Positions 1 through 49,897 of a DNA stretch of 49,897 bases are shown here, one piece after another. The notes below the pieces were generated by a model. It had not been told where the DNA came from. It worked only from the letters and a program-made list of their open reading frames with translations, and ran no database searches. This stretch comes from an uncultured Pseudomonadota bacterium (GTDB lineage Bacteria > Myxococcota_A > UBA796 > SXON01), in the NCBI GenBank assembly GCA_903844155.1, contig CAIMSU010000190.1:1-49897 (forward strand), read 5' to 3'. The stretch's first letter is position 1, and each line of letters begins with the position of its first letter. Position numbers and translations under genes: made by a program.

Positions 1-125
1 CTGAATTCTCGCCGTTCCAAGGCCACGAACCCCGCCAGCCGGCGAGTACGCCAGCCGGCACGGTTCGTGCGCGGAACCGCGCGCCGGGGGGCCATTGCTC
101 TCGCCAATCGCGCGCTTTCAGCCAC
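1..125. other. Left-edge non-coding stretch with inverted repeat
   Basis: No gene is visible here. It lies just downstream (minus sense) of the stop codon at 126-128. CACGAACC at 24-31 and GGTTCGTG at 62-69 form perfect 8-nt arms. Between them GCCAGCCGGC occurs twice (34-43 and 50-59). The structure could be a transcript 3' end, but there is no T-tract on the minus strand, so a factor-independent terminator is not supported. Confidence 0.3.
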
Positions 126-797
126 TTACGAGGTGAATGTTTGCTCAGCGCCAGCAATGGCCCCCCAGCACACGTCGCACGGCGCGAGGCGCCGGATAAG
201 GTCGCCGCCCATGTCCGAAATATCCGCCGCGATGTTCGCATAGGTGCCAATCCGACCGACCTCGCCCGGCTGCGATCCATCGCTTCGCGGATAGTTCCCC
301 TCCGCCATCCCGAACTGGAACGTCCCGCTCAACGCTCCGTCCCCGAATTCGATCTCCCGGTCGGTGCCGACGTCCGGTCCGTAGTCTGGTCCGCGCCAGA
401 GCTCGTGGAACGGCGATCCCGGCTGCCGATCCGCGCGAACCACAGCATCGACCAGCTCTTTCGCGACCTCCTCGTCGTCCTCCGGCGCGCGGGGGTGCGG
501 GACGACGCCCTGCGCGCGCAGGGCCGTGAAGAGCTGGCGGACCGTGATCGCGTTCGTCCAGCCCTTCGGACGCAACGGCGCGTCCAGGTATGGCGGGCCG
601 AACACGGCCTCCAACCGGGCACGTCGGGTGGTCGCGCGCTCGTGGGCCCAGGCGTCGAGCACGTGATTTCCCGTCTCGCGCCCAGGCAACGCGCGCACGG
701 CACGCTCACGCAGGCAGCGCCCGTGCGCACGTTCCCGTCCCCAGGCGTTGACGACATCGTCCTCGCCCTCCCCCGTCAACCCGCCGAGCCCGGGCAT
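126..797 (-). CDS. Hypothetical protein, translationally coupled to the gene upstream
   Basis: A 223-residue protein that I do not recognise. I chose the ATG at 797 because it has GGAG about 10 nt upstream and begins only 7 nt after the stop of the preceding small gene (805-807), which implies coupled translation. The frame stays open upstream to 1106, but from about 897 to 800 it reads as Arg/Ser-rich shadow sequence while a different frame looks coding there. The protein has no signal peptide or membrane segment. The middle holds an acidic helix-like stretch (APEDDEEVAKELVDAVV) and the C-terminus contains a CDVC cysteine pair, which could bind metal or be chance. No family assignment is possible by eye. 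Confidence 0.5.
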   Translation of the reverse strand: MPGLGGLTGEGEDDVVNAWGRERAHGRCLRERAVRALPGRETGNHVLDAWAHERATTRRARLEAVFGPPYLDAPLRPKGWTNAITVRQLFTALRAQGVVPHPRAPEDDEEVAKELVDAVVRADRQPGSPFHELWRGPDYGPDVGTDREIEFGDGALSGTFQFGMAEGNYPRSDGSQPGEVGRIGTYANIAADISDMGGDLIRRLAPCDVCWGAIAGAEQTFTS

Positions 798-804
798 TCC
801 GCGC

Positions 805-1106
805 CTACTCCTCGAGGATGAGCGTGGCGACCACCTCGAGATCGAACTCCTCCACCGCGTTGCCGGAGCTGGCATCGATGCCCAGGGCAATCTCGACGCG
901 TACCGCTGGCTGCCGTGGGAGGAGTGGTACACGCGGAGGGTCGCACGGCCGTTGCCGGAGCGACGATGGCCGACGATGCGGATGATGAGGTGTTTTGCAC
1001 TGCCAAGCTGCTCGATGAGCGAGGCGTCGTGCACGTACGTCTTGATCGCGCCGCTCGTGCCGGTGAGGTAGGTCTGGCGGGCAAAGACGGTGACAAGCTT
1101 TTTCAC
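805..1106 (-). CDS. Small beta-rich hypothetical protein with an apparent frameshift
   Basis: The GTG start at 1106 is supported by AGGAG 6 nt upstream. The N-terminal half reads MKKLVTVFARQTYLTGTSG and continues with alternating hydrophobic residues to about residue 70. At about position 897 the coding signal moves to another frame, which continues as VEIALGIDASSGNAVEEFDL and ends VVATLILEE at the stop 805-807. Adding one G in the minus-strand GCGTCG gives a continuous ~101-residue product. I therefore read this as one gene with a single-base loss, either a real mutation or an assembly error. The product looks like a small soluble beta-sheet protein; the family is unknown. It is probably the first gene of a two-gene unit with the 126-797 gene. 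Confidence 0.5.
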
Positions 1107-1145
1107 GCGGACTCCTGTAGGGTAGGAGAACGCAGGTTACCTCGC

Positions 1146-1175
1146 GAGGGCGAGGGTGAGGGCGAGGGCGAGGGC
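1146..1175. repeat. Five tandem GAGGGC-type hexamers
   Basis: Five consecutive 6-nt units (GAGGGC, with one GAGGGT) lie in the intergenic region between the divergent genes starting at 1106 and 1360. They fall in the 5' leader of the minus-strand gene and probably arose by slippage. Confidence 0.7.
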
Positions 1176-1220
1176 AAGGAGTGGTGTGGTAACTACCGTC
1201 GACAAACGCCGAACAACTCG

Positions 1221-1240
1221 ATTGTAACGAATTGTCACGA
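1221..1240. promoter_or_regulatory. Tandem ATTGTNACGA decamers in a divergent intergenic region
   Basis: ATTGTAACGA and ATTGTCACGA follow each other directly, 9 of 10 positions identical, in the least G+C-rich part of the gap between the genes at 1106 (minus) and 1360 (plus). A direct repeat with one-helical-turn spacing is typical of an operator for a transcription factor. On the minus strand the segment also contains TACAAT, a possible -10 box for the minus-strand genes. The regulator is unknown and the call is inference. Confidence 0.3.
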
Positions 1241-1359
1241 CAAAACGTGGCGTCGGTAAGCTGCGGCGAGTCCCCCGTCGTCGCGTCCCCTCGTGGGCGC
1301 CGCGAGTCAGCCGAGGCGTCTCGCCGGACTTCGGATTAGCCCACCGGCCGGAGCCCACC

Positions 1360-2151
<792 letters not shown>

Positions 2152-2157
2152 CGCGCG

Positions 2158-2802
2158 GTGAACGCCAGCGAACTCCTCGACCGGGCGCGCGCCGGCGAAC
2201 CCCTGCCGGCACATCTGGCGGAAAACCCGCGGCACGACGCTGAACCCGGTGAGAAGGCCGCGTTCTGGACGAACGTCTACAACGCGCTGGTGATCGCGGG
2301 CGTGCGGCGCGAGGGGCTCACCGGTGATCTTCGCGCGCAACGCGGCTTCTTTCACCGCACAGCCATCACCGTCGCCGACCTCCGATGGTCGCTGCACCAG
2401 ATCGAGCACGGCATCCTGCGTTGCAACCGGCCCGCGCCGTGGACGTTCTGGCGACCACTCCGCACGGCCGACCCGCGCCTCCCCTACGTTTTACCAGCCT
2501 TCGACGCCCGCATCCACTTCGCCCTGAACTGCGGCGCCCGGTCCTGTCCCCCCATCCGCGCCTACACGGCTGCGGGCTGGGGCGCCGAGCTGGAGATCGC
2601 GGCGCGGAGCTACTTTTCCTCCGAAGTCAGCGTCGACACCGACGGTGCCGTGCGCCTCCCCTACCTTCTCCGCCTCTACTCCCGCGATTTCCCCGATCCC
2701 CGCGCGTTCGCCATCTACTACGCGCCAGACGACGCCGCGACGAAGCTGCTCGCTGGCGCGCCCATCCGCTGGGCCGCCTACGACTGGACGCTGACCGGCT
2801 GA
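2158..2802 (+). CDS. DUF547 domain protein
   Basis: A 214-residue protein assigned to DUF547 from AFWTNVYNALVIAG near the N-terminus and the cysteine motif NCGARSCPPI near residue 125. Both are characteristic of this family of unknown biochemical function, often found as exported or periplasmic proteins. Translation probably starts at GTG 2158, 6 nt after the stop of the lamin-tail gene, so the two are likely co-transcribed. No signal peptide is visible at this start and there is no alternative upstream start in the gap, so the product looks cytoplasmic or depends on another export route. It ends 13 nt before the stop of the convergent gene at 2816. Confidence 0.8.
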   Translation: MNASELLDRARAGEPLPAHLAENPRHDAEPGEKAAFWTNVYNALVIAGVRREGLTGDLRAQRGFFHRTAITVADLRWSLHQIEHGILRCNRPAPWTFWRPLRTADPRLPYVLPAFDARIHFALNCGARSCPPIRAYTAAGWGAELEIAARSYFSSEVSVDTDGAVRLPYLLRLYSRDFPDPRAFAIYYAPDDAATKLLAGAPIRWAAYDWTLTG

Positions 2803-2815
2803 TCCGCTCGCGCGC

Positions 2816-4735
2816 TCAAGTGCCGGTGCAGGTGTAGGTGACCGCCACGGTGTCCGTGCTGGTGCCGCCCATGCAGTCCGTCGCCGTGACGTCCACGTCG
2901 ACCTCTTGCGAGTTCGCGGTCGGGTACGCGGCCGACACGCCGGAGATGGTGAGCGTCGTGCTAGACCCGGTCGCCGACGAGATCGTGCCGTAGGTCGCGC
3001 CGCTCGAGACGGCCCATGCGTACGTCATCGAGTCGCCGTCCGCGTCCGTCGAACCCGTGGCATCGAGGCTGTACGTCGAGTTTCCGCACGTGTCGCAGTC
3101 GTAGCTGGCGCCGTAGCTGATCGGATCGCAGTTCGCGCTGCCGCTGCCGGTCTGGTCAGCCCCAGCGTTGGCGACGGGGTCATGGTTGCCAGGACGCGCT
3201 GTGACGGTGACGGTGACGCTGTCCGGGTGCGACGGCGCCGTGCCGGTGACCGTGAGCGAGAACGTGTAGTCGCCGGCGAGATCCGGCGCGAACGTAGGCG
3301 AGGCGTCGGTGGTCGTCGTGATGTCAGCGGTAGTCGTGGTGGAGCCGGTGGGCGCGCTGGTGAGCGACCAGTCGTACGTGATCGCGCCGCCGGAGGGGTC
3401 GGCCGACCCCGTGCCATCGAGGGTGAAGCTTGAGCAGGTGTAGTGGACGCCTGGGGTCACCGCCGCGACGGCGTTCGGCGCGTCGTCAGCGATGCCGTCG
3501 CAATTGTTGTCGACCGCGGTGGACGTGCCTTCGTAGGCGCCCGGGTAGATCGACGCGTTGGTGTCGTCGCAGTCCCCCGTGTCAATCGTATACCCGTCGC
3601 CATCGTGGTCGATGTTGCTGCAGAGCTCGTTCTCGGCGCCGGGCGAGCCCTTGTCCCCGTTCGTGTAGCCCCACGCGTCGATCGACACGCACCAGTTCGA
3701 TGCGTCGTCGTTGGCGACCGCGCTGTACACGCCTTGATCCATGATCATCGTCGCGCCCTGGGGATCGGGCATGGTGGCGCCGTCGTCCCAGGTCACGGTG
3801 TCGATGACGGTGGTGCCGGCGATGATGGAGAGCTCGTCCGAGCCGTTGGAGAGCGAGATGCCGGAGTAGACGTAGTCCTCGCTCACGTCGCCGTTGTCGG
3901 CGCCGTTGCCGTCCGACCCGAAGACCAGAAAGCCGCCGGGGGCGACGCTGATGGTGCTGTCGCTGGTGATCTGCGTCGTCCCGGAGCTGTTCGTGATCGT
4001 GAGGCCGTTCACCGTCAACGTGCGCCGGGTCGTGTTGTAGACCTCAAACCACTCACCGTAGGGGTCCACAACCGCCCCGGGATTGTTCATGATCTCGGTG
4101 ATCGCGAGGTCACCCGCGCTCCACAGGCCCTCGTCCGCGATGCCGTCGCAGTTGTTGTCGACGCCGTCGCCCTCGACCTCGGCCGCGCCGGGGTTGATGC
4201 TGGCGTCGTTGTCGTTGCAGTCGGCCGGCGTAGTGGCGGTGCCGCACTGCGTGTACCCGTCGCCATCAACGTCAAAGCCCTCGTCGATCTGCCCGTTTCC
4301 GTTGTTGTCGATGCCGTCGCAGATCTCGGTCTCCAGGCAGTCGGCAACACCGTTGCCATCCGAATCCGCGAAGTCCTCGTCCACCTGCCCGTCGCCGTCG
4401 TTGTCGAGGCCGTCGCACGTCTCGACGTCGAGGCAGTCGGGGATGCCGTCGCCATCGGTGTCCGGGAGACCCTCGTCGATCAGGCCGTTGCAGTTGTTGT
4501 CGATACCGTCGCACGACTCGGTGTTGCCAGGGAACACGGTGGCGTCGTTGTCATTGCAATCGCCCTCGCCGACGGTCACGCCGTCGCCATCCGCGTCAAC
4601 GGCCTGCGTGAACGTGTCACTCAGCGCCTGGCTGTCGGTGCCGTTGTCGGTCTTGACCTTTGTGGTGCCGCCGGGGCAGCCGACGAGGAGCAAGATGAGA
4701 GCGGGCGAGGTGAAGGCGAGTGCGGGGAGGCGCAT
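2816..4735 (-). CDS. Surface lipoprotein with DCND/DxDGDG repeats, lamin-tail and PKD domains
   Basis: A 639-residue lipoprotein. ATG 4735 is chosen over in-frame upstream codons because it gives a clean lipoprotein signal (lipobox LLLVGC) and has GGAG 6 nt upstream. From about residue 40 to 200 there are four acidic repeats with DxDGDG and DGIDNN(C/G)NG motifs, the putative metal-binding repeats common in myxobacteria. A lamin-tail-like domain follows (LAITEIMNNPG, GEWFEVYN), then another DGDGYTIDTGDCDD repeat, then two PKD/REJ-like Ig domains (FTLDGTGSADPSGG; YSLDATGSTDADGD). It lacks a MYXO-CTERM tail and ends TYTCTGT, consistent with lipid anchoring at the N-terminus instead. The likely role is a Ca-stabilised surface adhesin or structural protein. 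It is convergent with the DUF547 gene. Confidence 0.85.
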   Translation of the reverse strand: MRLPALAFTSPALILLLVGCPGGTTKVKTDNGTDSQALSDTFTQAVDADGDGVTVGEGDCNDNDATVFPGNTESCDGIDNNCNGLIDEGLPDTDGDGIPDCLDVETCDGLDNDGDGQVDEDFADSDGNGVADCLETEICDGIDNNGNGQIDEGFDVDGDGYTQCGTATTPADCNDNDASINPGAAEVEGDGVDNNCDGIADEGLWSAGDLAITEIMNNPGAVVDPYGEWFEVYNTTRRTLTVNGLTITNSSGTTQITSDSTISVAPGGFLVFGSDGNGADNGDVSEDYVYSGISLSNGSDELSIIAGTTVIDTVTWDDGATMPDPQGATMIMDQGVYSAVANDDASNWCVSIDAWGYTNGDKGSPGAENELCSNIDHDGDGYTIDTGDCDDTNASIYPGAYEGTSTAVDNNCDGIADDAPNAVAAVTPGVHYTCSSFTLDGTGSADPSGGAITYDWSLTSAPTGSTTTTADITTTTDASPTFAPDLAGDYTFSLTVTGTAPSHPDSVTVTVTARPGNHDPVANAGADQTGSGSANCDPISYGASYDCDTCGNSTYSLDATGSTDADGDSMTYAWAVSSGATYGTISSATGSSTTLTISGVSAAYPTANSQEVDVDVTATDCMGGTSTDTVAVTYTCTGT

Positions 4736-4900
4736 TCTGACTCCGAGAACCGTTGCGGCGGCGGGAAAGCGGCTGGGGAAGGAAGGCGGATGGCGCGCGG
4801 CCACCGATGGGGACGCGCACACCATACACGATTTGTAGTCCGTTCGTCATCGGCAGGCACTCCCTCCGCGCAACCTCGTCGAAAAATGGTCGAGCCGCAG

Positions 4901-4928
4901 TTGACGTCGGCATGGCCGGCGTTAGAAG
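4901..4928 (+). promoter_or_regulatory. Sigma-70-type promoter of tRNA-Gly
   Basis: TTGACG (4901-4906, 5 of 6 to consensus) is followed after 16 nt by TAGAAG (4923-4928, 4 of 6). The first tRNA base is at 4939, a suitable distance for a start site just upstream of the mature 5' end. Confidence 0.55.
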
Positions 4929-4938
4929 GGTCGGGCTT

Positions 4939-5014
<76 letters not shown>

Positions 5015-5090
5015 CGTCCCGGTGGAAGCGCATCGATGGCCGCCCTGACCGGCCGGTCCCGATGTGCTCCCACCGGGACGTCGGCGTTTT
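5015..5090 (+). terminator. Long hairpin plus short T-run after tRNA-Gly
   Basis: Arms at 5015-5035 and 5060-5080 pair over 21 positions with one mismatch and one G-T pair (outer part CGTCCCGGTGG/CCACCGGGACG). The structure begins at the very next base after the tRNA CCA and is followed by TTTT at 5087-5090. Its position suggests a transcription terminator and 3' processing border for the tRNA. The stem is unusually long for a terminator. Confidence 0.55.
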
Positions 5091-5214
5091 GGGCCGCCGG
5101 TCCTGGGGCTCGGAGTACCTCGCGCCACCAGCGCGCGTGTCTCGAATCCTCTCTTTTTGTAGCGACCTCGCTGTGGCAGATGTCGCGGCGCGCGCGGCGT
5201 GTACAGTAGGTGCA

Positions 5215-5290
5215 GGACGGCTGGAGCAGTACCCCTCCGGTGGCCGACCTTCCCACTTCGCGGGAGGTCATGGGCCTGCTTCAGCCGTCC
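5215..5290 (-). terminator. Large nested hairpin just downstream of the 5301 gene
   Basis: Outer arms GGACGGCTGGAGCAG (5215-5229) and CTGCTTCAGCCGTCC (5276-5290) match over 15 nt with one mismatch. Inside, GACCT-CCC (5246-5254) pairs with GGGAGGTC (5262-5269) with a one-base bulge. The element begins 11 nt past the stop codon (minus sense) of the lipoprotein gene at 5301. It could be a 3'-end structure or terminator, although no T-tract follows on the minus strand, or an independent structured RNA. Confidence 0.4.
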
Positions 5291-5300
5291 CTCTCCCCCG

Positions 5301-5933
5301 CTACAGCCGCAGCAAGAACAGCGGGTTCATCGTGTACTCTCCATCCGGCGGAATGGCCGCGGCGGGGGCGACGCCCTCCATGTCGTCGTGCGTCCCCGCG
5401 TAGCCGAACGCCGAAACGACCGTGGTCGCGACGTCCGGCGAGCGGGTGAACGCGCCGTAGAGCGAGTCGGCGACGCCGTCGAGGCCGCTCGGCCCGAGCT
5501 GCGCGCGAATGTCCGCAGGCAATGCGCCGATGCCGAGACCGAATGCAACCGGCAGTGTCGCGCAGTCCATGTCGTTGGGCGTCGTCGTGACGTCCATCCA
5601 GAGCGTGGCCGCTGGGTCCGGACTCGGCCCGGCCACCCCGGCGGTGGCGTCGATCTGGATGACGCAGATCACCGTGACGAGATCGGAATCAACGACCTGC
5701 GCGCTCAGCTGCGAGAGCGACATGACGCCCCCGACAACCTCGACCACGGCGCGGGGGGCGTACCAGGCAGGATCCGGCGGCGGCAGCGAGTCGGTCCCGC
5801 CAGTGTCGCTGGCAGCGGAGTCGAGCGGCCCGCCCGCGGTGTCCACGGCGAAGGTCCCCTTGGGGGCGGAGGCACAGGCAAACGCCAGAAGCACCGGCGC
5901 GAGCCGGGCGGAGCGGAGGATCGTACGGTTCAT
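5301..5933 (-). CDS. Predicted lipoprotein, unknown function
   Basis: A 210-residue protein starting MNRTILRSARLAPVLLAFAC. The start at ATG 5933 is chosen because it gives a positively charged n-region, a hydrophobic segment and a lipobox-like LAFAC; no strong ribosome site is visible. After the Cys there is a Ser/Asp/Thr/Pro-rich linker (about residues 24-50), then a domain of alternating beta-like segments with a single Cys pair (VICVIQID and MDCATLP). I do not recognise the domain. It is the last gene of a minus-strand unit: TPR protein, 5977 lipoprotein, then this gene after a 43-nt gap. The large hairpin at 5215-5290 follows. Confidence 0.72.
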   Translation of the reverse strand: MNRTILRSARLAPVLLAFACASAPKGTFAVDTAGGPLDSAASDTGGTDSLPPPDPAWYAPRAVVEVVGGVMSLSQLSAQVVDSDLVTVICVIQIDATAGVAGPSPDPAATLWMDVTTTPNDMDCATLPVAFGLGIGALPADIRAQLGPSGLDGVADSLYGAFTRSPDVATTVVSAFGYAGTHDDMEGVAPAAAIPPDGEYTMNPLFLLRL

Positions 5934-5976
5934 CAAAGCACCCTGTTCTGCCCTGACCCAGCGGTGCAACGGCACC

Positions 5977-6543
5977 TTAGCCGCCTGCCGGGGCGGTTGA
6001 CAAGTCCCACGCGAACGCCGGCCAGAGCGTGTAGGTCTGCCCCGGGTTCCAGCCGGGCGGGCCCGCGTTTCCACCCGAGTCGAGCGCGGCGTCCCACGCG
6101 AGCCCATAGGGCTCAAGCTTCACACCGTCAAAGCTGGCGTACCAGCCGAGCGACTGATCGGGATGCGGGTCGATGTCGGTCAGGCTGGCGTCCACCGGCC
6201 CGATGGCGATGGCGACGGGCAGTGTGTACGACGGGTCCCCGGCCAGATCCGCGTCGCAGTCGGATTCGATCTCGGTGACGGTGAGCCGGTAGGCCGCGGT
6301 GCACGCCGCACAGCCGGGAAGTGGGGCGGACGTCGTGCCATCCACCGCCTGGGAACGGGCGCAGACGAAGGCGCCATCCCCCTTCGCGCGCCCCCAGTCC
6401 TTCGCGAAGAACGACCAGGCCTGCTCCCCGGAGAGGCCGGTCTGCCCAGCAGTGACCGTCGCCGCCTGGACGGCCCACGAGGCCGACGCCGGCGCACAAC
6501 CGAGGAGGAGGGCGAACGATGGGGCGAAAAGGGCGATCTTCAT
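5977..6543 (-). CDS. Predicted lipoprotein, unknown function
   Basis: A 188-residue protein with a lipoprotein signal MKIALFAPSFALLLGC. The ATG overlaps the TGA of the upstream TPR gene (ATGA, 6540-6543), so it is coupled to it. The mature part has several cysteines (FVCARS, GCAACTAAY, ESDCDAD), suggesting disulfides in an exported protein, and a Trp-rich C-terminal half. No family is recognised. The gene arrangement suggests that it acts with the single-pass TPR protein at the cell envelope. Confidence 0.75.
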   Translation of the reverse strand: MKIALFAPSFALLLGCAPASASWAVQAATVTAGQTGLSGEQAWSFFAKDWGRAKGDGAFVCARSQAVDGTTSAPLPGCAACTAAYRLTVTEIESDCDADLAGDPSYTLPVAIAIGPVDASLTDIDPHPDQSLGWYASFDGVKLEPYGLAWDAALDSGGNAGPPGWNPGQTYTLWPAFAWDLSTAPAGG

Positions 6544-9314
6544 GGAATTCTCGTCGTCGCAACGCGGCTGGCGACCCGCGCCGCGTTGGGACCGGAGGGG
6601 GCCAGGGCGAGGTAGTTATGCCAGGACTGGGCCGAGCGCGAGGTGCCGTCTGCCTCGGGCCCGGCGTCCTCGTAGAACCGCCCCCGCTCGTACCAGGCCT
6701 GCGCCAGCTCGGGACCGAGCGTGACGGCGCGGTCAAAATGCTGGGACGCAAGCACGCGCTCGCCCGCCTGCTCGTACGCCCGGGCGAGCGAGAGGTGCGC
6801 GTAGGGATCGCTGCCGCAGCACGCAAGCAGCGCTTTTCCAGCGACCGGCAGCTCACTTGCCGGGACCAGCTCGATGCCCACGTCCCGGACCCGCTGCTGC
6901 AGGGCTACCTCAAAACCGCTGCCCGGCCCGGCGGGGATCGCCAACGCCACGGCCGCGGCGACCCGGTCGGACGCATCCGGCGCGCGCGCCTGGACGTCGG
7001 CAAGGGCCCGAGCGCTGGCCCTCAGGAGCGAGGATTCCCCGTCCGGAACGGCCTCCGAACGCCCCCCACTCGCGGCAACGAGCGCGCGGAGCGTCTGCGC
7101 GCGATCGGGGGATGTGGTGCTGCGCGCCGTGACAGCCGCGTCGGCCTCATCCAGGCGGTCGAGGTCGAGGAGCGTCAACACGGTCGCGGTCCACACACGC
7201 TCGTCAAACGTCGAGATGCTCTGCAGCTCCCCGAGCGCGGCGAGGAGGTGGCCCTGCGAGCGCAGGCCGTCGGCCACGACGAGGTGCAGGTCCACGTTCT
7301 GGCCGTCCCGCAACAGCCCTTCGCGGGCGAGCGCGACGGCGTGGGCGTCGTCGCGGGTCTGCAACAGCGCCCGCACGCGGATCGCCGTCGCTGCGCTGGA
7401 GAAGCGCGTTGGAACAGAAGGATCCGCCGCAAAAGCCGCGATCGCCGCATCAGGAGCGCCGGGAGTGACCGCGAGCTCCAGCAGGCAACCGCGCGCATGG
7501 CTCGGGGAGGATCGGAGCACGTCGTGAATCAAGGCGAGCGCAGGCGCAATCAGACCCGCCGCCGCAAGCGCCTCCGCGCGCCCGAGCCGGTACCGCGGGG
7601 CGCCGGGGTTCTCGAGATCGGCGAGAACATCGTTTGCCCGGTCCGCTCCGCCGTCCCCAGCGAGGGCGATGCGGCTCTCGAGGAGGCGCTCCTCATCGTC
7701 CCGGGGCGTCTCCAGGCCCACGGCAGCCGCAGCACCCCGTGGATTCCCCATCGCGAGCTCGATCTCCGCCGAGAGCATCGCGCGCCGGTGCGTGTCCAGC
7801 CGGGCCGAGTCGAGGAGCTGGCGCGCGCGGGCGAGGCGGGCGGGGTCCCCATTGAATTCGGACCAGATCACCAGCTCCAGCTCGGCCAGCTCCGCGGGGT
7901 CGTCGTGGGCCGAGACCGCGGACTCGGCTTTCTGCAACGTGGTGAAGTCGTCCGTCCCCAGGGCGCGCATGAGCTCGGCGCGGCCGTTCCCGTGCGTTCG
8001 CGCGAGCAGGGCTGGGAGCGCAAGCGCCAGCGACGCGAGCACCACCACGAAGATCACGAGCAGCACCGCCCCGAACCAGAGGGGGTGGATCGCGCGGCGC
8101 GCCGGTTCGGGCGGGCGAGGCGGGGGGGCTGGCGGAGGCTCGGGCGGCGCCTGCTGGACCATCGGACGCGCAGGGTGGCGTTCAACCACCTCGATCGGCC
8201 CCGGAGACGCCGCGACCGCCGGCGCGACGACCGGCGACTCCGCCCGCGCGAGCAGCACGATGCTCTCGTCCTCCTCCTCCAACCCGTCCGCGTCGCCCAT
8301 GTCGGGCGCGGGCGCCACGCCCATGGATGCCTGGTACTCCCGCAGGTTGAACGTCTCTCGTCGGCGATCCGACTCCGCGCGCCGCCGGTGCGATTGCGCG
8401 TCCTCCCCGGGTCGCAGTACGAGCAGGATCTGGGTGTCGCCGCCTCCGGTCAGGCTGACGACACGCGCGTCCTCGTCGTCCTCGTTCCCGCGAACCATCT
8501 CGTCGCGCGTGGCCATGCCCGTCGCAACGGTGCGCTCGCCGACGTCGTCGTCGTGCGCGTCGACCTCCGCGGACTTGAACAACGACGGGAAATTGCGTTC
8601 TCCCGCCTCCTCCCCGAGCTCCGCCAGCATCCGGGCCCGGTCGCTCGCGTCCACGCTCTCCGTGTGCTCCGGTTCCTCCGGCAGCTCCTCCAACGGCAAC
8701 GTGAGGGACGGAATCGCCCTCGCCAGCACCTCCGCGATGGGGGGCCCGGCGGAAAGGTCGCCCGCGAGGCCCCACAACAACGCCTCCGCCCTCGGGTTTC
8801 GTGGATCCTGACGCCGCACGCGCTCAAGGATCCCGCTCGCCCGCGTGAAGCTCCCCGTGGCGCAGAACCGCTCGGCCAGCTCGATCAGCTCGGCGGTCCC
8901 AGCTTCCCGCTCCACCTGCCTCGCCCGTGCCTCCGGCGGCGTGAAGGGCTGGGCGGCCAACGCCGAGAGCTGCGCTGCCTCGACCGAGCCCGCCGCGCTC
9001 AGCTCCGCAAGCGGCCCCCGCGCGCGCTCCTTCCAGTCCCGATCCAGGTAGATCCTCACCAGCAGGGTGAGCGCCTCCACATCGCCCGGGCTGGCGTCGA
9101 GGATCTCGCGGACGCGCATGGTCGCCCGATCCATCATCCGCAAGCGGTAGAAAGCCCGGGCCGCAGCCAGCTTTGCCATCGCTGTGGGCGTTCCGTGCGA
9201 GGCCCACATCTCCACGACGCGGATCACCCCAACGTCGTCCTCCGCAGAGGCAAGCGCGCCCACCGCCTCGTCGAGGCGCTTGTCGCTGGGGATCGGGGAG
9301 GAGGTCGAGGCCAA
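6540..9314 (-). CDS. Large TPR-rich single-pass membrane protein
   Basis: A 924-residue protein made mostly of paired helices that look like degenerate tetratricopeptide repeats. An N-terminal repeat block covers about residues 10-220. An acidic low-complexity region and a proline-rich stretch (VQQAPPEPPPAPPPRPPEP) follow. One transmembrane helix lies at about residues 410-436 (WFGAVLLVIFVVVLASLALA). A second repeat block continues to the C-terminus, ending with a clear TPR (AHLSLARAYEQAGERVLASQ). Such proteins are usually scaffolds. The TTG at 9314 is the only plausible upstream start and is weakly supported; TATACT just upstream may be a -10 box. It heads an operon with two lipoproteins and is divergent from the crotonase gene at 9383. 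Confidence 0.78.
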   Translation of the reverse strand: MASTSSPIPSDKRLDEAVGALASAEDDVGVIRVVEMWASHGTPTAMAKLAAARAFYRLRMMDRATMRVREILDASPGDVEALTLLVRIYLDRDWKERARGPLAELSAAGSVEAAQLSALAAQPFTPPEARARQVEREAGTAELIELAERFCATGSFTRASGILERVRRQDPRNPRAEALLWGLAGDLSAGPPIAEVLARAIPSLTLPLEELPEEPEHTESVDASDRARMLAELGEEAGERNFPSLFKSAEVDAHDDDVGERTVATGMATRDEMVRGNEDDEDARVVSLTGGGDTQILLVLRPGEDAQSHRRRAESDRRRETFNLREYQASMGVAPAPDMGDADGLEEEDESIVLLARAESPVVAPAVAASPGPIEVVERHPARPMVQQAPPEPPPAPPPRPPEPARRAIHPLWFGAVLLVIFVVVLASLALALPALLARTHGNGRAELMRALGTDDFTTLQKAESAVSAHDDPAELAELELVIWSEFNGDPARLARARQLLDSARLDTHRRAMLSAEIELAMGNPRGAAAAVGLETPRDDEERLLESRIALAGDGGADRANDVLADLENPGAPRYRLGRAEALAAAGLIAPALALIHDVLRSSPSHARGCLLELAVTPGAPDAAIAAFAADPSVPTRFSSAATAIRVRALLQTRDDAHAVALAREGLLRDGQNVDLHLVVADGLRSQGHLLAALGELQSISTFDERVWTATVLTLLDLDRLDEADAAVTARSTTSPDRAQTLRALVAASGGRSEAVPDGESSLLRASARALADVQARAPDASDRVAAAVALAIPAGPGSGFEVALQQRVRDVGIELVPASELPVAGKALLACCGSDPYAHLSLARAYEQAGERVLASQHFDRAVTLGPELAQAWYERGRFYEDAGPEADGTSRSAQSWHNYLALAPSGPNAARVASRVATTRIP

Positions 9315-9382
9315 GAGGGAAAGTATACCGGGTTTGGCCTCCTACCCCGGACCCGCGGGATTGGAGAGGATACCCTCGGCCG

Positions 9383-10213
9383 ATGCAGACCCCCTTTGAG
9401 TCGCTGAAGCTGCAGCACGACCTCGGCATCGGCATCCTTCGGTTCGACCACGGAAAAGCCAACGAGATGGGCAGCACGGAGCTTCGCGATCTGGAACGTC
9501 TCTGCGGGTGGCTGGAGACCGGCGCTCTACGCGGGCTCATCAGCATGTCCGAGCGGGTGACCGCGCGCGGGACGCCGATCTTCATCTCCGGCGCGAACGT
9601 GACGGAGCGAAACGGCTGGGACGACGCGCGCATCAAGGCGCACGTCCGCTGGCAACGCGCCGTGCTGACCCGCCTGCGGCGCGCGCCCGTGTTCCACGTC
9701 GCCGTGATCGACGGGATCGCGCTCGGCTGGGGGACGGAGTTCACGCTGGCCTGTGATTACCGGATCGCGGGTCCGAACGCCCGCTTCGGGCTCCCGGAGA
9801 CCGGGCTGGGGATCCTCCCCGGGGCCGGCGGGTCCAGCGAACTCTCGGCGCGGATCGGCGTGAACCACGCCCTGCGGCTTGGGATGACGGGCGAGCAGAT
9901 CGGCGCGGACGAGGCCGCTCGCATCGGGCTGGTCGACGAGCGCTGCGGCAGCACCGCGGAGGGCCTCGAGCGGGCCAGGACCCTCTGCGCGCGGGTGGCC
10001 CTGCGATCCCCGACGTCGATCGCCGCGTACAAGGCCGCCGTGCTGGCGACGCTCGGCATGCCCGAGGCGGAGCGTGCCGAGGTGGAGGCCCGGGCCTACG
10101 AGTCGTGCGTCGATGGCGGCGACGCGGCGATCGGACGCGCGAACTTCGCCGCCGTCACCGCCGGGGAGCCGGTGCCCTGGGGCCCGTTCCGGCCGGCTGC
10201 CGCCGAGCGATGA
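9383..10213 (+). CDS. Enoyl-CoA hydratase/isomerase (crotonase) family protein
   Basis: A 276-residue crotonase-fold protein. The signature ALGWGTEFTLACDYRIAG, followed by FGLPETGLGILPGAGGSS, carries the two Glu residues used in catalysis by hydratases (the E of WGTE and the E of LPE). The usual GGG before the first Glu is GWG here, so substrate preference may differ. ATG 9383 gives the normal family length; the frame is open further upstream but overlaps the divergent promoter region. Likely substrates are acyl-CoA thioesters in beta-oxidation or a specialised route; no other fatty-acid genes are adjacent. It starts a plus-strand operon whose next gene overlaps by ATGA. Confidence 0.85.
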   Translation: MQTPFESLKLQHDLGIGILRFDHGKANEMGSTELRDLERLCGWLETGALRGLISMSERVTARGTPIFISGANVTERNGWDDARIKAHVRWQRAVLTRLRRAPVFHVAVIDGIALGWGTEFTLACDYRIAGPNARFGLPETGLGILPGAGGSSELSARIGVNHALRLGMTGEQIGADEAARIGLVDERCGSTAEGLERARTLCARVALRSPTSIAAYKAAVLATLGMPEAERAEVEARAYESCVDGGDAAIGRANFAAVTAGEPVPWGPFRPAAAER

Positions 10214-10518
10214 TCGCGCTCCTGCTCGGCCTCGCCTGCGCACGCCCGCCCGGCATGGCAGGATGCGCCACCCTGGAGGGGACGGCCCGCGAGGACTGCC
10301 GGTTTGAGGAGGCAAAAAGGCTCTCGGCTGACCCCGCGGCCCTGCAAGCCGGCCTGCAGGCCGTGGACGACCCCCTCGCCAGGGACCTCATCCTCGTCCG
10401 ACTGGCGTTCGACAAGCCCGGGTCGTCGTCGACGTACTGCGCCCTGGTCACCACCCCCGTCGGCAAGCAGCGCTGCCAGCAGATCATCGGGCGCCCGCAC
10501 CTGCGCGGCGGCTCGTGA
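10210..10518 (+). CDS. Small predicted lipoprotein
   Basis: A 102-residue protein starting at ATG 10210, which overlaps the stop of the crotonase gene (ATGA). The first 11 residues (MIALLLGLACA) form a very short signal with an LGLAC lipobox. The mature part contains six cysteines, such as GCATLEG, EDCRFEE, TYCALV and QRCQQI, likely disulfide-bonded outside the cytoplasm. Its stop overlaps the folK start (GTGA). The function is unknown. The overlaps on both sides make it a real translated gene. Confidence 0.72.
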   Translation: MIALLLGLACARPPGMAGCATLEGTAREDCRFEEAKRLSADPAALQAGLQAVDDPLARDLILVRLAFDKPGSSSTYCALVTTPVGKQRCQQIIGRPHLRGGS

Positions 10519-11054
10519 CCGCCTCGGCCGTCATCGCCCTCGGCAGCTCCCTCGGCCCGTCCCGCGCGCTCCTCCGCCTCGCCGTCGCCATGCTCGCCGC
10601 AAGCCCCGGCATCCTCGCGGTCGATCCCAGCCGCATCTACCTGACCCCGCCAGACGGCGGCGTCGCCCGGCGCCCGTTCCTCAACGCTGCCGTGCGCGTG
10701 CACACCACGCTCGACCCCATCGCCCTCCACGCCCGCACCCGCGCGATCGAGGCCCGCCTCGGGCGACGCCCCACCCGGCGCTGGGCCGATCGTCGCATCG
10801 ACCTCGACCTGCTGGTCTACGACGATCGCGTGCTCACCACGCCCGACCTCGTCCTCCCCCACCCGCGCATGCACAACCGCGCCTTCCAGCTCCTCCCGCT
10901 GCTTGACTGCTGGCCCGACGTTCCCGGCCGATGGCGCGAACTGGCCGCCGACATGCCGCCACTGCCGATCGTGGGCGTTCTCCCCCGCCACCCGGCCCGC
11001 GTCCGGCACACGGTGCCCTTGCCGGGAGCCCCGCAATCTGCGATCCTGCCGTAA
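10515..11054 (+). CDS. folK: 2-amino-4-hydroxy-6-hydroxymethyldihydropteridine pyrophosphokinase
   Basis: HPPK transfers pyrophosphate from ATP to 6-hydroxymethyl-dihydropterin in folate synthesis. The 179-residue protein begins ALGSSLGPSRALL (family ALGSNLG) and carries the signature RRWADRRIDLDLLVYDD with the two Mg-binding Asp (DLD). PHPRMHNRAFQLLPLLD follows, matching the conserved PH-x6-RxFxLxPL region. GTG 10515 overlaps the preceding TGA. The C-terminus extends about 25 residues beyond the usual end. No other folate gene is adjacent, so folK is separated from folB/folP here. Confidence 0.93.
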   Translation: MTASAVIALGSSLGPSRALLRLAVAMLAASPGILAVDPSRIYLTPPDGGVARRPFLNAAVRVHTTLDPIALHARTRAIEARLGRRPTRRWADRRIDLDLLVYDDRVLTTPDLVLPHPRMHNRAFQLLPLLDCWPDVPGRWRELAADMPPLPIVGVLPRHPARVRHTVPLPGAPQSAILP

Positions 11055-11734
11055 TGCTGACGGCCGCCCTGTACACCCTCGTCCACACCGCCCTCGCGGC
11101 GCCCAACCGGTGCACGGTCGATGGCACCGCCCGGATCCGCGTCGTCCTCGCCACCGCCCCCTGGCGCGAGGGCACGCTGCTCGCAGAGGCCTGCATGATC
11201 GACCCCGAGCACCCGTCGACCGGCGACTGGGAGCGGCTGCTGTTCATCCGGAACGACGGGCAGACGGCGTGGACAAAGCCGCTCGGGAGCGAGGGGGCGA
11301 CGAGCGAGGTGTGGTGGAGCACCGTGGACCTGCTCGCGCAGGACGTCGACGGCGACGAGCACGAAGAGGTCATCGTCCGCGGCCAGCTCTCCAACTGCGG
11401 GGTCGGCGGATGTGTGGCCGGCGATGCGCGCCTCTACGTCTGGCCTGGCGTGGCGGACGACGGCGGGGACTGCGGGCGACGGGGTTTTGGCGAGGGCGAG
11501 CGAGGGCGGCTGCTCACCTGGGCGAATGCCCGGTTTGACGTGCCTGGCTGGGCCGGGCCGAGCTGGGTACGGACCGCGGTGACGCGGGCGGCGCCCGGGA
11601 GCCTGGACGTGCGCGAGGTCTGGACCGCGCTTCCGCCCGCCTTCCACGACCCCATCGTCTACGACGAGACGGTGTACGCCTCAGCGAGCGGCGTCGTCCC
11701 GCACTGCGCGACCAGGGCCGCCCCTGGCATGTAG
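11054..11734 (+). CDS. Exported protein of unknown function
   Basis: A 226-residue protein whose ATG overlaps the last base of the folK stop (TAATG). The N-terminus MLTAALYTLVHTALAAPN fits a short Sec signal with an ALAA cleavage site. The central segment LLAQDVDGDEHEEVIVRGQ resembles a single FG-GAP-type Asp-rich motif, and NCGVGGC contains a close cysteine pair. It is the last gene of the 9383-11734 operon. No enzyme family is recognised; a small secreted beta-rich protein is the best description. Confidence 0.7.
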   Translation: MLTAALYTLVHTALAAPNRCTVDGTARIRVVLATAPWREGTLLAEACMIDPEHPSTGDWERLLFIRNDGQTAWTKPLGSEGATSEVWWSTVDLLAQDVDGDEHEEVIVRGQLSNCGVGGCVAGDARLYVWPGVADDGGDCGRRGFGEGERGRLLTWANARFDVPGWAGPSWVRTAVTRAAPGSLDVREVWTALPPAFHDPIVYDETVYASASGVVPHCATRAAPGM

Positions 11735-11810
11735 AGTTTCAGGCCGTCGCGGGTTGCGGGTCCATCCACTGCACGCACCTTCGACCCGAAGCTGCCGCCC
11801 CGGAGCCTCC

Positions 11811-12755
11811 ATGTCCCGCACCCTCCTCTCGCCCCTCACCGTCGCCAGCCTGCCCATCCTCGTTCTCGGCCTCGCCTGCGGCGATCCAGCCGGGGGCGGG
11901 CAGGTGACCCCCGACTACGTCGTGCCGACGGTCGCGGAGATCGCGGCGTCCGGCACGGCCACCGACGCGCCGCTCAACGAGGTCGACCGCGCCGCCGAGC
12001 TCGCGGAGGCCACCGACGCCCCGCTGGCCAGCACCGGCGCGCCCCTGGATTTCGCCGCCGCGCCACACGGTTTCCGGCTGGACGTCCAGAGCGCAGAGCC
12101 CGCCCCATCCACGCCCGCGTCCGGCTCTGGCAGCTACACCAACGTCGTCCACGCCGCGGCCATGGTGTTGAGCGCAGACGCCTCCACCGCCATCGTCCTT
12201 TCCATCCCCTCCGCGGCCATCGCCGTCACCCTCGCCGGACCCTCCGCGCAGATCGCGCCGAACGTCTGGGCGAGCACGAACACCGTCACCATCCACGACG
12301 ACACCGGCAACCACAGCGTCACCGGGCTTTTCGTGCTGGCGTGGGTGGACGTCGGCTGGATCGCGCAGCTTCGCATCACGGACGCGGCGAGCGGCTACGA
12401 CAACACGCCCTGGCTCAACGGCTTCGTCTCCGCGGATCGTCAGGTTGGCTGGTGGGACATGGTCGACCGCGACGGGAACGCCGTCGGCGCGCTGGAGTGG
12501 GCGGATGACGGCGCCGGCGACGGCGAGTTCGGGATTGCGGGCGTGAGCAACGGCGCAGTCGGGAACGTGCTCGTCTACGCAGCGCAGGACGGCGAAGCAG
12601 CGGTCGGGTACCACGACGCCGGGGCAGCGGCAGGCGCGCAGGACTACAGCGTGGACGTGCTCGCGGACGGATCCGGCTCGCTCGTGGATCCGCAGTACAA
12701 CGCCGGGAGCTCCGCGTGCTGGGACACGAGCCGCGAGGACGCCGCCTGCGAGTGA
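11811..12755 (+). CDS. Predicted lipoprotein, unknown function
   Basis: A 314-residue lipoprotein. ATG 11811 has CGGAG 5 nt upstream and gives a signal ending in LGLAC. After a Gly-rich spacer, the mature part is rich in Ala/Thr/Asp and looks beta-stranded. It ends with a cysteine pair separated by about 9 residues (ACWDTSREDAACE), suggesting a disulfide-closed tail. No known domain is recognised. It is preceded by a 76-nt gap after the folK operon and runs convergently into the BNR gene at 12760, with only 4 nt between the stops. Confidence 0.75.
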   Translation: MSRTLLSPLTVASLPILVLGLACGDPAGGGQVTPDYVVPTVAEIAASGTATDAPLNEVDRAAELAEATDAPLASTGAPLDFAAAPHGFRLDVQSAEPAPSTPASGSGSYTNVVHAAAMVLSADASTAIVLSIPSAAIAVTLAGPSAQIAPNVWASTNTVTIHDDTGNHSVTGLFVLAWVDVGWIAQLRITDAASGYDNTPWLNGFVSADRQVGWWDMVDRDGNAVGALEWADDGAGDGEFGIAGVSNGAVGNVLVYAAQDGEAAVGYHDAGAAAGAQDYSVDVLADGSGSLVDPQYNAGSSACWDTSREDAACE

Positions 12756-12759
12756 GCGG

Positions 12760-15075
12760 TCAGCGCCTCCGCCGACGCACGAGCAGCCCGGCGAGCGCAA
12801 CGAGGGCCGCCGAGGACCCGCCCGACGTGCTCGCGCAGTTGCAGCGCTTCACCGGAACCATCGGCGCCGCCGTCCAGTCCAGCGCTGTCGCCGGCCCGGT
12901 CGCCTCGACCCCGTCCAGGCAGACATCGTCGCCGACGAGCCCTTCGAGGCCGACACGGTGCCAGCCGTCCGTCAGTTCGCCCGAGGACCACAGCTCGCCC
13001 TGCCCGGAAACGACGCTGTCCCCGAGGGTAGCGACCTGCACCCCGTCGACGCTGAACGCGATCTGGCTGGACCCGCCGGCGTGCCCGAGCACCCGGATGC
13101 GCGTCCCCCTCACCGCACCGGATGCCGTGCTTGCCGGCCGCATCGGCGTGCAATTCCCGATCGCTGAAACGGCGTCGGGCTCCGTCACGGTCCCATCGAC
13201 TGTGAGAAAGCCCCCCGAGTCGTCCAGGCGCTCGTAACGCCCAAAACGCTGCAATCCGTCCGCGTTGTAGAGCCAGCCGCCGTCGTAGCTGGCGAGGAGC
13301 AGGTCGGGGTGCTGCGCGAAGCCCGGGCGCGTCGCCATCGTCGGGGCGTTCGCGGTCATGCGCGCGAGGGTGTCGGACCAGGTGAGGCCCCGGTCGACGC
13401 TGGTGATGATGGCGCCGCTGCGGGTGACGCCAAAGAGCGTGTCGTCGTCGGCGAGGGCGAGCGTGAGGACGGGGTCGGCCACGCCATCGCGGGTGAGCAC
13501 GGGCGCGGCGTTGTCGTCCACGGTCCAGAGCCCGGAGGTGCCGGTGCTGGCGACGAGGATGCCGTCGCCCTCGACGAGCGCGGAGACCCGGCTGCCGCCG
13601 AAGTCCAGGGGAGTCCAGGTCTTGCCGTCGTCGGCCGAGCACGTCAGCACAGCGCTGCTCTGGGCGCAGAGCTCGTTCTGCGTGGACGTGAAATTGTCCC
13701 AGACAACGGTCTGATCGAGCGTTGCGATGGGATGCCAGGTCACCCCCTTGTCGCTGCTCACCGCCGCCGTGCCCGCGAACGTCGTGCCCGAGGCGGCGTC
13801 GCCCGTCAGCCAGAGCTTGCCCCGACCGTCGACCGTCCAGCCGCGAACGGGCGCGAAGGGCACGGAGAGGCTCGTCCAGGTCGTCCCGCCGTCGTCGCTG
13901 CGGACGGGGGTGTGGTTGGCGTCGGCGTAGACGACCGAGGGGTCGTCGGGGGAAAATCGGACGTCCTGGATGTTGGCGTTCACGAGGCCCAACGCCGGGG
14001 AGGACCAGGTCGCCCCTGCATCGGCGGTGAGCTCCACGCCGCCCGAGTCGCCGCCGAGGAGGATGACGCCGTCGTGGTCAAAATCCGGGGAGAACGCCAC
14101 ACCGCGGAGGAGGTCGGGGGCGAGGACGGGTCGCCAATTCCAGGAGTGGCCGCCGTCGGTCGATGTCGAGGCGCCATTCCAGCCGGCCTGGAAGATCGAT
14201 CCACCGGAGATCGTCAGGTTGGTCGTGGTCTCATCGTCGTTGGTGACGCTCCCGGCGCCGGTGAAGACCGAGTCCATCGGCGCACCGACGTCCGTCCACG
14301 TCGCGCAGTCGTCCGTCGACACGGCCGGTCCCCGGCTCGCGGAGCCGACGTAGACGCTCCCGGGGGTCTGCGGGTCGACGGCGAGCGCGACGACGTCGGG
14401 GTGATCGGCCGTCACGTAAGGCGTCGCGCCGCAGGCGGTCCACGCGCTGCCGTCCCAGCGCCAGACCGACCCATCCTTCTGACCCGCATAGACAGCGTCT
14501 GACGCCGCGATCGCCCGCGTTGGCGTGCCGTCGAGGGCAGGCAGCGCCGACCACGTCGACCCGGAGCCCGTCCACACCCGGTCGGTCACCGCAACGAACC
14601 CGCCCGGCCCGGCGCTCACGTCGACGAGCGCGGTCCCGTCGAGCGAAACGGTCAAAAGAGCACTCCCAACGTCGCCGACCAGCAGTTCGGTACCGCCACC
14701 GATCACGATGCCGTCCCCGGTCGCCAACCGGGACGCGGGCAGGTCCAGCGCGGCGGATTCCCACGTTGCACCGCCATCGTCCGACCACCGGTACCCGGTC
14801 TGGGCGAGCATCACCACCGTGCCGTCGGCCGTGTAGCCCCCGGCCAGCAGCGCGTCCCCGGTCGGGTCGCCGCCGACCGCCGACCACGTGTCACCGGCGT
14901 CCAGGCTCGCATAGAGCGTGGACGCCGCGCCGTAGTCGTGCGTGACGAACCAGGGCACGGACGGGGAGAGGTCCTGCGGGACGGCGATGGCGGTGATCGT
15001 CGCGTGGGGCACGTGCGCGAGCGCGACGGGCACGAGATCCCGGGCGAGAATGGCGAGGACGACGAACGCGGACAT
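12760..15075 (-). CDS. Asp-box (BNR) beta-propeller protein with MYXO-CTERM tail
   Basis: A 771-residue exported protein. The N-terminus is a signal peptide (MSAFVVLAILARDLVPVALA), followed by AHVPHATITAI. Many Asp-box motifs S-x-D-x-G-x-T-W recur (SDDGGATWES, STDGGHSWNW, SDDGGTTWTS, SSDKGVTWHP, SVDRGLTWSD), as in sialidase-like or Vps10-like propellers. About residues 640-740 form a separate beta domain. The C-terminus has CNCASTSGGSS, a hydrophobic helix and RRRRR, a MYXO-CTERM surface-sorting tail. No sialidase catalytic residues could be assigned. The gene follows its paralogue at 15085 with a 9-nt gap, so the two form an operon. Confidence 0.86.
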   Translation of the reverse strand: MSAFVVLAILARDLVPVALAHVPHATITAIAVPQDLSPSVPWFVTHDYGAASTLYASLDAGDTWSAVGGDPTGDALLAGGYTADGTVVMLAQTGYRWSDDGGATWESAALDLPASRLATGDGIVIGGGTELLVGDVGSALLTVSLDGTALVDVSAGPGGFVAVTDRVWTGSGSTWSALPALDGTPTRAIAASDAVYAGQKDGSVWRWDGSAWTACGATPYVTADHPDVVALAVDPQTPGSVYVGSASRGPAVSTDDCATWTDVGAPMDSVFTGAGSVTNDDETTTNLTISGGSIFQAGWNGASTSTDGGHSWNWRPVLAPDLLRGVAFSPDFDHDGVILLGGDSGGVELTADAGATWSSPALGLVNANIQDVRFSPDDPSVVYADANHTPVRSDDGGTTWTSLSVPFAPVRGWTVDGRGKLWLTGDAASGTTFAGTAAVSSDKGVTWHPIATLDQTVVWDNFTSTQNELCAQSSAVLTCSADDGKTWTPLDFGGSRVSALVEGDGILVASTGTSGLWTVDDNAAPVLTRDGVADPVLTLALADDDTLFGVTRSGAIITSVDRGLTWSDTLARMTANAPTMATRPGFAQHPDLLLASYDGGWLYNADGLQRFGRYERLDDSGGFLTVDGTVTEPDAVSAIGNCTPMRPASTASGAVRGTRIRVLGHAGGSSQIAFSVDGVQVATLGDSVVSGQGELWSSGELTDGWHRVGLEGLVGDDVCLDGVEATGPATALDWTAAPMVPVKRCNCASTSGGSSAALVALAGLLVRRRRR

Positions 15076-15084
15076 CGCGCGCGA

Positions 15085-17316
15085 CTATACCCGCGAATTC
15101 CGACGGCGCAGCAGGGCGACGACGAGGCCGGCGATGGGTCCGACGAGCGGCCAGAGCGCGGTGGGCCGGGGGGCGGACGCACACCCGCACCCCGCGTCCG
15201 GCGGGGCGGTCGAGGAGAGATCCACGCCGTACAGGATGGCCTTCTTCGTGGCGTTCAGCCTCACGTCGTGCCACTCGTCCACGCCAAGCGCGAGCGGGTT
15301 GTGCGCAGTGACCCTCCCCATCTCGACACCGTCGACGACCGCGTCAAACGCGCCGTCGTCGACCGAGAGGAACGCCCCCCGACCGCGAAATCGCAAGGTC
15401 GTCCCCACGCTTATTGTCCAGCCGATCCCGTTGTCGTCGAGCGCGTTCGGGCAGACGACGCCGTCTGCGTCGACGCAGTCCACGAGGTTGGACGGGAAGC
15501 CGAAGCGCTGAGGAACCTCGACGGCCTCCAGCGCATCCCCGACCTCGGCCCCCTCAAAACCCGCCGCGAACACGCCGACCCCATCGGCCCCGAGAGCAAA
15601 GACCCCGCCGCTCACCGTCCCAGCCTGGGTCCAGGTGACGCCGTCGACCGACCGCCACAGCCGCCCGCCGTGATCGCCCGCCCACGCCACCCCGTCCGAC
15701 GTGACGGCGAGCGTGTTCACCCCGGGGTCGTCGAGGACGACCGTGCTCGTGGCACCCCCGTCCGCGCTGGCCTCCACGCCCGCGGGCGTCGCGAGCAAAA
15801 GCCGGTCGGGTAGCCCGACGACGTCGAGCACCACAGCCTCGGAGGCGCGCGTCCACGTGTCCCCGTCGTCCTCCGAGCGCACGAGGCCATTCGGCTGGAG
15901 CAAGGCGTAGATCGCCCCGCCGCCGGGCGAGGAGGGGACGAACCTGAGCGTTGCGCGGGAGGCGGGGGAGACGGCGGCCTCAAACGTCGATGAAACGTGG
16001 AACGTCACCCCATCGGTCGACCACGCGCCGGGGTCGGCCCCCGCGTAGCGCCCCGCCACCCACCATCGGGTGGGCGTGCGGATGACCGACGACGGCCAGA
16101 AAAGGGGCGAAGCAACTGCGTCCCACCCCTGTCCGGTCCAGCCGAGGAGCCCGTCGTCGAAGGTCGCGATCGCGCCGCCAGCGTCGTCGCTCGCGACAGA
16201 CCGTGGAAAATAGTTCTGCTGGTGGTTGGGCGCCGGATCGAGGCGCGTGATGGCGGCGCCCACGCGCTCGATGCCTTCCTGGCCGTAGGGCATCAGCAGC
16301 AGGCCCCCATCGAACGGGGCGACGGCGTGCACGGTCCCGACGCCCCCGATGGCCTCGTGGGCGCCGACGTCGTCGTCGAGGCGCCAGACGCCCGGCCAGC
16401 CATAGGCCCTCGGCGATGGGTCGACGGTCAGCGCCGTCCAGCGAGACGCAGCGGAGGTCGGCTCCCCTTCTTCGCCGTAAGCCTGGCCGCCATCGGTCGG
16501 AATTCGGGTCCACGTCGCGCAGCCGTCGGACGAGCGGTAGAGATCCTGGCCAGTGCCGGCGTAGAGATCCCCGGCGTTTGTGGCGAGCAGGACGACGGAG
16601 GTGGTGTAGTCGGCGGTCGGGTCGGGGACGGGGAGAACGCCGCACGCGGTCCAAGCGCTGCCGTCCCAGCGGTCCACGCCGGGGGCGTGTCCGGCCCAGA
16701 CGGAGGCTCCGTCGGTCGCGAGGGAGAGCGCCGGAGCGTGCGCCAGGGCGACACTATCGGTGTTGGATGTGGGCCCGCTCGCGGTGTAGAGCTCCGTGCC
16801 ATCCGTCCAGGCGAGGAGGTCGGCGGTCGCAGCGACGAGGTCGGTGGGGGTCGACGCGAGGGCCGTGACGGAGCCGTCCCGGGCTACACGCGCGAGGCCG
16901 AGGGTGCCGGCAACGTAGACGGCGACGTCATCGCTGGCAGCGGAGAGGGGCGCGCCGACGGTCGGGAGCGCGAGCGGGGACCAGTCACCGCCGTCCGGCC
17001 GGGTCCAAAGCACGCTGGTGCCGTCGGCCGCGACGTCCACGAGGTTCAGCGCAACGGCGGTGGCGACGAGCGCGAGCGGGTCCTGGAAGTCGGCGGGCAG
17101 GTTGTCGGGCTGCCAGAAGCCGCGGGCGTCGAGGCTGACGAGGATGCGCGGCTGGACGTCGCTGTCGGTGGCGACGAGGGCCCACGGGATGCCGTTTTCG
17201 CTCGTCGCGCTCAGCACGGGCAGGTGCGGATAGTGCGCCCACGCTGCGGGCGCGAGCAGCAGCGCGATCAGCAACCCAGGCAGGCCATCCGGCGATGGTA
17301 GCCGATCGCACCCCAC
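15085..17316 (-). CDS. Asp-box (BNR) propeller protein with MYXO-CTERM tail, paralogue of the next gene
   Basis: About 743 residues, starting probably at GTG 17316, which gives a signal peptide ending APAAWA. GTG 17337 and an internal TTG are alternatives, and none has a strong ribosome site. The mature protein begins AHYPHLPVLSATSENG, resembling the AHVPH start of its neighbour. The body holds propeller-like repeats with Asp-box motifs that are more degenerate than in the neighbour (SSDGCATWTR, SEDDGDTWTR, SVDGVTWTQ). A beta domain precedes the tail CGCASAPRPT, a hydrophobic helix and RRRNSR, a MYXO-CTERM-like sorting signal. The shared N-terminal motif, propeller, C-terminal domain and tail point to tandem duplication followed by divergence. 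Confidence 0.8.
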   Translation of the reverse strand: MGCDRLPSPDGLPGLLIALLLAPAAWAHYPHLPVLSATSENGIPWALVATDSDVQPRILVSLDARGFWQPDNLPADFQDPLALVATAVALNLVDVAADGTSVLWTRPDGGDWSPLALPTVGAPLSAASDDVAVYVAGTLGLARVARDGSVTALASTPTDLVAATADLLAWTDGTELYTASGPTSNTDSVALAHAPALSLATDGASVWAGHAPGVDRWDGSAWTACGVLPVPDPTADYTTSVVLLATNAGDLYAGTGQDLYRSSDGCATWTRIPTDGGQAYGEEGEPTSAASRWTALTVDPSPRAYGWPGVWRLDDDVGAHEAIGGVGTVHAVAPFDGGLLLMPYGQEGIERVGAAITRLDPAPNHQQNYFPRSVASDDAGGAIATFDDGLLGWTGQGWDAVASPLFWPSSVIRTPTRWWVAGRYAGADPGAWSTDGVTFHVSSTFEAAVSPASRATLRFVPSSPGGGAIYALLQPNGLVRSEDDGDTWTRASEAVVLDVVGLPDRLLLATPAGVEASADGGATSTVVLDDPGVNTLAVTSDGVAWAGDHGGRLWRSVDGVTWTQAGTVSGGVFALGADGVGVFAAGFEGAEVGDALEAVEVPQRFGFPSNLVDCVDADGVVCPNALDDNGIGWTISVGTTLRFRGRGAFLSVDDGAFDAVVDGVEMGRVTAHNPLALGVDEWHDVRLNATKKAILYGVDLSSTAPPDAGCGCASAPRPTALWPLVGPIAGLVVALLRRRNSRV

Positions 17317-17344
17317 CGCGCGGGTCCGAATTAGCACCGGCCCG

Positions 17345-18061
17345 ATGCCTGGACCGTCACCCCACGCCCGCCTTCCGTGGATCGACGCCGTCCGAGGCGG
17401 CGCCGTGGTCGCCATGATCGGCTACCACGCGTCCTGGTTTGCGAATGACGCGGGGCTGGTCGCGATCGACTTTGAGGCGGTCGGGTGGCGGGTCTACCAG
17501 CGCGCTGTCGCGGGAACGTTCTTCTTCCTCGTCGGGGTGAGCACGCAGCTCGCCGGAAGTCGGGGATTCCGCCCCTTCGCCCTGCGTTGCGCCCGGGTTG
17601 CCGGCTGCAGCATCGTCGTCACGCTCACCAGCGTCGTCCTCGACCCCACCCGCGTCGTGACCTTCGGCATCCTCCAGGCCATCACCGTCTGCTCGCTGAT
17701 CGCCTGGCCGTTGCGCCGATTGAACCTGGGTGCGGCCCTCGGCGGCCTCGTGCTCATCGCCGCCACCGCCGTGCACGACCCGCGGTTCAGCGCGCCCGCG
17801 CTCGCCTGGACCGGCCTCGGCGCCACCGTCGCCCCCACCTTCGACTTCCAGCCCCTCGTCCCCTGGCTCGGCGTCGTCCTCCTCGGCCTCGCCGCCGGCT
17901 CCCACCTCGCCGCCCTCCCCAAAACGCTCGGATCCCCCCTCTGCGGATCCGAGCATTTTCGCGCACTGAGGGCCATCGGCCGCCACTCGCTCTTCGTGTA
18001 CATGGCGCACGTCCCGGTCCTCGGCGGTATCATGCAGATCCTCGCCCGGATGCGCTCCTGA
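17345..18061 (+). CDS. Membrane acyltransferase-like protein (HGSNAT_cat/DUF1624 type)
   Basis: A 238-residue multi-pass membrane protein. It begins RLPWIDAVRGGAVVAMIGYHASWF, the arrangement R-x3-D-x2-RG-x-(V/A)-x3-M-x3-H typical of the heparan-alpha-glucosaminide N-acetyltransferase catalytic family. About six hydrophobic segments follow (for example TFFFLVGVSTQLAG and LVLIAATAVHD), and the end SLFVYMAHVPVLGG matches the conserved final segment. The predicted role is transfer of an acetyl group to a sugar across the membrane. The next gene starts inside its stop codon, so the protease is probably co-transcribed. It is divergent from the BNR pair. Confidence 0.82.
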   Translation: MPGPSPHARLPWIDAVRGGAVVAMIGYHASWFANDAGLVAIDFEAVGWRVYQRAVAGTFFFLVGVSTQLAGSRGFRPFALRCARVAGCSIVVTLTSVVLDPTRVVTFGILQAITVCSLIAWPLRRLNLGAALGGLVLIAATAVHDPRFSAPALAWTGLGATVAPTFDFQPLVPWLGVVLLGLAAGSHLAALPKTLGSPLCGSEHFRALRAIGRHSLFVYMAHVPVLGGIMQILARMRS

Positions 18062-19611
18062 TCGCCCTCGCCCTCGCCCTCTGCTCGCCCGTCCGCGCGA
18101 GCACGCACCCCGAGGTCGGCATCTACGATCGCTACCGCGTCGAGGTGCCCGATTACCCTGGTGCGGAGGCCACAAGCGACGGCGCCAGCGTGCTCCTCGC
18201 GCCCCCCTCGGACCTCCCCTGGACCATCGAGGAGGCCCCTTCCCTCGACGAGGACACCGGCGCCCTCCCCGGCGACGACCCCGGCACCTACGACGCGATC
18301 GAGGGCATCGACGCCCTCGCCGTCCGGCCCTGGCGTGAGGCCGGCATCGACGGCACGGGGATCAAGGTCGCCATCTTCGACTCGCAATTCTACCAGGCGA
18401 ACCTCTGGGATTCGGAGCTCGGGACCTACCAGACGCACGACTGCCAGGGCGAGCGGAGCTGCGATCTGCCGATCGACACGCTCAACCCCGATTATTCCTT
18501 TGAGGAGGGCAGCCACGGCGTGGCCTGCGCGGAGGTCGTCCACGACATCGCGCCCGGCGCAGAGCTGCACCTGGTGCGGGTCAACGGCGGAACGACGCTG
18601 GAGAACGCCGCGGCCTGGGCGGAGCGCAACCACATCGACCTCGTCAGCATGTCGATGAGCTTCTTCAATTCGAGCTTCTACGACGGCAGCGGCACGGTGA
18701 GCGCCATCCCGGGGCAGATGGCGGCGGCGGGCACCCTGCTGGTCGTCTCCTCCGGCAACTACGCGACCGAGCACTGGGACGGGGACTTTCACGACCCGGA
18801 CGGCGACGGCGACATGGACTTTCCCTGGGGTTCGGACTGCCTTCCGATGTACTACGGGGCGGGCGACCAGAGCGCTGTGCTCTCGTGGGACCAGTTCTCG
18901 AGCTGCGGCGACACAGACCTGGACATGTACGCCTACGATGCCGATGGCAACGTGATCGGACGGGGCGAGGGCAACCAGCCGGACGGCCAGAACTGCTCCC
19001 CCGTCGAGCGCCTGCCGCTGCACGTCGAGAAGGCGGGCTGGTACTGCACGAAGATCGTGCGACGGGCGGGCGACGCCAACGTGCACGTCGCCGTGTTCGC
19101 GCGCGATGGCTACATCTATGATGCAACGCCGGGAAGCATCGTGGATCCGGGGTCGAGCGACTCGGCCTACACGGTCGGCGCGGTTCGGGCGGTCGGGTAC
19201 ATCCAGAACGACGCGGAGGGCTTCAGCTCGTTGGGGCCAACGCAAGGTGGGCTTGCAAAGCCCGATATCGCCGGTCCGGACGGGCTGACGACCGCGGTGT
19301 TCGGCTCGCAGGGCTTCTACGGCACCAGCGCCTCGACGCCCGCCGTCATGGCAACGCTCGCGCTGATCATGCAGAAGGAAGGCATCTCCTCGCGCGAGGC
19401 GGCGAATGAGCTCGCCGGGAACGCCGTGAGCGAGCACCGGGACTGGACGGCCTGGGACGGCGCCTTCGGGGCTGGGAAGGCGCGGCTCTGGAGCGTCGAT
19501 CCGCTCCGCGCAGGCTGCTCGACCGTCAACCCGCCCGATTCGGGTTGGGCGATCCTCCCGGCCTTGCTATGCTTGGTTGTTTCCCGCCGTCTGCCCCGCC
19601 GCCGAGAGTGA
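18058..19611 (+). CDS. Secreted subtilisin-like serine protease (S8) with surface-anchor-like tail
   Basis: About 517 residues. The catalytic triad is visible: Asp in VAIFDSQF, His in EEGSHGVACAEVVHD and Ser in YGTSASTPAVMATL, with the oxyanion Asn in VVSSGNYATEH. Between Asn and Ser an insertion of about 110 residues resembles a PPC-type beta-sandwich (LDMYAYDADGNVIGRG). The C-terminus GCSTVNPPDSG, a hydrophobic helix and RRLPRRRE is a MYXO-CTERM-like tail. No ATG, GTG or TTG is available in frame near the signal peptide. The best start is CTG 18058, overlapping the TGA of the previous gene and giving LIALALALCSPVRA as signal. A single missing base near 18054 would instead give MRLLIALALAL from the ATG at 18050. 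Confidence 0.85.
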   Translation: MIALALALCSPVRASTHPEVGIYDRYRVEVPDYPGAEATSDGASVLLAPPSDLPWTIEEAPSLDEDTGALPGDDPGTYDAIEGIDALAVRPWREAGIDGTGIKVAIFDSQFYQANLWDSELGTYQTHDCQGERSCDLPIDTLNPDYSFEEGSHGVACAEVVHDIAPGAELHLVRVNGGTTLENAAAWAERNHIDLVSMSMSFFNSSFYDGSGTVSAIPGQMAAAGTLLVVSSGNYATEHWDGDFHDPDGDGDMDFPWGSDCLPMYYGAGDQSAVLSWDQFSSCGDTDLDMYAYDADGNVIGRGEGNQPDGQNCSPVERLPLHVEKAGWYCTKIVRRAGDANVHVAVFARDGYIYDATPGSIVDPGSSDSAYTVGAVRAVGYIQNDAEGFSSLGPTQGGLAKPDIAGPDGLTTAVFGSQGFYGTSASTPAVMATLALIMQKEGISSREAANELAGNAVSEHRDWTAWDGAFGAGKARLWSVDPLRAGCSTVNPPDSGWAILPALLCLVVSRRLPRRRE

Positions 19612-20654
19612 CCGTCTTGCGCCCCACCCCGTTTCCTGCCTCGCCTACGGTCCGCCCGCCCCAGGCCACCCTGGCTGCCACCGTCGCCCTGATCGCGCTG
19701 TCGCCCGCCCTGGATGGCTGCCACATCTTCCAGGCGCTCGACATCAAATGCACGCAGGGCATGCCGTGCGCGCGCGGGTCAGGAGACACGGACACGGACA
19801 CCGACACGGACTCCGACACAGACACCGATTCCGACACCGACACCGACACCGGGACCGTGTTGACTCCCACCCAGGGCTACGCGGTCGCGTACTCCGGGGG
19901 CGGCGTCGGCCACACGATCGTCTACGCGCCAGACGGCAGCCAGCTCTACGCCTGGGACGGCTACCTGGACATCGACGGCCCGGTCGCGTACGACGCGTCA
20001 ACCGGCGCCGCGTGGGTCTTCTCGGCCGGCCAGATCGTCTCGCTCGCGGCCGACGGTAGCAGCTCCGCAGGCACCACGCCGTACAGCGCGACCTTCGACG
20101 CGGACGCTGCAAGTGGCACCGTCTGGGTCGTGTTCGGCACCGATCTCGGGATCTTCGACGAGTCCACAGGCGGCGCGACCTACCCGTTCAGTGACTCCCT
20201 CGTGGACGCTCGCGGCGTCGCCGTGAAGAACGGCACGGCCTACGTCGTGGACAACAACTTGCGGTCCGACGGCACCGGCAGCGCAGGCCCAGACCTGTTC
20301 CAGTGCACCACGCGCGGCTCCTGCTCGCTGCTGTACCAGGACTTCGACACCTCCGCAGCCCGCGGCCGCAACGTGTTCTACGGACCGAACGACGAGGCGT
20401 ACAGTTGCACCGGCGCCGGTGCCGTCTACTCCATCGCCAACCTCAAGAACGGCACCACCGCGCCCGAGGCGTTCTTCGACGCCATCACCCTCTCCGACGT
20501 CTCGGACTGCGGCTGGGACGCCGGCTCGCAGGAATTCCTGTTGTACTCCGCCTCCAACGGTGTCATCCGGATGAAGGAGGACAGCACCGGCAGCGTGGTG
20601 ACGCCCAACCCGGGCGGGTACTCGGGCGGGCGCGCCAGCTTCTACCAGCCGTAG
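19608..20654 (+). CDS. Lipoprotein with Asp-Thr/Ser linker and propeller-like domain
   Basis: A 348-residue protein. GTG 19608 overlaps the protease stop (GTGA). The N-terminus has a hydrophobic segment (LAATVALIALSPALDGC) ending in a lipobox-like LDGC. After that Cys and a short Cys-containing spacer (KCTQGMPC) comes a 22-residue Asp-Thr/Ser repeat. The remaining ~260 residues are repeats of about 40 residues with beta-strand character (VYAPDGSQLYAWDG, YDASTGAAWVFS, FDADAASGTVWVVF, YGPNDEAYSC), suggesting a small beta-propeller of the SMP-30/NHL kind. It may be a surface partner or substrate of the co-transcribed protease; this is inference from gene order. Confidence 0.75.
   Translation: MTVLRPTPFPASPTVRPPQATLAATVALIALSPALDGCHIFQALDIKCTQGMPCARGSGDTDTDTDTDSDTDTDSDTDTDTGTVLTPTQGYAVAYSGGGVGHTIVYAPDGSQLYAWDGYLDIDGPVAYDASTGAAWVFSAGQIVSLAADGSSSAGTTPYSATFDADAASGTVWVVFGTDLGIFDESTGGATYPFSDSLVDARGVAVKNGTAYVVDNNLRSDGTGSAGPDLFQCTTRGSCSLLYQDFDTSAARGRNVFYGPNDEAYSCTGAGAVYSIANLKNGTTAPEAFFDAITLSDVSDCGWDAGSQEFLLYSASNGVIRMKEDSTGSVVTPNPGGYSGGRASFYQP
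19785..19850 (+). repeat. Hexameric repeat encoding Asp-Thr/Ser pairs
   Basis: Eleven 6-nt units (GACACG/GACACC, with GACTCC and GATTCC giving Asp-Ser) form the linker of the lipoprotein at 19608. It is the same design as the array at 1507-1620 but shorter and more degenerate. Confidence 0.88.
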
Positions 20655-20723
20655 GCGCTGCCCACGCGGGCGCCCGGTGAACCTGGGGCCGCCACCGCGT
20701 CGGCGACAGGCTATTCTTGCCGG

Positions 20724-23087
20724 ATGACCGCTACGCTTGGCTCCGTCCGTCGGTTCGCGCCCCTCCTCGTCCTGCTGGCCGGCTGCAAGGGCTGCAAGGA
20801 CACCCCCTCGTTGCCGGCAGACCTCACCGCGCTGGATGCGAGCGTGGCGGGGGTCTACGCCGGCGAGGGCGTCGGGGTCGGCCAGGCGACGGTGCCGGCG
20901 TTCGCGACCAACGCCATCGGGGCGGCCGTGGTGGCGACGGACCTGGCGGCGACGGGCGGCACGTTGACGGTCGACGGGCAGGGCTGGGGGACGGTCACGG
21001 CGACGGCGACGAGCGCGATCACGGCGACCAGCGGTGGCTTCTCGGCGAGCGGTACGGGCTGGGTCACGACGGCGACGCCTCCGTCGTTCGAAAACCCGGC
21101 GAACGCGATCGCGTCGATGGCATCGCCGCCCTCGCAGCTTGCCGTGGCGGGAGGCGGGGTGGTGTGGCTGTCCGGCACCTCGGTGTGGTGGGCGGCTGAG
21201 GAGGGCCCGGCCGTGCCCGTGGCGACGCTGCCGGACGACATCATCGCCATCGAACCCGTGCAGATCGACAAGGACGGCATCACCGATCTGGTGCTGTGGA
21301 GCCCAACGACGGCGGTCCTCCTGCGCGGGCGGGACGGCGGCGGGCTCACGTTCGCGGCCGGGTGGACGGCGGTGGCTGGCCAGACGATCGTGGGGTGCGA
21401 CGTGCAGGATCTCGACGGCGACGGGCTCGTGGACGTGCAGGTCGCCACGACGAACGGCTCGGGGACGGACGTGGCGTGGATGCTCGGCGATGGGTCGGGC
21501 TGGGGCTTGGGCGACGTGCTGACGGCCGACTACGTCACCATGGGCATCGCCGGCGAGGACTACACGGGCGACGGCATCATCGAGCCGAGCCTCATCAGCG
21601 AGGACGGCCTGCTGCACCGCTACGCGCACGTGCAGAACGGCTGGGAGGTCGCCCAGTCAAGCGACATCTCGCTGGGAATGGGGCCCGGAACCCGGCTTTA
21701 CCCGTCCGCCGATCTGAACGACGATGGCATCCCCGAGATCATCGCGGTCGGCCCGCTGCTCGACGGCACCGGCACGCAAGCGCTCGCGCTCACCGCGGGC
21801 GCCACGAGCATGTTGACCTACAACTTCTACACGGCCGACAGCACTCGGAACCTCCCGTCCTACGCCGCGCTCTCCTTCGGCGACCTCTCGGGCGACGGCA
21901 TCCCGGACCTCGCCCTCGCGAGCAACCTCGGCTTTCTGCGCATCGCCTGGAACGCCAACCACATGACGGACGACGGGACCGGAACGGGCGTCGCCTCGCC
22001 CGCTTTTGAGAGCGTCGTCAGCACCGAATTCCCCACCGCCAACGGCGTTGGCATCGGCCAACTCTCAGACGATGGCATCGAGGACGTGCTCCTCGCCGGC
22101 GACTCCTACGTGACCACCCTCATCGGCGCCGCGCTAGCGGACGACCCGAACACGTTCACCGACGAGACAGGCCAGTGGAAGGGCCCCGCGTCGCGCTTCG
22201 CCGTGTTCAACCTGGGTATTGCCGGCGAGCCCGTCGTCGAGGACCTGAACGGCGACGGCGCGCTGGACTTCCTCTCGTTCACCCAGAACAGCAACGGTCT
22301 GGCCCTGCAAACCTGGCATTCCTACCCCGCGACCGACACCGCGACGGCAGGCTGGACGAACGCGGGCGGCGTGGCCGTCGCAGCAGCGGCGGAGCCGGTC
22401 GCGCTGGCGATCTGTGGCGAGACGGCTTGGGCGCTCGACACGGAGGCCGGATCGACGGTGCTGCGCGGGTTTTCGCTCGACGCGGCGGGTGTGGCCGGAG
22501 CCGTGCTCACCCAGGCCAACGTGAACGGGGATCAGCTCCTTTGCGGCCCGTTTGTCGACGGGACCGTGGTCGCGGTGGCCGATCACGCTGGGTCAACGCT
22601 GACCAGCGTCACGTCCGTGGGCGTCGCGACCTCGGCCCCCCTCCCCGGACCGACCGTCGGTTCCGCGGACACCGATGGTGACGGGGTCATGGAGGTGGTC
22701 TCCCTTCCTGACGCCGGGCAGATCCTGGCGTACGACGACGGCACCGGCGTGGACGCGCTCGTTGAGGCCACCGCCGACCAGGTCCGGGTGAACGACACCG
22801 GTATCGGCCGCGCCAGCTTCGGCGGGACCCCGTCGCTCTCCGACGCCGATGGCGACGGTGTTCCCGACGTCGTCTTCCAGGATGCCGGCACCGTGTGGAT
22901 CTACCGGGTCCTCGACAACGGCGGCCTCGGCCTCGCCCCACCCACCGTCTTCCAAACCGTCCGGCCCGTCCAGGGCGCCGCCCATTTCGGCGACGTGACC
23001 GGCGACGGCGTCCCCGATCTCATGATGCTCGGGAACGCGGAAGATGCGAACTTCGCGGGGACGTGGCTGGTGGAGTCGGGAGCCTGA
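20724..23087 (+). CDS. FG-GAP/VCBS repeat lipoprotein
   Basis: A 787-residue lipoprotein with signal FAPLLVLLAGC (Cys about residue 22) at ATG 20724. The body carries at least seven FG-GAP-type Ca-binding motifs of the form D-x-(D/N)-G-D-G-x-x-D-(L/V): DLDGDGLVDVQV, DYTGDGIIEPSL, DLNDDGIPEII, DLSGDGIPDLAL, DLNGDGALDFL, DADGDGVPDVVF and DVTGDGVPDLMM. These build an integrin-alpha-like beta-propeller. The first ~120 residues are an Ala/Thr/Gly-rich region without repeats. Its role is probably surface binding. The gene stands alone after a 69-nt gap; TATTCT just before the ATG may be part of a promoter. Confidence 0.85.
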   Translation: MTATLGSVRRFAPLLVLLAGCKGCKDTPSLPADLTALDASVAGVYAGEGVGVGQATVPAFATNAIGAAVVATDLAATGGTLTVDGQGWGTVTATATSAITATSGGFSASGTGWVTTATPPSFENPANAIASMASPPSQLAVAGGGVVWLSGTSVWWAAEEGPAVPVATLPDDIIAIEPVQIDKDGITDLVLWSPTTAVLLRGRDGGGLTFAAGWTAVAGQTIVGCDVQDLDGDGLVDVQVATTNGSGTDVAWMLGDGSGWGLGDVLTADYVTMGIAGEDYTGDGIIEPSLISEDGLLHRYAHVQNGWEVAQSSDISLGMGPGTRLYPSADLNDDGIPEIIAVGPLLDGTGTQALALTAGATSMLTYNFYTADSTRNLPSYAALSFGDLSGDGIPDLALASNLGFLRIAWNANHMTDDGTGTGVASPAFESVVSTEFPTANGVGIGQLSDDGIEDVLLAGDSYVTTLIGAALADDPNTFTDETGQWKGPASRFAVFNLGIAGEPVVEDLNGDGALDFLSFTQNSNGLALQTWHSYPATDTATAGWTNAGGVAVAAAAEPVALAICGETAWALDTEAGSTVLRGFSLDAAGVAGAVLTQANVNGDQLLCGPFVDGTVVAVADHAGSTLTSVTSVGVATSAPLPGPTVGSADTDGDGVMEVVSLPDAGQILAYDDGTGVDALVEATADQVRVNDTGIGRASFGGTPSLSDADGDGVPDVVFQDAGTVWIYRVLDNGGLGLAPPTVFQTVRPVQGAAHFGDVTGDGVPDLMMLGNAEDANFAGTWLVESGA

Positions 23088-23103
23088 CGGGCCGCAGGGG
23101 CCG

Positions 23104-23155
23104 GTGACGGCTGACAGGGTGACAACCGTCACCCCCGCACTGACGGTTGTCACCC
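23104..23155. promoter_or_regulatory. TGAC/GTCA repeat array and perfect 15-nt inverted repeat
   Basis: GGGTGACAACCGTCA (23117-23131) and TGACGGTTGTCACCC (23141-23155) are exact reverse complements separated by 9 nt. Each arm is itself a TGAC-N4-GTCA palindrome, and two more TGAC boxes precede it (23105 and 23112). The array lies 25-75 nt upstream of a sigma-54-type promoter, so binding sites for an enhancer-binding activator are the likeliest reading. A terminator for the gene ending at 23087 is the alternative, but no T-tract follows. Confidence 0.55.
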
Positions 23156-23180
23156 AACAAATAGTCGGCGTTTACCCATA

Positions 23181-23195
23181 GGCACAGGACTTGCA
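23181..23195 (+). promoter_or_regulatory. Sigma-54 (RpoN) -24/-12 promoter
   Basis: GGCAC at 23181-23185 and TTGCA at 23191-23195 keep the required GG-N10-GC spacing and match 10 of 12 consensus positions. The expected start site is about 23206, leaving a leader of about 18 nt before ATG 23224. Confidence 0.6.
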
Positions 23196-23223
23196 CGGCG
23201 GTGATGTACTCCCCCGAGGCCTC

Positions 23224-24378
23224 ATGTCCGCGTCCCTCCCCAGCCGCTTTCCAACCCCGCTGCCCACCGACCCCTGGGCGCAGATCGTCCTCCCCGCGCT
23301 CGCCGGTGAACACGAAGCCGTCGTACACGCTGTCGACCAGGTGGTGGCAGATGGGGTGGATGGCGACCTGCTCGCGGTCAGCGCACGAGCGATGTTCGCG
23401 ATAAACCTGAACTTCCGGGCGGAGCGCCTCGCAATCGCTGCCTACCAGGCCGGCGGGGTGGAGGCGGACCGCCTCACCGTCCAGCACCGATTGGATGGAC
23501 GCGCACGGGTCGCGGGCATCGCCGCGCGAACGCCACATCCGGGCGCGCGGGCGGAGGTCTGGTGTGATCTGGCAGGCCGGGATCTCATCGAGGGCGACCT
23601 GGGAGGCGCGCGCGAGGCGGTGGAGGCCGCGTTGCGAGTCCTGCCGGAGCACTGCGAAGCGCGGCACTGGAGCCGGTTTCTCGCGGACGCGGCGCAGCCG
23701 GTGGCGTGCTTCGCACGGGCGGCGCGCGGGTTGGCGATGCTCGGCGGCACGGCCACGACAGACGCACGGGCGCTCGTCGCCCCGGCCCGGACCGGGTTCG
23801 TCTCATCCGAGCGCTGGGCGCGTCGCCACGGAGCGGTTGGCCCTGCGCCGGCGACCGGCTCAGCCCTGGAGCGCCTGGCCGAGGCGGGGATCCCGCGCCC
23901 ACGCCTGCTTCCCGCGCGCGGGCTGAACCGCCGGCCCGCGTCCGATGGCGTCGTGGCGGTGGAGCTGCTCGCTGACGAGGTCGACGCGTTGGCGCAGGAG
24001 GGTCGCACGGCCACCGAGGGCATGCGGGAGTTGCTGGCGGAGGTTCGTCGGCACGATCCCGCAGCGCAGGCGAATGGCGTGCGCGTGTGCGCGCGGCTCG
24101 CGTCACGTACGGAGGCGCTCGTGCCCATCGCCCTCGACGCCGTCGACCGACTGCTGCCTCACGACCCGGAGGCCTGGATGCCCTGGGCGGCGCTGCTCGG
24201 CGCGGCATCGCGCCCGGACCGCTCCGTTCGGTTTGCCCGTTCAATCCTGGGCGATCCGGGGGCCCGACCGGAGGCCGTGCTGCTCGCGTACCAGGCGCTG
24301 GTGCGGTGCGGGCTTGGGGATGAAGCGAGCCGCTACTCGCGCTCGGCAGCGTCTCCGGCCGGGGGCTCCGCGGTGTGA
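23224..24378 (+). CDS. Helical repeat (TPR-like) protein, unknown function
   Basis: A 384-residue, Ala/Arg/Leu-rich, cytoplasmic-looking protein without signal peptide or membrane segment. Successive helical pairs (for example DLIEGDLGGAREAVEAALRV and VLLAYQALVRCGLGDEASRY) resemble degenerate tetratricopeptide repeats. Start ATG 23224 is preferred to the in-frame TTG at 23191 because that TTG lies in the -12 box of the apparent sigma-54 promoter. In myxobacteria, sigma-54 promoters with enhancer-binding proteins often drive developmental or stress genes, so regulated expression is likely. The 3' end overlaps the convergent gene at 24333 by 46 nt. Confidence 0.68.
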   Translation: MSASLPSRFPTPLPTDPWAQIVLPALAGEHEAVVHAVDQVVADGVDGDLLAVSARAMFAINLNFRAERLAIAAYQAGGVEADRLTVQHRLDGRARVAGIAARTPHPGARAEVWCDLAGRDLIEGDLGGAREAVEAALRVLPEHCEARHWSRFLADAAQPVACFARAARGLAMLGGTATTDARALVAPARTGFVSSERWARRHGAVGPAPATGSALERLAEAGIPRPRLLPARGLNRRPASDGVVAVELLADEVDALAQEGRTATEGMRELLAEVRRHDPAAQANGVRVCARLASRTEALVPIALDAVDRLLPHDPEAWMPWAALLGAASRPDRSVRFARSILGDPGARPEAVLLAYQALVRCGLGDEASRYSRSAASPAGGSAV

Positions 24379-24728
24379 GCCCCCGCGGCACCAAGCCGTC
24401 GCGTCGCCCATTGACCGGCCACGGCCTGCTGCGCCGTCAGCGCGTCGGGGACAGGGGCGGCGTCAGCGCGAAGCTGCGCCTCAGCGAGCGTTGGATGCGT
24501 GACGAACGCGTACATCAACACCCCCGTCGCCCGATCCTTCAGGAGGTAGTGGTGCGGACCGGCGTTCGCCAGCGACCCGTGTTCCAGCCCGATCTCCCGT
24601 GTGCGCTCGGCGTCCGCCCGCAGCAGTCCCTTGGGATCAAGCGTGAATATCGTCGCCGGGCCTTGGACGGCGAGCGCCTCGTCCCACGCCGATGCGAACG
24701 GCCAGAAGGGCTCCCGGTGCGATTTCAA
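24333..24728 (-). CDS. Hypothetical protein, last gene of the pan operon
   Basis: A 131-residue soluble protein, not recognised. The likely start is TTG 24728, 6 nt after the stop of a 29-codon membrane-peptide frame. The N-terminal half is Trp/Phe-containing (EPFWPFASAWDEALAVQ), the centre reads HHYLLKDRATGVLMYAFVTH like a small alpha/beta fold, and the end is an Ala/Glu-rich tail. The tail coincides with the overlap with the convergent gene ending at 24378. The close spacing suggests co-transcription with panB and panC. Confidence 0.55.
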   Translation of the reverse strand: MKSHREPFWPFASAWDEALAVQGPATIFTLDPKGLLRADAERTREIGLEHGSLANAGPHHYLLKDRATGVLMYAFVTHPTLAEAQLRADAAPVPDALTAQQAVAGQWATRRLGAAGAHTAEPPAGDAAERE

Positions 24729-24734
24729 GCGCGC

Positions 24735-24824
24735 CTAGGCGTCCGGCGCGAGGCGGATGAGGTGAACGACCACAGCGACGATCAGCGCAACGCTGCCGAG
24801 GCCGACGAAGAGGGCGTAGGGCAT
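24735..24824 (-). CDS. Small single-membrane-helix protein (29 residues)
   Basis: A short frame with ATG at 24824 and TAG at 24735-24737. The translation is MPYALFVGLGSVALIVAVVV followed by HLIRLAPDA: one membrane helix with a short cationic tail, similar in build to small subunits of membrane complexes. It sits in the otherwise empty gap between the membrane protein at 24884 and the gene starting at 24728, on the same strand. The ribosome site is weak (GAGG about 12 nt before the ATG), and TACAAT lies just upstream. Confidence 0.4.
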   Translation of the reverse strand: MPYALFVGLGSVALIVAVVVHLIRLAPDA

Positions 24825-24883
24825 GCGCGGATTGTATCCTCAACCCCGGGCGGCCGAGCGCTGGCATCGTCGGCCCGACGCCG

Positions 24884-25228
24884 TCAGCCTTCCGCGTTCC
24901 CCTGCGGTGGCTCGCGTTCAGCTTCGGACGCGGACTTCAGCGCCGCCAACCGCTCACGGCGGCGCGCGGGCTCCTCCGCTTGCTCCCGACGCGAGGACCG
25001 GACCGCGAAATTCTGGACCGCGTGGAACACGAGGACGACGCTGACGAGCGCGCGCACGGCGAGCTGATCCTCGACGCCCGGGAGCCAAACCGCGAGCGTT
25101 CCCCCAAGGTCGAGCCCGGTGATCGTCCAGAACACCGCTGGGATCAACGCGAACCGGGGGAGCGCGAGGCGGTTGACCGCCAGGAGCAGGAAAAGCGCAA
25201 TGAGCTCGGCTTGCAGGCCCATGATCAC
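24884..25228 (-). CDS. Small multi-pass membrane protein
   Basis: A 114-residue protein with three predicted membrane helices (ELIALFLLLAVNRLAL, ALIPAVFWTITGLDLGGTLAVWL, VRALVSVVLVFHAVQNF) and a charged C-terminal tail (SSRREQAEEPARRRERL). GTG 25228 directly follows the panC stop; ATG 25222 is an alternative two codons in, and the AGGTG overlapping this junction could serve either. It belongs to the panBC operon by position, but no link to pantothenate is known. Family not recognised. Confidence 0.65.
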   Translation of the reverse strand: MIMGLQAELIALFLLLAVNRLALPRFALIPAVFWTITGLDLGGTLAVWLPGVEDQLAVRALVSVVLVFHAVQNFAVRSSRREQAEEPARRRERLAALKSASEAEREPPQGNAEG

Positions 25229-26068
25229 CTACAGCGCGGGCGTCGGCGCGACCGCGACGTTGTCGAGCAGCCGCACACCGCCGTAGCGAGCGGTCACGAT
25301 GACCCGCGCAGGCGCGGTCACCGGCGCATCGTCGGGCAGGGGCTCCAGCGAGTCCGCGTCGACGATGGCGAGGTAGTCGAGGCGGTCGGAGTCGACGAGC
25401 GCGCGGCCGGCGGCGGTGCGCTGACCAAGGTTCCAGGCGGCCGGAGCGTCGCGCACGGCGAACAGCGCACGATGCAGGCTGCGGGCGCGTTCTCGCTGCG
25501 TCGCGGTCAGGTACACGTTGCGGGAGGAGAGCGCGAGGCCGTCCGTGTCGCGCACCAGCGGACCGGAGAGCACCTCGATGGGCAGCGCGAGATCGCGAGT
25601 CATCGACCGGAGCACGGTGAGCTGCTGGTAGTCCTTCTCGCCAAAGCAGGCGACGGTGGGCTGGACGACCCCAAACAGGCGGGAAACGACGGTTGTAACG
25701 CCCTCAAAGTGCCCGGGACGCTCGGCACCCTCCCAACGCGACGTCACGCCGGACACGACCACCTGGGTGCGGAACGTCGCCGGGTAGAAGCCCTCCGGGA
25801 TGAACAGCACGTCCACACCGACCGCGGCGCACTTTTCAGCGTCGCCGTCGAGGTCGCGGGGGTAGCGCGTCAGGTCGTCCGTCGGTGCAAACTGGAGCGG
25901 GTTCACGTAGATGCTGACAACGAGCTGGTCGCAGCGCGGCCGGGTGAGCGCCATGAGCGACGTGTGGCCGCGATGGAGGTACCCCATCGTTGGCACAAAG
26001 CCGACGCGCACGCCGCGATGTGCCTGGCCGAACGCCTGCATCTCGGAGACATCGCGGATGATTCGCAT
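25229..26068 (-). CDS. panC: Pantothenate synthetase
   Basis: PanC joins D-pantoate and beta-alanine using ATP, the last step of pantothenate synthesis. The 279-residue length is typical. Motifs seen: FVPTMGYLHRGHTSL (nucleotide-binding HxGH), VNPLQFAPTDDLTRYPR, FGEKDYQQL and DGLALSSRNVYL. The second motif residue is HRGH where most family members have HEGH, a mild substitution. ATG 26068 lies 18 nt after the panB stop. panD is not in the window. Confidence 0.96.
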   Translation of the reverse strand: MRIIRDVSEMQAFGQAHRGVRVGFVPTMGYLHRGHTSLMALTRPRCDQLVVSIYVNPLQFAPTDDLTRYPRDLDGDAEKCAAVGVDVLFIPEGFYPATFRTQVVVSGVTSRWEGAERPGHFEGVTTVVSRLFGVVQPTVACFGEKDYQQLTVLRSMTRDLALPIEVLSGPLVRDTDGLALSSRNVYLTATQRERARSLHRALFAVRDAPAAWNLGQRTAAGRALVDSDRLDYLAIVDADSLEPLPDDAPVTAPARVIVTARYGGVRLLDNVAVAPTPAL

Positions 26069-26086
26069 GGTCTCGTCCCTCGCCGT

Positions 26087-26905
26087 TCAGTAGCTGTGGG
26101 CAGCGGTTGGGAACGCCCCGCTCTTGACGTCCGCCACGTAGCGGCGCATTGCGTCGGTGATCGTGCCTTCAAGGTCCGCGTAGCGCTTCAGGAACTTCGG
26201 CGAAAATTGCTGGTTCATCCCGAGCATGTCGGTGCACACCAGGACCTGCCCGTCGCACTCCGGCCCGGCGCCGATCCCGATGGTGGGGATGCCAAGCTCG
26301 GCCGTGATCTGGGCCGCGAGCGCCGGTGGTACCATCTCCAGCACGATCGCGAAGGCGCCCGCTTCGGCCACCGCGTGCGCGTCCCTCACGATCCGCTCGG
26401 CGTTCTCCTTCTCGCGACCCTGCACCCGAAACCCGCCGAACGCGTTGACCGACTGCGGCGTCAACCCCACGTGCCCGACGACCGGGATGCCCGCCTCCAC
26501 GATCGCCGCGATCGCCGGCGCAGAGCGAACCCCGCCCTCCAACTTCACGCTTTGTGCCTTGCCTTTCTGCACCAGCACGCCCGCCGTCTGCATCGCCTGC
26601 GCCACGCTCACCTGGTAGCTCATGAACGGCATATCCACCGTCAAATGCGCGTTTTCGAGGCCCGCCGCCACGCAGCGCCCATGGTAGGCCATGTCCTCGA
26701 CCGTGACGGAGAGCGTGTCCGACCCGCCCTGGATCACCATGCCGAGCGAGTCGCCGACCAGCACCATGTCGACGCCCGCCATGTCGACGAGCCGCGCCAT
26801 CTGCGCGTCGTACGCCGTCACCATCACGATCCGCCCGCCCTTGTCTCCCGCGTCGTAGGCGGCTTTTTTGCGACGAAGCAGGTCGGGAGCGGTCAGACGG
26901 GACAA
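26087..26905 (-). CDS. panB: 3-methyl-2-oxobutanoate hydroxymethyltransferase
   Basis: PanB makes ketopantoate from alpha-ketoisovalerate and methylene-tetrahydrofolate. The 272-residue protein shows VMVTAYDAQMARLVD, VDMVLVGDSLGMVIQG (metal-binding Asp), AVKLE-type QSVKLEGG, PVVGHVGLTPQSVNAFGGF, IVLEMVPPALA and GIGAGPECDGQVLVCTDMLGM, all standard for the family. TTG 26905 is used as start; no ATG or GTG lies in frame just upstream, and the protein would be N-terminally normal from here. It leads the operon panB-panC-24884-(24735)-24333. Confidence 0.96.
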   Translation of the reverse strand: MSRLTAPDLLRRKKAAYDAGDKGGRIVMVTAYDAQMARLVDMAGVDMVLVGDSLGMVIQGGSDTLSVTVEDMAYHGRCVAAGLENAHLTVDMPFMSYQVSVAQAMQTAGVLVQKGKAQSVKLEGGVRSAPAIAAIVEAGIPVVGHVGLTPQSVNAFGGFRVQGREKENAERIVRDAHAVAEAGAFAIVLEMVPPALAAQITAELGIPTIGIGAGPECDGQVLVCTDMLGMNQQFSPKFLKRYADLEGTITDAMRRYVADVKSGAFPTAAHSY

Positions 26906-27122
26906 ACGGCGTCTCGGGTTGCGGGCTCACCGTCGGCGAACCAGTGGGGAGCGACGCTATCAAGAAACGCGGGGCACCGGTACTGCGCGGGTCTCCCATC
27001 CCCCTTTGGGCGGCTCCGCAAGCCCGGGGCCCGGTCGCCCGACAACGGTGGAACGCCGCACAACCCCGCAGCGCCCGCCTGCACCTGCGGACCCACCCCT
27101 CGGCCCGGCTCCACTAGTTACA

Positions 27123-27180
27123 ATGCTCATCCCGTAATTCATAACATCGTGATACGAATTACACCCCGAACATTGTCACA
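27123..27180 (-). repeat. Copy A of a dispersed 58-nt element (promoter-like boxes plus conserved-loop hairpin)
   Basis: Read on the minus strand: TGTGACA, 15 nt, TTCGTATC, 10 nt, GAATTACGGGATGAGCAT. The same three blocks with exactly the same spacing occur in copy B (32074-32131, plus strand). The last block forms a loop of 15 nt (ATTACGGGATGAGCA) closed by GTTATGA and TTGTAAC, which pair over 7 positions if two G-U pairs are allowed. TGTGACA and CGTATC are 17 nt apart, like -35/-10 boxes. The rest of the gap 26906-27186 upstream of panB shows nothing else I can name. Confidence 0.55.
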
Positions 27181-27186
27181 GCGGTC

Positions 27187-28227
27187 TCATCCACCCGCAG
27201 CCGGAGCGTGATCCGCGCTCCCCCCCACCCCAAGCAGCGCGATCGCACCGAGGACGACGCCCAGCCACAGCGTCGCCAGCCGGATCAGGAGCGCGCTGGC
27301 GAGGGCAGAGCCCGGGTCCAGGCCCGTCACCAGCCGCTTCGGAAGCTCGACGAGCACGCCGTCCGCGATGCCAAGCCCGCCGGGCGACGCGCCACCCGAC
27401 ACGGTCGCGAACGCGTAGAGGAACGTGCTGACGCCGAGCGTCGGATCAGCGCCAAAACCCTTGAGCACGCACCAGTACCCCACGCACTCGCCGCCCCACG
27501 CCACCATGCTCACGGCCACCGTGATCACGAGCGGCACCGGCGCCACGCAGATCCGCATCGCCGTGTACATCTCGATGAGGCGTCCGGCGATGCGGTCGAG
27601 CAGGGGGAGCCGGGCCATGGTGTTGAGGATGGCCATGGAGAGCGGTTCGCTGGCGAGGACGACCAGAAGGGCCGCGGTCATGCCGATGGGCACGAACACG
27701 TAGGAGGCCTTGTCCCCGGCGTAGGTGCTGACGGAGATGGCTGCCAGGACCAACGCCGCGATCCCGTCCGTCAGCCGCTCGGTGACCAGCGCGGGGATGG
27801 TGTGCGACATCGGCGTACCGGTGCGCTCCCGAACGAGCCAGGGCTTGAGCAATTCACCGACCTTGCCCGGCGAGATCACCATCGCCAGCCCGGAGCCGAA
27901 GATCGTGGCGTTCTCCTTCAGCGGGATCTTCACGCCGAGGCGACCGAGCAGGTACTGCCACTTCCAGAACCGCAGGCTGTAGTTCAGGAGCGTCAGCAGG
28001 ATCGCCGGCACGTAGTAGAGCCAGTTGAACCTGCCAAGTGCGTCGCGCACGGAGCCGATGCCAACGTACACGCTCCCGCCCGCGTAGAGCAGCGCGGCGA
28101 TCGCGATGCCCCAGGCAAGCCACCGCCGGAAGCGCGAGACGAGGTTGCCGGCGGAGGGCGGTTCGGGGGCCGCAGCGCGGGCCTCGCCGGGGCGGGAGGT
28201 CATGGGGCTGGGGTCGCTGATGATCAC
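27187..28227 (-). CDS. Flippase-like integral membrane protein (lysylphosphatidylglycerol synthase TM family)
   Basis: A 346-residue multi-pass membrane protein. The motifs FGSGLAMVISPGKVGELLKPWLVRE, ALVTERLTDGIAALVLA and ATVSGGASPGGLGIADG are characteristic of the LPG_synthase_TM/UPF0104 flippase-like family, with about eight hydrophobic segments. Members move lipids or lipid-linked sugars. GTG 28227 overlaps the stop of the upstream glycosyltransferase (GTGA); an ATG 8 codons further in is an alternative. Coupling to a GT-C type transferase fits a lipid-linked glycan pathway, but no substrate can be inferred. Confidence 0.85.
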   Translation of the reverse strand: MIISDPSPMTSRPGEARAAAPEPPSAGNLVSRFRRWLAWGIAIAALLYAGGSVYVGIGSVRDALGRFNWLYYVPAILLTLLNYSLRFWKWQYLLGRLGVKIPLKENATIFGSGLAMVISPGKVGELLKPWLVRERTGTPMSHTIPALVTERLTDGIAALVLAAISVSTYAGDKASYVFVPIGMTAALLVVLASEPLSMAILNTMARLPLLDRIAGRLIEMYTAMRICVAPVPLVITVAVSMVAWGGECVGYWCVLKGFGADPTLGVSTFLYAFATVSGGASPGGLGIADGVLVELPKRLVTGLDPGSALASALLIRLATLWLGVVLGAIALLGVGGSADHAPAAGG

Positions 28228-29972
28228 GGGGCGTCCGGGGTGGGGAGGCAGTGGTAGAGCATGAGGTTCGGGCCCATCCGCGCGAAGGACGAATAGTCGG
28301 CGTGCGGCAAGTAGAGGGCGTCCTGTTGGTCGAGGATCTCGGGGGCGGCGGGCGGAGGGCCGCTGTCGACGGTCGCGGCCTCGTCATGGACGGGATCGCA
28401 GCTCTGGGCGTAGGCGCGCACGGACTCGGGCACGCTCGCGTAGAACGTCAGCGGGTAGTCTTCGAGTTCAAGCCAGAAGTCGGCGGGGACGAGGTCGCCA
28501 GGAGTGCCGGAGCGGGCGAGATCGTCGGCGTCGACCTGGCTGACAAAGTCGATGCCGGGCTTTCGGATGTAGAGCACGTCGTACATGGGGCGCGCGGGGT
28601 TGTACCATTTCAGGTCGTCGGGCTTGCGAAAGCCGGCGGCGTCGGCTCGACCGGCCTTCGCAACGTACTCGCGGGTCTGGTTGGCGACGTTGCGCTGGAG
28701 CATCGGCGCGCCGGTGTAGGCGCCCGCGTGGACGATGACGGCGTTCGTCGGTACGTTCTGCTCGATCCACCGGCCCATCGAATCGCGCGTGTCGCCGGCC
28801 GCGACGAGGCGGTCGGTTAGGATGGACCAGGTGAGGGGGTTGATGAGGAGGACCGCAAACCAGGTCCCGCGGATGACGCCGGGAAGGGCCGACAATCCTC
28901 GAACCACGACGATTGGTTGCTCTGCGACCCACCACCCCAATGCCACGCACAGGAACGGCAGCAGCGGCAACGCGTAGCGGAAGAACGCCGTTTCACCGCG
29001 GCCTATCACGACGTAGTACGCGACGGGGAAGGAGAGCCATAGCAGCGCCCGTCCCCGCTGTCCGGGCCAGATCGGCCAGGTGAACGCCGCGACCCCGGCG
29101 AGCAGGACGAAGACCAGCCCCTGCGTTTCCCGCAGCGTCTCCAGATGCCTGCTCCACCCCCTCCCCACGTCCACGTACTGCCCGTCCGCGAGGTGCGCGG
29201 ATTCGTACTGAAAATCCTTCCAGAACGTCGGAAAGTCAAGCACGACGTAGGGGCTGCCCAGCAGAAACGCCCCCACCATCACGCACGCTGCCATCGCCAC
29301 ACGAGTGGCCATCGCCCGACCATCCCTCGCCCGTCCCCCCGCGGATGCTCCGAGCACTCCCGCGATCGCCACCGGCAGCGCGACCAACCCCGCCGTGTAC
29401 TTGGTGCTCGTCGCCAGCCCGCCGATCGCGGCCGCGACGAGCAGATCGCGCATCCGGCCCGACGTCATTGCCCGCTCGCACAACATCACCGTCGCGATCA
29501 CGAGCGTGACCATCATCGTGTCCGTCACCCCGAAGTGGCTGTCTCGCACGGCGAGCATCGACACCGCAAAAAGTGCTGCTGTCACCAGCCTTCCCGGCGC
29601 ACGCAGGAGCAGCGCGACGCCCAGCGTCCCCATGAACGCGCTCCAGGCGCGCATCCACAGCCGGAACGAGACCGCCCCGTCAAAGAACGAGCGAAGGAAG
29701 TCGTCTTTGGACGCGTACTCGCCCGTCATCCGGCCGACCGCGTACTTCACCCCAAAGAGCCCGAACACCACGTACTTGTGCAACGTGGGGTAGTTGAAGG
29801 AGTGCGGGTCGAGGTCGCCGGTCCCGAACTTCATCGCCTGGAACGCGATGGTCAGCTCGTCGGGCCGCGCCTCCGCCATCGGCAGGCCAAAGCCCAGGCC
29901 CGAAAAACGCAGCGTCGCGGCCACGAGCACGATCAGGCAGGCAGCGACGGTCTCGGCGCGGGTGGACACCAC
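28224..29972 (-). CDS. Membrane glycosyltransferase, GT-C/PMT (family 39-like)
   Basis: About 582 residues with ten or more membrane helices. The N-terminal loop ARPDELTIAFQAMKF contains the acidic DE pair expected in the catalytic loop of polyprenyl-phosphate-sugar-dependent transferases. SFNYPTLHKYVVFGLFG follows in the first periplasmic loop region, as in ArnT/PMT proteins. The C-terminal ~150 residues are a soluble domain. The start is placed at GTG 29972 (TTG 29984 and GTG 29969 also possible); the frame is open upstream but overlaps the divergent GAF gene. It is coupled to the flippase-like gene downstream. Confidence 0.82.
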   Translation of the reverse strand: MVSTRAETVAACLIVLVAATLRFSGLGFGLPMAEARPDELTIAFQAMKFGTGDLDPHSFNYPTLHKYVVFGLFGVKYAVGRMTGEYASKDDFLRSFFDGAVSFRLWMRAWSAFMGTLGVALLLRAPGRLVTAALFAVSMLAVRDSHFGVTDTMMVTLVIATVMLCERAMTSGRMRDLLVAAAIGGLATSTKYTAGLVALPVAIAGVLGASAGGRARDGRAMATRVAMAACVMVGAFLLGSPYVVLDFPTFWKDFQYESAHLADGQYVDVGRGWSRHLETLRETQGLVFVLLAGVAAFTWPIWPGQRGRALLWLSFPVAYYVVIGRGETAFFRYALPLLPFLCVALGWWVAEQPIVVVRGLSALPGVIRGTWFAVLLINPLTWSILTDRLVAAGDTRDSMGRWIEQNVPTNAVIVHAGAYTGAPMLQRNVANQTREYVAKAGRADAAGFRKPDDLKWYNPARPMYDVLYIRKPGIDFVSQVDADDLARSGTPGDLVPADFWLELEDYPLTFYASVPESVRAYAQSCDPVHDEAATVDSGPPPAAPEILDQQDALYLPHADYSSFARMGPNLMLYHCLPTPDAP

Positions 29973-30005
29973 CAGACGTATCAAGAAACCGGTTAGGTGC
30001 GGCCC

Positions 30006-30890
30006 ATGCCCGGCTTTCGGATCACCTCGCGGACGATGGGCTCGATGGAGGTCTCCGCGTCCAACTGGCCCGTCGCGCTCGGCCAGGGCCTGGAGCGGCT
30101 CGGCGTCGTCGCCAGCATGGATCGCATCGCGTGTGAGGCACACCCAAACGGCACGATCCTCGTGCGCGACGTGCGGAGTGGGCAGGGTTTTGTCGTGCAG
30201 CCGCTCGACGAGGCGATCGGGAGGCCGGAGGAGACGGACGAGGTCTTCGCGGCGCCCGAGGACACGGACGACGGCGTGACGGCCGAGGAGAAGGTGATCC
30301 TCCCGTTGATCGCCGAGATCAGCCGGGCACCCTCCCGCAGCATCGCGATCCAGCGCGCACTGGACGCCGCCGTGGCGATGGTGCCGTCCGAGAGCGGCGC
30401 CGTACTGCTCACCGAGCGCGGCGGGGCGATGGGCTTTGCGGGCGCGTTCGGACCCGAGGCGCACAAGCTACGGGACGTGGCGATCCCGGCCGGCAGCGGC
30501 TTCGCTGGCTTTTGCGCCTCGCGGCTGACGGCGCTCTCGATCAAGGACCCCTACGCCGACTCCCGCTTCTGCCGCGCCATCGACGACATCACCGGGTACA
30601 AGACCCACAGCCTGCTCGTGGTCCCGGTAGCCCTGGACCGTCGCGGATTCGGGTGCCTGGAGCTGGTGAACGTGATCGGGCACGCTGGCTTTGACGACGG
30701 CGCGATGGCGCTCCTCTCCCAGGTCGCGACCGCCCTGGCGGTCCGACTCGCCGCATCCGGGCCCGTTGAGCCGAGCATGGAGCGACCGAAGGCGAGCCGC
30801 GTCCCCGCGTCGTCGCCGAGCCCGCTGGCGTCGATGCGACCGAAGGGAGAAACCCCGCGTTCGTCCAAGGCGAACGACAAACCCGAGTGA
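30006..30890 (+). CDS. GAF domain protein
   Basis: About 294 residues. The region of about residues 95-250 (VILPLIAEISRAPSRSIAIQ ... AAVAMVPSESGAVLLTERGG ... SLLVVPVALDRRGFGCLELVN) is a GAF ligand-sensing domain. The N-terminal ~90 residues include LVRDVRSGQGFVVQPLDEA and are not recognised; the Ser/Pro/Lys-rich C-terminus (about 250-294) is probably disordered. No output domain (kinase, cyclase, HTH) is attached, so it likely signals through a partner. ATG 30006 has GGTG about 6 nt upstream; an in-frame GTG at 29997 is possible. The stop overlaps the start of the next glycosyltransferase gene (GTGA). Confidence 0.85.
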   Translation: MPGFRITSRTMGSMEVSASNWPVALGQGLERLGVVASMDRIACEAHPNGTILVRDVRSGQGFVVQPLDEAIGRPEETDEVFAAPEDTDDGVTAEEKVILPLIAEISRAPSRSIAIQRALDAAVAMVPSESGAVLLTERGGAMGFAGAFGPEAHKLRDVAIPAGSGFAGFCASRLTALSIKDPYADSRFCRAIDDITGYKTHSLLVVPVALDRRGFGCLELVNVIGHAGFDDGAMALLSQVATALAVRLAASGPVEPSMERPKASRVPASSPSPLASMRPKGETPRSSKANDKPE

Positions 30891-32791
30891 ACGAGGACGC
30901 GGTACGGGCCGCGTTGCAGGCGCTCGCCCTGCCAGCGCTCGTCACTTCGGCGGTAGGGTGGCGGGATCGCCGGTTGAACCTGCCCTCCCCCGCGTGGGGG
31001 CTCGGCGTCCTGCTCGCGTGGTTGCAGGTCGGCGCGATGGGAATGCTGGCGACGGGGACGCTGTACCCGGCGTCGGTGTTGGGGTGGCTCGTACTCGGAG
31101 TCGCAGCGCTCGACCGACTCGGGCGTCCGTACGCCCCTCCACCCGGCGCAGCCCCACCACCGGCCTCGGCCAGCACGCGGGCCTCCATCGTCGCCTGGTT
31201 CGGGGTTTGCCTGCTCAGCTTTGCCCTTCTCGCCATGGCCGCCGTCCCGCCCTGGTACCGCGACGAGATGGTCTACCACCTCGCCCTCCCCCAGCAGTTC
31301 GTGGCCGCGCACGCCTACACCCACCCGGACGACAACATCTTTGCCAGCTTTCCCCTCGGCTGGGAGAGCATCGTCGCCGCTGCGATGGCGCTCGGCGTGG
31401 AGAACCCCCGCGAGCTGGGCGCGTGGGTCACCATCGCAGACGCCCTCGCCATCGCCGGGATCGCCGGGCAGCTTGGCGCGACGGCGCTCGGCAGGGCAAC
31501 CGCGGCGGGCGTGTTCCTGCTCATCCCAACCGTGTGGGAATTCGGGCCCTCGGCCTACGTCGAACCCTGGTTGATCCTGGTCATGCTGCTGGGCATCTCC
31601 GCGGTGATCCGCGTCGCGTCGTCGACACCGAACGGCGCGCCCGCGGGATCCGCGCGCGGGGGGCTGGTCGCGTGGGAGGTCGGCATCTGGGCCGGGTTCG
31701 CGGCGTCCGCGAAGTACCCCGGGCTCGTCATTGCAGCCGCGCTCGTCCTGGCGCTCCCGCGGGGCCGCCTGAGGGCCCTGGTGCCCGCGGTCCTCATCGG
31801 GGCGCCCTGCTACATCCGGAATGTCCTTGAGCGCGGGAACCCGGTTTTTCCGCTCGCGTTCGGGGTGTTCGGCGGCAGTGGCTGGGACGCCACGCGCGCC
31901 TGGGCCTACGGCGTGACCCTCGACGACTACGGCCAGGGCCGCTCGCTCCTTGACTACGTGCTCCTCGTCCCACGCCTGTTCCTCACACGCGACCTGAACA
32001 CCGGCTTCCAAGGCTCCATCGGCCCCGTCCTCGCCCTCGGCGCCTACGCGCTCGCCCGCGCCGCCTGGCCCCGTGTGACAGTCCTCCTCCCGCATTTCGT
32101 ATCCACGCGTGACGAATTACGGGATGAGCATCGTCACGCGGGGCTGGCATCGGCGCTGGTGATCGGGGCGATCGGCTGGACGGTCTGGTGGGCGTTGACG
32201 GTACAGCAGGTGCGATTCTGGCTGCCGGCTGCCGCGATACTGGCGGTTGGCGTTGGGTTGTTCGCGAGTCGGCCCGTGTGTGCGCTGCCGATCTGGATCG
32301 GCGCTTTTGCCTGGGGGTGGCTGCCGGATGGGATGCTCTGGAACCGGCAGGAGACGACGGCGTGGTGGGCGGGCGACGTCTCGCGGGAGACCCTTCGGGA
32401 CCACCTCCTCCCCGAATCCGCGCCCGTCTATCGGGACATCCCCACCCTCGTCCCGGAGGGCGAGACGGTCTGGCTGGTCTGGATGCGCGATTTCACCTGG
32501 GACTTTCCGCGCCCGTTTCGGGAGGACAGCGTGTTCGAGGGCTGGCGCCTGGAGACGGCGCTGGACGCAGACAAGCTCCCCACCGACGTCGACTTCCTGT
32601 TGGTGAACGAGCGCTTTTTCCTGACCGGCACCAATGCGGACTGGGACGCGACCCACACGCTCGTCGTGGGGCGTACCGAACGCCTGCGCGCGACGTGGGC
32701 CGAATGGCACGACCATGGTGACATCACGGAGATAAAGCGGTGGGGGAAGGTGGTCTTGTACGCGATCCACCCCCGCCCTGGCCCCGGTTGA
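30887..32791 (+). CDS. Large multi-pass membrane protein, probable GT-C glycosyltransferase
   Basis: A 634-residue protein with about ten to twelve membrane helices. The first large loop has AVPPWYRDEMVYHLALPQQF, an acidic DE pair and aromatic residues arranged as in GT-C transferases, then DDNIFASFPLGWESI. The C-terminal ~130 residues (after MLWNRQETTAWWAGDVS) are a soluble domain with DVDFLLVNERFF. GTG 30887 overlaps the GAF stop, so the GAF protein and this enzyme are likely co-expressed. Residues about 400-415 (FVSTRDELRDEHRH) are hydrophilic and are encoded by copy B of the dispersed element, which looks like an insertion into a loop between helices. Confidence 0.72.
   Translation: MNEDAVRAALQALALPALVTSAVGWRDRRLNLPSPAWGLGVLLAWLQVGAMGMLATGTLYPASVLGWLVLGVAALDRLGRPYAPPPGAAPPPASASTRASIVAWFGVCLLSFALLAMAAVPPWYRDEMVYHLALPQQFVAAHAYTHPDDNIFASFPLGWESIVAAAMALGVENPRELGAWVTIADALAIAGIAGQLGATALGRATAAGVFLLIPTVWEFGPSAYVEPWLILVMLLGISAVIRVASSTPNGAPAGSARGGLVAWEVGIWAGFAASAKYPGLVIAAALVLALPRGRLRALVPAVLIGAPCYIRNVLERGNPVFPLAFGVFGGSGWDATRAWAYGVTLDDYGQGRSLLDYVLLVPRLFLTRDLNTGFQGSIGPVLALGAYALARAAWPRVTVLLPHFVSTRDELRDEHRHAGLASALVIGAIGWTVWWALTVQQVRFWLPAAAILAVGVGLFASRPVCALPIWIGAFAWGWLPDGMLWNRQETTAWWAGDVSRETLRDHLLPESAPVYRDIPTLVPEGETVWLVWMRDFTWDFPRPFREDSVFEGWRLETALDADKLPTDVDFLLVNERFFLTGTNADWDATHTLVVGRTERLRATWAEWHDHGDITEIKRWGKVVLYAIHPRPGPG
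32074..32131 (+). repeat. Copy B of the dispersed 58-nt element, inside a coding region
   Basis: TGTGACA (32074-32080), TTCGTATC (32096-32103) and GAATTACGGGATGAGCAT (32114-32131) repeat the blocks of copy A at identical spacings of 15 and 10 nt. Here the 15-nt loop is closed by a perfect 10-bp stem, CGCGTGACGA/TCGTCACGCG, different in sequence from copy A's stem. It lies in frame within the membrane protein gene at 30887 and on the same strand. Confidence 0.6.
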
Positions 32792-32809
32792 GCTGGCAAG
32801 GCGCGCCTG

Positions 32810-34684
32810 TCAGTCATCCAACCGTAGCACTGCGAGGAACGCCTCCTGCGGCACCTCCACGCTGCCGATCTGCTTCATCCGCTTCTTCCCCTCTTTCTGC
32901 CGATCGAGGAGCTTGCGCTTCCTACTGATGTCGCCGCCGTAGCACTTGGCGGTGACGTCCTTGCGCATCGCCTTGACCGTGGTTCGCGCGATGACCTTCG
33001 CGCCGATCGCGGCCTGGATCGCGACGTCCCACATCTGGCGGGGGATGAGGTCCTTGAGCTTGACCGTGAGTTGGGCGCCCTTGCGACTCGCAACCGAGCG
33101 ATGGCAGATGTTGGAGAGCGCGTCGACGATCTCGCCGTTGACGAGGATGTCCAGCTTGACGAGATCACCCTCTTCGTAGCGGATGATCTCGTAGTCCATG
33201 CTCGCGTAGCCCTTGCTGACGCTCTTGAGCTTGTCGAAGAAGTCGAACACGACCTCGGCGTACGGAATCTCGTAGGTCAGGATGACGCGCCCGGTGCCGG
33301 CGTACTCAAACTTGACCTGGTTTCCCCGGCGCTCTTCGCAGAGCTTGAAGAGGTTGCCGAGCCAGGCCTCGGGCGTGTGAATCGTCAGGCGGGCGATGGG
33401 CTCGAGGATGGCGTCGATGCGGCCAATGTCCGGGAGCTTGGACGGGCTGTGGATCGTGATCTGCTCGCCGGTCTTGAGCTTGACGTCGTAGACGACAGAC
33501 GGGGCGGTGGTGATGAGGTCGAGGTCGTACTCCCGCTCCAGTCTGTCGTGGATGACCTCCATGTGCAGCAGGCCCAGAAAGCCGCAGCGAAAGCCGAAGC
33601 CCAGCGCGTCCGACGTCTCGGGCTCGAAGTTGAAGCTGACGTCGTTGAGGCGGAGCTTTTCCAGCGACTCGCGAAGGTCCTGGTAGGCCGCCGAGTCGGT
33701 CGGGAAGATGCCCGAGAAGACCATCGGGCGAACCTCCTTGAACCCCTCCAACGGCGCCGAAGCCGGGCGTTGGAAGTGGGTGACGGTGTCGCCAACCCGG
33801 GCATCCGCGAGCGTCTTTACATTGGCGATGATGAACCCGACCTCGCCCGCGCACAGCTCCGGTCGTTCCATCGCCTCGGGCGTGAAGACGCCGACCTTGA
33901 GCACATCGTGGATGGCCCCGGTTGACATGAACTGCACGCGCTCGCCCTTCTTCAGCGTGCCGGCCTTCACTCGGACGAGGATGATGACCCCTACGTAGGA
34001 GTCGAACCAACTGTCAAAAATCAACGCCTGCAGCGGGGCCTCGCGGTCGCCCTTCGGCGGTGGGATCCGCTCTACCAACGCCTGCATCAGCCCCTCGATG
34101 CCCTGGCCCGTCTTCGCACTGACGAGCTGTGCATAGGCAATGTCGACGCCGACGTTGTCCATCAACTGTTGCAACACACGGTCCGGCTCAGCGCCCGGCA
34201 GGTCGATCTTGTTGACGACAGGGAGAATCTCCAGCCCGGCCTCGATCGCCAGGTACACGTTCGCGAGCGTCTGCGCCTCGACGCCCTGCACAGCGTCGAC
34301 CACCAGAATCACGCCCTCGCACGCCGCAAGCGCGCGACTCACCTCGTACCCGAAATCGACGTGCCCCGGCGTGTCGATGAGGTTGAGCAGGTAGATCTCC
34401 CCGTCCAACGCCCGCCATTGCAGCGCGACCGTCTGCGCCTTGATGGTGATGCCGCGCTCGCGCTCGATGTCCATCTTGTCGAGGTACTGCTCGCGCATCT
34501 CCCGATCGCTCACCGCCCCAGTGATGCGCAGAAGCCGGTCGGCGAGCGTACTTTTCCCGTGGTCGATGTGCGCGATGATCGCGAAGTTACGGATGCGCGA
34601 GAGCGGGATCGTCGACGAGTCCGTGGTCGCCTGCGGGGCGAGGATGACGGAGCCTGCGGTGGCGGTGGAGGAGGGGGTGGCCAT
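32810..34684 (-). CDS. lepA: Elongation factor 4 (LepA), ribosome back-translocating GTPase
   Basis: A 624-residue translational GTPase. G motifs are AHIDHGKST (P-loop), RGITIKAQ (switch I), DTPGHVDF (G3), NKIDLPGA (G4) and SAKTGQGI (G5). Downstream LepA signatures are [35 protein letters not shown], and the C-terminal domain with [28 protein letters not shown] 34684 gives about 28 residues before [15 protein letters not shown], longer than usual, but no other start fits. It is divergent from the lipoprotein at 34811 and convergent with the glycosyltransferase at 32791 (18-nt gap). Confidence 0.98.
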
Positions 34685-34810
34685 GGAACGCGGCGGGTAA
34701 CCGGACGGTGGGGGTTCGGCCCATCCGCGCGGCGGCCGGACCGACGGAAAGGCAGGTCGCACGCAGAGGCGGACAGTCGCGCACGCCGACCTTCGGGGTA
34801 TGCTTCCCCA

Positions 34811-36187
34811 ATGCCGGCGAGTCGACGATCGATCCACCGCTTTCCGTGGCCGGGGGCGGCTCTCGCGCTCGCGGCAGGATGCGCGAAAGAGCCATGCACA
34901 GGCGAGGTCGAGGTGAGGGTTGACGTAGAGGGAGACGCGGCCGCGACCGTCACCTACACCGACACGCACGGGAACGGCGGCGCCTGTCTGTCGGCGTACG
35001 ATCCAAGCGGGGCGGACCCGGACGACTGGGTCTGCTCCTCCGGGAGCCGCGGCGACATCACGGTCACGGCCGGGGGGTCCGGCCTCTATCCGCAGTCGCA
35101 GACCGCCCATGTTGCGACGTCAAAAGGGAGCTGTGACGTTGTCCAGACCATGACCTTTCAGTTGGAGGGCAACCCCGCCCCCCTCGGCGGCACCGCAGGC
35201 TGGGACCCGGTGATGGTCGACACCTGCGGCACCACCGACTGCGTGCCAGTGCTGACGGACGAGGCCGGCGTGGACCAGCCCCTCGTCGCCCTCACGACCG
35301 AGGGAGAAATCGACGCCTGGCGGCCAGCTTCTGTCCTGCCCATCGGCGAATACACCCTCTCGGCGCCGAACATGGCCGGCTGGCCGGGCTGGACTGCGCC
35401 GCACCCGGTCACCGATTACGGCCAAGCGCCCGGGTTCGACGCCCAGACGCTCGTCGGCACCCTCTGGTCCTTCTCCCTCCCGACCACCAGCTCGATCAGC
35501 CTCCCGGGTGACGTCTTCGGGACCGTGATCTCGCTGTACACGATGAACGTTCAGGTGCAGATCGTCACCGTCGCCGACGACGGCACGAGCGACGTACGAA
35601 TCCTCGTCGACGACTACACCACGCACAACCCCTGCATCTTCACCGAGGCCGTCGGCGCCATCGACGGCAACGGCCTGTTCACCTTCTCAGACGACAGCGA
35701 GTCCATCACGCTCTCCGACAAGTCCTGGTGGCCGCTCCTCGACGTCACCGACATGTCGATGCGCTGGGGCTGGACCGCGGACAGCAGCGAGGCCGGGGGC
35801 GTCGAGGCAGCCTTGACGATTGACACACGCGGGTTGGATCCCCTGGTCGCGAAGGACGGGGACACCGCTGCCGATCTCGGCGCTGCCTGCCAGACCGTCG
35901 CCGACTGGTTCGCCGCCACCTGCCAACCCTGCGCCTCCGACGGCGAGCCCTACTGCGTCGACGTGCGCCTGTACGGCGGCCTCCTCACCCCCTCCACAAC
36001 CGACCTCCCCACCGACCCCGCGACCTGCGGCGTCGACCTCCAAACGGGGCAGGCAAGCTGCGACTTCAGCGGGTTGACGTGCGCGGGGGTGTTCTTTCCG
36101 GTGGGCGGGTTTGCGGCATTGTTGGGACGGAGGCGGTCGGTCAGCTCAACGCGCCCGAAGCGCGCAGGTGCGCCCGCAGCTCCTTGA
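34811..36187 (+). CDS. Predicted lipoprotein, unknown function
   Basis: A 458-residue protein with signal [15 protein letters not shown] (Cys about residue 24) from ATG 34811. A G+C-poor TATGCT lies 8 nt before the ATG within GGGG-TATGCTT-CCCC. The mature protein is rich in Thr/Asp/Gly and beta-stranded, with many paired cysteines ([38 protein letters not shown]). Near the C-terminus [15 protein letters not shown] looks like a shortened MYXO-CTERM helix and Arg cluster. After it the frame runs 16 further codons into a Uma2 gene remnant on the other strand, so the true tail may have been altered. Family not recognised. Confidence 0.75.
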
Positions 36188-36290
36188 GCGCGTCTGTCTG
36201 CCGCACGCGGGCGAGGCGGGCGAGCAGGGCGAGGTCCGGGCGCTCCGGCAGGTCAGGCCCGCCAAGCGTGTAGCATTCGTCGGCTGCCAA
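36140..36290 (-). pseudogene. Remnant of a Uma2-family gene with internal deletion
   Basis: Minus-strand translation gives LAADECYTLGGPDLPERPDLA directly joined to [20 protein letters not shown] and ends ASGALS at the stop 36140-36142. The first part matches ADECYTLNGPDRPKRPDLA, and the second matches the extreme C-terminus LARLAQLRQSAAVRELRAI, of the intact Uma2 protein encoded at 38147-38746. In the intact gene these parts are separated by about 58 residues. The junction falls at a shared Asp-Leu-Ala/Thr sequence, consistent with deletion by short homology. The N-terminal half is absent. Confidence 0.72.
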
Positions 36291-36312
36291 AAGGCGCGGA
36301 CCCGGAGGCGCG

Positions 36313-36365
36313 TGTGATAGCGGTTATCGACCGAGCTAAAGTCGGTTAGTAACCGTTATCGCACA
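36313..36365 (+). promoter_or_regulatory. Long inverted repeat overlapping the fic start codon
   Basis: Arms at 36313-36334 and 36342-36365 pair around a 7-nt loop: CCGA/TCGG, then four positions mostly paired by A-T and G-U, then GGTTA/TAACC, a C-G and a G-U pair, ATA/TAT, a 2-nt bulge and TGTG/CACA. The 3' arm ends on the A of the fic ATG, and no ribosome site is visible between arm and start. It may be a translational control hairpin or a pair of operator half-sites for autoregulation. Confidence 0.5.
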
Positions 36366-37510
36366 TGCTCTACACCTACGCCGGCCCCGACCCCGCCGAG
36401 CATGCCGTACTGCTGCGAATCGCGGCGCTACGGGGCTTGCTCCGTCACGACGTCGCCACGGATACCCGGCGTTGGACGGGGCTCCTCGCGCGTGTCACCC
36501 GCGCCCGCGCCTTGCGCGCCTCCAACAGCATCGAGGGCATCCACGTCTCCCGCGAGGACGCGCTCGCGACGGTGGACACCGAAGACACAGCCAGCGCGGA
36601 CCGCCCGACACGCCTCGCCGTTCAAGGCTTTCAATCGGCCATGACGTACATCCTCCAGCGTTGCCGCACGCCCGAGTTGCAGTTCACGGACGAATTCGTC
36701 CTCGGCATCCACTACATGATCACGCAGTCGGACCTACGGGCCAACCCCGGGAATTGGCGTCCCGGCTGGGTCGGCGTTCGGAACACCCAGACGGGCGGCC
36801 TCGTCCATGAAGGCGTCGACCGCGAGCTGCTCGTGCCGCTCATCGGCGAGCTGGTCGCGACGATGAACGAGCGTTCCGGCGAGCCGATGATCCGCGCGGC
36901 GCTCGCCCACCTGAACCTGGCGATCCTCCACCCCTTCTCCGACGGCAACGGTCGCACCGCGCGGTGCCTGCAGACCGCGGTCCTGGCGCGGGACGGACTC
37001 GCGGCGCCGATCTTCTCCAGCATCGAGGAGTACATCGGCTTCAACCAAGCGAGGTACTACGCCGTGCTTGGCGAGGTTGGCGGAGGGCGCTGGGCGCCGA
37101 CGTCGTCAACACAGCCCTGGATCCGCTTCTGCCTGCTCGGCCACTACCGCGAGGCTCAGGATTTGTTGCGGCGGGTCCGGCAATTCGACCGTCTCTACCA
37201 GGAATTGCAGGTGCTCGTCGGGCGCGCGGGAATTCACGAACGTGCCACCCTGGCCCTCCTCGAAGCGGCGACGGGAAACCGCGTGCGCAACGCCAGCTAC
37301 CGCGCGTCGGCTGAGATCTCGAACACCCTGGCGACCCGGGACCTGAAGTTGCTCGTCGACGCCGGCCTGCTCGCCGCAGAAGGCGACAAACGCGGCCGAG
37401 AATACGTGGCCGGTCCCGAGGTTCGGCGCCTCGCCGCGGCGACCCGGGTTCCGAGGGCGACCGACGACCCGTTCAATCCCGGGGGTGTACAGACGCCCCT
37501 GTTCGCGTAG
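36365..37510 (+). CDS. Fic/DOC family protein, probable AMP transferase with N-terminal inhibitory helix
   Basis: A 381-residue Fic protein. The catalytic motif is HPFSDGNGRTAR (HxFx(D/E)GNGRxxR complete), at about residues 190-201, expected to transfer AMP from ATP to a target hydroxyl. An inhibitory motif SNSIEG (about residues 53-58, (S/T)xxxE(G/N)) lies before the Fic core, so this is a class II, self-inhibited Fic without need for a separate antitoxin. The N-terminal ~50 residues match the Fic_N-type extension. A C-terminal winged-helix-like segment (ISNTLATRDLKLLVDAGLLA ... KRGREY) suggests DNA binding and possible autoregulation through the inverted repeat at its start. It is bordered by a Uma2 remnant and ends 2 nt before a convergent stop. 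Confidence 0.93.
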   Translation: MLYTYAGPDPAEHAVLLRIAALRGLLRHDVATDTRRWTGLLARVTRARALRASNSIEGIHVSREDALATVDTEDTASADRPTRLAVQGFQSAMTYILQRCRTPELQFTDEFVLGIHYMITQSDLRANPGNWRPGWVGVRNTQTGGLVHEGVDRELLVPLIGELVATMNERSGEPMIRAALAHLNLAILHPFSDGNGRTARCLQTAVLARDGLAAPIFSSIEEYIGFNQARYYAVLGEVGGGRWAPTSSTQPWIRFCLLGHYREAQDLLRRVRQFDRLYQELQVLVGRAGIHERATLALLEAATGNRVRNASYRASAEISNTLATRDLKLLVDAGLLAAEGDKRGREYVAGPEVRRLAAATRVPRATDDPFNPGGVQTPLFA

Positions 37511-37512
37511 GC

Positions 37513-38142
37513 CTAAAACCCCCCTTCAATCGCCATCCCACCGCCATCCAGCGTCACGCCGACGGTCTTCGCGACCTCGGCGTCGTACACCTTCAGGCGC
37601 GCGCGCAGGTCGTGGGGCTCGTACCAGGTCGTGGCGTCGTTGCGGCGCTTTTGCTGGATGATGGAGCCGGGAAGGCTGATGGCGAGGCCGACGACGCCGG
37701 GGACGGCGATCAAGCCCTCCGAAAAGTAGACGCAGCCAGCATCCCGGCACCCAACGAGTATCGGCAGGAGCATGACCGTCGCCGCGCCCGCAAAGGTCGA
37801 CGCTGTCACGATCGACGCTCCCCAAATCGCCTTCTGCATCTTCCGCGTGCGTCGAAAATCCTTCAGCCCGTCCTTGTCATCCAGGCGGCGCATCACCTCC
37901 TCGGTCGAGAGGCGGTCACCGAACCCGTCGACGACGTAGCGGCGATCGTCGTATTGCATGCTTTGTTCGCGATAGAGATCCCTGCGACGGTGGGCGACGG
38001 CCTCCTTGTCGGCATCATCGTCGACGGGTGGATCCCCGGGAACGACGCTGACAGGCGACGGGGCGACGGACGGAAGGGCGACGCCGTCCTCCGCGCGGGC
38101 GGGCGCGACCCAGAGCGACAGGACGACGCCGGCGAGAATCAC
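37513..38142 (-). CDS. Exported/membrane protein of unknown function
   Basis: A 209-residue protein starting at GTG 38142, 4 nt after the stop of the Uma2 gene. The N-terminus MILAGVVLSLWVAPARA is a signal peptide. About residues 30-100 are charged and hydrophilic (MQYDDRRYVVDGFGDRLS). Two hydrophobic segments follow (WGASIVTASTFAGAATVMLLP and EGLIAVPGVVGLAISLPGSII), then a hydrophilic end. The Ser/Asp/Arg-containing central part resembles the many short myxobacterial envelope proteins of unknown role. Its stop faces the fic stop with 2 nt between. No family is recognised. Confidence 0.7.
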   Translation of the reverse strand: MILAGVVLSLWVAPARAEDGVALPSVAPSPVSVVPGDPPVDDDADKEAVAHRRRDLYREQSMQYDDRRYVVDGFGDRLSTEEVMRRLDDKDGLKDFRRTRKMQKAIWGASIVTASTFAGAATVMLLPILVGCRDAGCVYFSEGLIAVPGVVGLAISLPGSIIQQKRRNDATTWYEPHDLRARLKVYDAEVAKTVGVTLDGGGMAIEGGF

Positions 38143-38146
38143 CCGA

Positions 38147-38746
38147 TCATCCAGTCACGATCGCCCGAAGCTCCCGAACCGCGGCGCTCTGCCGAAGCTG
38201 GGCCAGACGGGCGAGGACGGTGAGGTCGATCCCGGGCAGGAGGACGCTCGCTGCATTGGCAACGAAAACGCCGTCCCGGAGCACGTAGGCGTGGATCTCG
38301 CCCGCCTCGTAGATCCAGACTTCTCCCACCGAAAGTGCCGCCCAGACCTGAAGTTTGCGCACCGCATCCCCGGTCCAGACGACCTCGATGGCCAGGTCGG
38401 GCCGTTTCGGCCGGTCGGGCCCGTTGAGTGTGTAGCATTCGTCGGCTTCGGCACCCGCCTTCGCCCGCTTTGCGCGCACCGTCCAGGACCCATAGCCCTG
38501 AAGCTCCAGCCCGAGAATATCGGCCCAGGCCTCCACCAAGCGCGCGATGTTCTTCTTGATCTGCTCGTGGTCGATCGACGGACTCATGAATTCCAGCTCT
38601 CCGTCGAAGTAGGTCATCCGCGGCCTCGGGTCGTCCCCCCGGATCGCCAACAGGGCCTCGTACTGAGCCCAGGGCACCCCATGCAGCGTCACGCGCTGAT
38701 CAACCCGCTCTGGATTGGCGGCGGCGATGGCGGAGGGAGCGGTCAT
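38147..38746 (-). CDS. Uma2 family (PD-(D/E)XK-fold) endonuclease-like protein
   Basis: A 199-residue protein. ATG 38746 is chosen because the homologous region begins soon after (VTLHGVPWAQYEALLAIRG). Family features are MTYFDGELEFMSPS-x2-H near residue 50, then ADECYTLNG, then RPDLAIEVVWT containing the D-x3-E-type active-site residues. The end IDLTVLARLAQLRQS is also typical. Uma2 proteins have a restriction-endonuclease fold and often spread in genomes as orphan paralogues; their targets are unknown. The gene lies 38 nt after nadC on the same strand, and a deleted relative lies at 36140-36290. Confidence 0.9.
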   Translation of the reverse strand: MTAPSAIAAANPERVDQRVTLHGVPWAQYEALLAIRGDDPRPRMTYFDGELEFMSPSIDHEQIKKNIARLVEAWADILGLELQGYGSWTVRAKRAKAGAEADECYTLNGPDRPKRPDLAIEVVWTGDAVRKLQVWAALSVGEVWIYEAGEIHAYVLRDGVFVANAASVLLPGIDLTVLARLAQLRQSAAVRELRAIVTG

Positions 38747-38784
38747 GACGGGATCATAGCCGAGAACCAAGCCGCCCGCGCAGC

Positions 38785-39636
38785 TCAGACTGGCTCTACC
38801 CGCATGCTCAAATCCGCCCATCGCGACTGGTGAATCAGCCCGCCCATGCTGACGGCATCGAGGGCGAGTCCACGGGACGTGAGCAGCGCCTGCAGCCGGG
38901 CGATCCGCTCGCCCGTCATGTTCCCGCTCGCCTCCAGCCACGCCGGGCCGGATGAACGGGTGACAGCGCGATTGATGCGGATGGCGGCAGCGAGCGTCTC
39001 GTCGTCCATGTTGTCCAGCAGGATGGCGTCGGCGCCGGCCGCGAGCGCCTCTGCAAGCTCGTCCAGGCTCTCGACCTCACACTCAATCCGAAGCAGGTGG
39101 TGGGCCGCTGATCGGGCACCCCGGACGGCGTTCGTGACACCCCCGGCCGCGACGACATGATTGTCCTTGATGAGGACGCCGTCGTAGAGCGCGTGGCGAT
39201 GATTGTGGGCACCTCCGCAGCGCACAGCCTGCTTCTCCAGCGCGCGATGCAACGGCGTTGTCTTCCGTGTGTCGAGAACCCGAAGCCCCGCCGACGCCCC
39301 AACCACAGACGCCGTGTGTGTCGCAATCCCCGAGAGCCGCATCAGGAAGTTGAGCGCCACCCGCTCGCCCGTGATCAGCGCCCGGAGCGGCCCGGAGGCA
39401 TACGCCACGGTCTCGTTCGGACCAACGCGCGCGCCGTCTCCTGCGACCACCTCCCACCCCGCGCCAAGCTGGCGGAACACCTCCGCCGCCGCTTCATGGC
39501 CACAAACCACGAGATCCTGCTTCGCGTACACCCGGGCGCGCCCTCCCACGCCTGCGGGGACGGTCGATTCAGTGGTCACGTCGCCGGGACCGACGTCCTC
39601 GTCCAGCGAGAGGCGGACAAGCTCGGAGAGCGTCAT
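38785..39636 (-). CDS. nadC: Nicotinate-nucleotide pyrophosphorylase (quinolinate phosphoribosyltransferase)
   Basis: NadC converts quinolinate and PRPP to nicotinate mononucleotide in de novo NAD synthesis. The 283-residue protein shows EDVGPGDVTTESTV, LNFLMRLSGIATHT, DTRKTTPLHRALEKQAVRCG, GAHNHRHALYDGVLIKDNH (Arg/Lys/His active-site residues) and AVSMGGLIHQSRWADLSM. WLEASGNMTGERI replaces the more common ExSGGI, a mild variation. ATG 39636 is 7 nt after the guaA stop, so the two are co-transcribed. nadA/nadB are not in the window. Confidence 0.96.
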   Translation of the reverse strand: MTLSELVRLSLDEDVGPGDVTTESTVPAGVGGRARVYAKQDLVVCGHEAAAEVFRQLGAGWEVVAGDGARVGPNETVAYASGPLRALITGERVALNFLMRLSGIATHTASVVGASAGLRVLDTRKTTPLHRALEKQAVRCGGAHNHRHALYDGVLIKDNHVVAAGGVTNAVRGARSAAHHLLRIECEVESLDELAEALAAGADAILLDNMDDETLAAAIRINRAVTRSSGPAWLEASGNMTGERIARLQALLTSRGLALDAVSMGGLIHQSRWADLSMRVEPV

Positions 39637-39643
39637 CGCAGCG

Positions 39644-41179
39644 TCACTCCCATTCGATCGTCCCCGGCGGCTTGGACGAGATGTCGTAGACGACCCGGTT
39701 GATGCCGCGAACCGAGTTGATGATGCGCGTGGACATCCTCGTCAGCAGATCCATCGGTAGGTTGGCAACACTGGCGGTCATGCCGTCCGAGCTGTAGACA
39801 GCGCGGATCGCGCATGTCTCCTCGTAGGTCCGATTGTCGCCCATCACCCCGACCGAGCGAACGGGAAGGAGGACGGCGAAGGACTGCCAGATCTCCCGGT
39901 ACAGGCCTGCCGCGCGGATCTCCTCGTCGACGATCGCCTCGGCCTCGCGCAGCACGGCCAATCGAGCGGGCGTGATCGACCCAAGACAACGCACCGCAAG
40001 TCCGGGCCCCGGGAACGGCTGGCGCCAGACGCGCGCGTCCGAGAGCCCGAGCGTCGTCCCCAGAATGCGGACTTCGTCCTTGAACAATTCGCGCAGGGGC
40101 TCGATGAGCTCCAGCTTCATGTCCGGGGGTAGCCCGCCCACGTTGTGATGGCTCTTGATCGTCGCCGAAGGGCCTTTGAAGCTCACGGATTCGATGACGT
40201 CCGGGTAGAGCGTGCCCTGGGCGAGCCATCCGGCGTTCTCAAAACGCCGGGCCTCGCGTTCGAACACCCGGATGAACTGCTCGCCGATGATCTTCCGCTT
40301 TCGTTCGGGATCGGTGACACCCTCCAGCGGGGTCAGGAACTGCGCGGTCGCGTCGACCACCGTCAGGTCGTAGTCCTGGAACTCGGCCCGCACGCTCTCG
40401 CGCTCGCCCTTGCGCAAGAGGCCATTATCCACGAAGATGCAGTGTAATCGCCTGCCGATGGCCCGGTGGAGGATTGCGGCGGCGACGGAGCTGTCCACAC
40501 CGCCCGAGAGCGCGCAGATGACCTCGCCCGTCTCGCCGACCTGCTTGCGGATGCGGTCGACCTGCTCCTCCACGAACCCACCCATGCTCCAGTCCGCGCG
40601 GGCGTGGCACAGGCCAAACACGAAATTGCGGAGGATGCGCGTGCCTTCGCGCGTGTGGGTCACCTCCGGGTGGAACTGGATCCCCCACTGCCGCTTTTCC
40701 GCGTTCGCGATCGCGGCCACCGGGCAGTTCACCGACCGCGCGACGACCGAAAATCCAGCCGGAACGCCGCTGACCGAGTCACCGTGGCTCATCCAGACCG
40801 GGCTCCTTCGCGGGACGCCATCCAGGAGGACGTCGTCGCCGACCGTCTCAAGCTCGGCCGAGCCATACTCCCGGTGCGCCGCGCCTTTTACCTCACCGCC
40901 GCCGGCCTGGGTCAGGAGTTGCATGCCATAGCAGACGCCAAGGACGGGCACGCCCTGGTCGAGCCACGCGCGGTCAAAGGGCGGAGCATCGCTGTCGTAG
41001 ACGCTGGACGGGCCGCCCGAAAGGATGATCCCGCGCAGCGCCGGCACCGACGGTCCTTGCGGCGGCGCCAGTCGCGTACAGGGGTGGATCTCGCAGTAGA
41101 CGCCCTGCTCGCGAATTCGCCGGGCGATGAGCTGGGTGTACTGCGACCCGAAGTCGAGGATCAGGATCTGGTCGTGCAT
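39644..41179 (-). CDS. guaA: GMP synthase (glutamine-hydrolysing)
   Basis: GuaA aminates XMP to GMP. The 511-residue protein has an N-terminal class I glutamine amidotransferase domain with the triad Cys in [10 protein letters not shown] and His/Glu in [11 protein letters not shown]. The ATP pyrophosphatase domain carries the PP-loop ALSGGVDSS. The dimerisation domain ends with [29 protein letters not shown]-type family sequence. ATG 41179 ([20 protein letters not shown]) is the family start; the frame extends 8 codons upstream. No guanine riboswitch was recognised in the 47 nt upstream. Confidence 0.98.
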
Positions 41180-41226
41180 GGGCGCGCTTCTAAGCGGCCG
41201 CACGCGAGCGCGGGATGAAACCGACT

Positions 41227-41865
41227 CTACTTCTTCCGGTCGAGCGCCTTGGTGAACAAGCCGCCGGTGTAGGCGTCGATCTGCGCGGTCAATTCCTCAA
41301 GACGAAGCTCATTCTTCATCTGCGTCTTGGCGTCGCCTTCGTTCAGCAGCATGTCGACCTGCAAGCGGCGCCGGTCAAAGTAGAGCCGCGTCGTCTCGTC
41401 CAGGATCTTGTCGCGGAGCTTGACGATGCTCTGCGTGTCGCTGATGACGCGGATGGTGTTGCTGGACATCACCGCCTTGCTGAAGTCCCACTTCACCTTG
41501 GCGGTCACGCTGTTCTTGAGGCTGATGCCCGAGCTGGACAGGAGCTCGGAGCTGACGGTCCCGTCCGCGTAGTCGAAGCTCTCCGTGTAGCCGTTGTCGT
41601 AGCCGTAATCGACCTCAAAGGTGGGCAGCCACCCAGCGTCCTTGGAGGCCGCGAGCCAGTTCTGGACGTAGTGGTTGTCGGTCTTGCTGTACTCGAGCAC
41701 CATGCCCTGAACGTCCTGAACGCTGGGCTCGTCCTTGAACTTCGCGAGGACGCTCTCCGTCGTCCCGGAGTCGGCCGCGAAGGCGGGGGCAGCGCCAGTC
41801 GTCAGGCCAGTGGTGAGCAGTCCGAGGGCGAGCGAGGAGAAGAATTGGCGGGCAGAGGGGGTCAT
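41227..41865 (-). CDS. Exported protein of unknown function, partner of the Asp-box/OmpA gene
   Basis: A 212-residue protein with a Sec signal ([20 protein letters not shown] through GAAPAFAAD). The mature part has a helical N-terminus, a Tyr/Asp-rich beta stretch ([20 protein letters not shown]), beta-strands, and a long C-terminal helical region ([20 protein letters not shown] ... [16 protein letters not shown]). The design resembles the C-terminal ~250 residues of the upstream gene, which also have a strand-rich part followed by LDARLDAWTEGQFS. ATG 41865 overlaps that gene's TGA, so the two are coupled and perhaps derived from one ancestral module. Periplasmic or outer-membrane location is likely. 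Confidence 0.75.
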
Positions 41866-44111
41866 TTGGACTCCGGTTTCCAGGTTGAGAATTGGCCTTC
41901 GGTCCAGGCATCGAGCCGAGCGTCGAGCTCCTGGATCGCGAGTTTCTGCATGACGCGCTGGCGTAGCGGTGCGTCTTTGAGGGAGGGGGTCTGGGCGGCG
42001 AGGCGCTGGCGGGAGAGCCAGGCATCGCTGATCTGCTGCGCCGTCGCGAAGCGGAACTCGGACAGCTTCTTGGACACGCTGGCGGCGGCTGCGACGACCG
42101 CGTTGTCGTCGTAGACCTCGCCGTCGATCACGTTCAGGGTGCCATCGTCGACCATCTGCTGGACGTCGTAGTTGTCGGAGCTGTAGTCGTAGTACGACGA
42201 CGACGTGCTGCAGCCGCCCCAACACAATTGGACCGTGGCCTGCCACGTGTCGGCCTTGCTCCCGCTGCTGGCGAAGGCGAGAAAATCGGCGCTTCGACTG
42301 GCCGTGTACGCGTCCTGGAACTGGAGCGTCGCTGTCGGAAGGAAGGGGAGGATGCGGGTTCGGCGAGCGAGTGAGAGCTGGTCGCCGTTCAGGCCGTCGC
42401 GGGCGAGCGAGATCTGGATGGTCTCGCCAAGCGGCATCACCTTCTTGAGATCCTCCTGGTCGTCGGAGATCCGGTCGGCCTTGATCATCCGCCAGATCCC
42501 ATTGGCCGTCGCGATGAGCGGGTCCCCGGCGGTGAAGTCGAGCGCGCGCACGTCGCGGTCGGTGAGGAGCCGCGAGGCCGGCTCCCACGTCACCCCCGAG
42601 TCCGTGGACTCCCAGACGCCCGCCCCGCTGATCGCCAGAAGGTGACCGGGCTCGGCCAGGTGCACCATCCGGACAAGCTGCTGCAACGGCTGGTTGGCGG
42701 TCTGGAGGAACGTGCCGCCGTCGTCATTCGTGCGGAACAAGCCGCGTTCGGCCGCTACCCAGTAGCCGCCGGGCACGTCGGGGTCGTCGACCGCCGAAAC
42801 GAGGGAGCCCTCCGGCGCCGCGCCCACACGGGTCCAGCGCAAAGCGTCGGTGGACCGGAAGAGCCCGTTGTCCGTGGCCGCGTACAGAACACCGGCCTCG
42901 CGCGCCGGAAGGGCGAGGCTGGGGTCGCGCGACAGGATCCGGAACTCGACGCGCCGGTTGGCCTCGCGCGCGTCATCCGTGGTCCCCGGTTGCAGCGGCA
43001 CGGTCGACCCGTACCCCCTGGTGACGAGCCGGTCGTCGTCGACCCCGGCGGCGATCAGGTAGTCGCGGACGGCGTTGGCGCGGCGCTCGGAGAGGACCTG
43101 GTTCACCTCGTCCGTGCCCTGATCGTCCGTGTGCCCCTCGACCTCGACGCTCGTCAGCTCGGGATGCTGGATCATGGTCAACGCGACGTCGGACAAGATC
43201 GCGTTGCTCTCGGGGCGCAAGACCGCAGACCCGAGCTCAAAAAGCACCCGGTCAAGGATGACAAGTGCCTGATCGGTCACCTCGACACGCGACCGCTGTT
43301 GCCCAAAGAAGTCGAGCTCGTTCACCCGACGCCCGGCCAATGCCGAGTCCACGTCCAACCAGGTCGATCCCGCGTCGAGCGAGGCACGCACGCCGTCATC
43401 GCCCCCGGCGACCACAACGGCGCCAACGCGAGCGAACGCCGTGGCCCCGTTCTCCGGGTCGACGAGCCGCCACGTCTCGCCGCCGTCCGCGGACCGCCAC
43501 GTTTCCCCCGAGCGCCCCACCAGCGCGACGCCACCGCCCGCCGTGTCGAACCACACGCTCGGGTTCAGGTCCTGCAACGCCGCCGCAGAAGCGGCATCGG
43601 CCGCCGCCGTCTCGTTCGCATCGTGGACCGCCTGATCGTTGTCGCTCGTGCTCGTGGCATCGACCGTTCCGCCGTCGAACGCGTCGCCCGAGTTCTGCTC
43701 CGCCTGGAGCAGCACAGTCTCGTCATTTGTTGTCTGCGCCTCCACCCCCTTGAGCACGAGCATCCATCGGCCACCCCCATCGTCCGTCAGGTACACCGCG
43801 CCAGCGGCATCCACCGCGAGCCAGCGATTCGGCGCTTCGGGGCTGACGGAGACGTCCGCCATCTGTACGCCGGATGCCGGCGCGGTCACCTCCACCCAGA
43901 CCCGGCTGCTGGCCAGCGATACCGTCGGCTCAGGCGCTTCGGGGACCGGCTGTGGGGCTACCACCGGCGGATCGGGGACCGGCAGCGGCGGGTGAACCCC
44001 CACGCGCGGCCCCGCCCACGCGGGGCTCAGGGCCGGCAACGCCAGCGCAACGACGACGAGGAGATTCGGCACGCGCCCGGTTGCTATCAAGAAAGCGAAA
44101 CGGGCGCGCAT
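41862..44111 (-). CDS. Asp-box (BNR) protein with an internal OmpA-like peptidoglycan-binding domain
   Basis: A 749-residue exported protein; ATG 44111 gives a signal ending LSPAWA. A Pro-rich linker (PPLPVPDPPVVAPQPVPEAP) precedes a first set of Asp-box-type repeats (YLTDDGGGRW, RSADGGETWR, SLDAGSTWLD). At about residues 275-390 there is an OmpA_C-like domain: LFELGSAVLRPESNAILSDV, EGHTDDQGTDEVNQVLSERR (Asp and the N-x2-LS-x2-RA motif) and DAREANRRVEFRI. A second set of Asp-box repeats follows (FRSTDALRWTR, FRTNDDGGTF, ESTDSGVTWE), then a C-terminal region like the downstream protein. OmpA domains bind the peptidoglycan peptide and anchor envelope proteins, so this propeller is probably fixed to the wall. 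Confidence 0.86.
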   Translation of the reverse strand: MRARFAFLIATGRVPNLLVVVALALPALSPAWAGPRVGVHPPLPVPDPPVVAPQPVPEAPEPTVSLASSRVWVEVTAPASGVQMADVSVSPEAPNRWLAVDAAGAVYLTDDGGGRWMLVLKGVEAQTTNDETVLLQAEQNSGDAFDGGTVDATSTSDNDQAVHDANETAAADAASAAALQDLNPSVWFDTAGGGVALVGRSGETWRSADGGETWRLVDPENGATAFARVGAVVVAGGDDGVRASLDAGSTWLDVDSALAGRRVNELDFFGQQRSRVEVTDQALVILDRVLFELGSAVLRPESNAILSDVALTMIQHPELTSVEVEGHTDDQGTDEVNQVLSERRANAVRDYLIAAGVDDDRLVTRGYGSTVPLQPGTTDDAREANRRVEFRILSRDPSLALPAREAGVLYAATDNGLFRSTDALRWTRVGAAPEGSLVSAVDDPDVPGGYWVAAERGLFRTNDDGGTFLQTANQPLQQLVRMVHLAEPGHLLAISGAGVWESTDSGVTWEPASRLLTDRDVRALDFTAGDPLIATANGIWRMIKADRISDDQEDLKKVMPLGETIQISLARDGLNGDQLSLARRTRILPFLPTATLQFQDAYTASRSADFLAFASSGSKADTWQATVQLCWGGCSTSSSYYDYSSDNYDVQQMVDDGTLNVIDGEVYDDNAVVAAAASVSKKLSEFRFATAQQISDAWLSRQRLAAQTPSLKDAPLRQRVMQKLAIQELDARLDAWTEGQFSTWKPESK

Positions 44112-44171
44112 GGAAGAAAACCGGCGCGGCAGCGCGGCGTCCTCATCGCAGCGTCCGTTCGGGACTCGCCC

Positions 44172-44211
44172 AAAAGACGAGAAGGGCCCACACCGTCGCC
44201 GGTGCAGGCCC
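44172..44211 (-). terminator. Rho-independent terminator of the RRM gene
   Basis: GGGCCCACACCG (44184-44195) and CGGTGCAGGCCC (44200-44211) form a 12-position stem with two internal mismatches and a TCGC loop. On the minus strand the stem is followed by TTCTCGTCTTTT. It lies about 60 nt past the stop of the RNA-binding protein gene. Confidence 0.7.
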
Positions 44212-44272
44212 AACCGTCTGGTCGTCCCCGACCTACCCCCGCTGAAGCAAGGGTAGAGCGAGGATGGGTCGA

Positions 44273-44719
44273 CTAGTACCGGCCGCCGCCGCCGCCGCCG
44301 TCACGCCCGCCGCCGCCGCCGTAGCCGCCGCCGCCGCCGTAACCACCGCCGCCGCCGCCGCCGCCACGGCTTCCGCCGCCGCCGCCGTAGCCGCCGCCAC
44401 CGCCGCGGCTGCCGCCGCCACCGCCGCCGAACCCACCACCACCACCGCCGCCGCCGCCGAAGCCGCGCTTCTCAGGGGGACGCGCTTCGTTCACGGTGAG
44501 GTTGCGGCCCTCAACGGACTTGCCGTGCATCGCGTTGATGGCGGCCTGCGCCTCCGAGTCCGAGCCCATCTCGACGAAGCCGAAGCCCTTCGAGCGGCCC
44601 GTGTCGCGGTCCACGATGACCTGTGCCGACGCGACGGTGCCGTGCGCAGCGAAAAGCTCCTCGAGGGAGCTGTTGTTGATGCCGTAGCCGAGGTTGCCAA
44701 CGTAAAGCTTCTTGCCCAT
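44273..44719 (-). CDS. Glycine-rich RNA-binding protein with one RRM
   Basis: A 148-residue protein. Residues 1-80 form an RNA recognition motif with RNP2 KLYVGNLGY and RNP1 KGFGFVEM, plus the usual MHGKSVEGRNLTVNEARP end. Residues about 88-148 are a Gly-rich tail with scattered Phe, Tyr, Ser and Arg (GGYGG, SRGGGGG), like plant and cyanobacterial cold-induced RNA-binding proteins. It is probably an RNA chaperone or post-transcriptional regulator. ATG 44719 gives the canonical MGKKLYVGN start; an A+G-rich leader (GAGAGAAAG) precedes it. The terminator at 44172-44211 shows it is a single-gene transcript. Confidence 0.93.
   Translation of the reverse strand: MGKKLYVGNLGYGINNSSLEELFAAHGTVASAQVIVDRDTGRSKGFGFVEMGSDSEAQAAINAMHGKSVEGRNLTVNEARPPEKRGFGGGGGGGGGFGGGGGGSRGGGGGYGGGGGSRGGGGGGGGYGGGGGYGGGGGRDGGGGGGRY
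44276..44463 (-). repeat. GGC-rich trinucleotide tract encoding the Gly-rich tail
   Basis: An almost uninterrupted run of GGC/GGT/GGA codons with occasional TAC, TTC, AGC and CGT codons in the RNA-binding protein gene. Slippage within it would change the tail length in frame. The tract also gives a long Ala-rich open frame on the plus strand that is not a gene. Confidence 0.85.
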
Positions 44720-44902
44720 GTTCTTTCTCTCTTTATCCGACGTGGCAGCCTGCAAAGCGGGACAATCACACATCTTCTTGTTGTCGAACTCCCGAAAGGG
44801 AGGCCACGGCGAATCCGCAGCGCGGCACGACTAACCGACCGGGAGGATTCCGGAAGGGGGCCGGCAAAAAATAGGTCAGCGAGACGCGCGTCCCGCGGTG
44901 CG

Positions 44903-44927
44903 CCCGATCCGCCTCACGCGGATCGGG
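44903..44927. promoter_or_regulatory. Perfect 10-bp hairpin upstream of the radical SAM gene
   Basis: CCCGATCCGC (44903-44912) and GCGGATCGGG (44918-44927) are exact reverse complements around CTCAC. No T-run follows on either strand. It lies 10 nt before the 43-bp tandem duplication in the 348-nt gap between the divergent RRM and radical SAM genes, so it may be an operator or part of a leader. Confidence 0.4.
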
Positions 44928-44937
44928 CTCTCGACGC

Positions 44938-45019
44938 GTCAATGGCCGGATCTGAGCAGCTCGGTTCGGGCTATCGACATGTCAATGGCCGGATCTGAGC
45001 AGCTCGGTTCGGGCTATCG
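44938..45019. repeat. Two-copy 43-bp tandem repeat
   Basis: A 39-nt unit starting GTCAATGGCCGGATCTGAGC is repeated exactly at 44938-44976 and 44981-45019, a period of 43 bp. The flanks TCGACGC and TCGACAT before each copy are also alike. It ends 48 nt before the radical SAM start codon. It may duplicate a regulatory site. Confidence 0.88.
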
Positions 45020-45067
45020 GTGAGGACGCTCACGCGTCGGGGGTTTTGGGTCTGCTACGATGATGCC

Positions 45068-46591
45068 ATGCGCGTCACGCTCGTAAACCCCCCGCTCGAC
45101 ACCGTCCTGGCGCACGGCCACGTCAGCCCGGTCACGGCGTACCTGTTCTACAATTCGGCCCCGCTCGGCCTGCTGTACATCGCCGCGATGCTGGAGCGCC
45201 ACGGCCACACCGTGTCCTGCATCGATGCCGCAGCCGAACGCCTGGACGTCGCCGGTACCGTCCGCCGCATCGACGGCACCCGGCCCGACGTCATCGGCAT
45301 CGGCTCGACCACCGTGGTTTTTGAGACGACGAAGCTGCTCGGCGCCGCGATCAAGGGCGCGATGCCGTCGGTCCCGGTCGTGCTCGGCGGGTACCACGTC
45401 ACGCTCCTGCCGGACGAGGCCATGCGCGAGACCTGCTTCGACGTTGGCGCGCTCGGCGAAGGTGAGCACACGATGCTCGAATTGTGTGAGGCCTACGCCG
45501 GTCGTCGCTCGCTCGACGACGTCCAGTCCATCTGCTTTCGTCGTCCGGGGCCGGACGGCCAGACCACCCTCCACTACACGCCGGCGCGAGCGCGCTTCAA
45601 GGCGCTCGACGAGCTGCCCTTCCCCGCCCGTCACCTCCTCCCGGCCGACATCTACAAGCCGATCCCGATCGACGAGCACGCCAGCCCGAAGTTCTCGATG
45701 ATCACCTCGCGCGGCTGTCCGCACGCCTGCGCGTTCTGCCAGAAGTCCAAGTCCGGCTACCGGTCGCACTCGCCCGAGTACATCGCCGACGAGGTCGAGC
45801 ACCTGGTCCGTGATTTTGGCGCGCGCGACATCGCTTTCGTCGACTCGCTGTTCTGTGCCTCGAAGAAGCGCGTCATGGGCATCATGGATGAGTTCCAGCG
45901 CCGCGACATCGCCTCGAAGGTGAGCTGGACGTGCTCCTCGCGCGTCGAGGTCGTCGACAAGGAGCTGCTGCAGCGGATGAAGGACAACGGCTGCTGGCGG
46001 ACGCGTTTTGGCATCGAGAGCGGCTCCGATCGCGTGCTGGACTTCATCTCCAAGGGCATCACGAAGGAGAAGATCCGCGCGGCGATCACGGCAGCGCACG
46101 AGGTCGGGCTTCGTCCCAAGGCTTTCTTCATCATCGGCCACATGCCGGACACTGCCGAGACCATCCGCGAGACCATCGCGTTCGCCAAGACCATCCCGCT
46201 CCACGACGTCACCGTGCAGATCAACACGCTGCTCCCGAAGACGCCCCAGATGGAGATGTGGGAGCGCGAAGGCTCCAAATGGGGCCGTCTGGTGAACGAG
46301 TCGACGGACGAGAAGTCGTTCTGGGAGCCGACGTTCGTACCCTGGGGTCTGGAGCCCTCCGACATCATCGACTTTCATCGCCAGTTCTACCGGGAATTCT
46401 ACTTCCGGCCGATCACCATCGCCCGCCATTTGGAGACGATCCAGAGCTGGCGCGACGTCTACAAGTATGCGTCGGCCTCCAACCTGTTCGGGTTCCTGTT
46501 CTACAACGCCGAGAAGCCGGGCCTGGAGACGATCAAGTCGGTGTTGAAGGCCCGGTCGAGGGCGAGCGCGGAGCCGTTGGCGGCGAAGTAG
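45068..46591 (+). CDS. B12-binding-domain radical SAM protein
   Basis: A 507-residue protein. The N-terminal ~150 residues have a Rossmann-like cobalamin-binding-type domain (MRVTLVNPPLDTVLAHGHVS; PDVIGIGSTTVVFE; PVVLGGYHVTLLPDE), although the DxHxxG cobalt-ligand motif is not seen. The radical SAM core carries CPHACAFC (Cys3-x-Cys2 cluster ligands) with SMITSRG just before, and GIESGSDRVLDFISKGIT later. The C-terminal ~100 residues are Trp/Tyr/Phe-rich. The family includes methyltransferases and cyclases of hopanoid, lipid and antibiotic pathways; the substrate is unknown. ATG 45068 is the first ATG giving the domain start. It overlaps the convergent methyltransferase gene by 59 nt. Confidence 0.93.
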   Translation: MRVTLVNPPLDTVLAHGHVSPVTAYLFYNSAPLGLLYIAAMLERHGHTVSCIDAAAERLDVAGTVRRIDGTRPDVIGIGSTTVVFETTKLLGAAIKGAMPSVPVVLGGYHVTLLPDEAMRETCFDVGALGEGEHTMLELCEAYAGRRSLDDVQSICFRRPGPDGQTTLHYTPARARFKALDELPFPARHLLPADIYKPIPIDEHASPKFSMITSRGCPHACAFCQKSKSGYRSHSPEYIADEVEHLVRDFGARDIAFVDSLFCASKKRVMGIMDEFQRRDIASKVSWTCSSRVEVVDKELLQRMKDNGCWRTRFGIESGSDRVLDFISKGITKEKIRAAITAAHEVGLRPKAFFIIGHMPDTAETIRETIAFAKTIPLHDVTVQINTLLPKTPQMEMWEREGSKWGRLVNESTDEKSFWEPTFVPWGLEPSDIIDFHRQFYREFYFRPITIARHLETIQSWRDVYKYASASNLFGFLFYNAEKPGLETIKSVLKARSRASAEPLAAK

Positions 46592-47432
46592 GGCGGTGAT
46601 CGGCTGGGGGCGACGCTTCGGATTTTTTGGGGCTCATCTGGGTGCTTTCCTCCCGGGCACGGCGCTGGCGCAATCCCTCGAACAGCAGGATTCCCGCTGC
46701 GATCCCGACGTTCAGCGAGTCCGCCCGTCCCAGGATCGGGATGCGAACCGCGCCGCAGCAGCGAGCAGCCACGCCCGGCCCGATACCCGCGCGCTCCTCG
46801 CCGAGCCAGAGCAGGAAGTTGTCGGGGTAGTCAAACCGATCCCACGCGCAGCGGGCTGTCGGAGAAGCGGCGATCAACGCGACGTTCTGCGCCCGCCCCC
46901 ACGCGCGCAGCTCCGGCCAGGTCGCCCGCGCGAACCGCAAGTCGAGCATGCCGGTCATTGAGCTGCCGACCACCTGCGGATCGTAGGGATCAGCGTCGCC
47001 GACAACCACCAACCCGCGGCCGCCGCAGGCCTCGACCGTCCGCAGGATCGTCCCGAGGTTGCCCGGCGAGCGGATGCGATCGACACCAACCCAGGTTCCA
47101 GGCGGTGCTTTCGCTATCGGCACCCACCGCTGGCGAAGGAGCGCGATGACCCCCGACGCACGCGCGCCGTGGCAAAGCCCGCGGAACACCTCCACCGTCA
47201 CCGCGACGACCGGCACGCCCCGCTGACGCAGCCTACGCACCAGCACCGCGACGGCGTCGTTGCCGGCCAGCCGCTCGCACCAGACCACCCCCTCGATGAC
47301 GAAGTCGGCGTCGACCGCCGCGAGGAAGGCGCCGTGGCGTTCGAGCGTGTAGAGGCCGGCAGCGGCGCGATGACCGGGGTCGGCGAGGGACCGGGCCAGC
47401 TCGACGAGCGAGCGAGGATCAACCGGCGACAT
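46533..47432 (-). CDS. SpoU/TrmH family RNA 2'-O-methyltransferase
   Basis: A 299-residue protein with the three SPOUT motifs: VDRIRSPGNLGTILRTVEACGG (motif 1, N/S-PGN-x-G-x3-R), FLLWLGEERAGI (motif 2) and VRIPILGRADSLNVGIAAGILLFE (motif 3, SLNV). It should 2'-O-methylate a ribose in tRNA or rRNA using S-adenosylmethionine, forming a trefoil-knot dimer. The N-terminal ~100 residues (ERHGAFLAAVDADFVIEGVV) act as the RNA-binding region. The last ~35 residues are Ser/Pro/Thr-rich, not conserved in the family, and coincide with the overlap with the radical SAM gene. The exact target cannot be named. Confidence 0.92.
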   Translation of the reverse strand: MSPVDPRSLVELARSLADPGHRAAAGLYTLERHGAFLAAVDADFVIEGVVWCERLAGNDAVAVLVRRLRQRGVPVVAVTVEVFRGLCHGARASGVIALLRQRWVPIAKAPPGTWVGVDRIRSPGNLGTILRTVEACGGRGLVVVGDADPYDPQVVGSSMTGMLDLRFARATWPELRAWGRAQNVALIAASPTARCAWDRFDYPDNFLLWLGEERAGIGPGVAARCCGAVRIPILGRADSLNVGIAAGILLFEGLRQRRAREESTQMSPKKSEASPPADHRPTSPPTAPRSPSTGPSTPT

Positions 47433-47520
47433 GCTCCTGCGTCAGGCGGACGCGGGCGGGAGACTCGATCTTCATTGGGATGCCCGGGAAGTGTGGGCAA
47501 TCGGTTCATATCCCGCCCAA

Positions 47521-48747
47521 TCAGCTCCGGCGACCTCCGGCCTTCCCACGCAGGACGAACGCCAAAAGCGCCAACAACGCTGGAAGCAGGCCTGGAGCGG
47601 GCACGGTGGAGCACCCACCGGCGTTGTGGCGCCCAACGTCGCCCGACCAGACCGGCTGGGCCGGCGAGTAGGTCGAGTCCGCGACCGTGGAGTCCTGGGG
47701 CACGGGTTCGGCGCTGTCGCACCCGTCGTCGACGCCATCACAGTCCTCGTCGACGCCGTCGCACGGGTCGAGCGCGCCCGGGTGCACGTTCGCGTCGCGG
47801 TCGTTGCAGTCCGCTTCGGAGGCGTAGCCGTCGCCATCCTGATCGATGCCGTCCACCCCGTCGCAGTTTGCGTCCACGCCGTCGCCAGCGATGTCCGTGT
47901 TGATGGGGTGGACGTCCGGACGCGCGTCGTCACAATCGGTGCAGGCCGCGTTGCTGGGGTCCGGAGCCAGGAATCCGTCGGCGTCGGCATCTGCGGGGTC
48001 GAGCGCCCAGGATGACGGGTCCACCGCCCCCACGAACGCGCCGTCCACGGTCGCCCAGCTGATCCCGCACGGAAACAGATCGCCCTCGGTCGTCTCCACA
48101 GCGTGGTCACCCACGTTCACCGTCCAGTATTCGAAGTCGGAATCGCGCCGGAGACTGGAGCGCCACGCGCAGGTCCCGTCGTCCCAATCCCACTCCGATC
48201 CGTCCTCACCCCACTCCTCGAAGGAGGAGTCCGACGTCGTGAAGGCCCCGTCGGCGGGCCAGCCGTCGAACAGCGTGCCGTTGTAGGACACGGTCCAGAT
48301 GGTCGCTTCGGACGACGTATTGCTGCCGCTTGTCCAACTCGATTCAGCGCGCGACACCGCCAACGAGGTCCACGGGCCAGTTGCCCTCGCCACCACGAGG
48401 TCCACGCGCTCGCTCGACTGTGTGTCCGTCCCGGAATCCTGAGTTGCTTCGTCGCGGTAGGTGACGTCGTCCCCGGCGGCCGTGCTGCACGAGGCCTCAA
48501 CGCACCACACGGAGTCCGCGGCGGGCGACGCGCACGTCGTGGCGGTGCAGGTGTCGAGCTCGGTTGCCAGCTCGTACGCGGATTCACCGGCGTCGGCGCT
48601 GGCGGTGACGTAGGGAAGGGCGTCCTGCGCCATCGCGATGGGCGAGCAGACCCAGCTCTGATCGGCGGCGCGAGCCGGACAGGCGTGGAAGATCGCGACG
48701 AGGGCGGCGGCGACGCAACGCCGACTGGGGCGCGGTGGACAGCGCAT
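47521..48747 (-). CDS. Exported protein with DCDD metal-binding repeats and MYXO-CTERM-like tail
   Basis: A 408-residue protein with signal VAAALVAIFHACPARAAD. The first ~250 mature residues are Ser/Thr/Asp/Trp-rich, with cysteine pairs (VWCVEASCST, CTATTCASPAAD). About residues 255-345 carry DADADGFLAPD, CTDCDDARPDVHP, DQDGDGYASEADCNDRDANV and CDGVDEDCDGVDDGC, the putative metal-binding repeats also seen in the 2816 protein. The end GGCSTVPAPG, a hydrophobic helix and RGKAGGRR is a MYXO-CTERM-like tail. ATG 48747. It is probably surface-exposed; function unknown. It shares direction with the methyltransferase but is 88 nt away. Confidence 0.84.
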   Translation of the reverse strand: MRCPPRPSRRCVAAALVAIFHACPARAADQSWVCSPIAMAQDALPYVTASADAGESAYELATELDTCTATTCASPAADSVWCVEASCSTAAGDDVTYRDEATQDSGTDTQSSERVDLVVARATGPWTSLAVSRAESSWTSGSNTSSEATIWTVSYNGTLFDGWPADGAFTTSDSSFEEWGEDGSEWDWDDGTCAWRSSLRRDSDFEYWTVNVGDHAVETTEGDLFPCGISWATVDGAFVGAVDPSSWALDPADADADGFLAPDPSNAACTDCDDARPDVHPINTDIAGDGVDANCDGVDGIDQDGDGYASEADCNDRDANVHPGALDPCDGVDEDCDGVDDGCDSAEPVPQDSTVADSTYSPAQPVWSGDVGRHNAGGCSTVPAPGLLPALLALLAFVLRGKAGGRRS

Positions 48748-48903
48748 GGCCGAATCCTACCACCTACGCCCCCGCGCAGGGGCAACGCGGCGTTCCGCGT
48801 CCCCGCGTGGATCGACCCCCGGCCGGGCGAGCCGCCCAAAGGATCGGGGACAAGCGGCGGCTTCGCCGGCTGGCGGGGTTCGTGGGCTTTGAACCGCGGG
48901 AAT

Positions 48904-49578
48904 TCAGCGCCGAGACGGACGCGGGGTGTGCCGAGCGCCGGGAGCGGCGGCGTGCGCGCGGGAGGCCGTGGAGGCGTGGGATGTCGGGGACGACGACGAT
49001 GCGGGGGCGGTCGATGCGAGCGTCATCGTTGCGGAATCTCCAGCCTTGGTGGCCGCAGAGACGGGTGGGGCGAGGAGGGCGCAGGACTCAGCGTCGCCGA
49101 GGGTGCAGCCCTTCTGGTACCAGCTCGTGGGACCGACCGGCAAGGGTCGCCCGCCCATCGCGTCGGCCTTGGCGAGATCGCCGGCGCAGCGACAGGCCTT
49201 CGGATCGGACAGTTCGGTGCAGCGTGTGTCCCAGTCGAGCGGGTAGCCGACCGCGCTACACGTCTCTTTGGTCGCCCACATTCCGACCAGACCCGGTCCT
49301 GAACGCGACCGGTCGAGGGTGGCGCTTCCGACGCAAAACTTCTCCTCCGTGGTCCTGGCGTAGGTGGCGCAGCCGGGCGCAGCCGGGTCGTCGTGGATGT
49401 ACAGCGGGTGGAAGCCGCCGGTGGAGAGGAGGCCGTAGAGGGACTTCTGCTCGTTCGGGGTGAGGGGCTCGGTGTGGGTGGTGGTCGTGCCTGTGCAGGC
49501 GACCGACGCGACGGCGAGGAGGAGGAGGGCGGGCAGGAGCGACGAAGACGGCTGACGGACAGGGATGGACGAGCGCAT
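48904..49578 (-). CDS. Predicted lipoprotein, unknown function
   Basis: A 224-residue protein with signal SSLLPALLLLAVASVAC, a lipobox with Cys at about residue 28. A Thr-rich spacer (TGTTTTHTEPLTPNEQ) leads into a compact domain with eight or more cysteines (GCATYAR, KFCVGS, ETCSAVG, TRCTELSDPKACRCAGD, GCTLGDAESCALL). The pattern resembles a Sel1/lipoprotein-like Cys-rich fold, but no family can be named. The last ~45 residues are low-complexity Ala/Ser/His. ATG 49578. The 156 nt between its stop and the next gene (48748-48903) holds nothing I can identify. Confidence 0.75.
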   Translation of the reverse strand: MRSSIPVRQPSSSLLPALLLLAVASVACTGTTTTHTEPLTPNEQKSLYGLLSTGGFHPLYIHDDPAAPGCATYARTTEEKFCVGSATLDRSRSGPGLVGMWATKETCSAVGYPLDWDTRCTELSDPKACRCAGDLAKADAMGGRPLPVGPTSWYQKGCTLGDAESCALLAPPVSAATKAGDSATMTLASTAPASSSSPTSHASTASRAHAAAPGARHTPRPSRR

Positions 49579-49831
49579 GGTGGCCTCAAACGCCGGCGAG
49601 CGGCGCGACGGAACGGTGACGAACCCGCGGGATGGCGGGTGCAGCTACCCACTGCATCAGCCGTGCCAGATGAACACGTCAGGTTCTACCTACGTCGCGG
49701 CGCCCCACTGACGGACGTCTTCTCGTGGTTACGTTATCGCATTCGTCGAAAATATCGATGGATACGGCTAAAACCGACAACGCGAAAATCGAGTCCTCAC
49801 AGCGAGGACACAGAACGGACACGGACGCCGA
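49579..49831. other. Intergenic region with an A+T-richer segment
   Basis: Between a minus-strand lipoprotein and a plus-strand gene at the edge. Positions about 49725-49795 are clearly richer in A+T than the surroundings (TCGAAAATATCGAT, GGCTAAAACCG) and probably hold promoters for the divergent genes. GTCCTC/GAGGAC (49793-49798 and 49804-49809) is a small perfect inverted repeat just upstream of the plus-strand start. No specific boxes are convincing. Confidence 0.3.
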
Positions 49832-49897
49832 ATGGCCAGGAACAACATCTCGCTCAGTGTCGACCCCCGGAACCCGCCGAAGGGCTACCCCGGCCCC
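49832..49897 (+). CDS. Start of a gene cut by the window edge
   Basis: ATG 49832 opens a frame that runs to the end: MARNNISLSVDPRNPPKGYP and on. Only 22 residues are available, with no signal peptide, so no function can be given. It lies downstream of the A+T-richer segment at 49725-49795, consistent with a promoter for a real gene. Confidence 0.4.
   Translation, partial: MARNNISLSVDPRNPPKGYPGP

Follow-up and report, generated by a model that had tools for sequence, protein, structure and literature searches.

Two short stretches in a 49,897-nt window of DNA from an uncultured bacterium (contig C190 of the draft genome G000, 8.13 Mb in 375 contigs) raise the question of what kind of sequence keeps three blocks at fixed distances while the bases between them differ. 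The pattern TGTGACA-N15-TTCGTATC-N10-GAATTACGGGATGAGCAT is present with 0 mismatches at 27123–27180 (minus strand, copy 1) and at 32074–32131 (plus strand, copy 2), and in 0/100 dinucleotide-shuffled sequences, bearing out the exact 15- and 10-nt spacing reported in a first-pass annotation. That annotation read the pair as a 58-nt, two-copy dispersed element, perhaps a promoter followed by a small structured RNA, in which a 15-nt loop was conserved and the stems closing it compensated for one another's changes. Its stem counts agree with the sequence: CGCGTGACGA and TCGTCACGCG pair without fault over 10 bp in copy 2, with the outer 3 pairs contributed by spacer and flank bases, and the short stem of copy 1 has 7 pairs, two of them G-U. 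The gene context that it gave, with one copy upstream of panB and the other in frame in a membrane-protein gene, is also correct. Copy 1 follows the LPG_synthase_TM stop codon by 7 nt and precedes panB by 211 nt, and copy 2 lies in the gene for a 634-aa membrane protein, where it translates to VTVLLPHFVSTRDELRDEHRH, an insert of 21 codons. A scan of the window against Rfam families gave no match above gathering score except a tRNA.

The repeat itself proved to be longer and more symmetrical than the three blocks suggest. Copies were found across G000 with part of the block pattern, and their alignment revealed a palindrome (GTNACAATNCTCATCCCGCATTTCGTATC, 5 variable bases, mirror): a 63-bp unit in which a 29-bp arm and a 5-nt variable spacer are followed by a second, inverted 29-bp arm, with a consensus layout of approximately GTNACAATNCTC-ATCCC-GCATTTCGTATC-N5-mirror. 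Both 58-nt stretches fall almost entirely inside such inverted repeats (Table 1); the 15-nt ‘loop’ belongs to one arm, and TTCGTATC forms the innermost part of the opposite arm. A covariance model (R1), built from the alignment of family copies (A1), located some 40 places in G000 (81 rows over both strands), and extension of the search to relatives, which the annotation had proposed as a check, located 10–13 copies in a sister species of the same genus (G001). The element is thus repeated, as claimed, but its unit is 63 bp and not 58 nt, and about 38 further copies accompany the two of the window in G000.

Table 1. Palindrome copies in the window, their arms and the neighbouring genes.
Feature	Positions	Strand	Details
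Copy 1, whole 63-bp palindrome	27117..27179	-	Intergenic; covariance model 63.3 bits, E 5.9e-13
Copy 1, first arm	27151..27179	-	B-like; GTGACAATGTTCGGGGTGTAATTCGTATC
Copy 1, second arm	27117..27145	-	A type; contains the 15-nt ‘loop’ ATTACGGGATGAGCA
Copy 2, whole 63-bp palindrome	32075..32137	+	In frame within gene 30887-32791; 70.3 bits, E 6.8e-15
Copy 2, first arm	32075..32103	+	A type; GTGACAGTCCTCCTCCCGCATTTCGTATC
Copy 2, second arm	32109..32137	+	Mixed A/B; GTGACGAATTACGGGATGAGCATCGTCAC
Copy 2 host gene	30887..32791	+	634-aa membrane protein; no Pfam match
LPG_synthase_TM gene (PF03706)	27187..28227	-	Upstream of copy 1; 3′ end abutting copy 1
panB, ketopantoate hydroxymethyltransferase (PF02548)	26087..26905	-	Downstream of copy 1

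Forty full 63-bp elements were extracted from G000 for analysis of arms, identity and folding. The arms are of two types, A (CTCmTCCCGCATTTCGTATC) and B (CTCGGCGTGCATTTCACCAC), combined as A-A in 19 elements and as A-B in 21; the chance of finding no B-B element among 40 is about 0.03, which hints weakly at a preference for the A-A and A-B pairings. Mean pairwise identity was 74%, and few pairs (10/780) reached 90% or more, so the copies are probably of differing ages. Within individual arms there is a weak symmetry (44% Watson-Crick matches across 12 possible pairs, compared with 16–23% for slid pairings), which may be a relic of their origin. It is perfect in one G001 copy (L086), where GTGACGATNCTC occurs four times in alternating orientation around three 5-bp spacers, but the inner 12-mer has decayed in the majority of copies. 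Elsewhere in G001 (L112, on contig C121), the end sequence of an element recurs after it as short tandem copies of GACTGTAACGGGGGC.

Comparison of sequences between genomes demonstrates that the copies form one family, lineage-specific and occurring as insertions. Three other species of the genus (G002, G003 and G004) had zero copies at E 0.5, and a covariance model that includes the G001 copies (R2) returned nothing in the taxonomic family beyond G000 and G001 at E 0.1. Among 379 genomes of the phylum, no genome besides these two was found at E 0.001, with search filters strict enough that diverged families may exist. Viral carriage was set aside, the core having no exact match in viral contigs. 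The status of the copies as insertions follows from the empty panB junction and from in-frame inserts in two protein genes. The junction between LPG_synthase_TM and panB is without the element in all four relatives (G001–G004), with a short spacer to panB in G002, G003 and G004 and a different, longer spacer in G001. In the 634-aa protein, the residues VTVLLPHFVSTRDELRDEHRH are missing from the G002 and G003 orthologues; the G001 orthologue has a diverged palindrome at the same place, encoding VTMLLPRIVTTRDDPREEHRH, and this insertion therefore most likely predates the split between G000 and G001. The other gene is a BluB-CobT fusion of G000, the linker of which holds GTMLLPHFASEGYEMQEEDRH; the fusion protein of G002 is without the insert. 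At this locus (G000:C344:17388–19232; L016, L128), a nitroreductase, presumably of BluB type, and a putative CobT are seemingly fused in one frame, and the linker between them holds the element. All of the in-gene copies (3/3) use the same reading frame.

From these comparisons the copies look mobile. One G001 copy between convergent genes (L091) has as its counterpart in G000 only one arm, itself decayed (L055/L085). A search for target-site duplications of 2–9 bp at seven boundary offsets gave no excess over re-paired flanks, except for a marginal 3-bp count of 4 at one of the offsets, where shuffles gave 0.9 on average and never more than 4. The patterns used to look for an autonomous parent in the draft assembly recognised no separated arm pair.

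Placement relative to genes was far from even. By gene calls made near the copies with a codon model built for this analysis, and not with a standard caller, the pooled elements of G000 and G001 are flanked by convergent genes in 17 cases, unidirectional genes in 14 and divergent genes in 5, and 4 lie inside genes, although one of these (L025) seems on inspection to lie between two genes. As many as 21 gene 3′ ends have an element no more than 12 nt away, and some elements adjoin two of them; the null for this, taken from the intergenic positions of one 50-kb window only, is 6%; the corresponding number of gene 5′ ends is 4, near the null of 7%. Nearly half of the intergenic copies have a stop codon no more than 12 nt away, and in 8 or 9 cases the element's first bases form part of that codon (TGA within GTGAC, TAA within GTAAC).

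Could the element nevertheless owe its conservation to RNA? The short hairpin that had been taken for a selected structure is rejected on the evidence of folding, family alignment and covariation. Its RNA folding z-scores in the two window copies, −0.6 and −0.8, are no better than those of shuffled sequence, and it formed in 0/40 lowest-energy folds (criterion, at least 5 short-hairpin pairs). The annotation was right that the element can fold: taken whole, copies 1 and 2 have z-scores of −5.4 and −3.6, and an intact A-A copy has −10.3, and 29/40 lowest-energy folds contained at least 10 pairs of the long hairpin. Nor do the stems compensate: across 77 distinct half-elements, covariation in the short helix was below that of shuffled data (0.181 compared with 0.215 ± 0.011), and position 3/27 runs against pairing, being mostly T-C in A arms and G-A in B arms. 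That the stems differ between copy 1 and copy 2 is best read as decay rather than compensation, and two weathered copies of a palindrome can mimic a hairpin RNA with compensating stems. The accompanying promoter, TGTGACA-N17-CGTATC, followed by a small RNA with the conserved loop, is scarcely credible. The blocks are exactly common to both window copies, but a single arm has TGTGACA as its outer end and CGTATC as its inner end, and these differ from one arm type to another (CGTTAC ends; B arms with ACCAC), the copies lie mostly downstream of genes and more often behind than before them, and a scan covering the sigma-70 type only found no sigma-70-like site in the region.

A selected structured RNA built on the long helix instead, acting as a 3′-end hairpin, terminator or mRNA stabilizer with adaptive sequence and position, would account for the strong folding of the whole element and for its strong bias toward positions immediately past stop codons or flanked by convergent genes, and is nonetheless unlikely. 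Although 80.5% of alignment cells in the long helix pair, covariation there was not above shuffles (40 copies), which argues that the symmetry of the palindrome reflects duplication of one arm and not pair-by-pair selection on RNA. Moreover, the folding energy of A-B copies is only half that of A-A copies (average −17.0 compared with −35.9 kcal/mol), two genes carry the element within their coding frame, and its absence from three other species of the genus means that it is not needed. A Rho-independent terminator was rejected, T-runs being rare behind the element, and no terminator-like site was found at either window copy. Less probable again is that the arms are paired sites of a DNA-binding protein or recombinase, holding alternating 12-bp motifs with 5-bp spacers. 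The arms do vary independently, as protein half-sites would, and L086 consists of just such a series; against this, the inner 12-mer has degraded in most copies, copies are found behind genes more than at promoters, and there are neither integron-type core sites at the ends nor a linked recombinase gene. Integron attC sites were likewise rejected, with RYYYAAC and GTTRRRY end core sites present in 0/47 elements.

The first-pass annotation knew of no described family like this one. No record of this particular family was found, but its kind is known from REPs, REPINs and RPEs. Most REPs lie where the neighbouring genes are unidirectional or convergent, at <20 bp from a 3′ end; their ends often give a stop codon, and both homo- and heterodimers occur (PMC3733652). 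The present element is like REPs and REPINs in its inverted pairs of units, its homo- and heterodimers, its placement at gene 3′ ends and between convergent genes, and its stop-supplying ends, and is unlike them in its 29-bp units, its fixed 5-nt spacer, and its lack of a tag and of a linked Y1_Tnp gene. REPs of the two super-families have GTAG or CGTC, unpaired, as a tag on one side of each unit; here GTAG or CTAC was present at 0/94 arm ends, and CGTC at 9/94 (GACG at 16/94), with no fixed place. In the REPIN system the repeats flank a RAYT, which is a Y1 tyrosine transposase. The two matches to Y1_Tnp (PF01797) in G000 had no element in the searched flanks, and the draft genome of G001, which does contain elements, had no match, so a RAYT-mobilized REPIN was rejected; a repeated transposase gene could, however, be missing from the assembly of G000, a draft in many contigs. 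The Y1_Tnp-like matches are at G000:C268:23798–24133 and G000:C113:46399–46722 (L117, L118), one of them below the Pfam cut-off. Because it has neither GTAG/CGTC tags nor a linked Y1_Tnp gene, the family is filed as REP/RPE-like, outside both tagged super-families.

RPEs, palindromes of 105–146 bp inserted in frame in Rickettsia genes (PMC2229807), offer a second comparison. Like RPEs, and like the WPEs of Wolbachia, the elements are dispersed palindromes with terminal inverted repeats, both intergenic and in frame (PMC2229807), and their in-frame inserts (634-aa gene; BluB-CobT linker) are absent from orthologues. Compared with RPEs by description, they differ in being 63 bp long, mostly intergenic and confined to one genus of another group. 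They also resemble bacterial MITEs (Correia/NEMIS, RUP, ERIC) in being short, palindromic, non-autonomous and present in many copies, and are unlike them in that no target-site duplication was detected, the ends have no TA, and a parent insertion sequence was not found.

Taken as sequence, then, the family is very probably a new, untagged, genus-restricted, non-autonomous dispersed palindromic repeat of the REP/RPE class. Copies would arise by transposition, the arms being acted on by an enzyme supplied in trans. Insertions that hit genes or promoters would mostly be lost, and the survivors would collect directly past stop codons or at tolerant in-frame spots, where a tolerated copy would add about 21 residues. 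Blocking of exonucleases and hindrance of read-through have been proposed for REPs; by analogy, a transcribed A-A copy would make a long 3′-end hairpin that may do either, any such effect on mRNA being a by-product. A fuller version, in which the element consists of four 12-bp motifs that alternate in orientation and are set apart by 5-bp spacers, is moved by a non-RAYT enzyme and owes its preference for the first bases past stop codons to targeting as well as selection, is possible if doubtful. The class and its behaviour are already known; what is added is a new family whose empty sites are of use. Together with the sister species, these sites make it possible to follow insertion, decay and in-frame coding use in an uncultured lineage for which the literature searched yielded no such family, and no REPIN, RAYT or REP families of myxobacteria.

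Weak matches were also seen in other genomes. One in G003 (L107, G003:C86:55714–55814; E 0.68) has the motifs GACGATCCT and AGGATCGTC in an internal-loop stem, and could be a diverged relative or a chance match. Another (E 0.002 with R1), in G060, which belongs to the same order, is to a different, tandem repeat (G060:C35:291–459 and C780; L087, L089, L108) with a period of approximately 51 nt and a palindromic core, TTTCGCAAC-N5-GTTGCGAAA, which shares its layout with the core of the 63-bp element.
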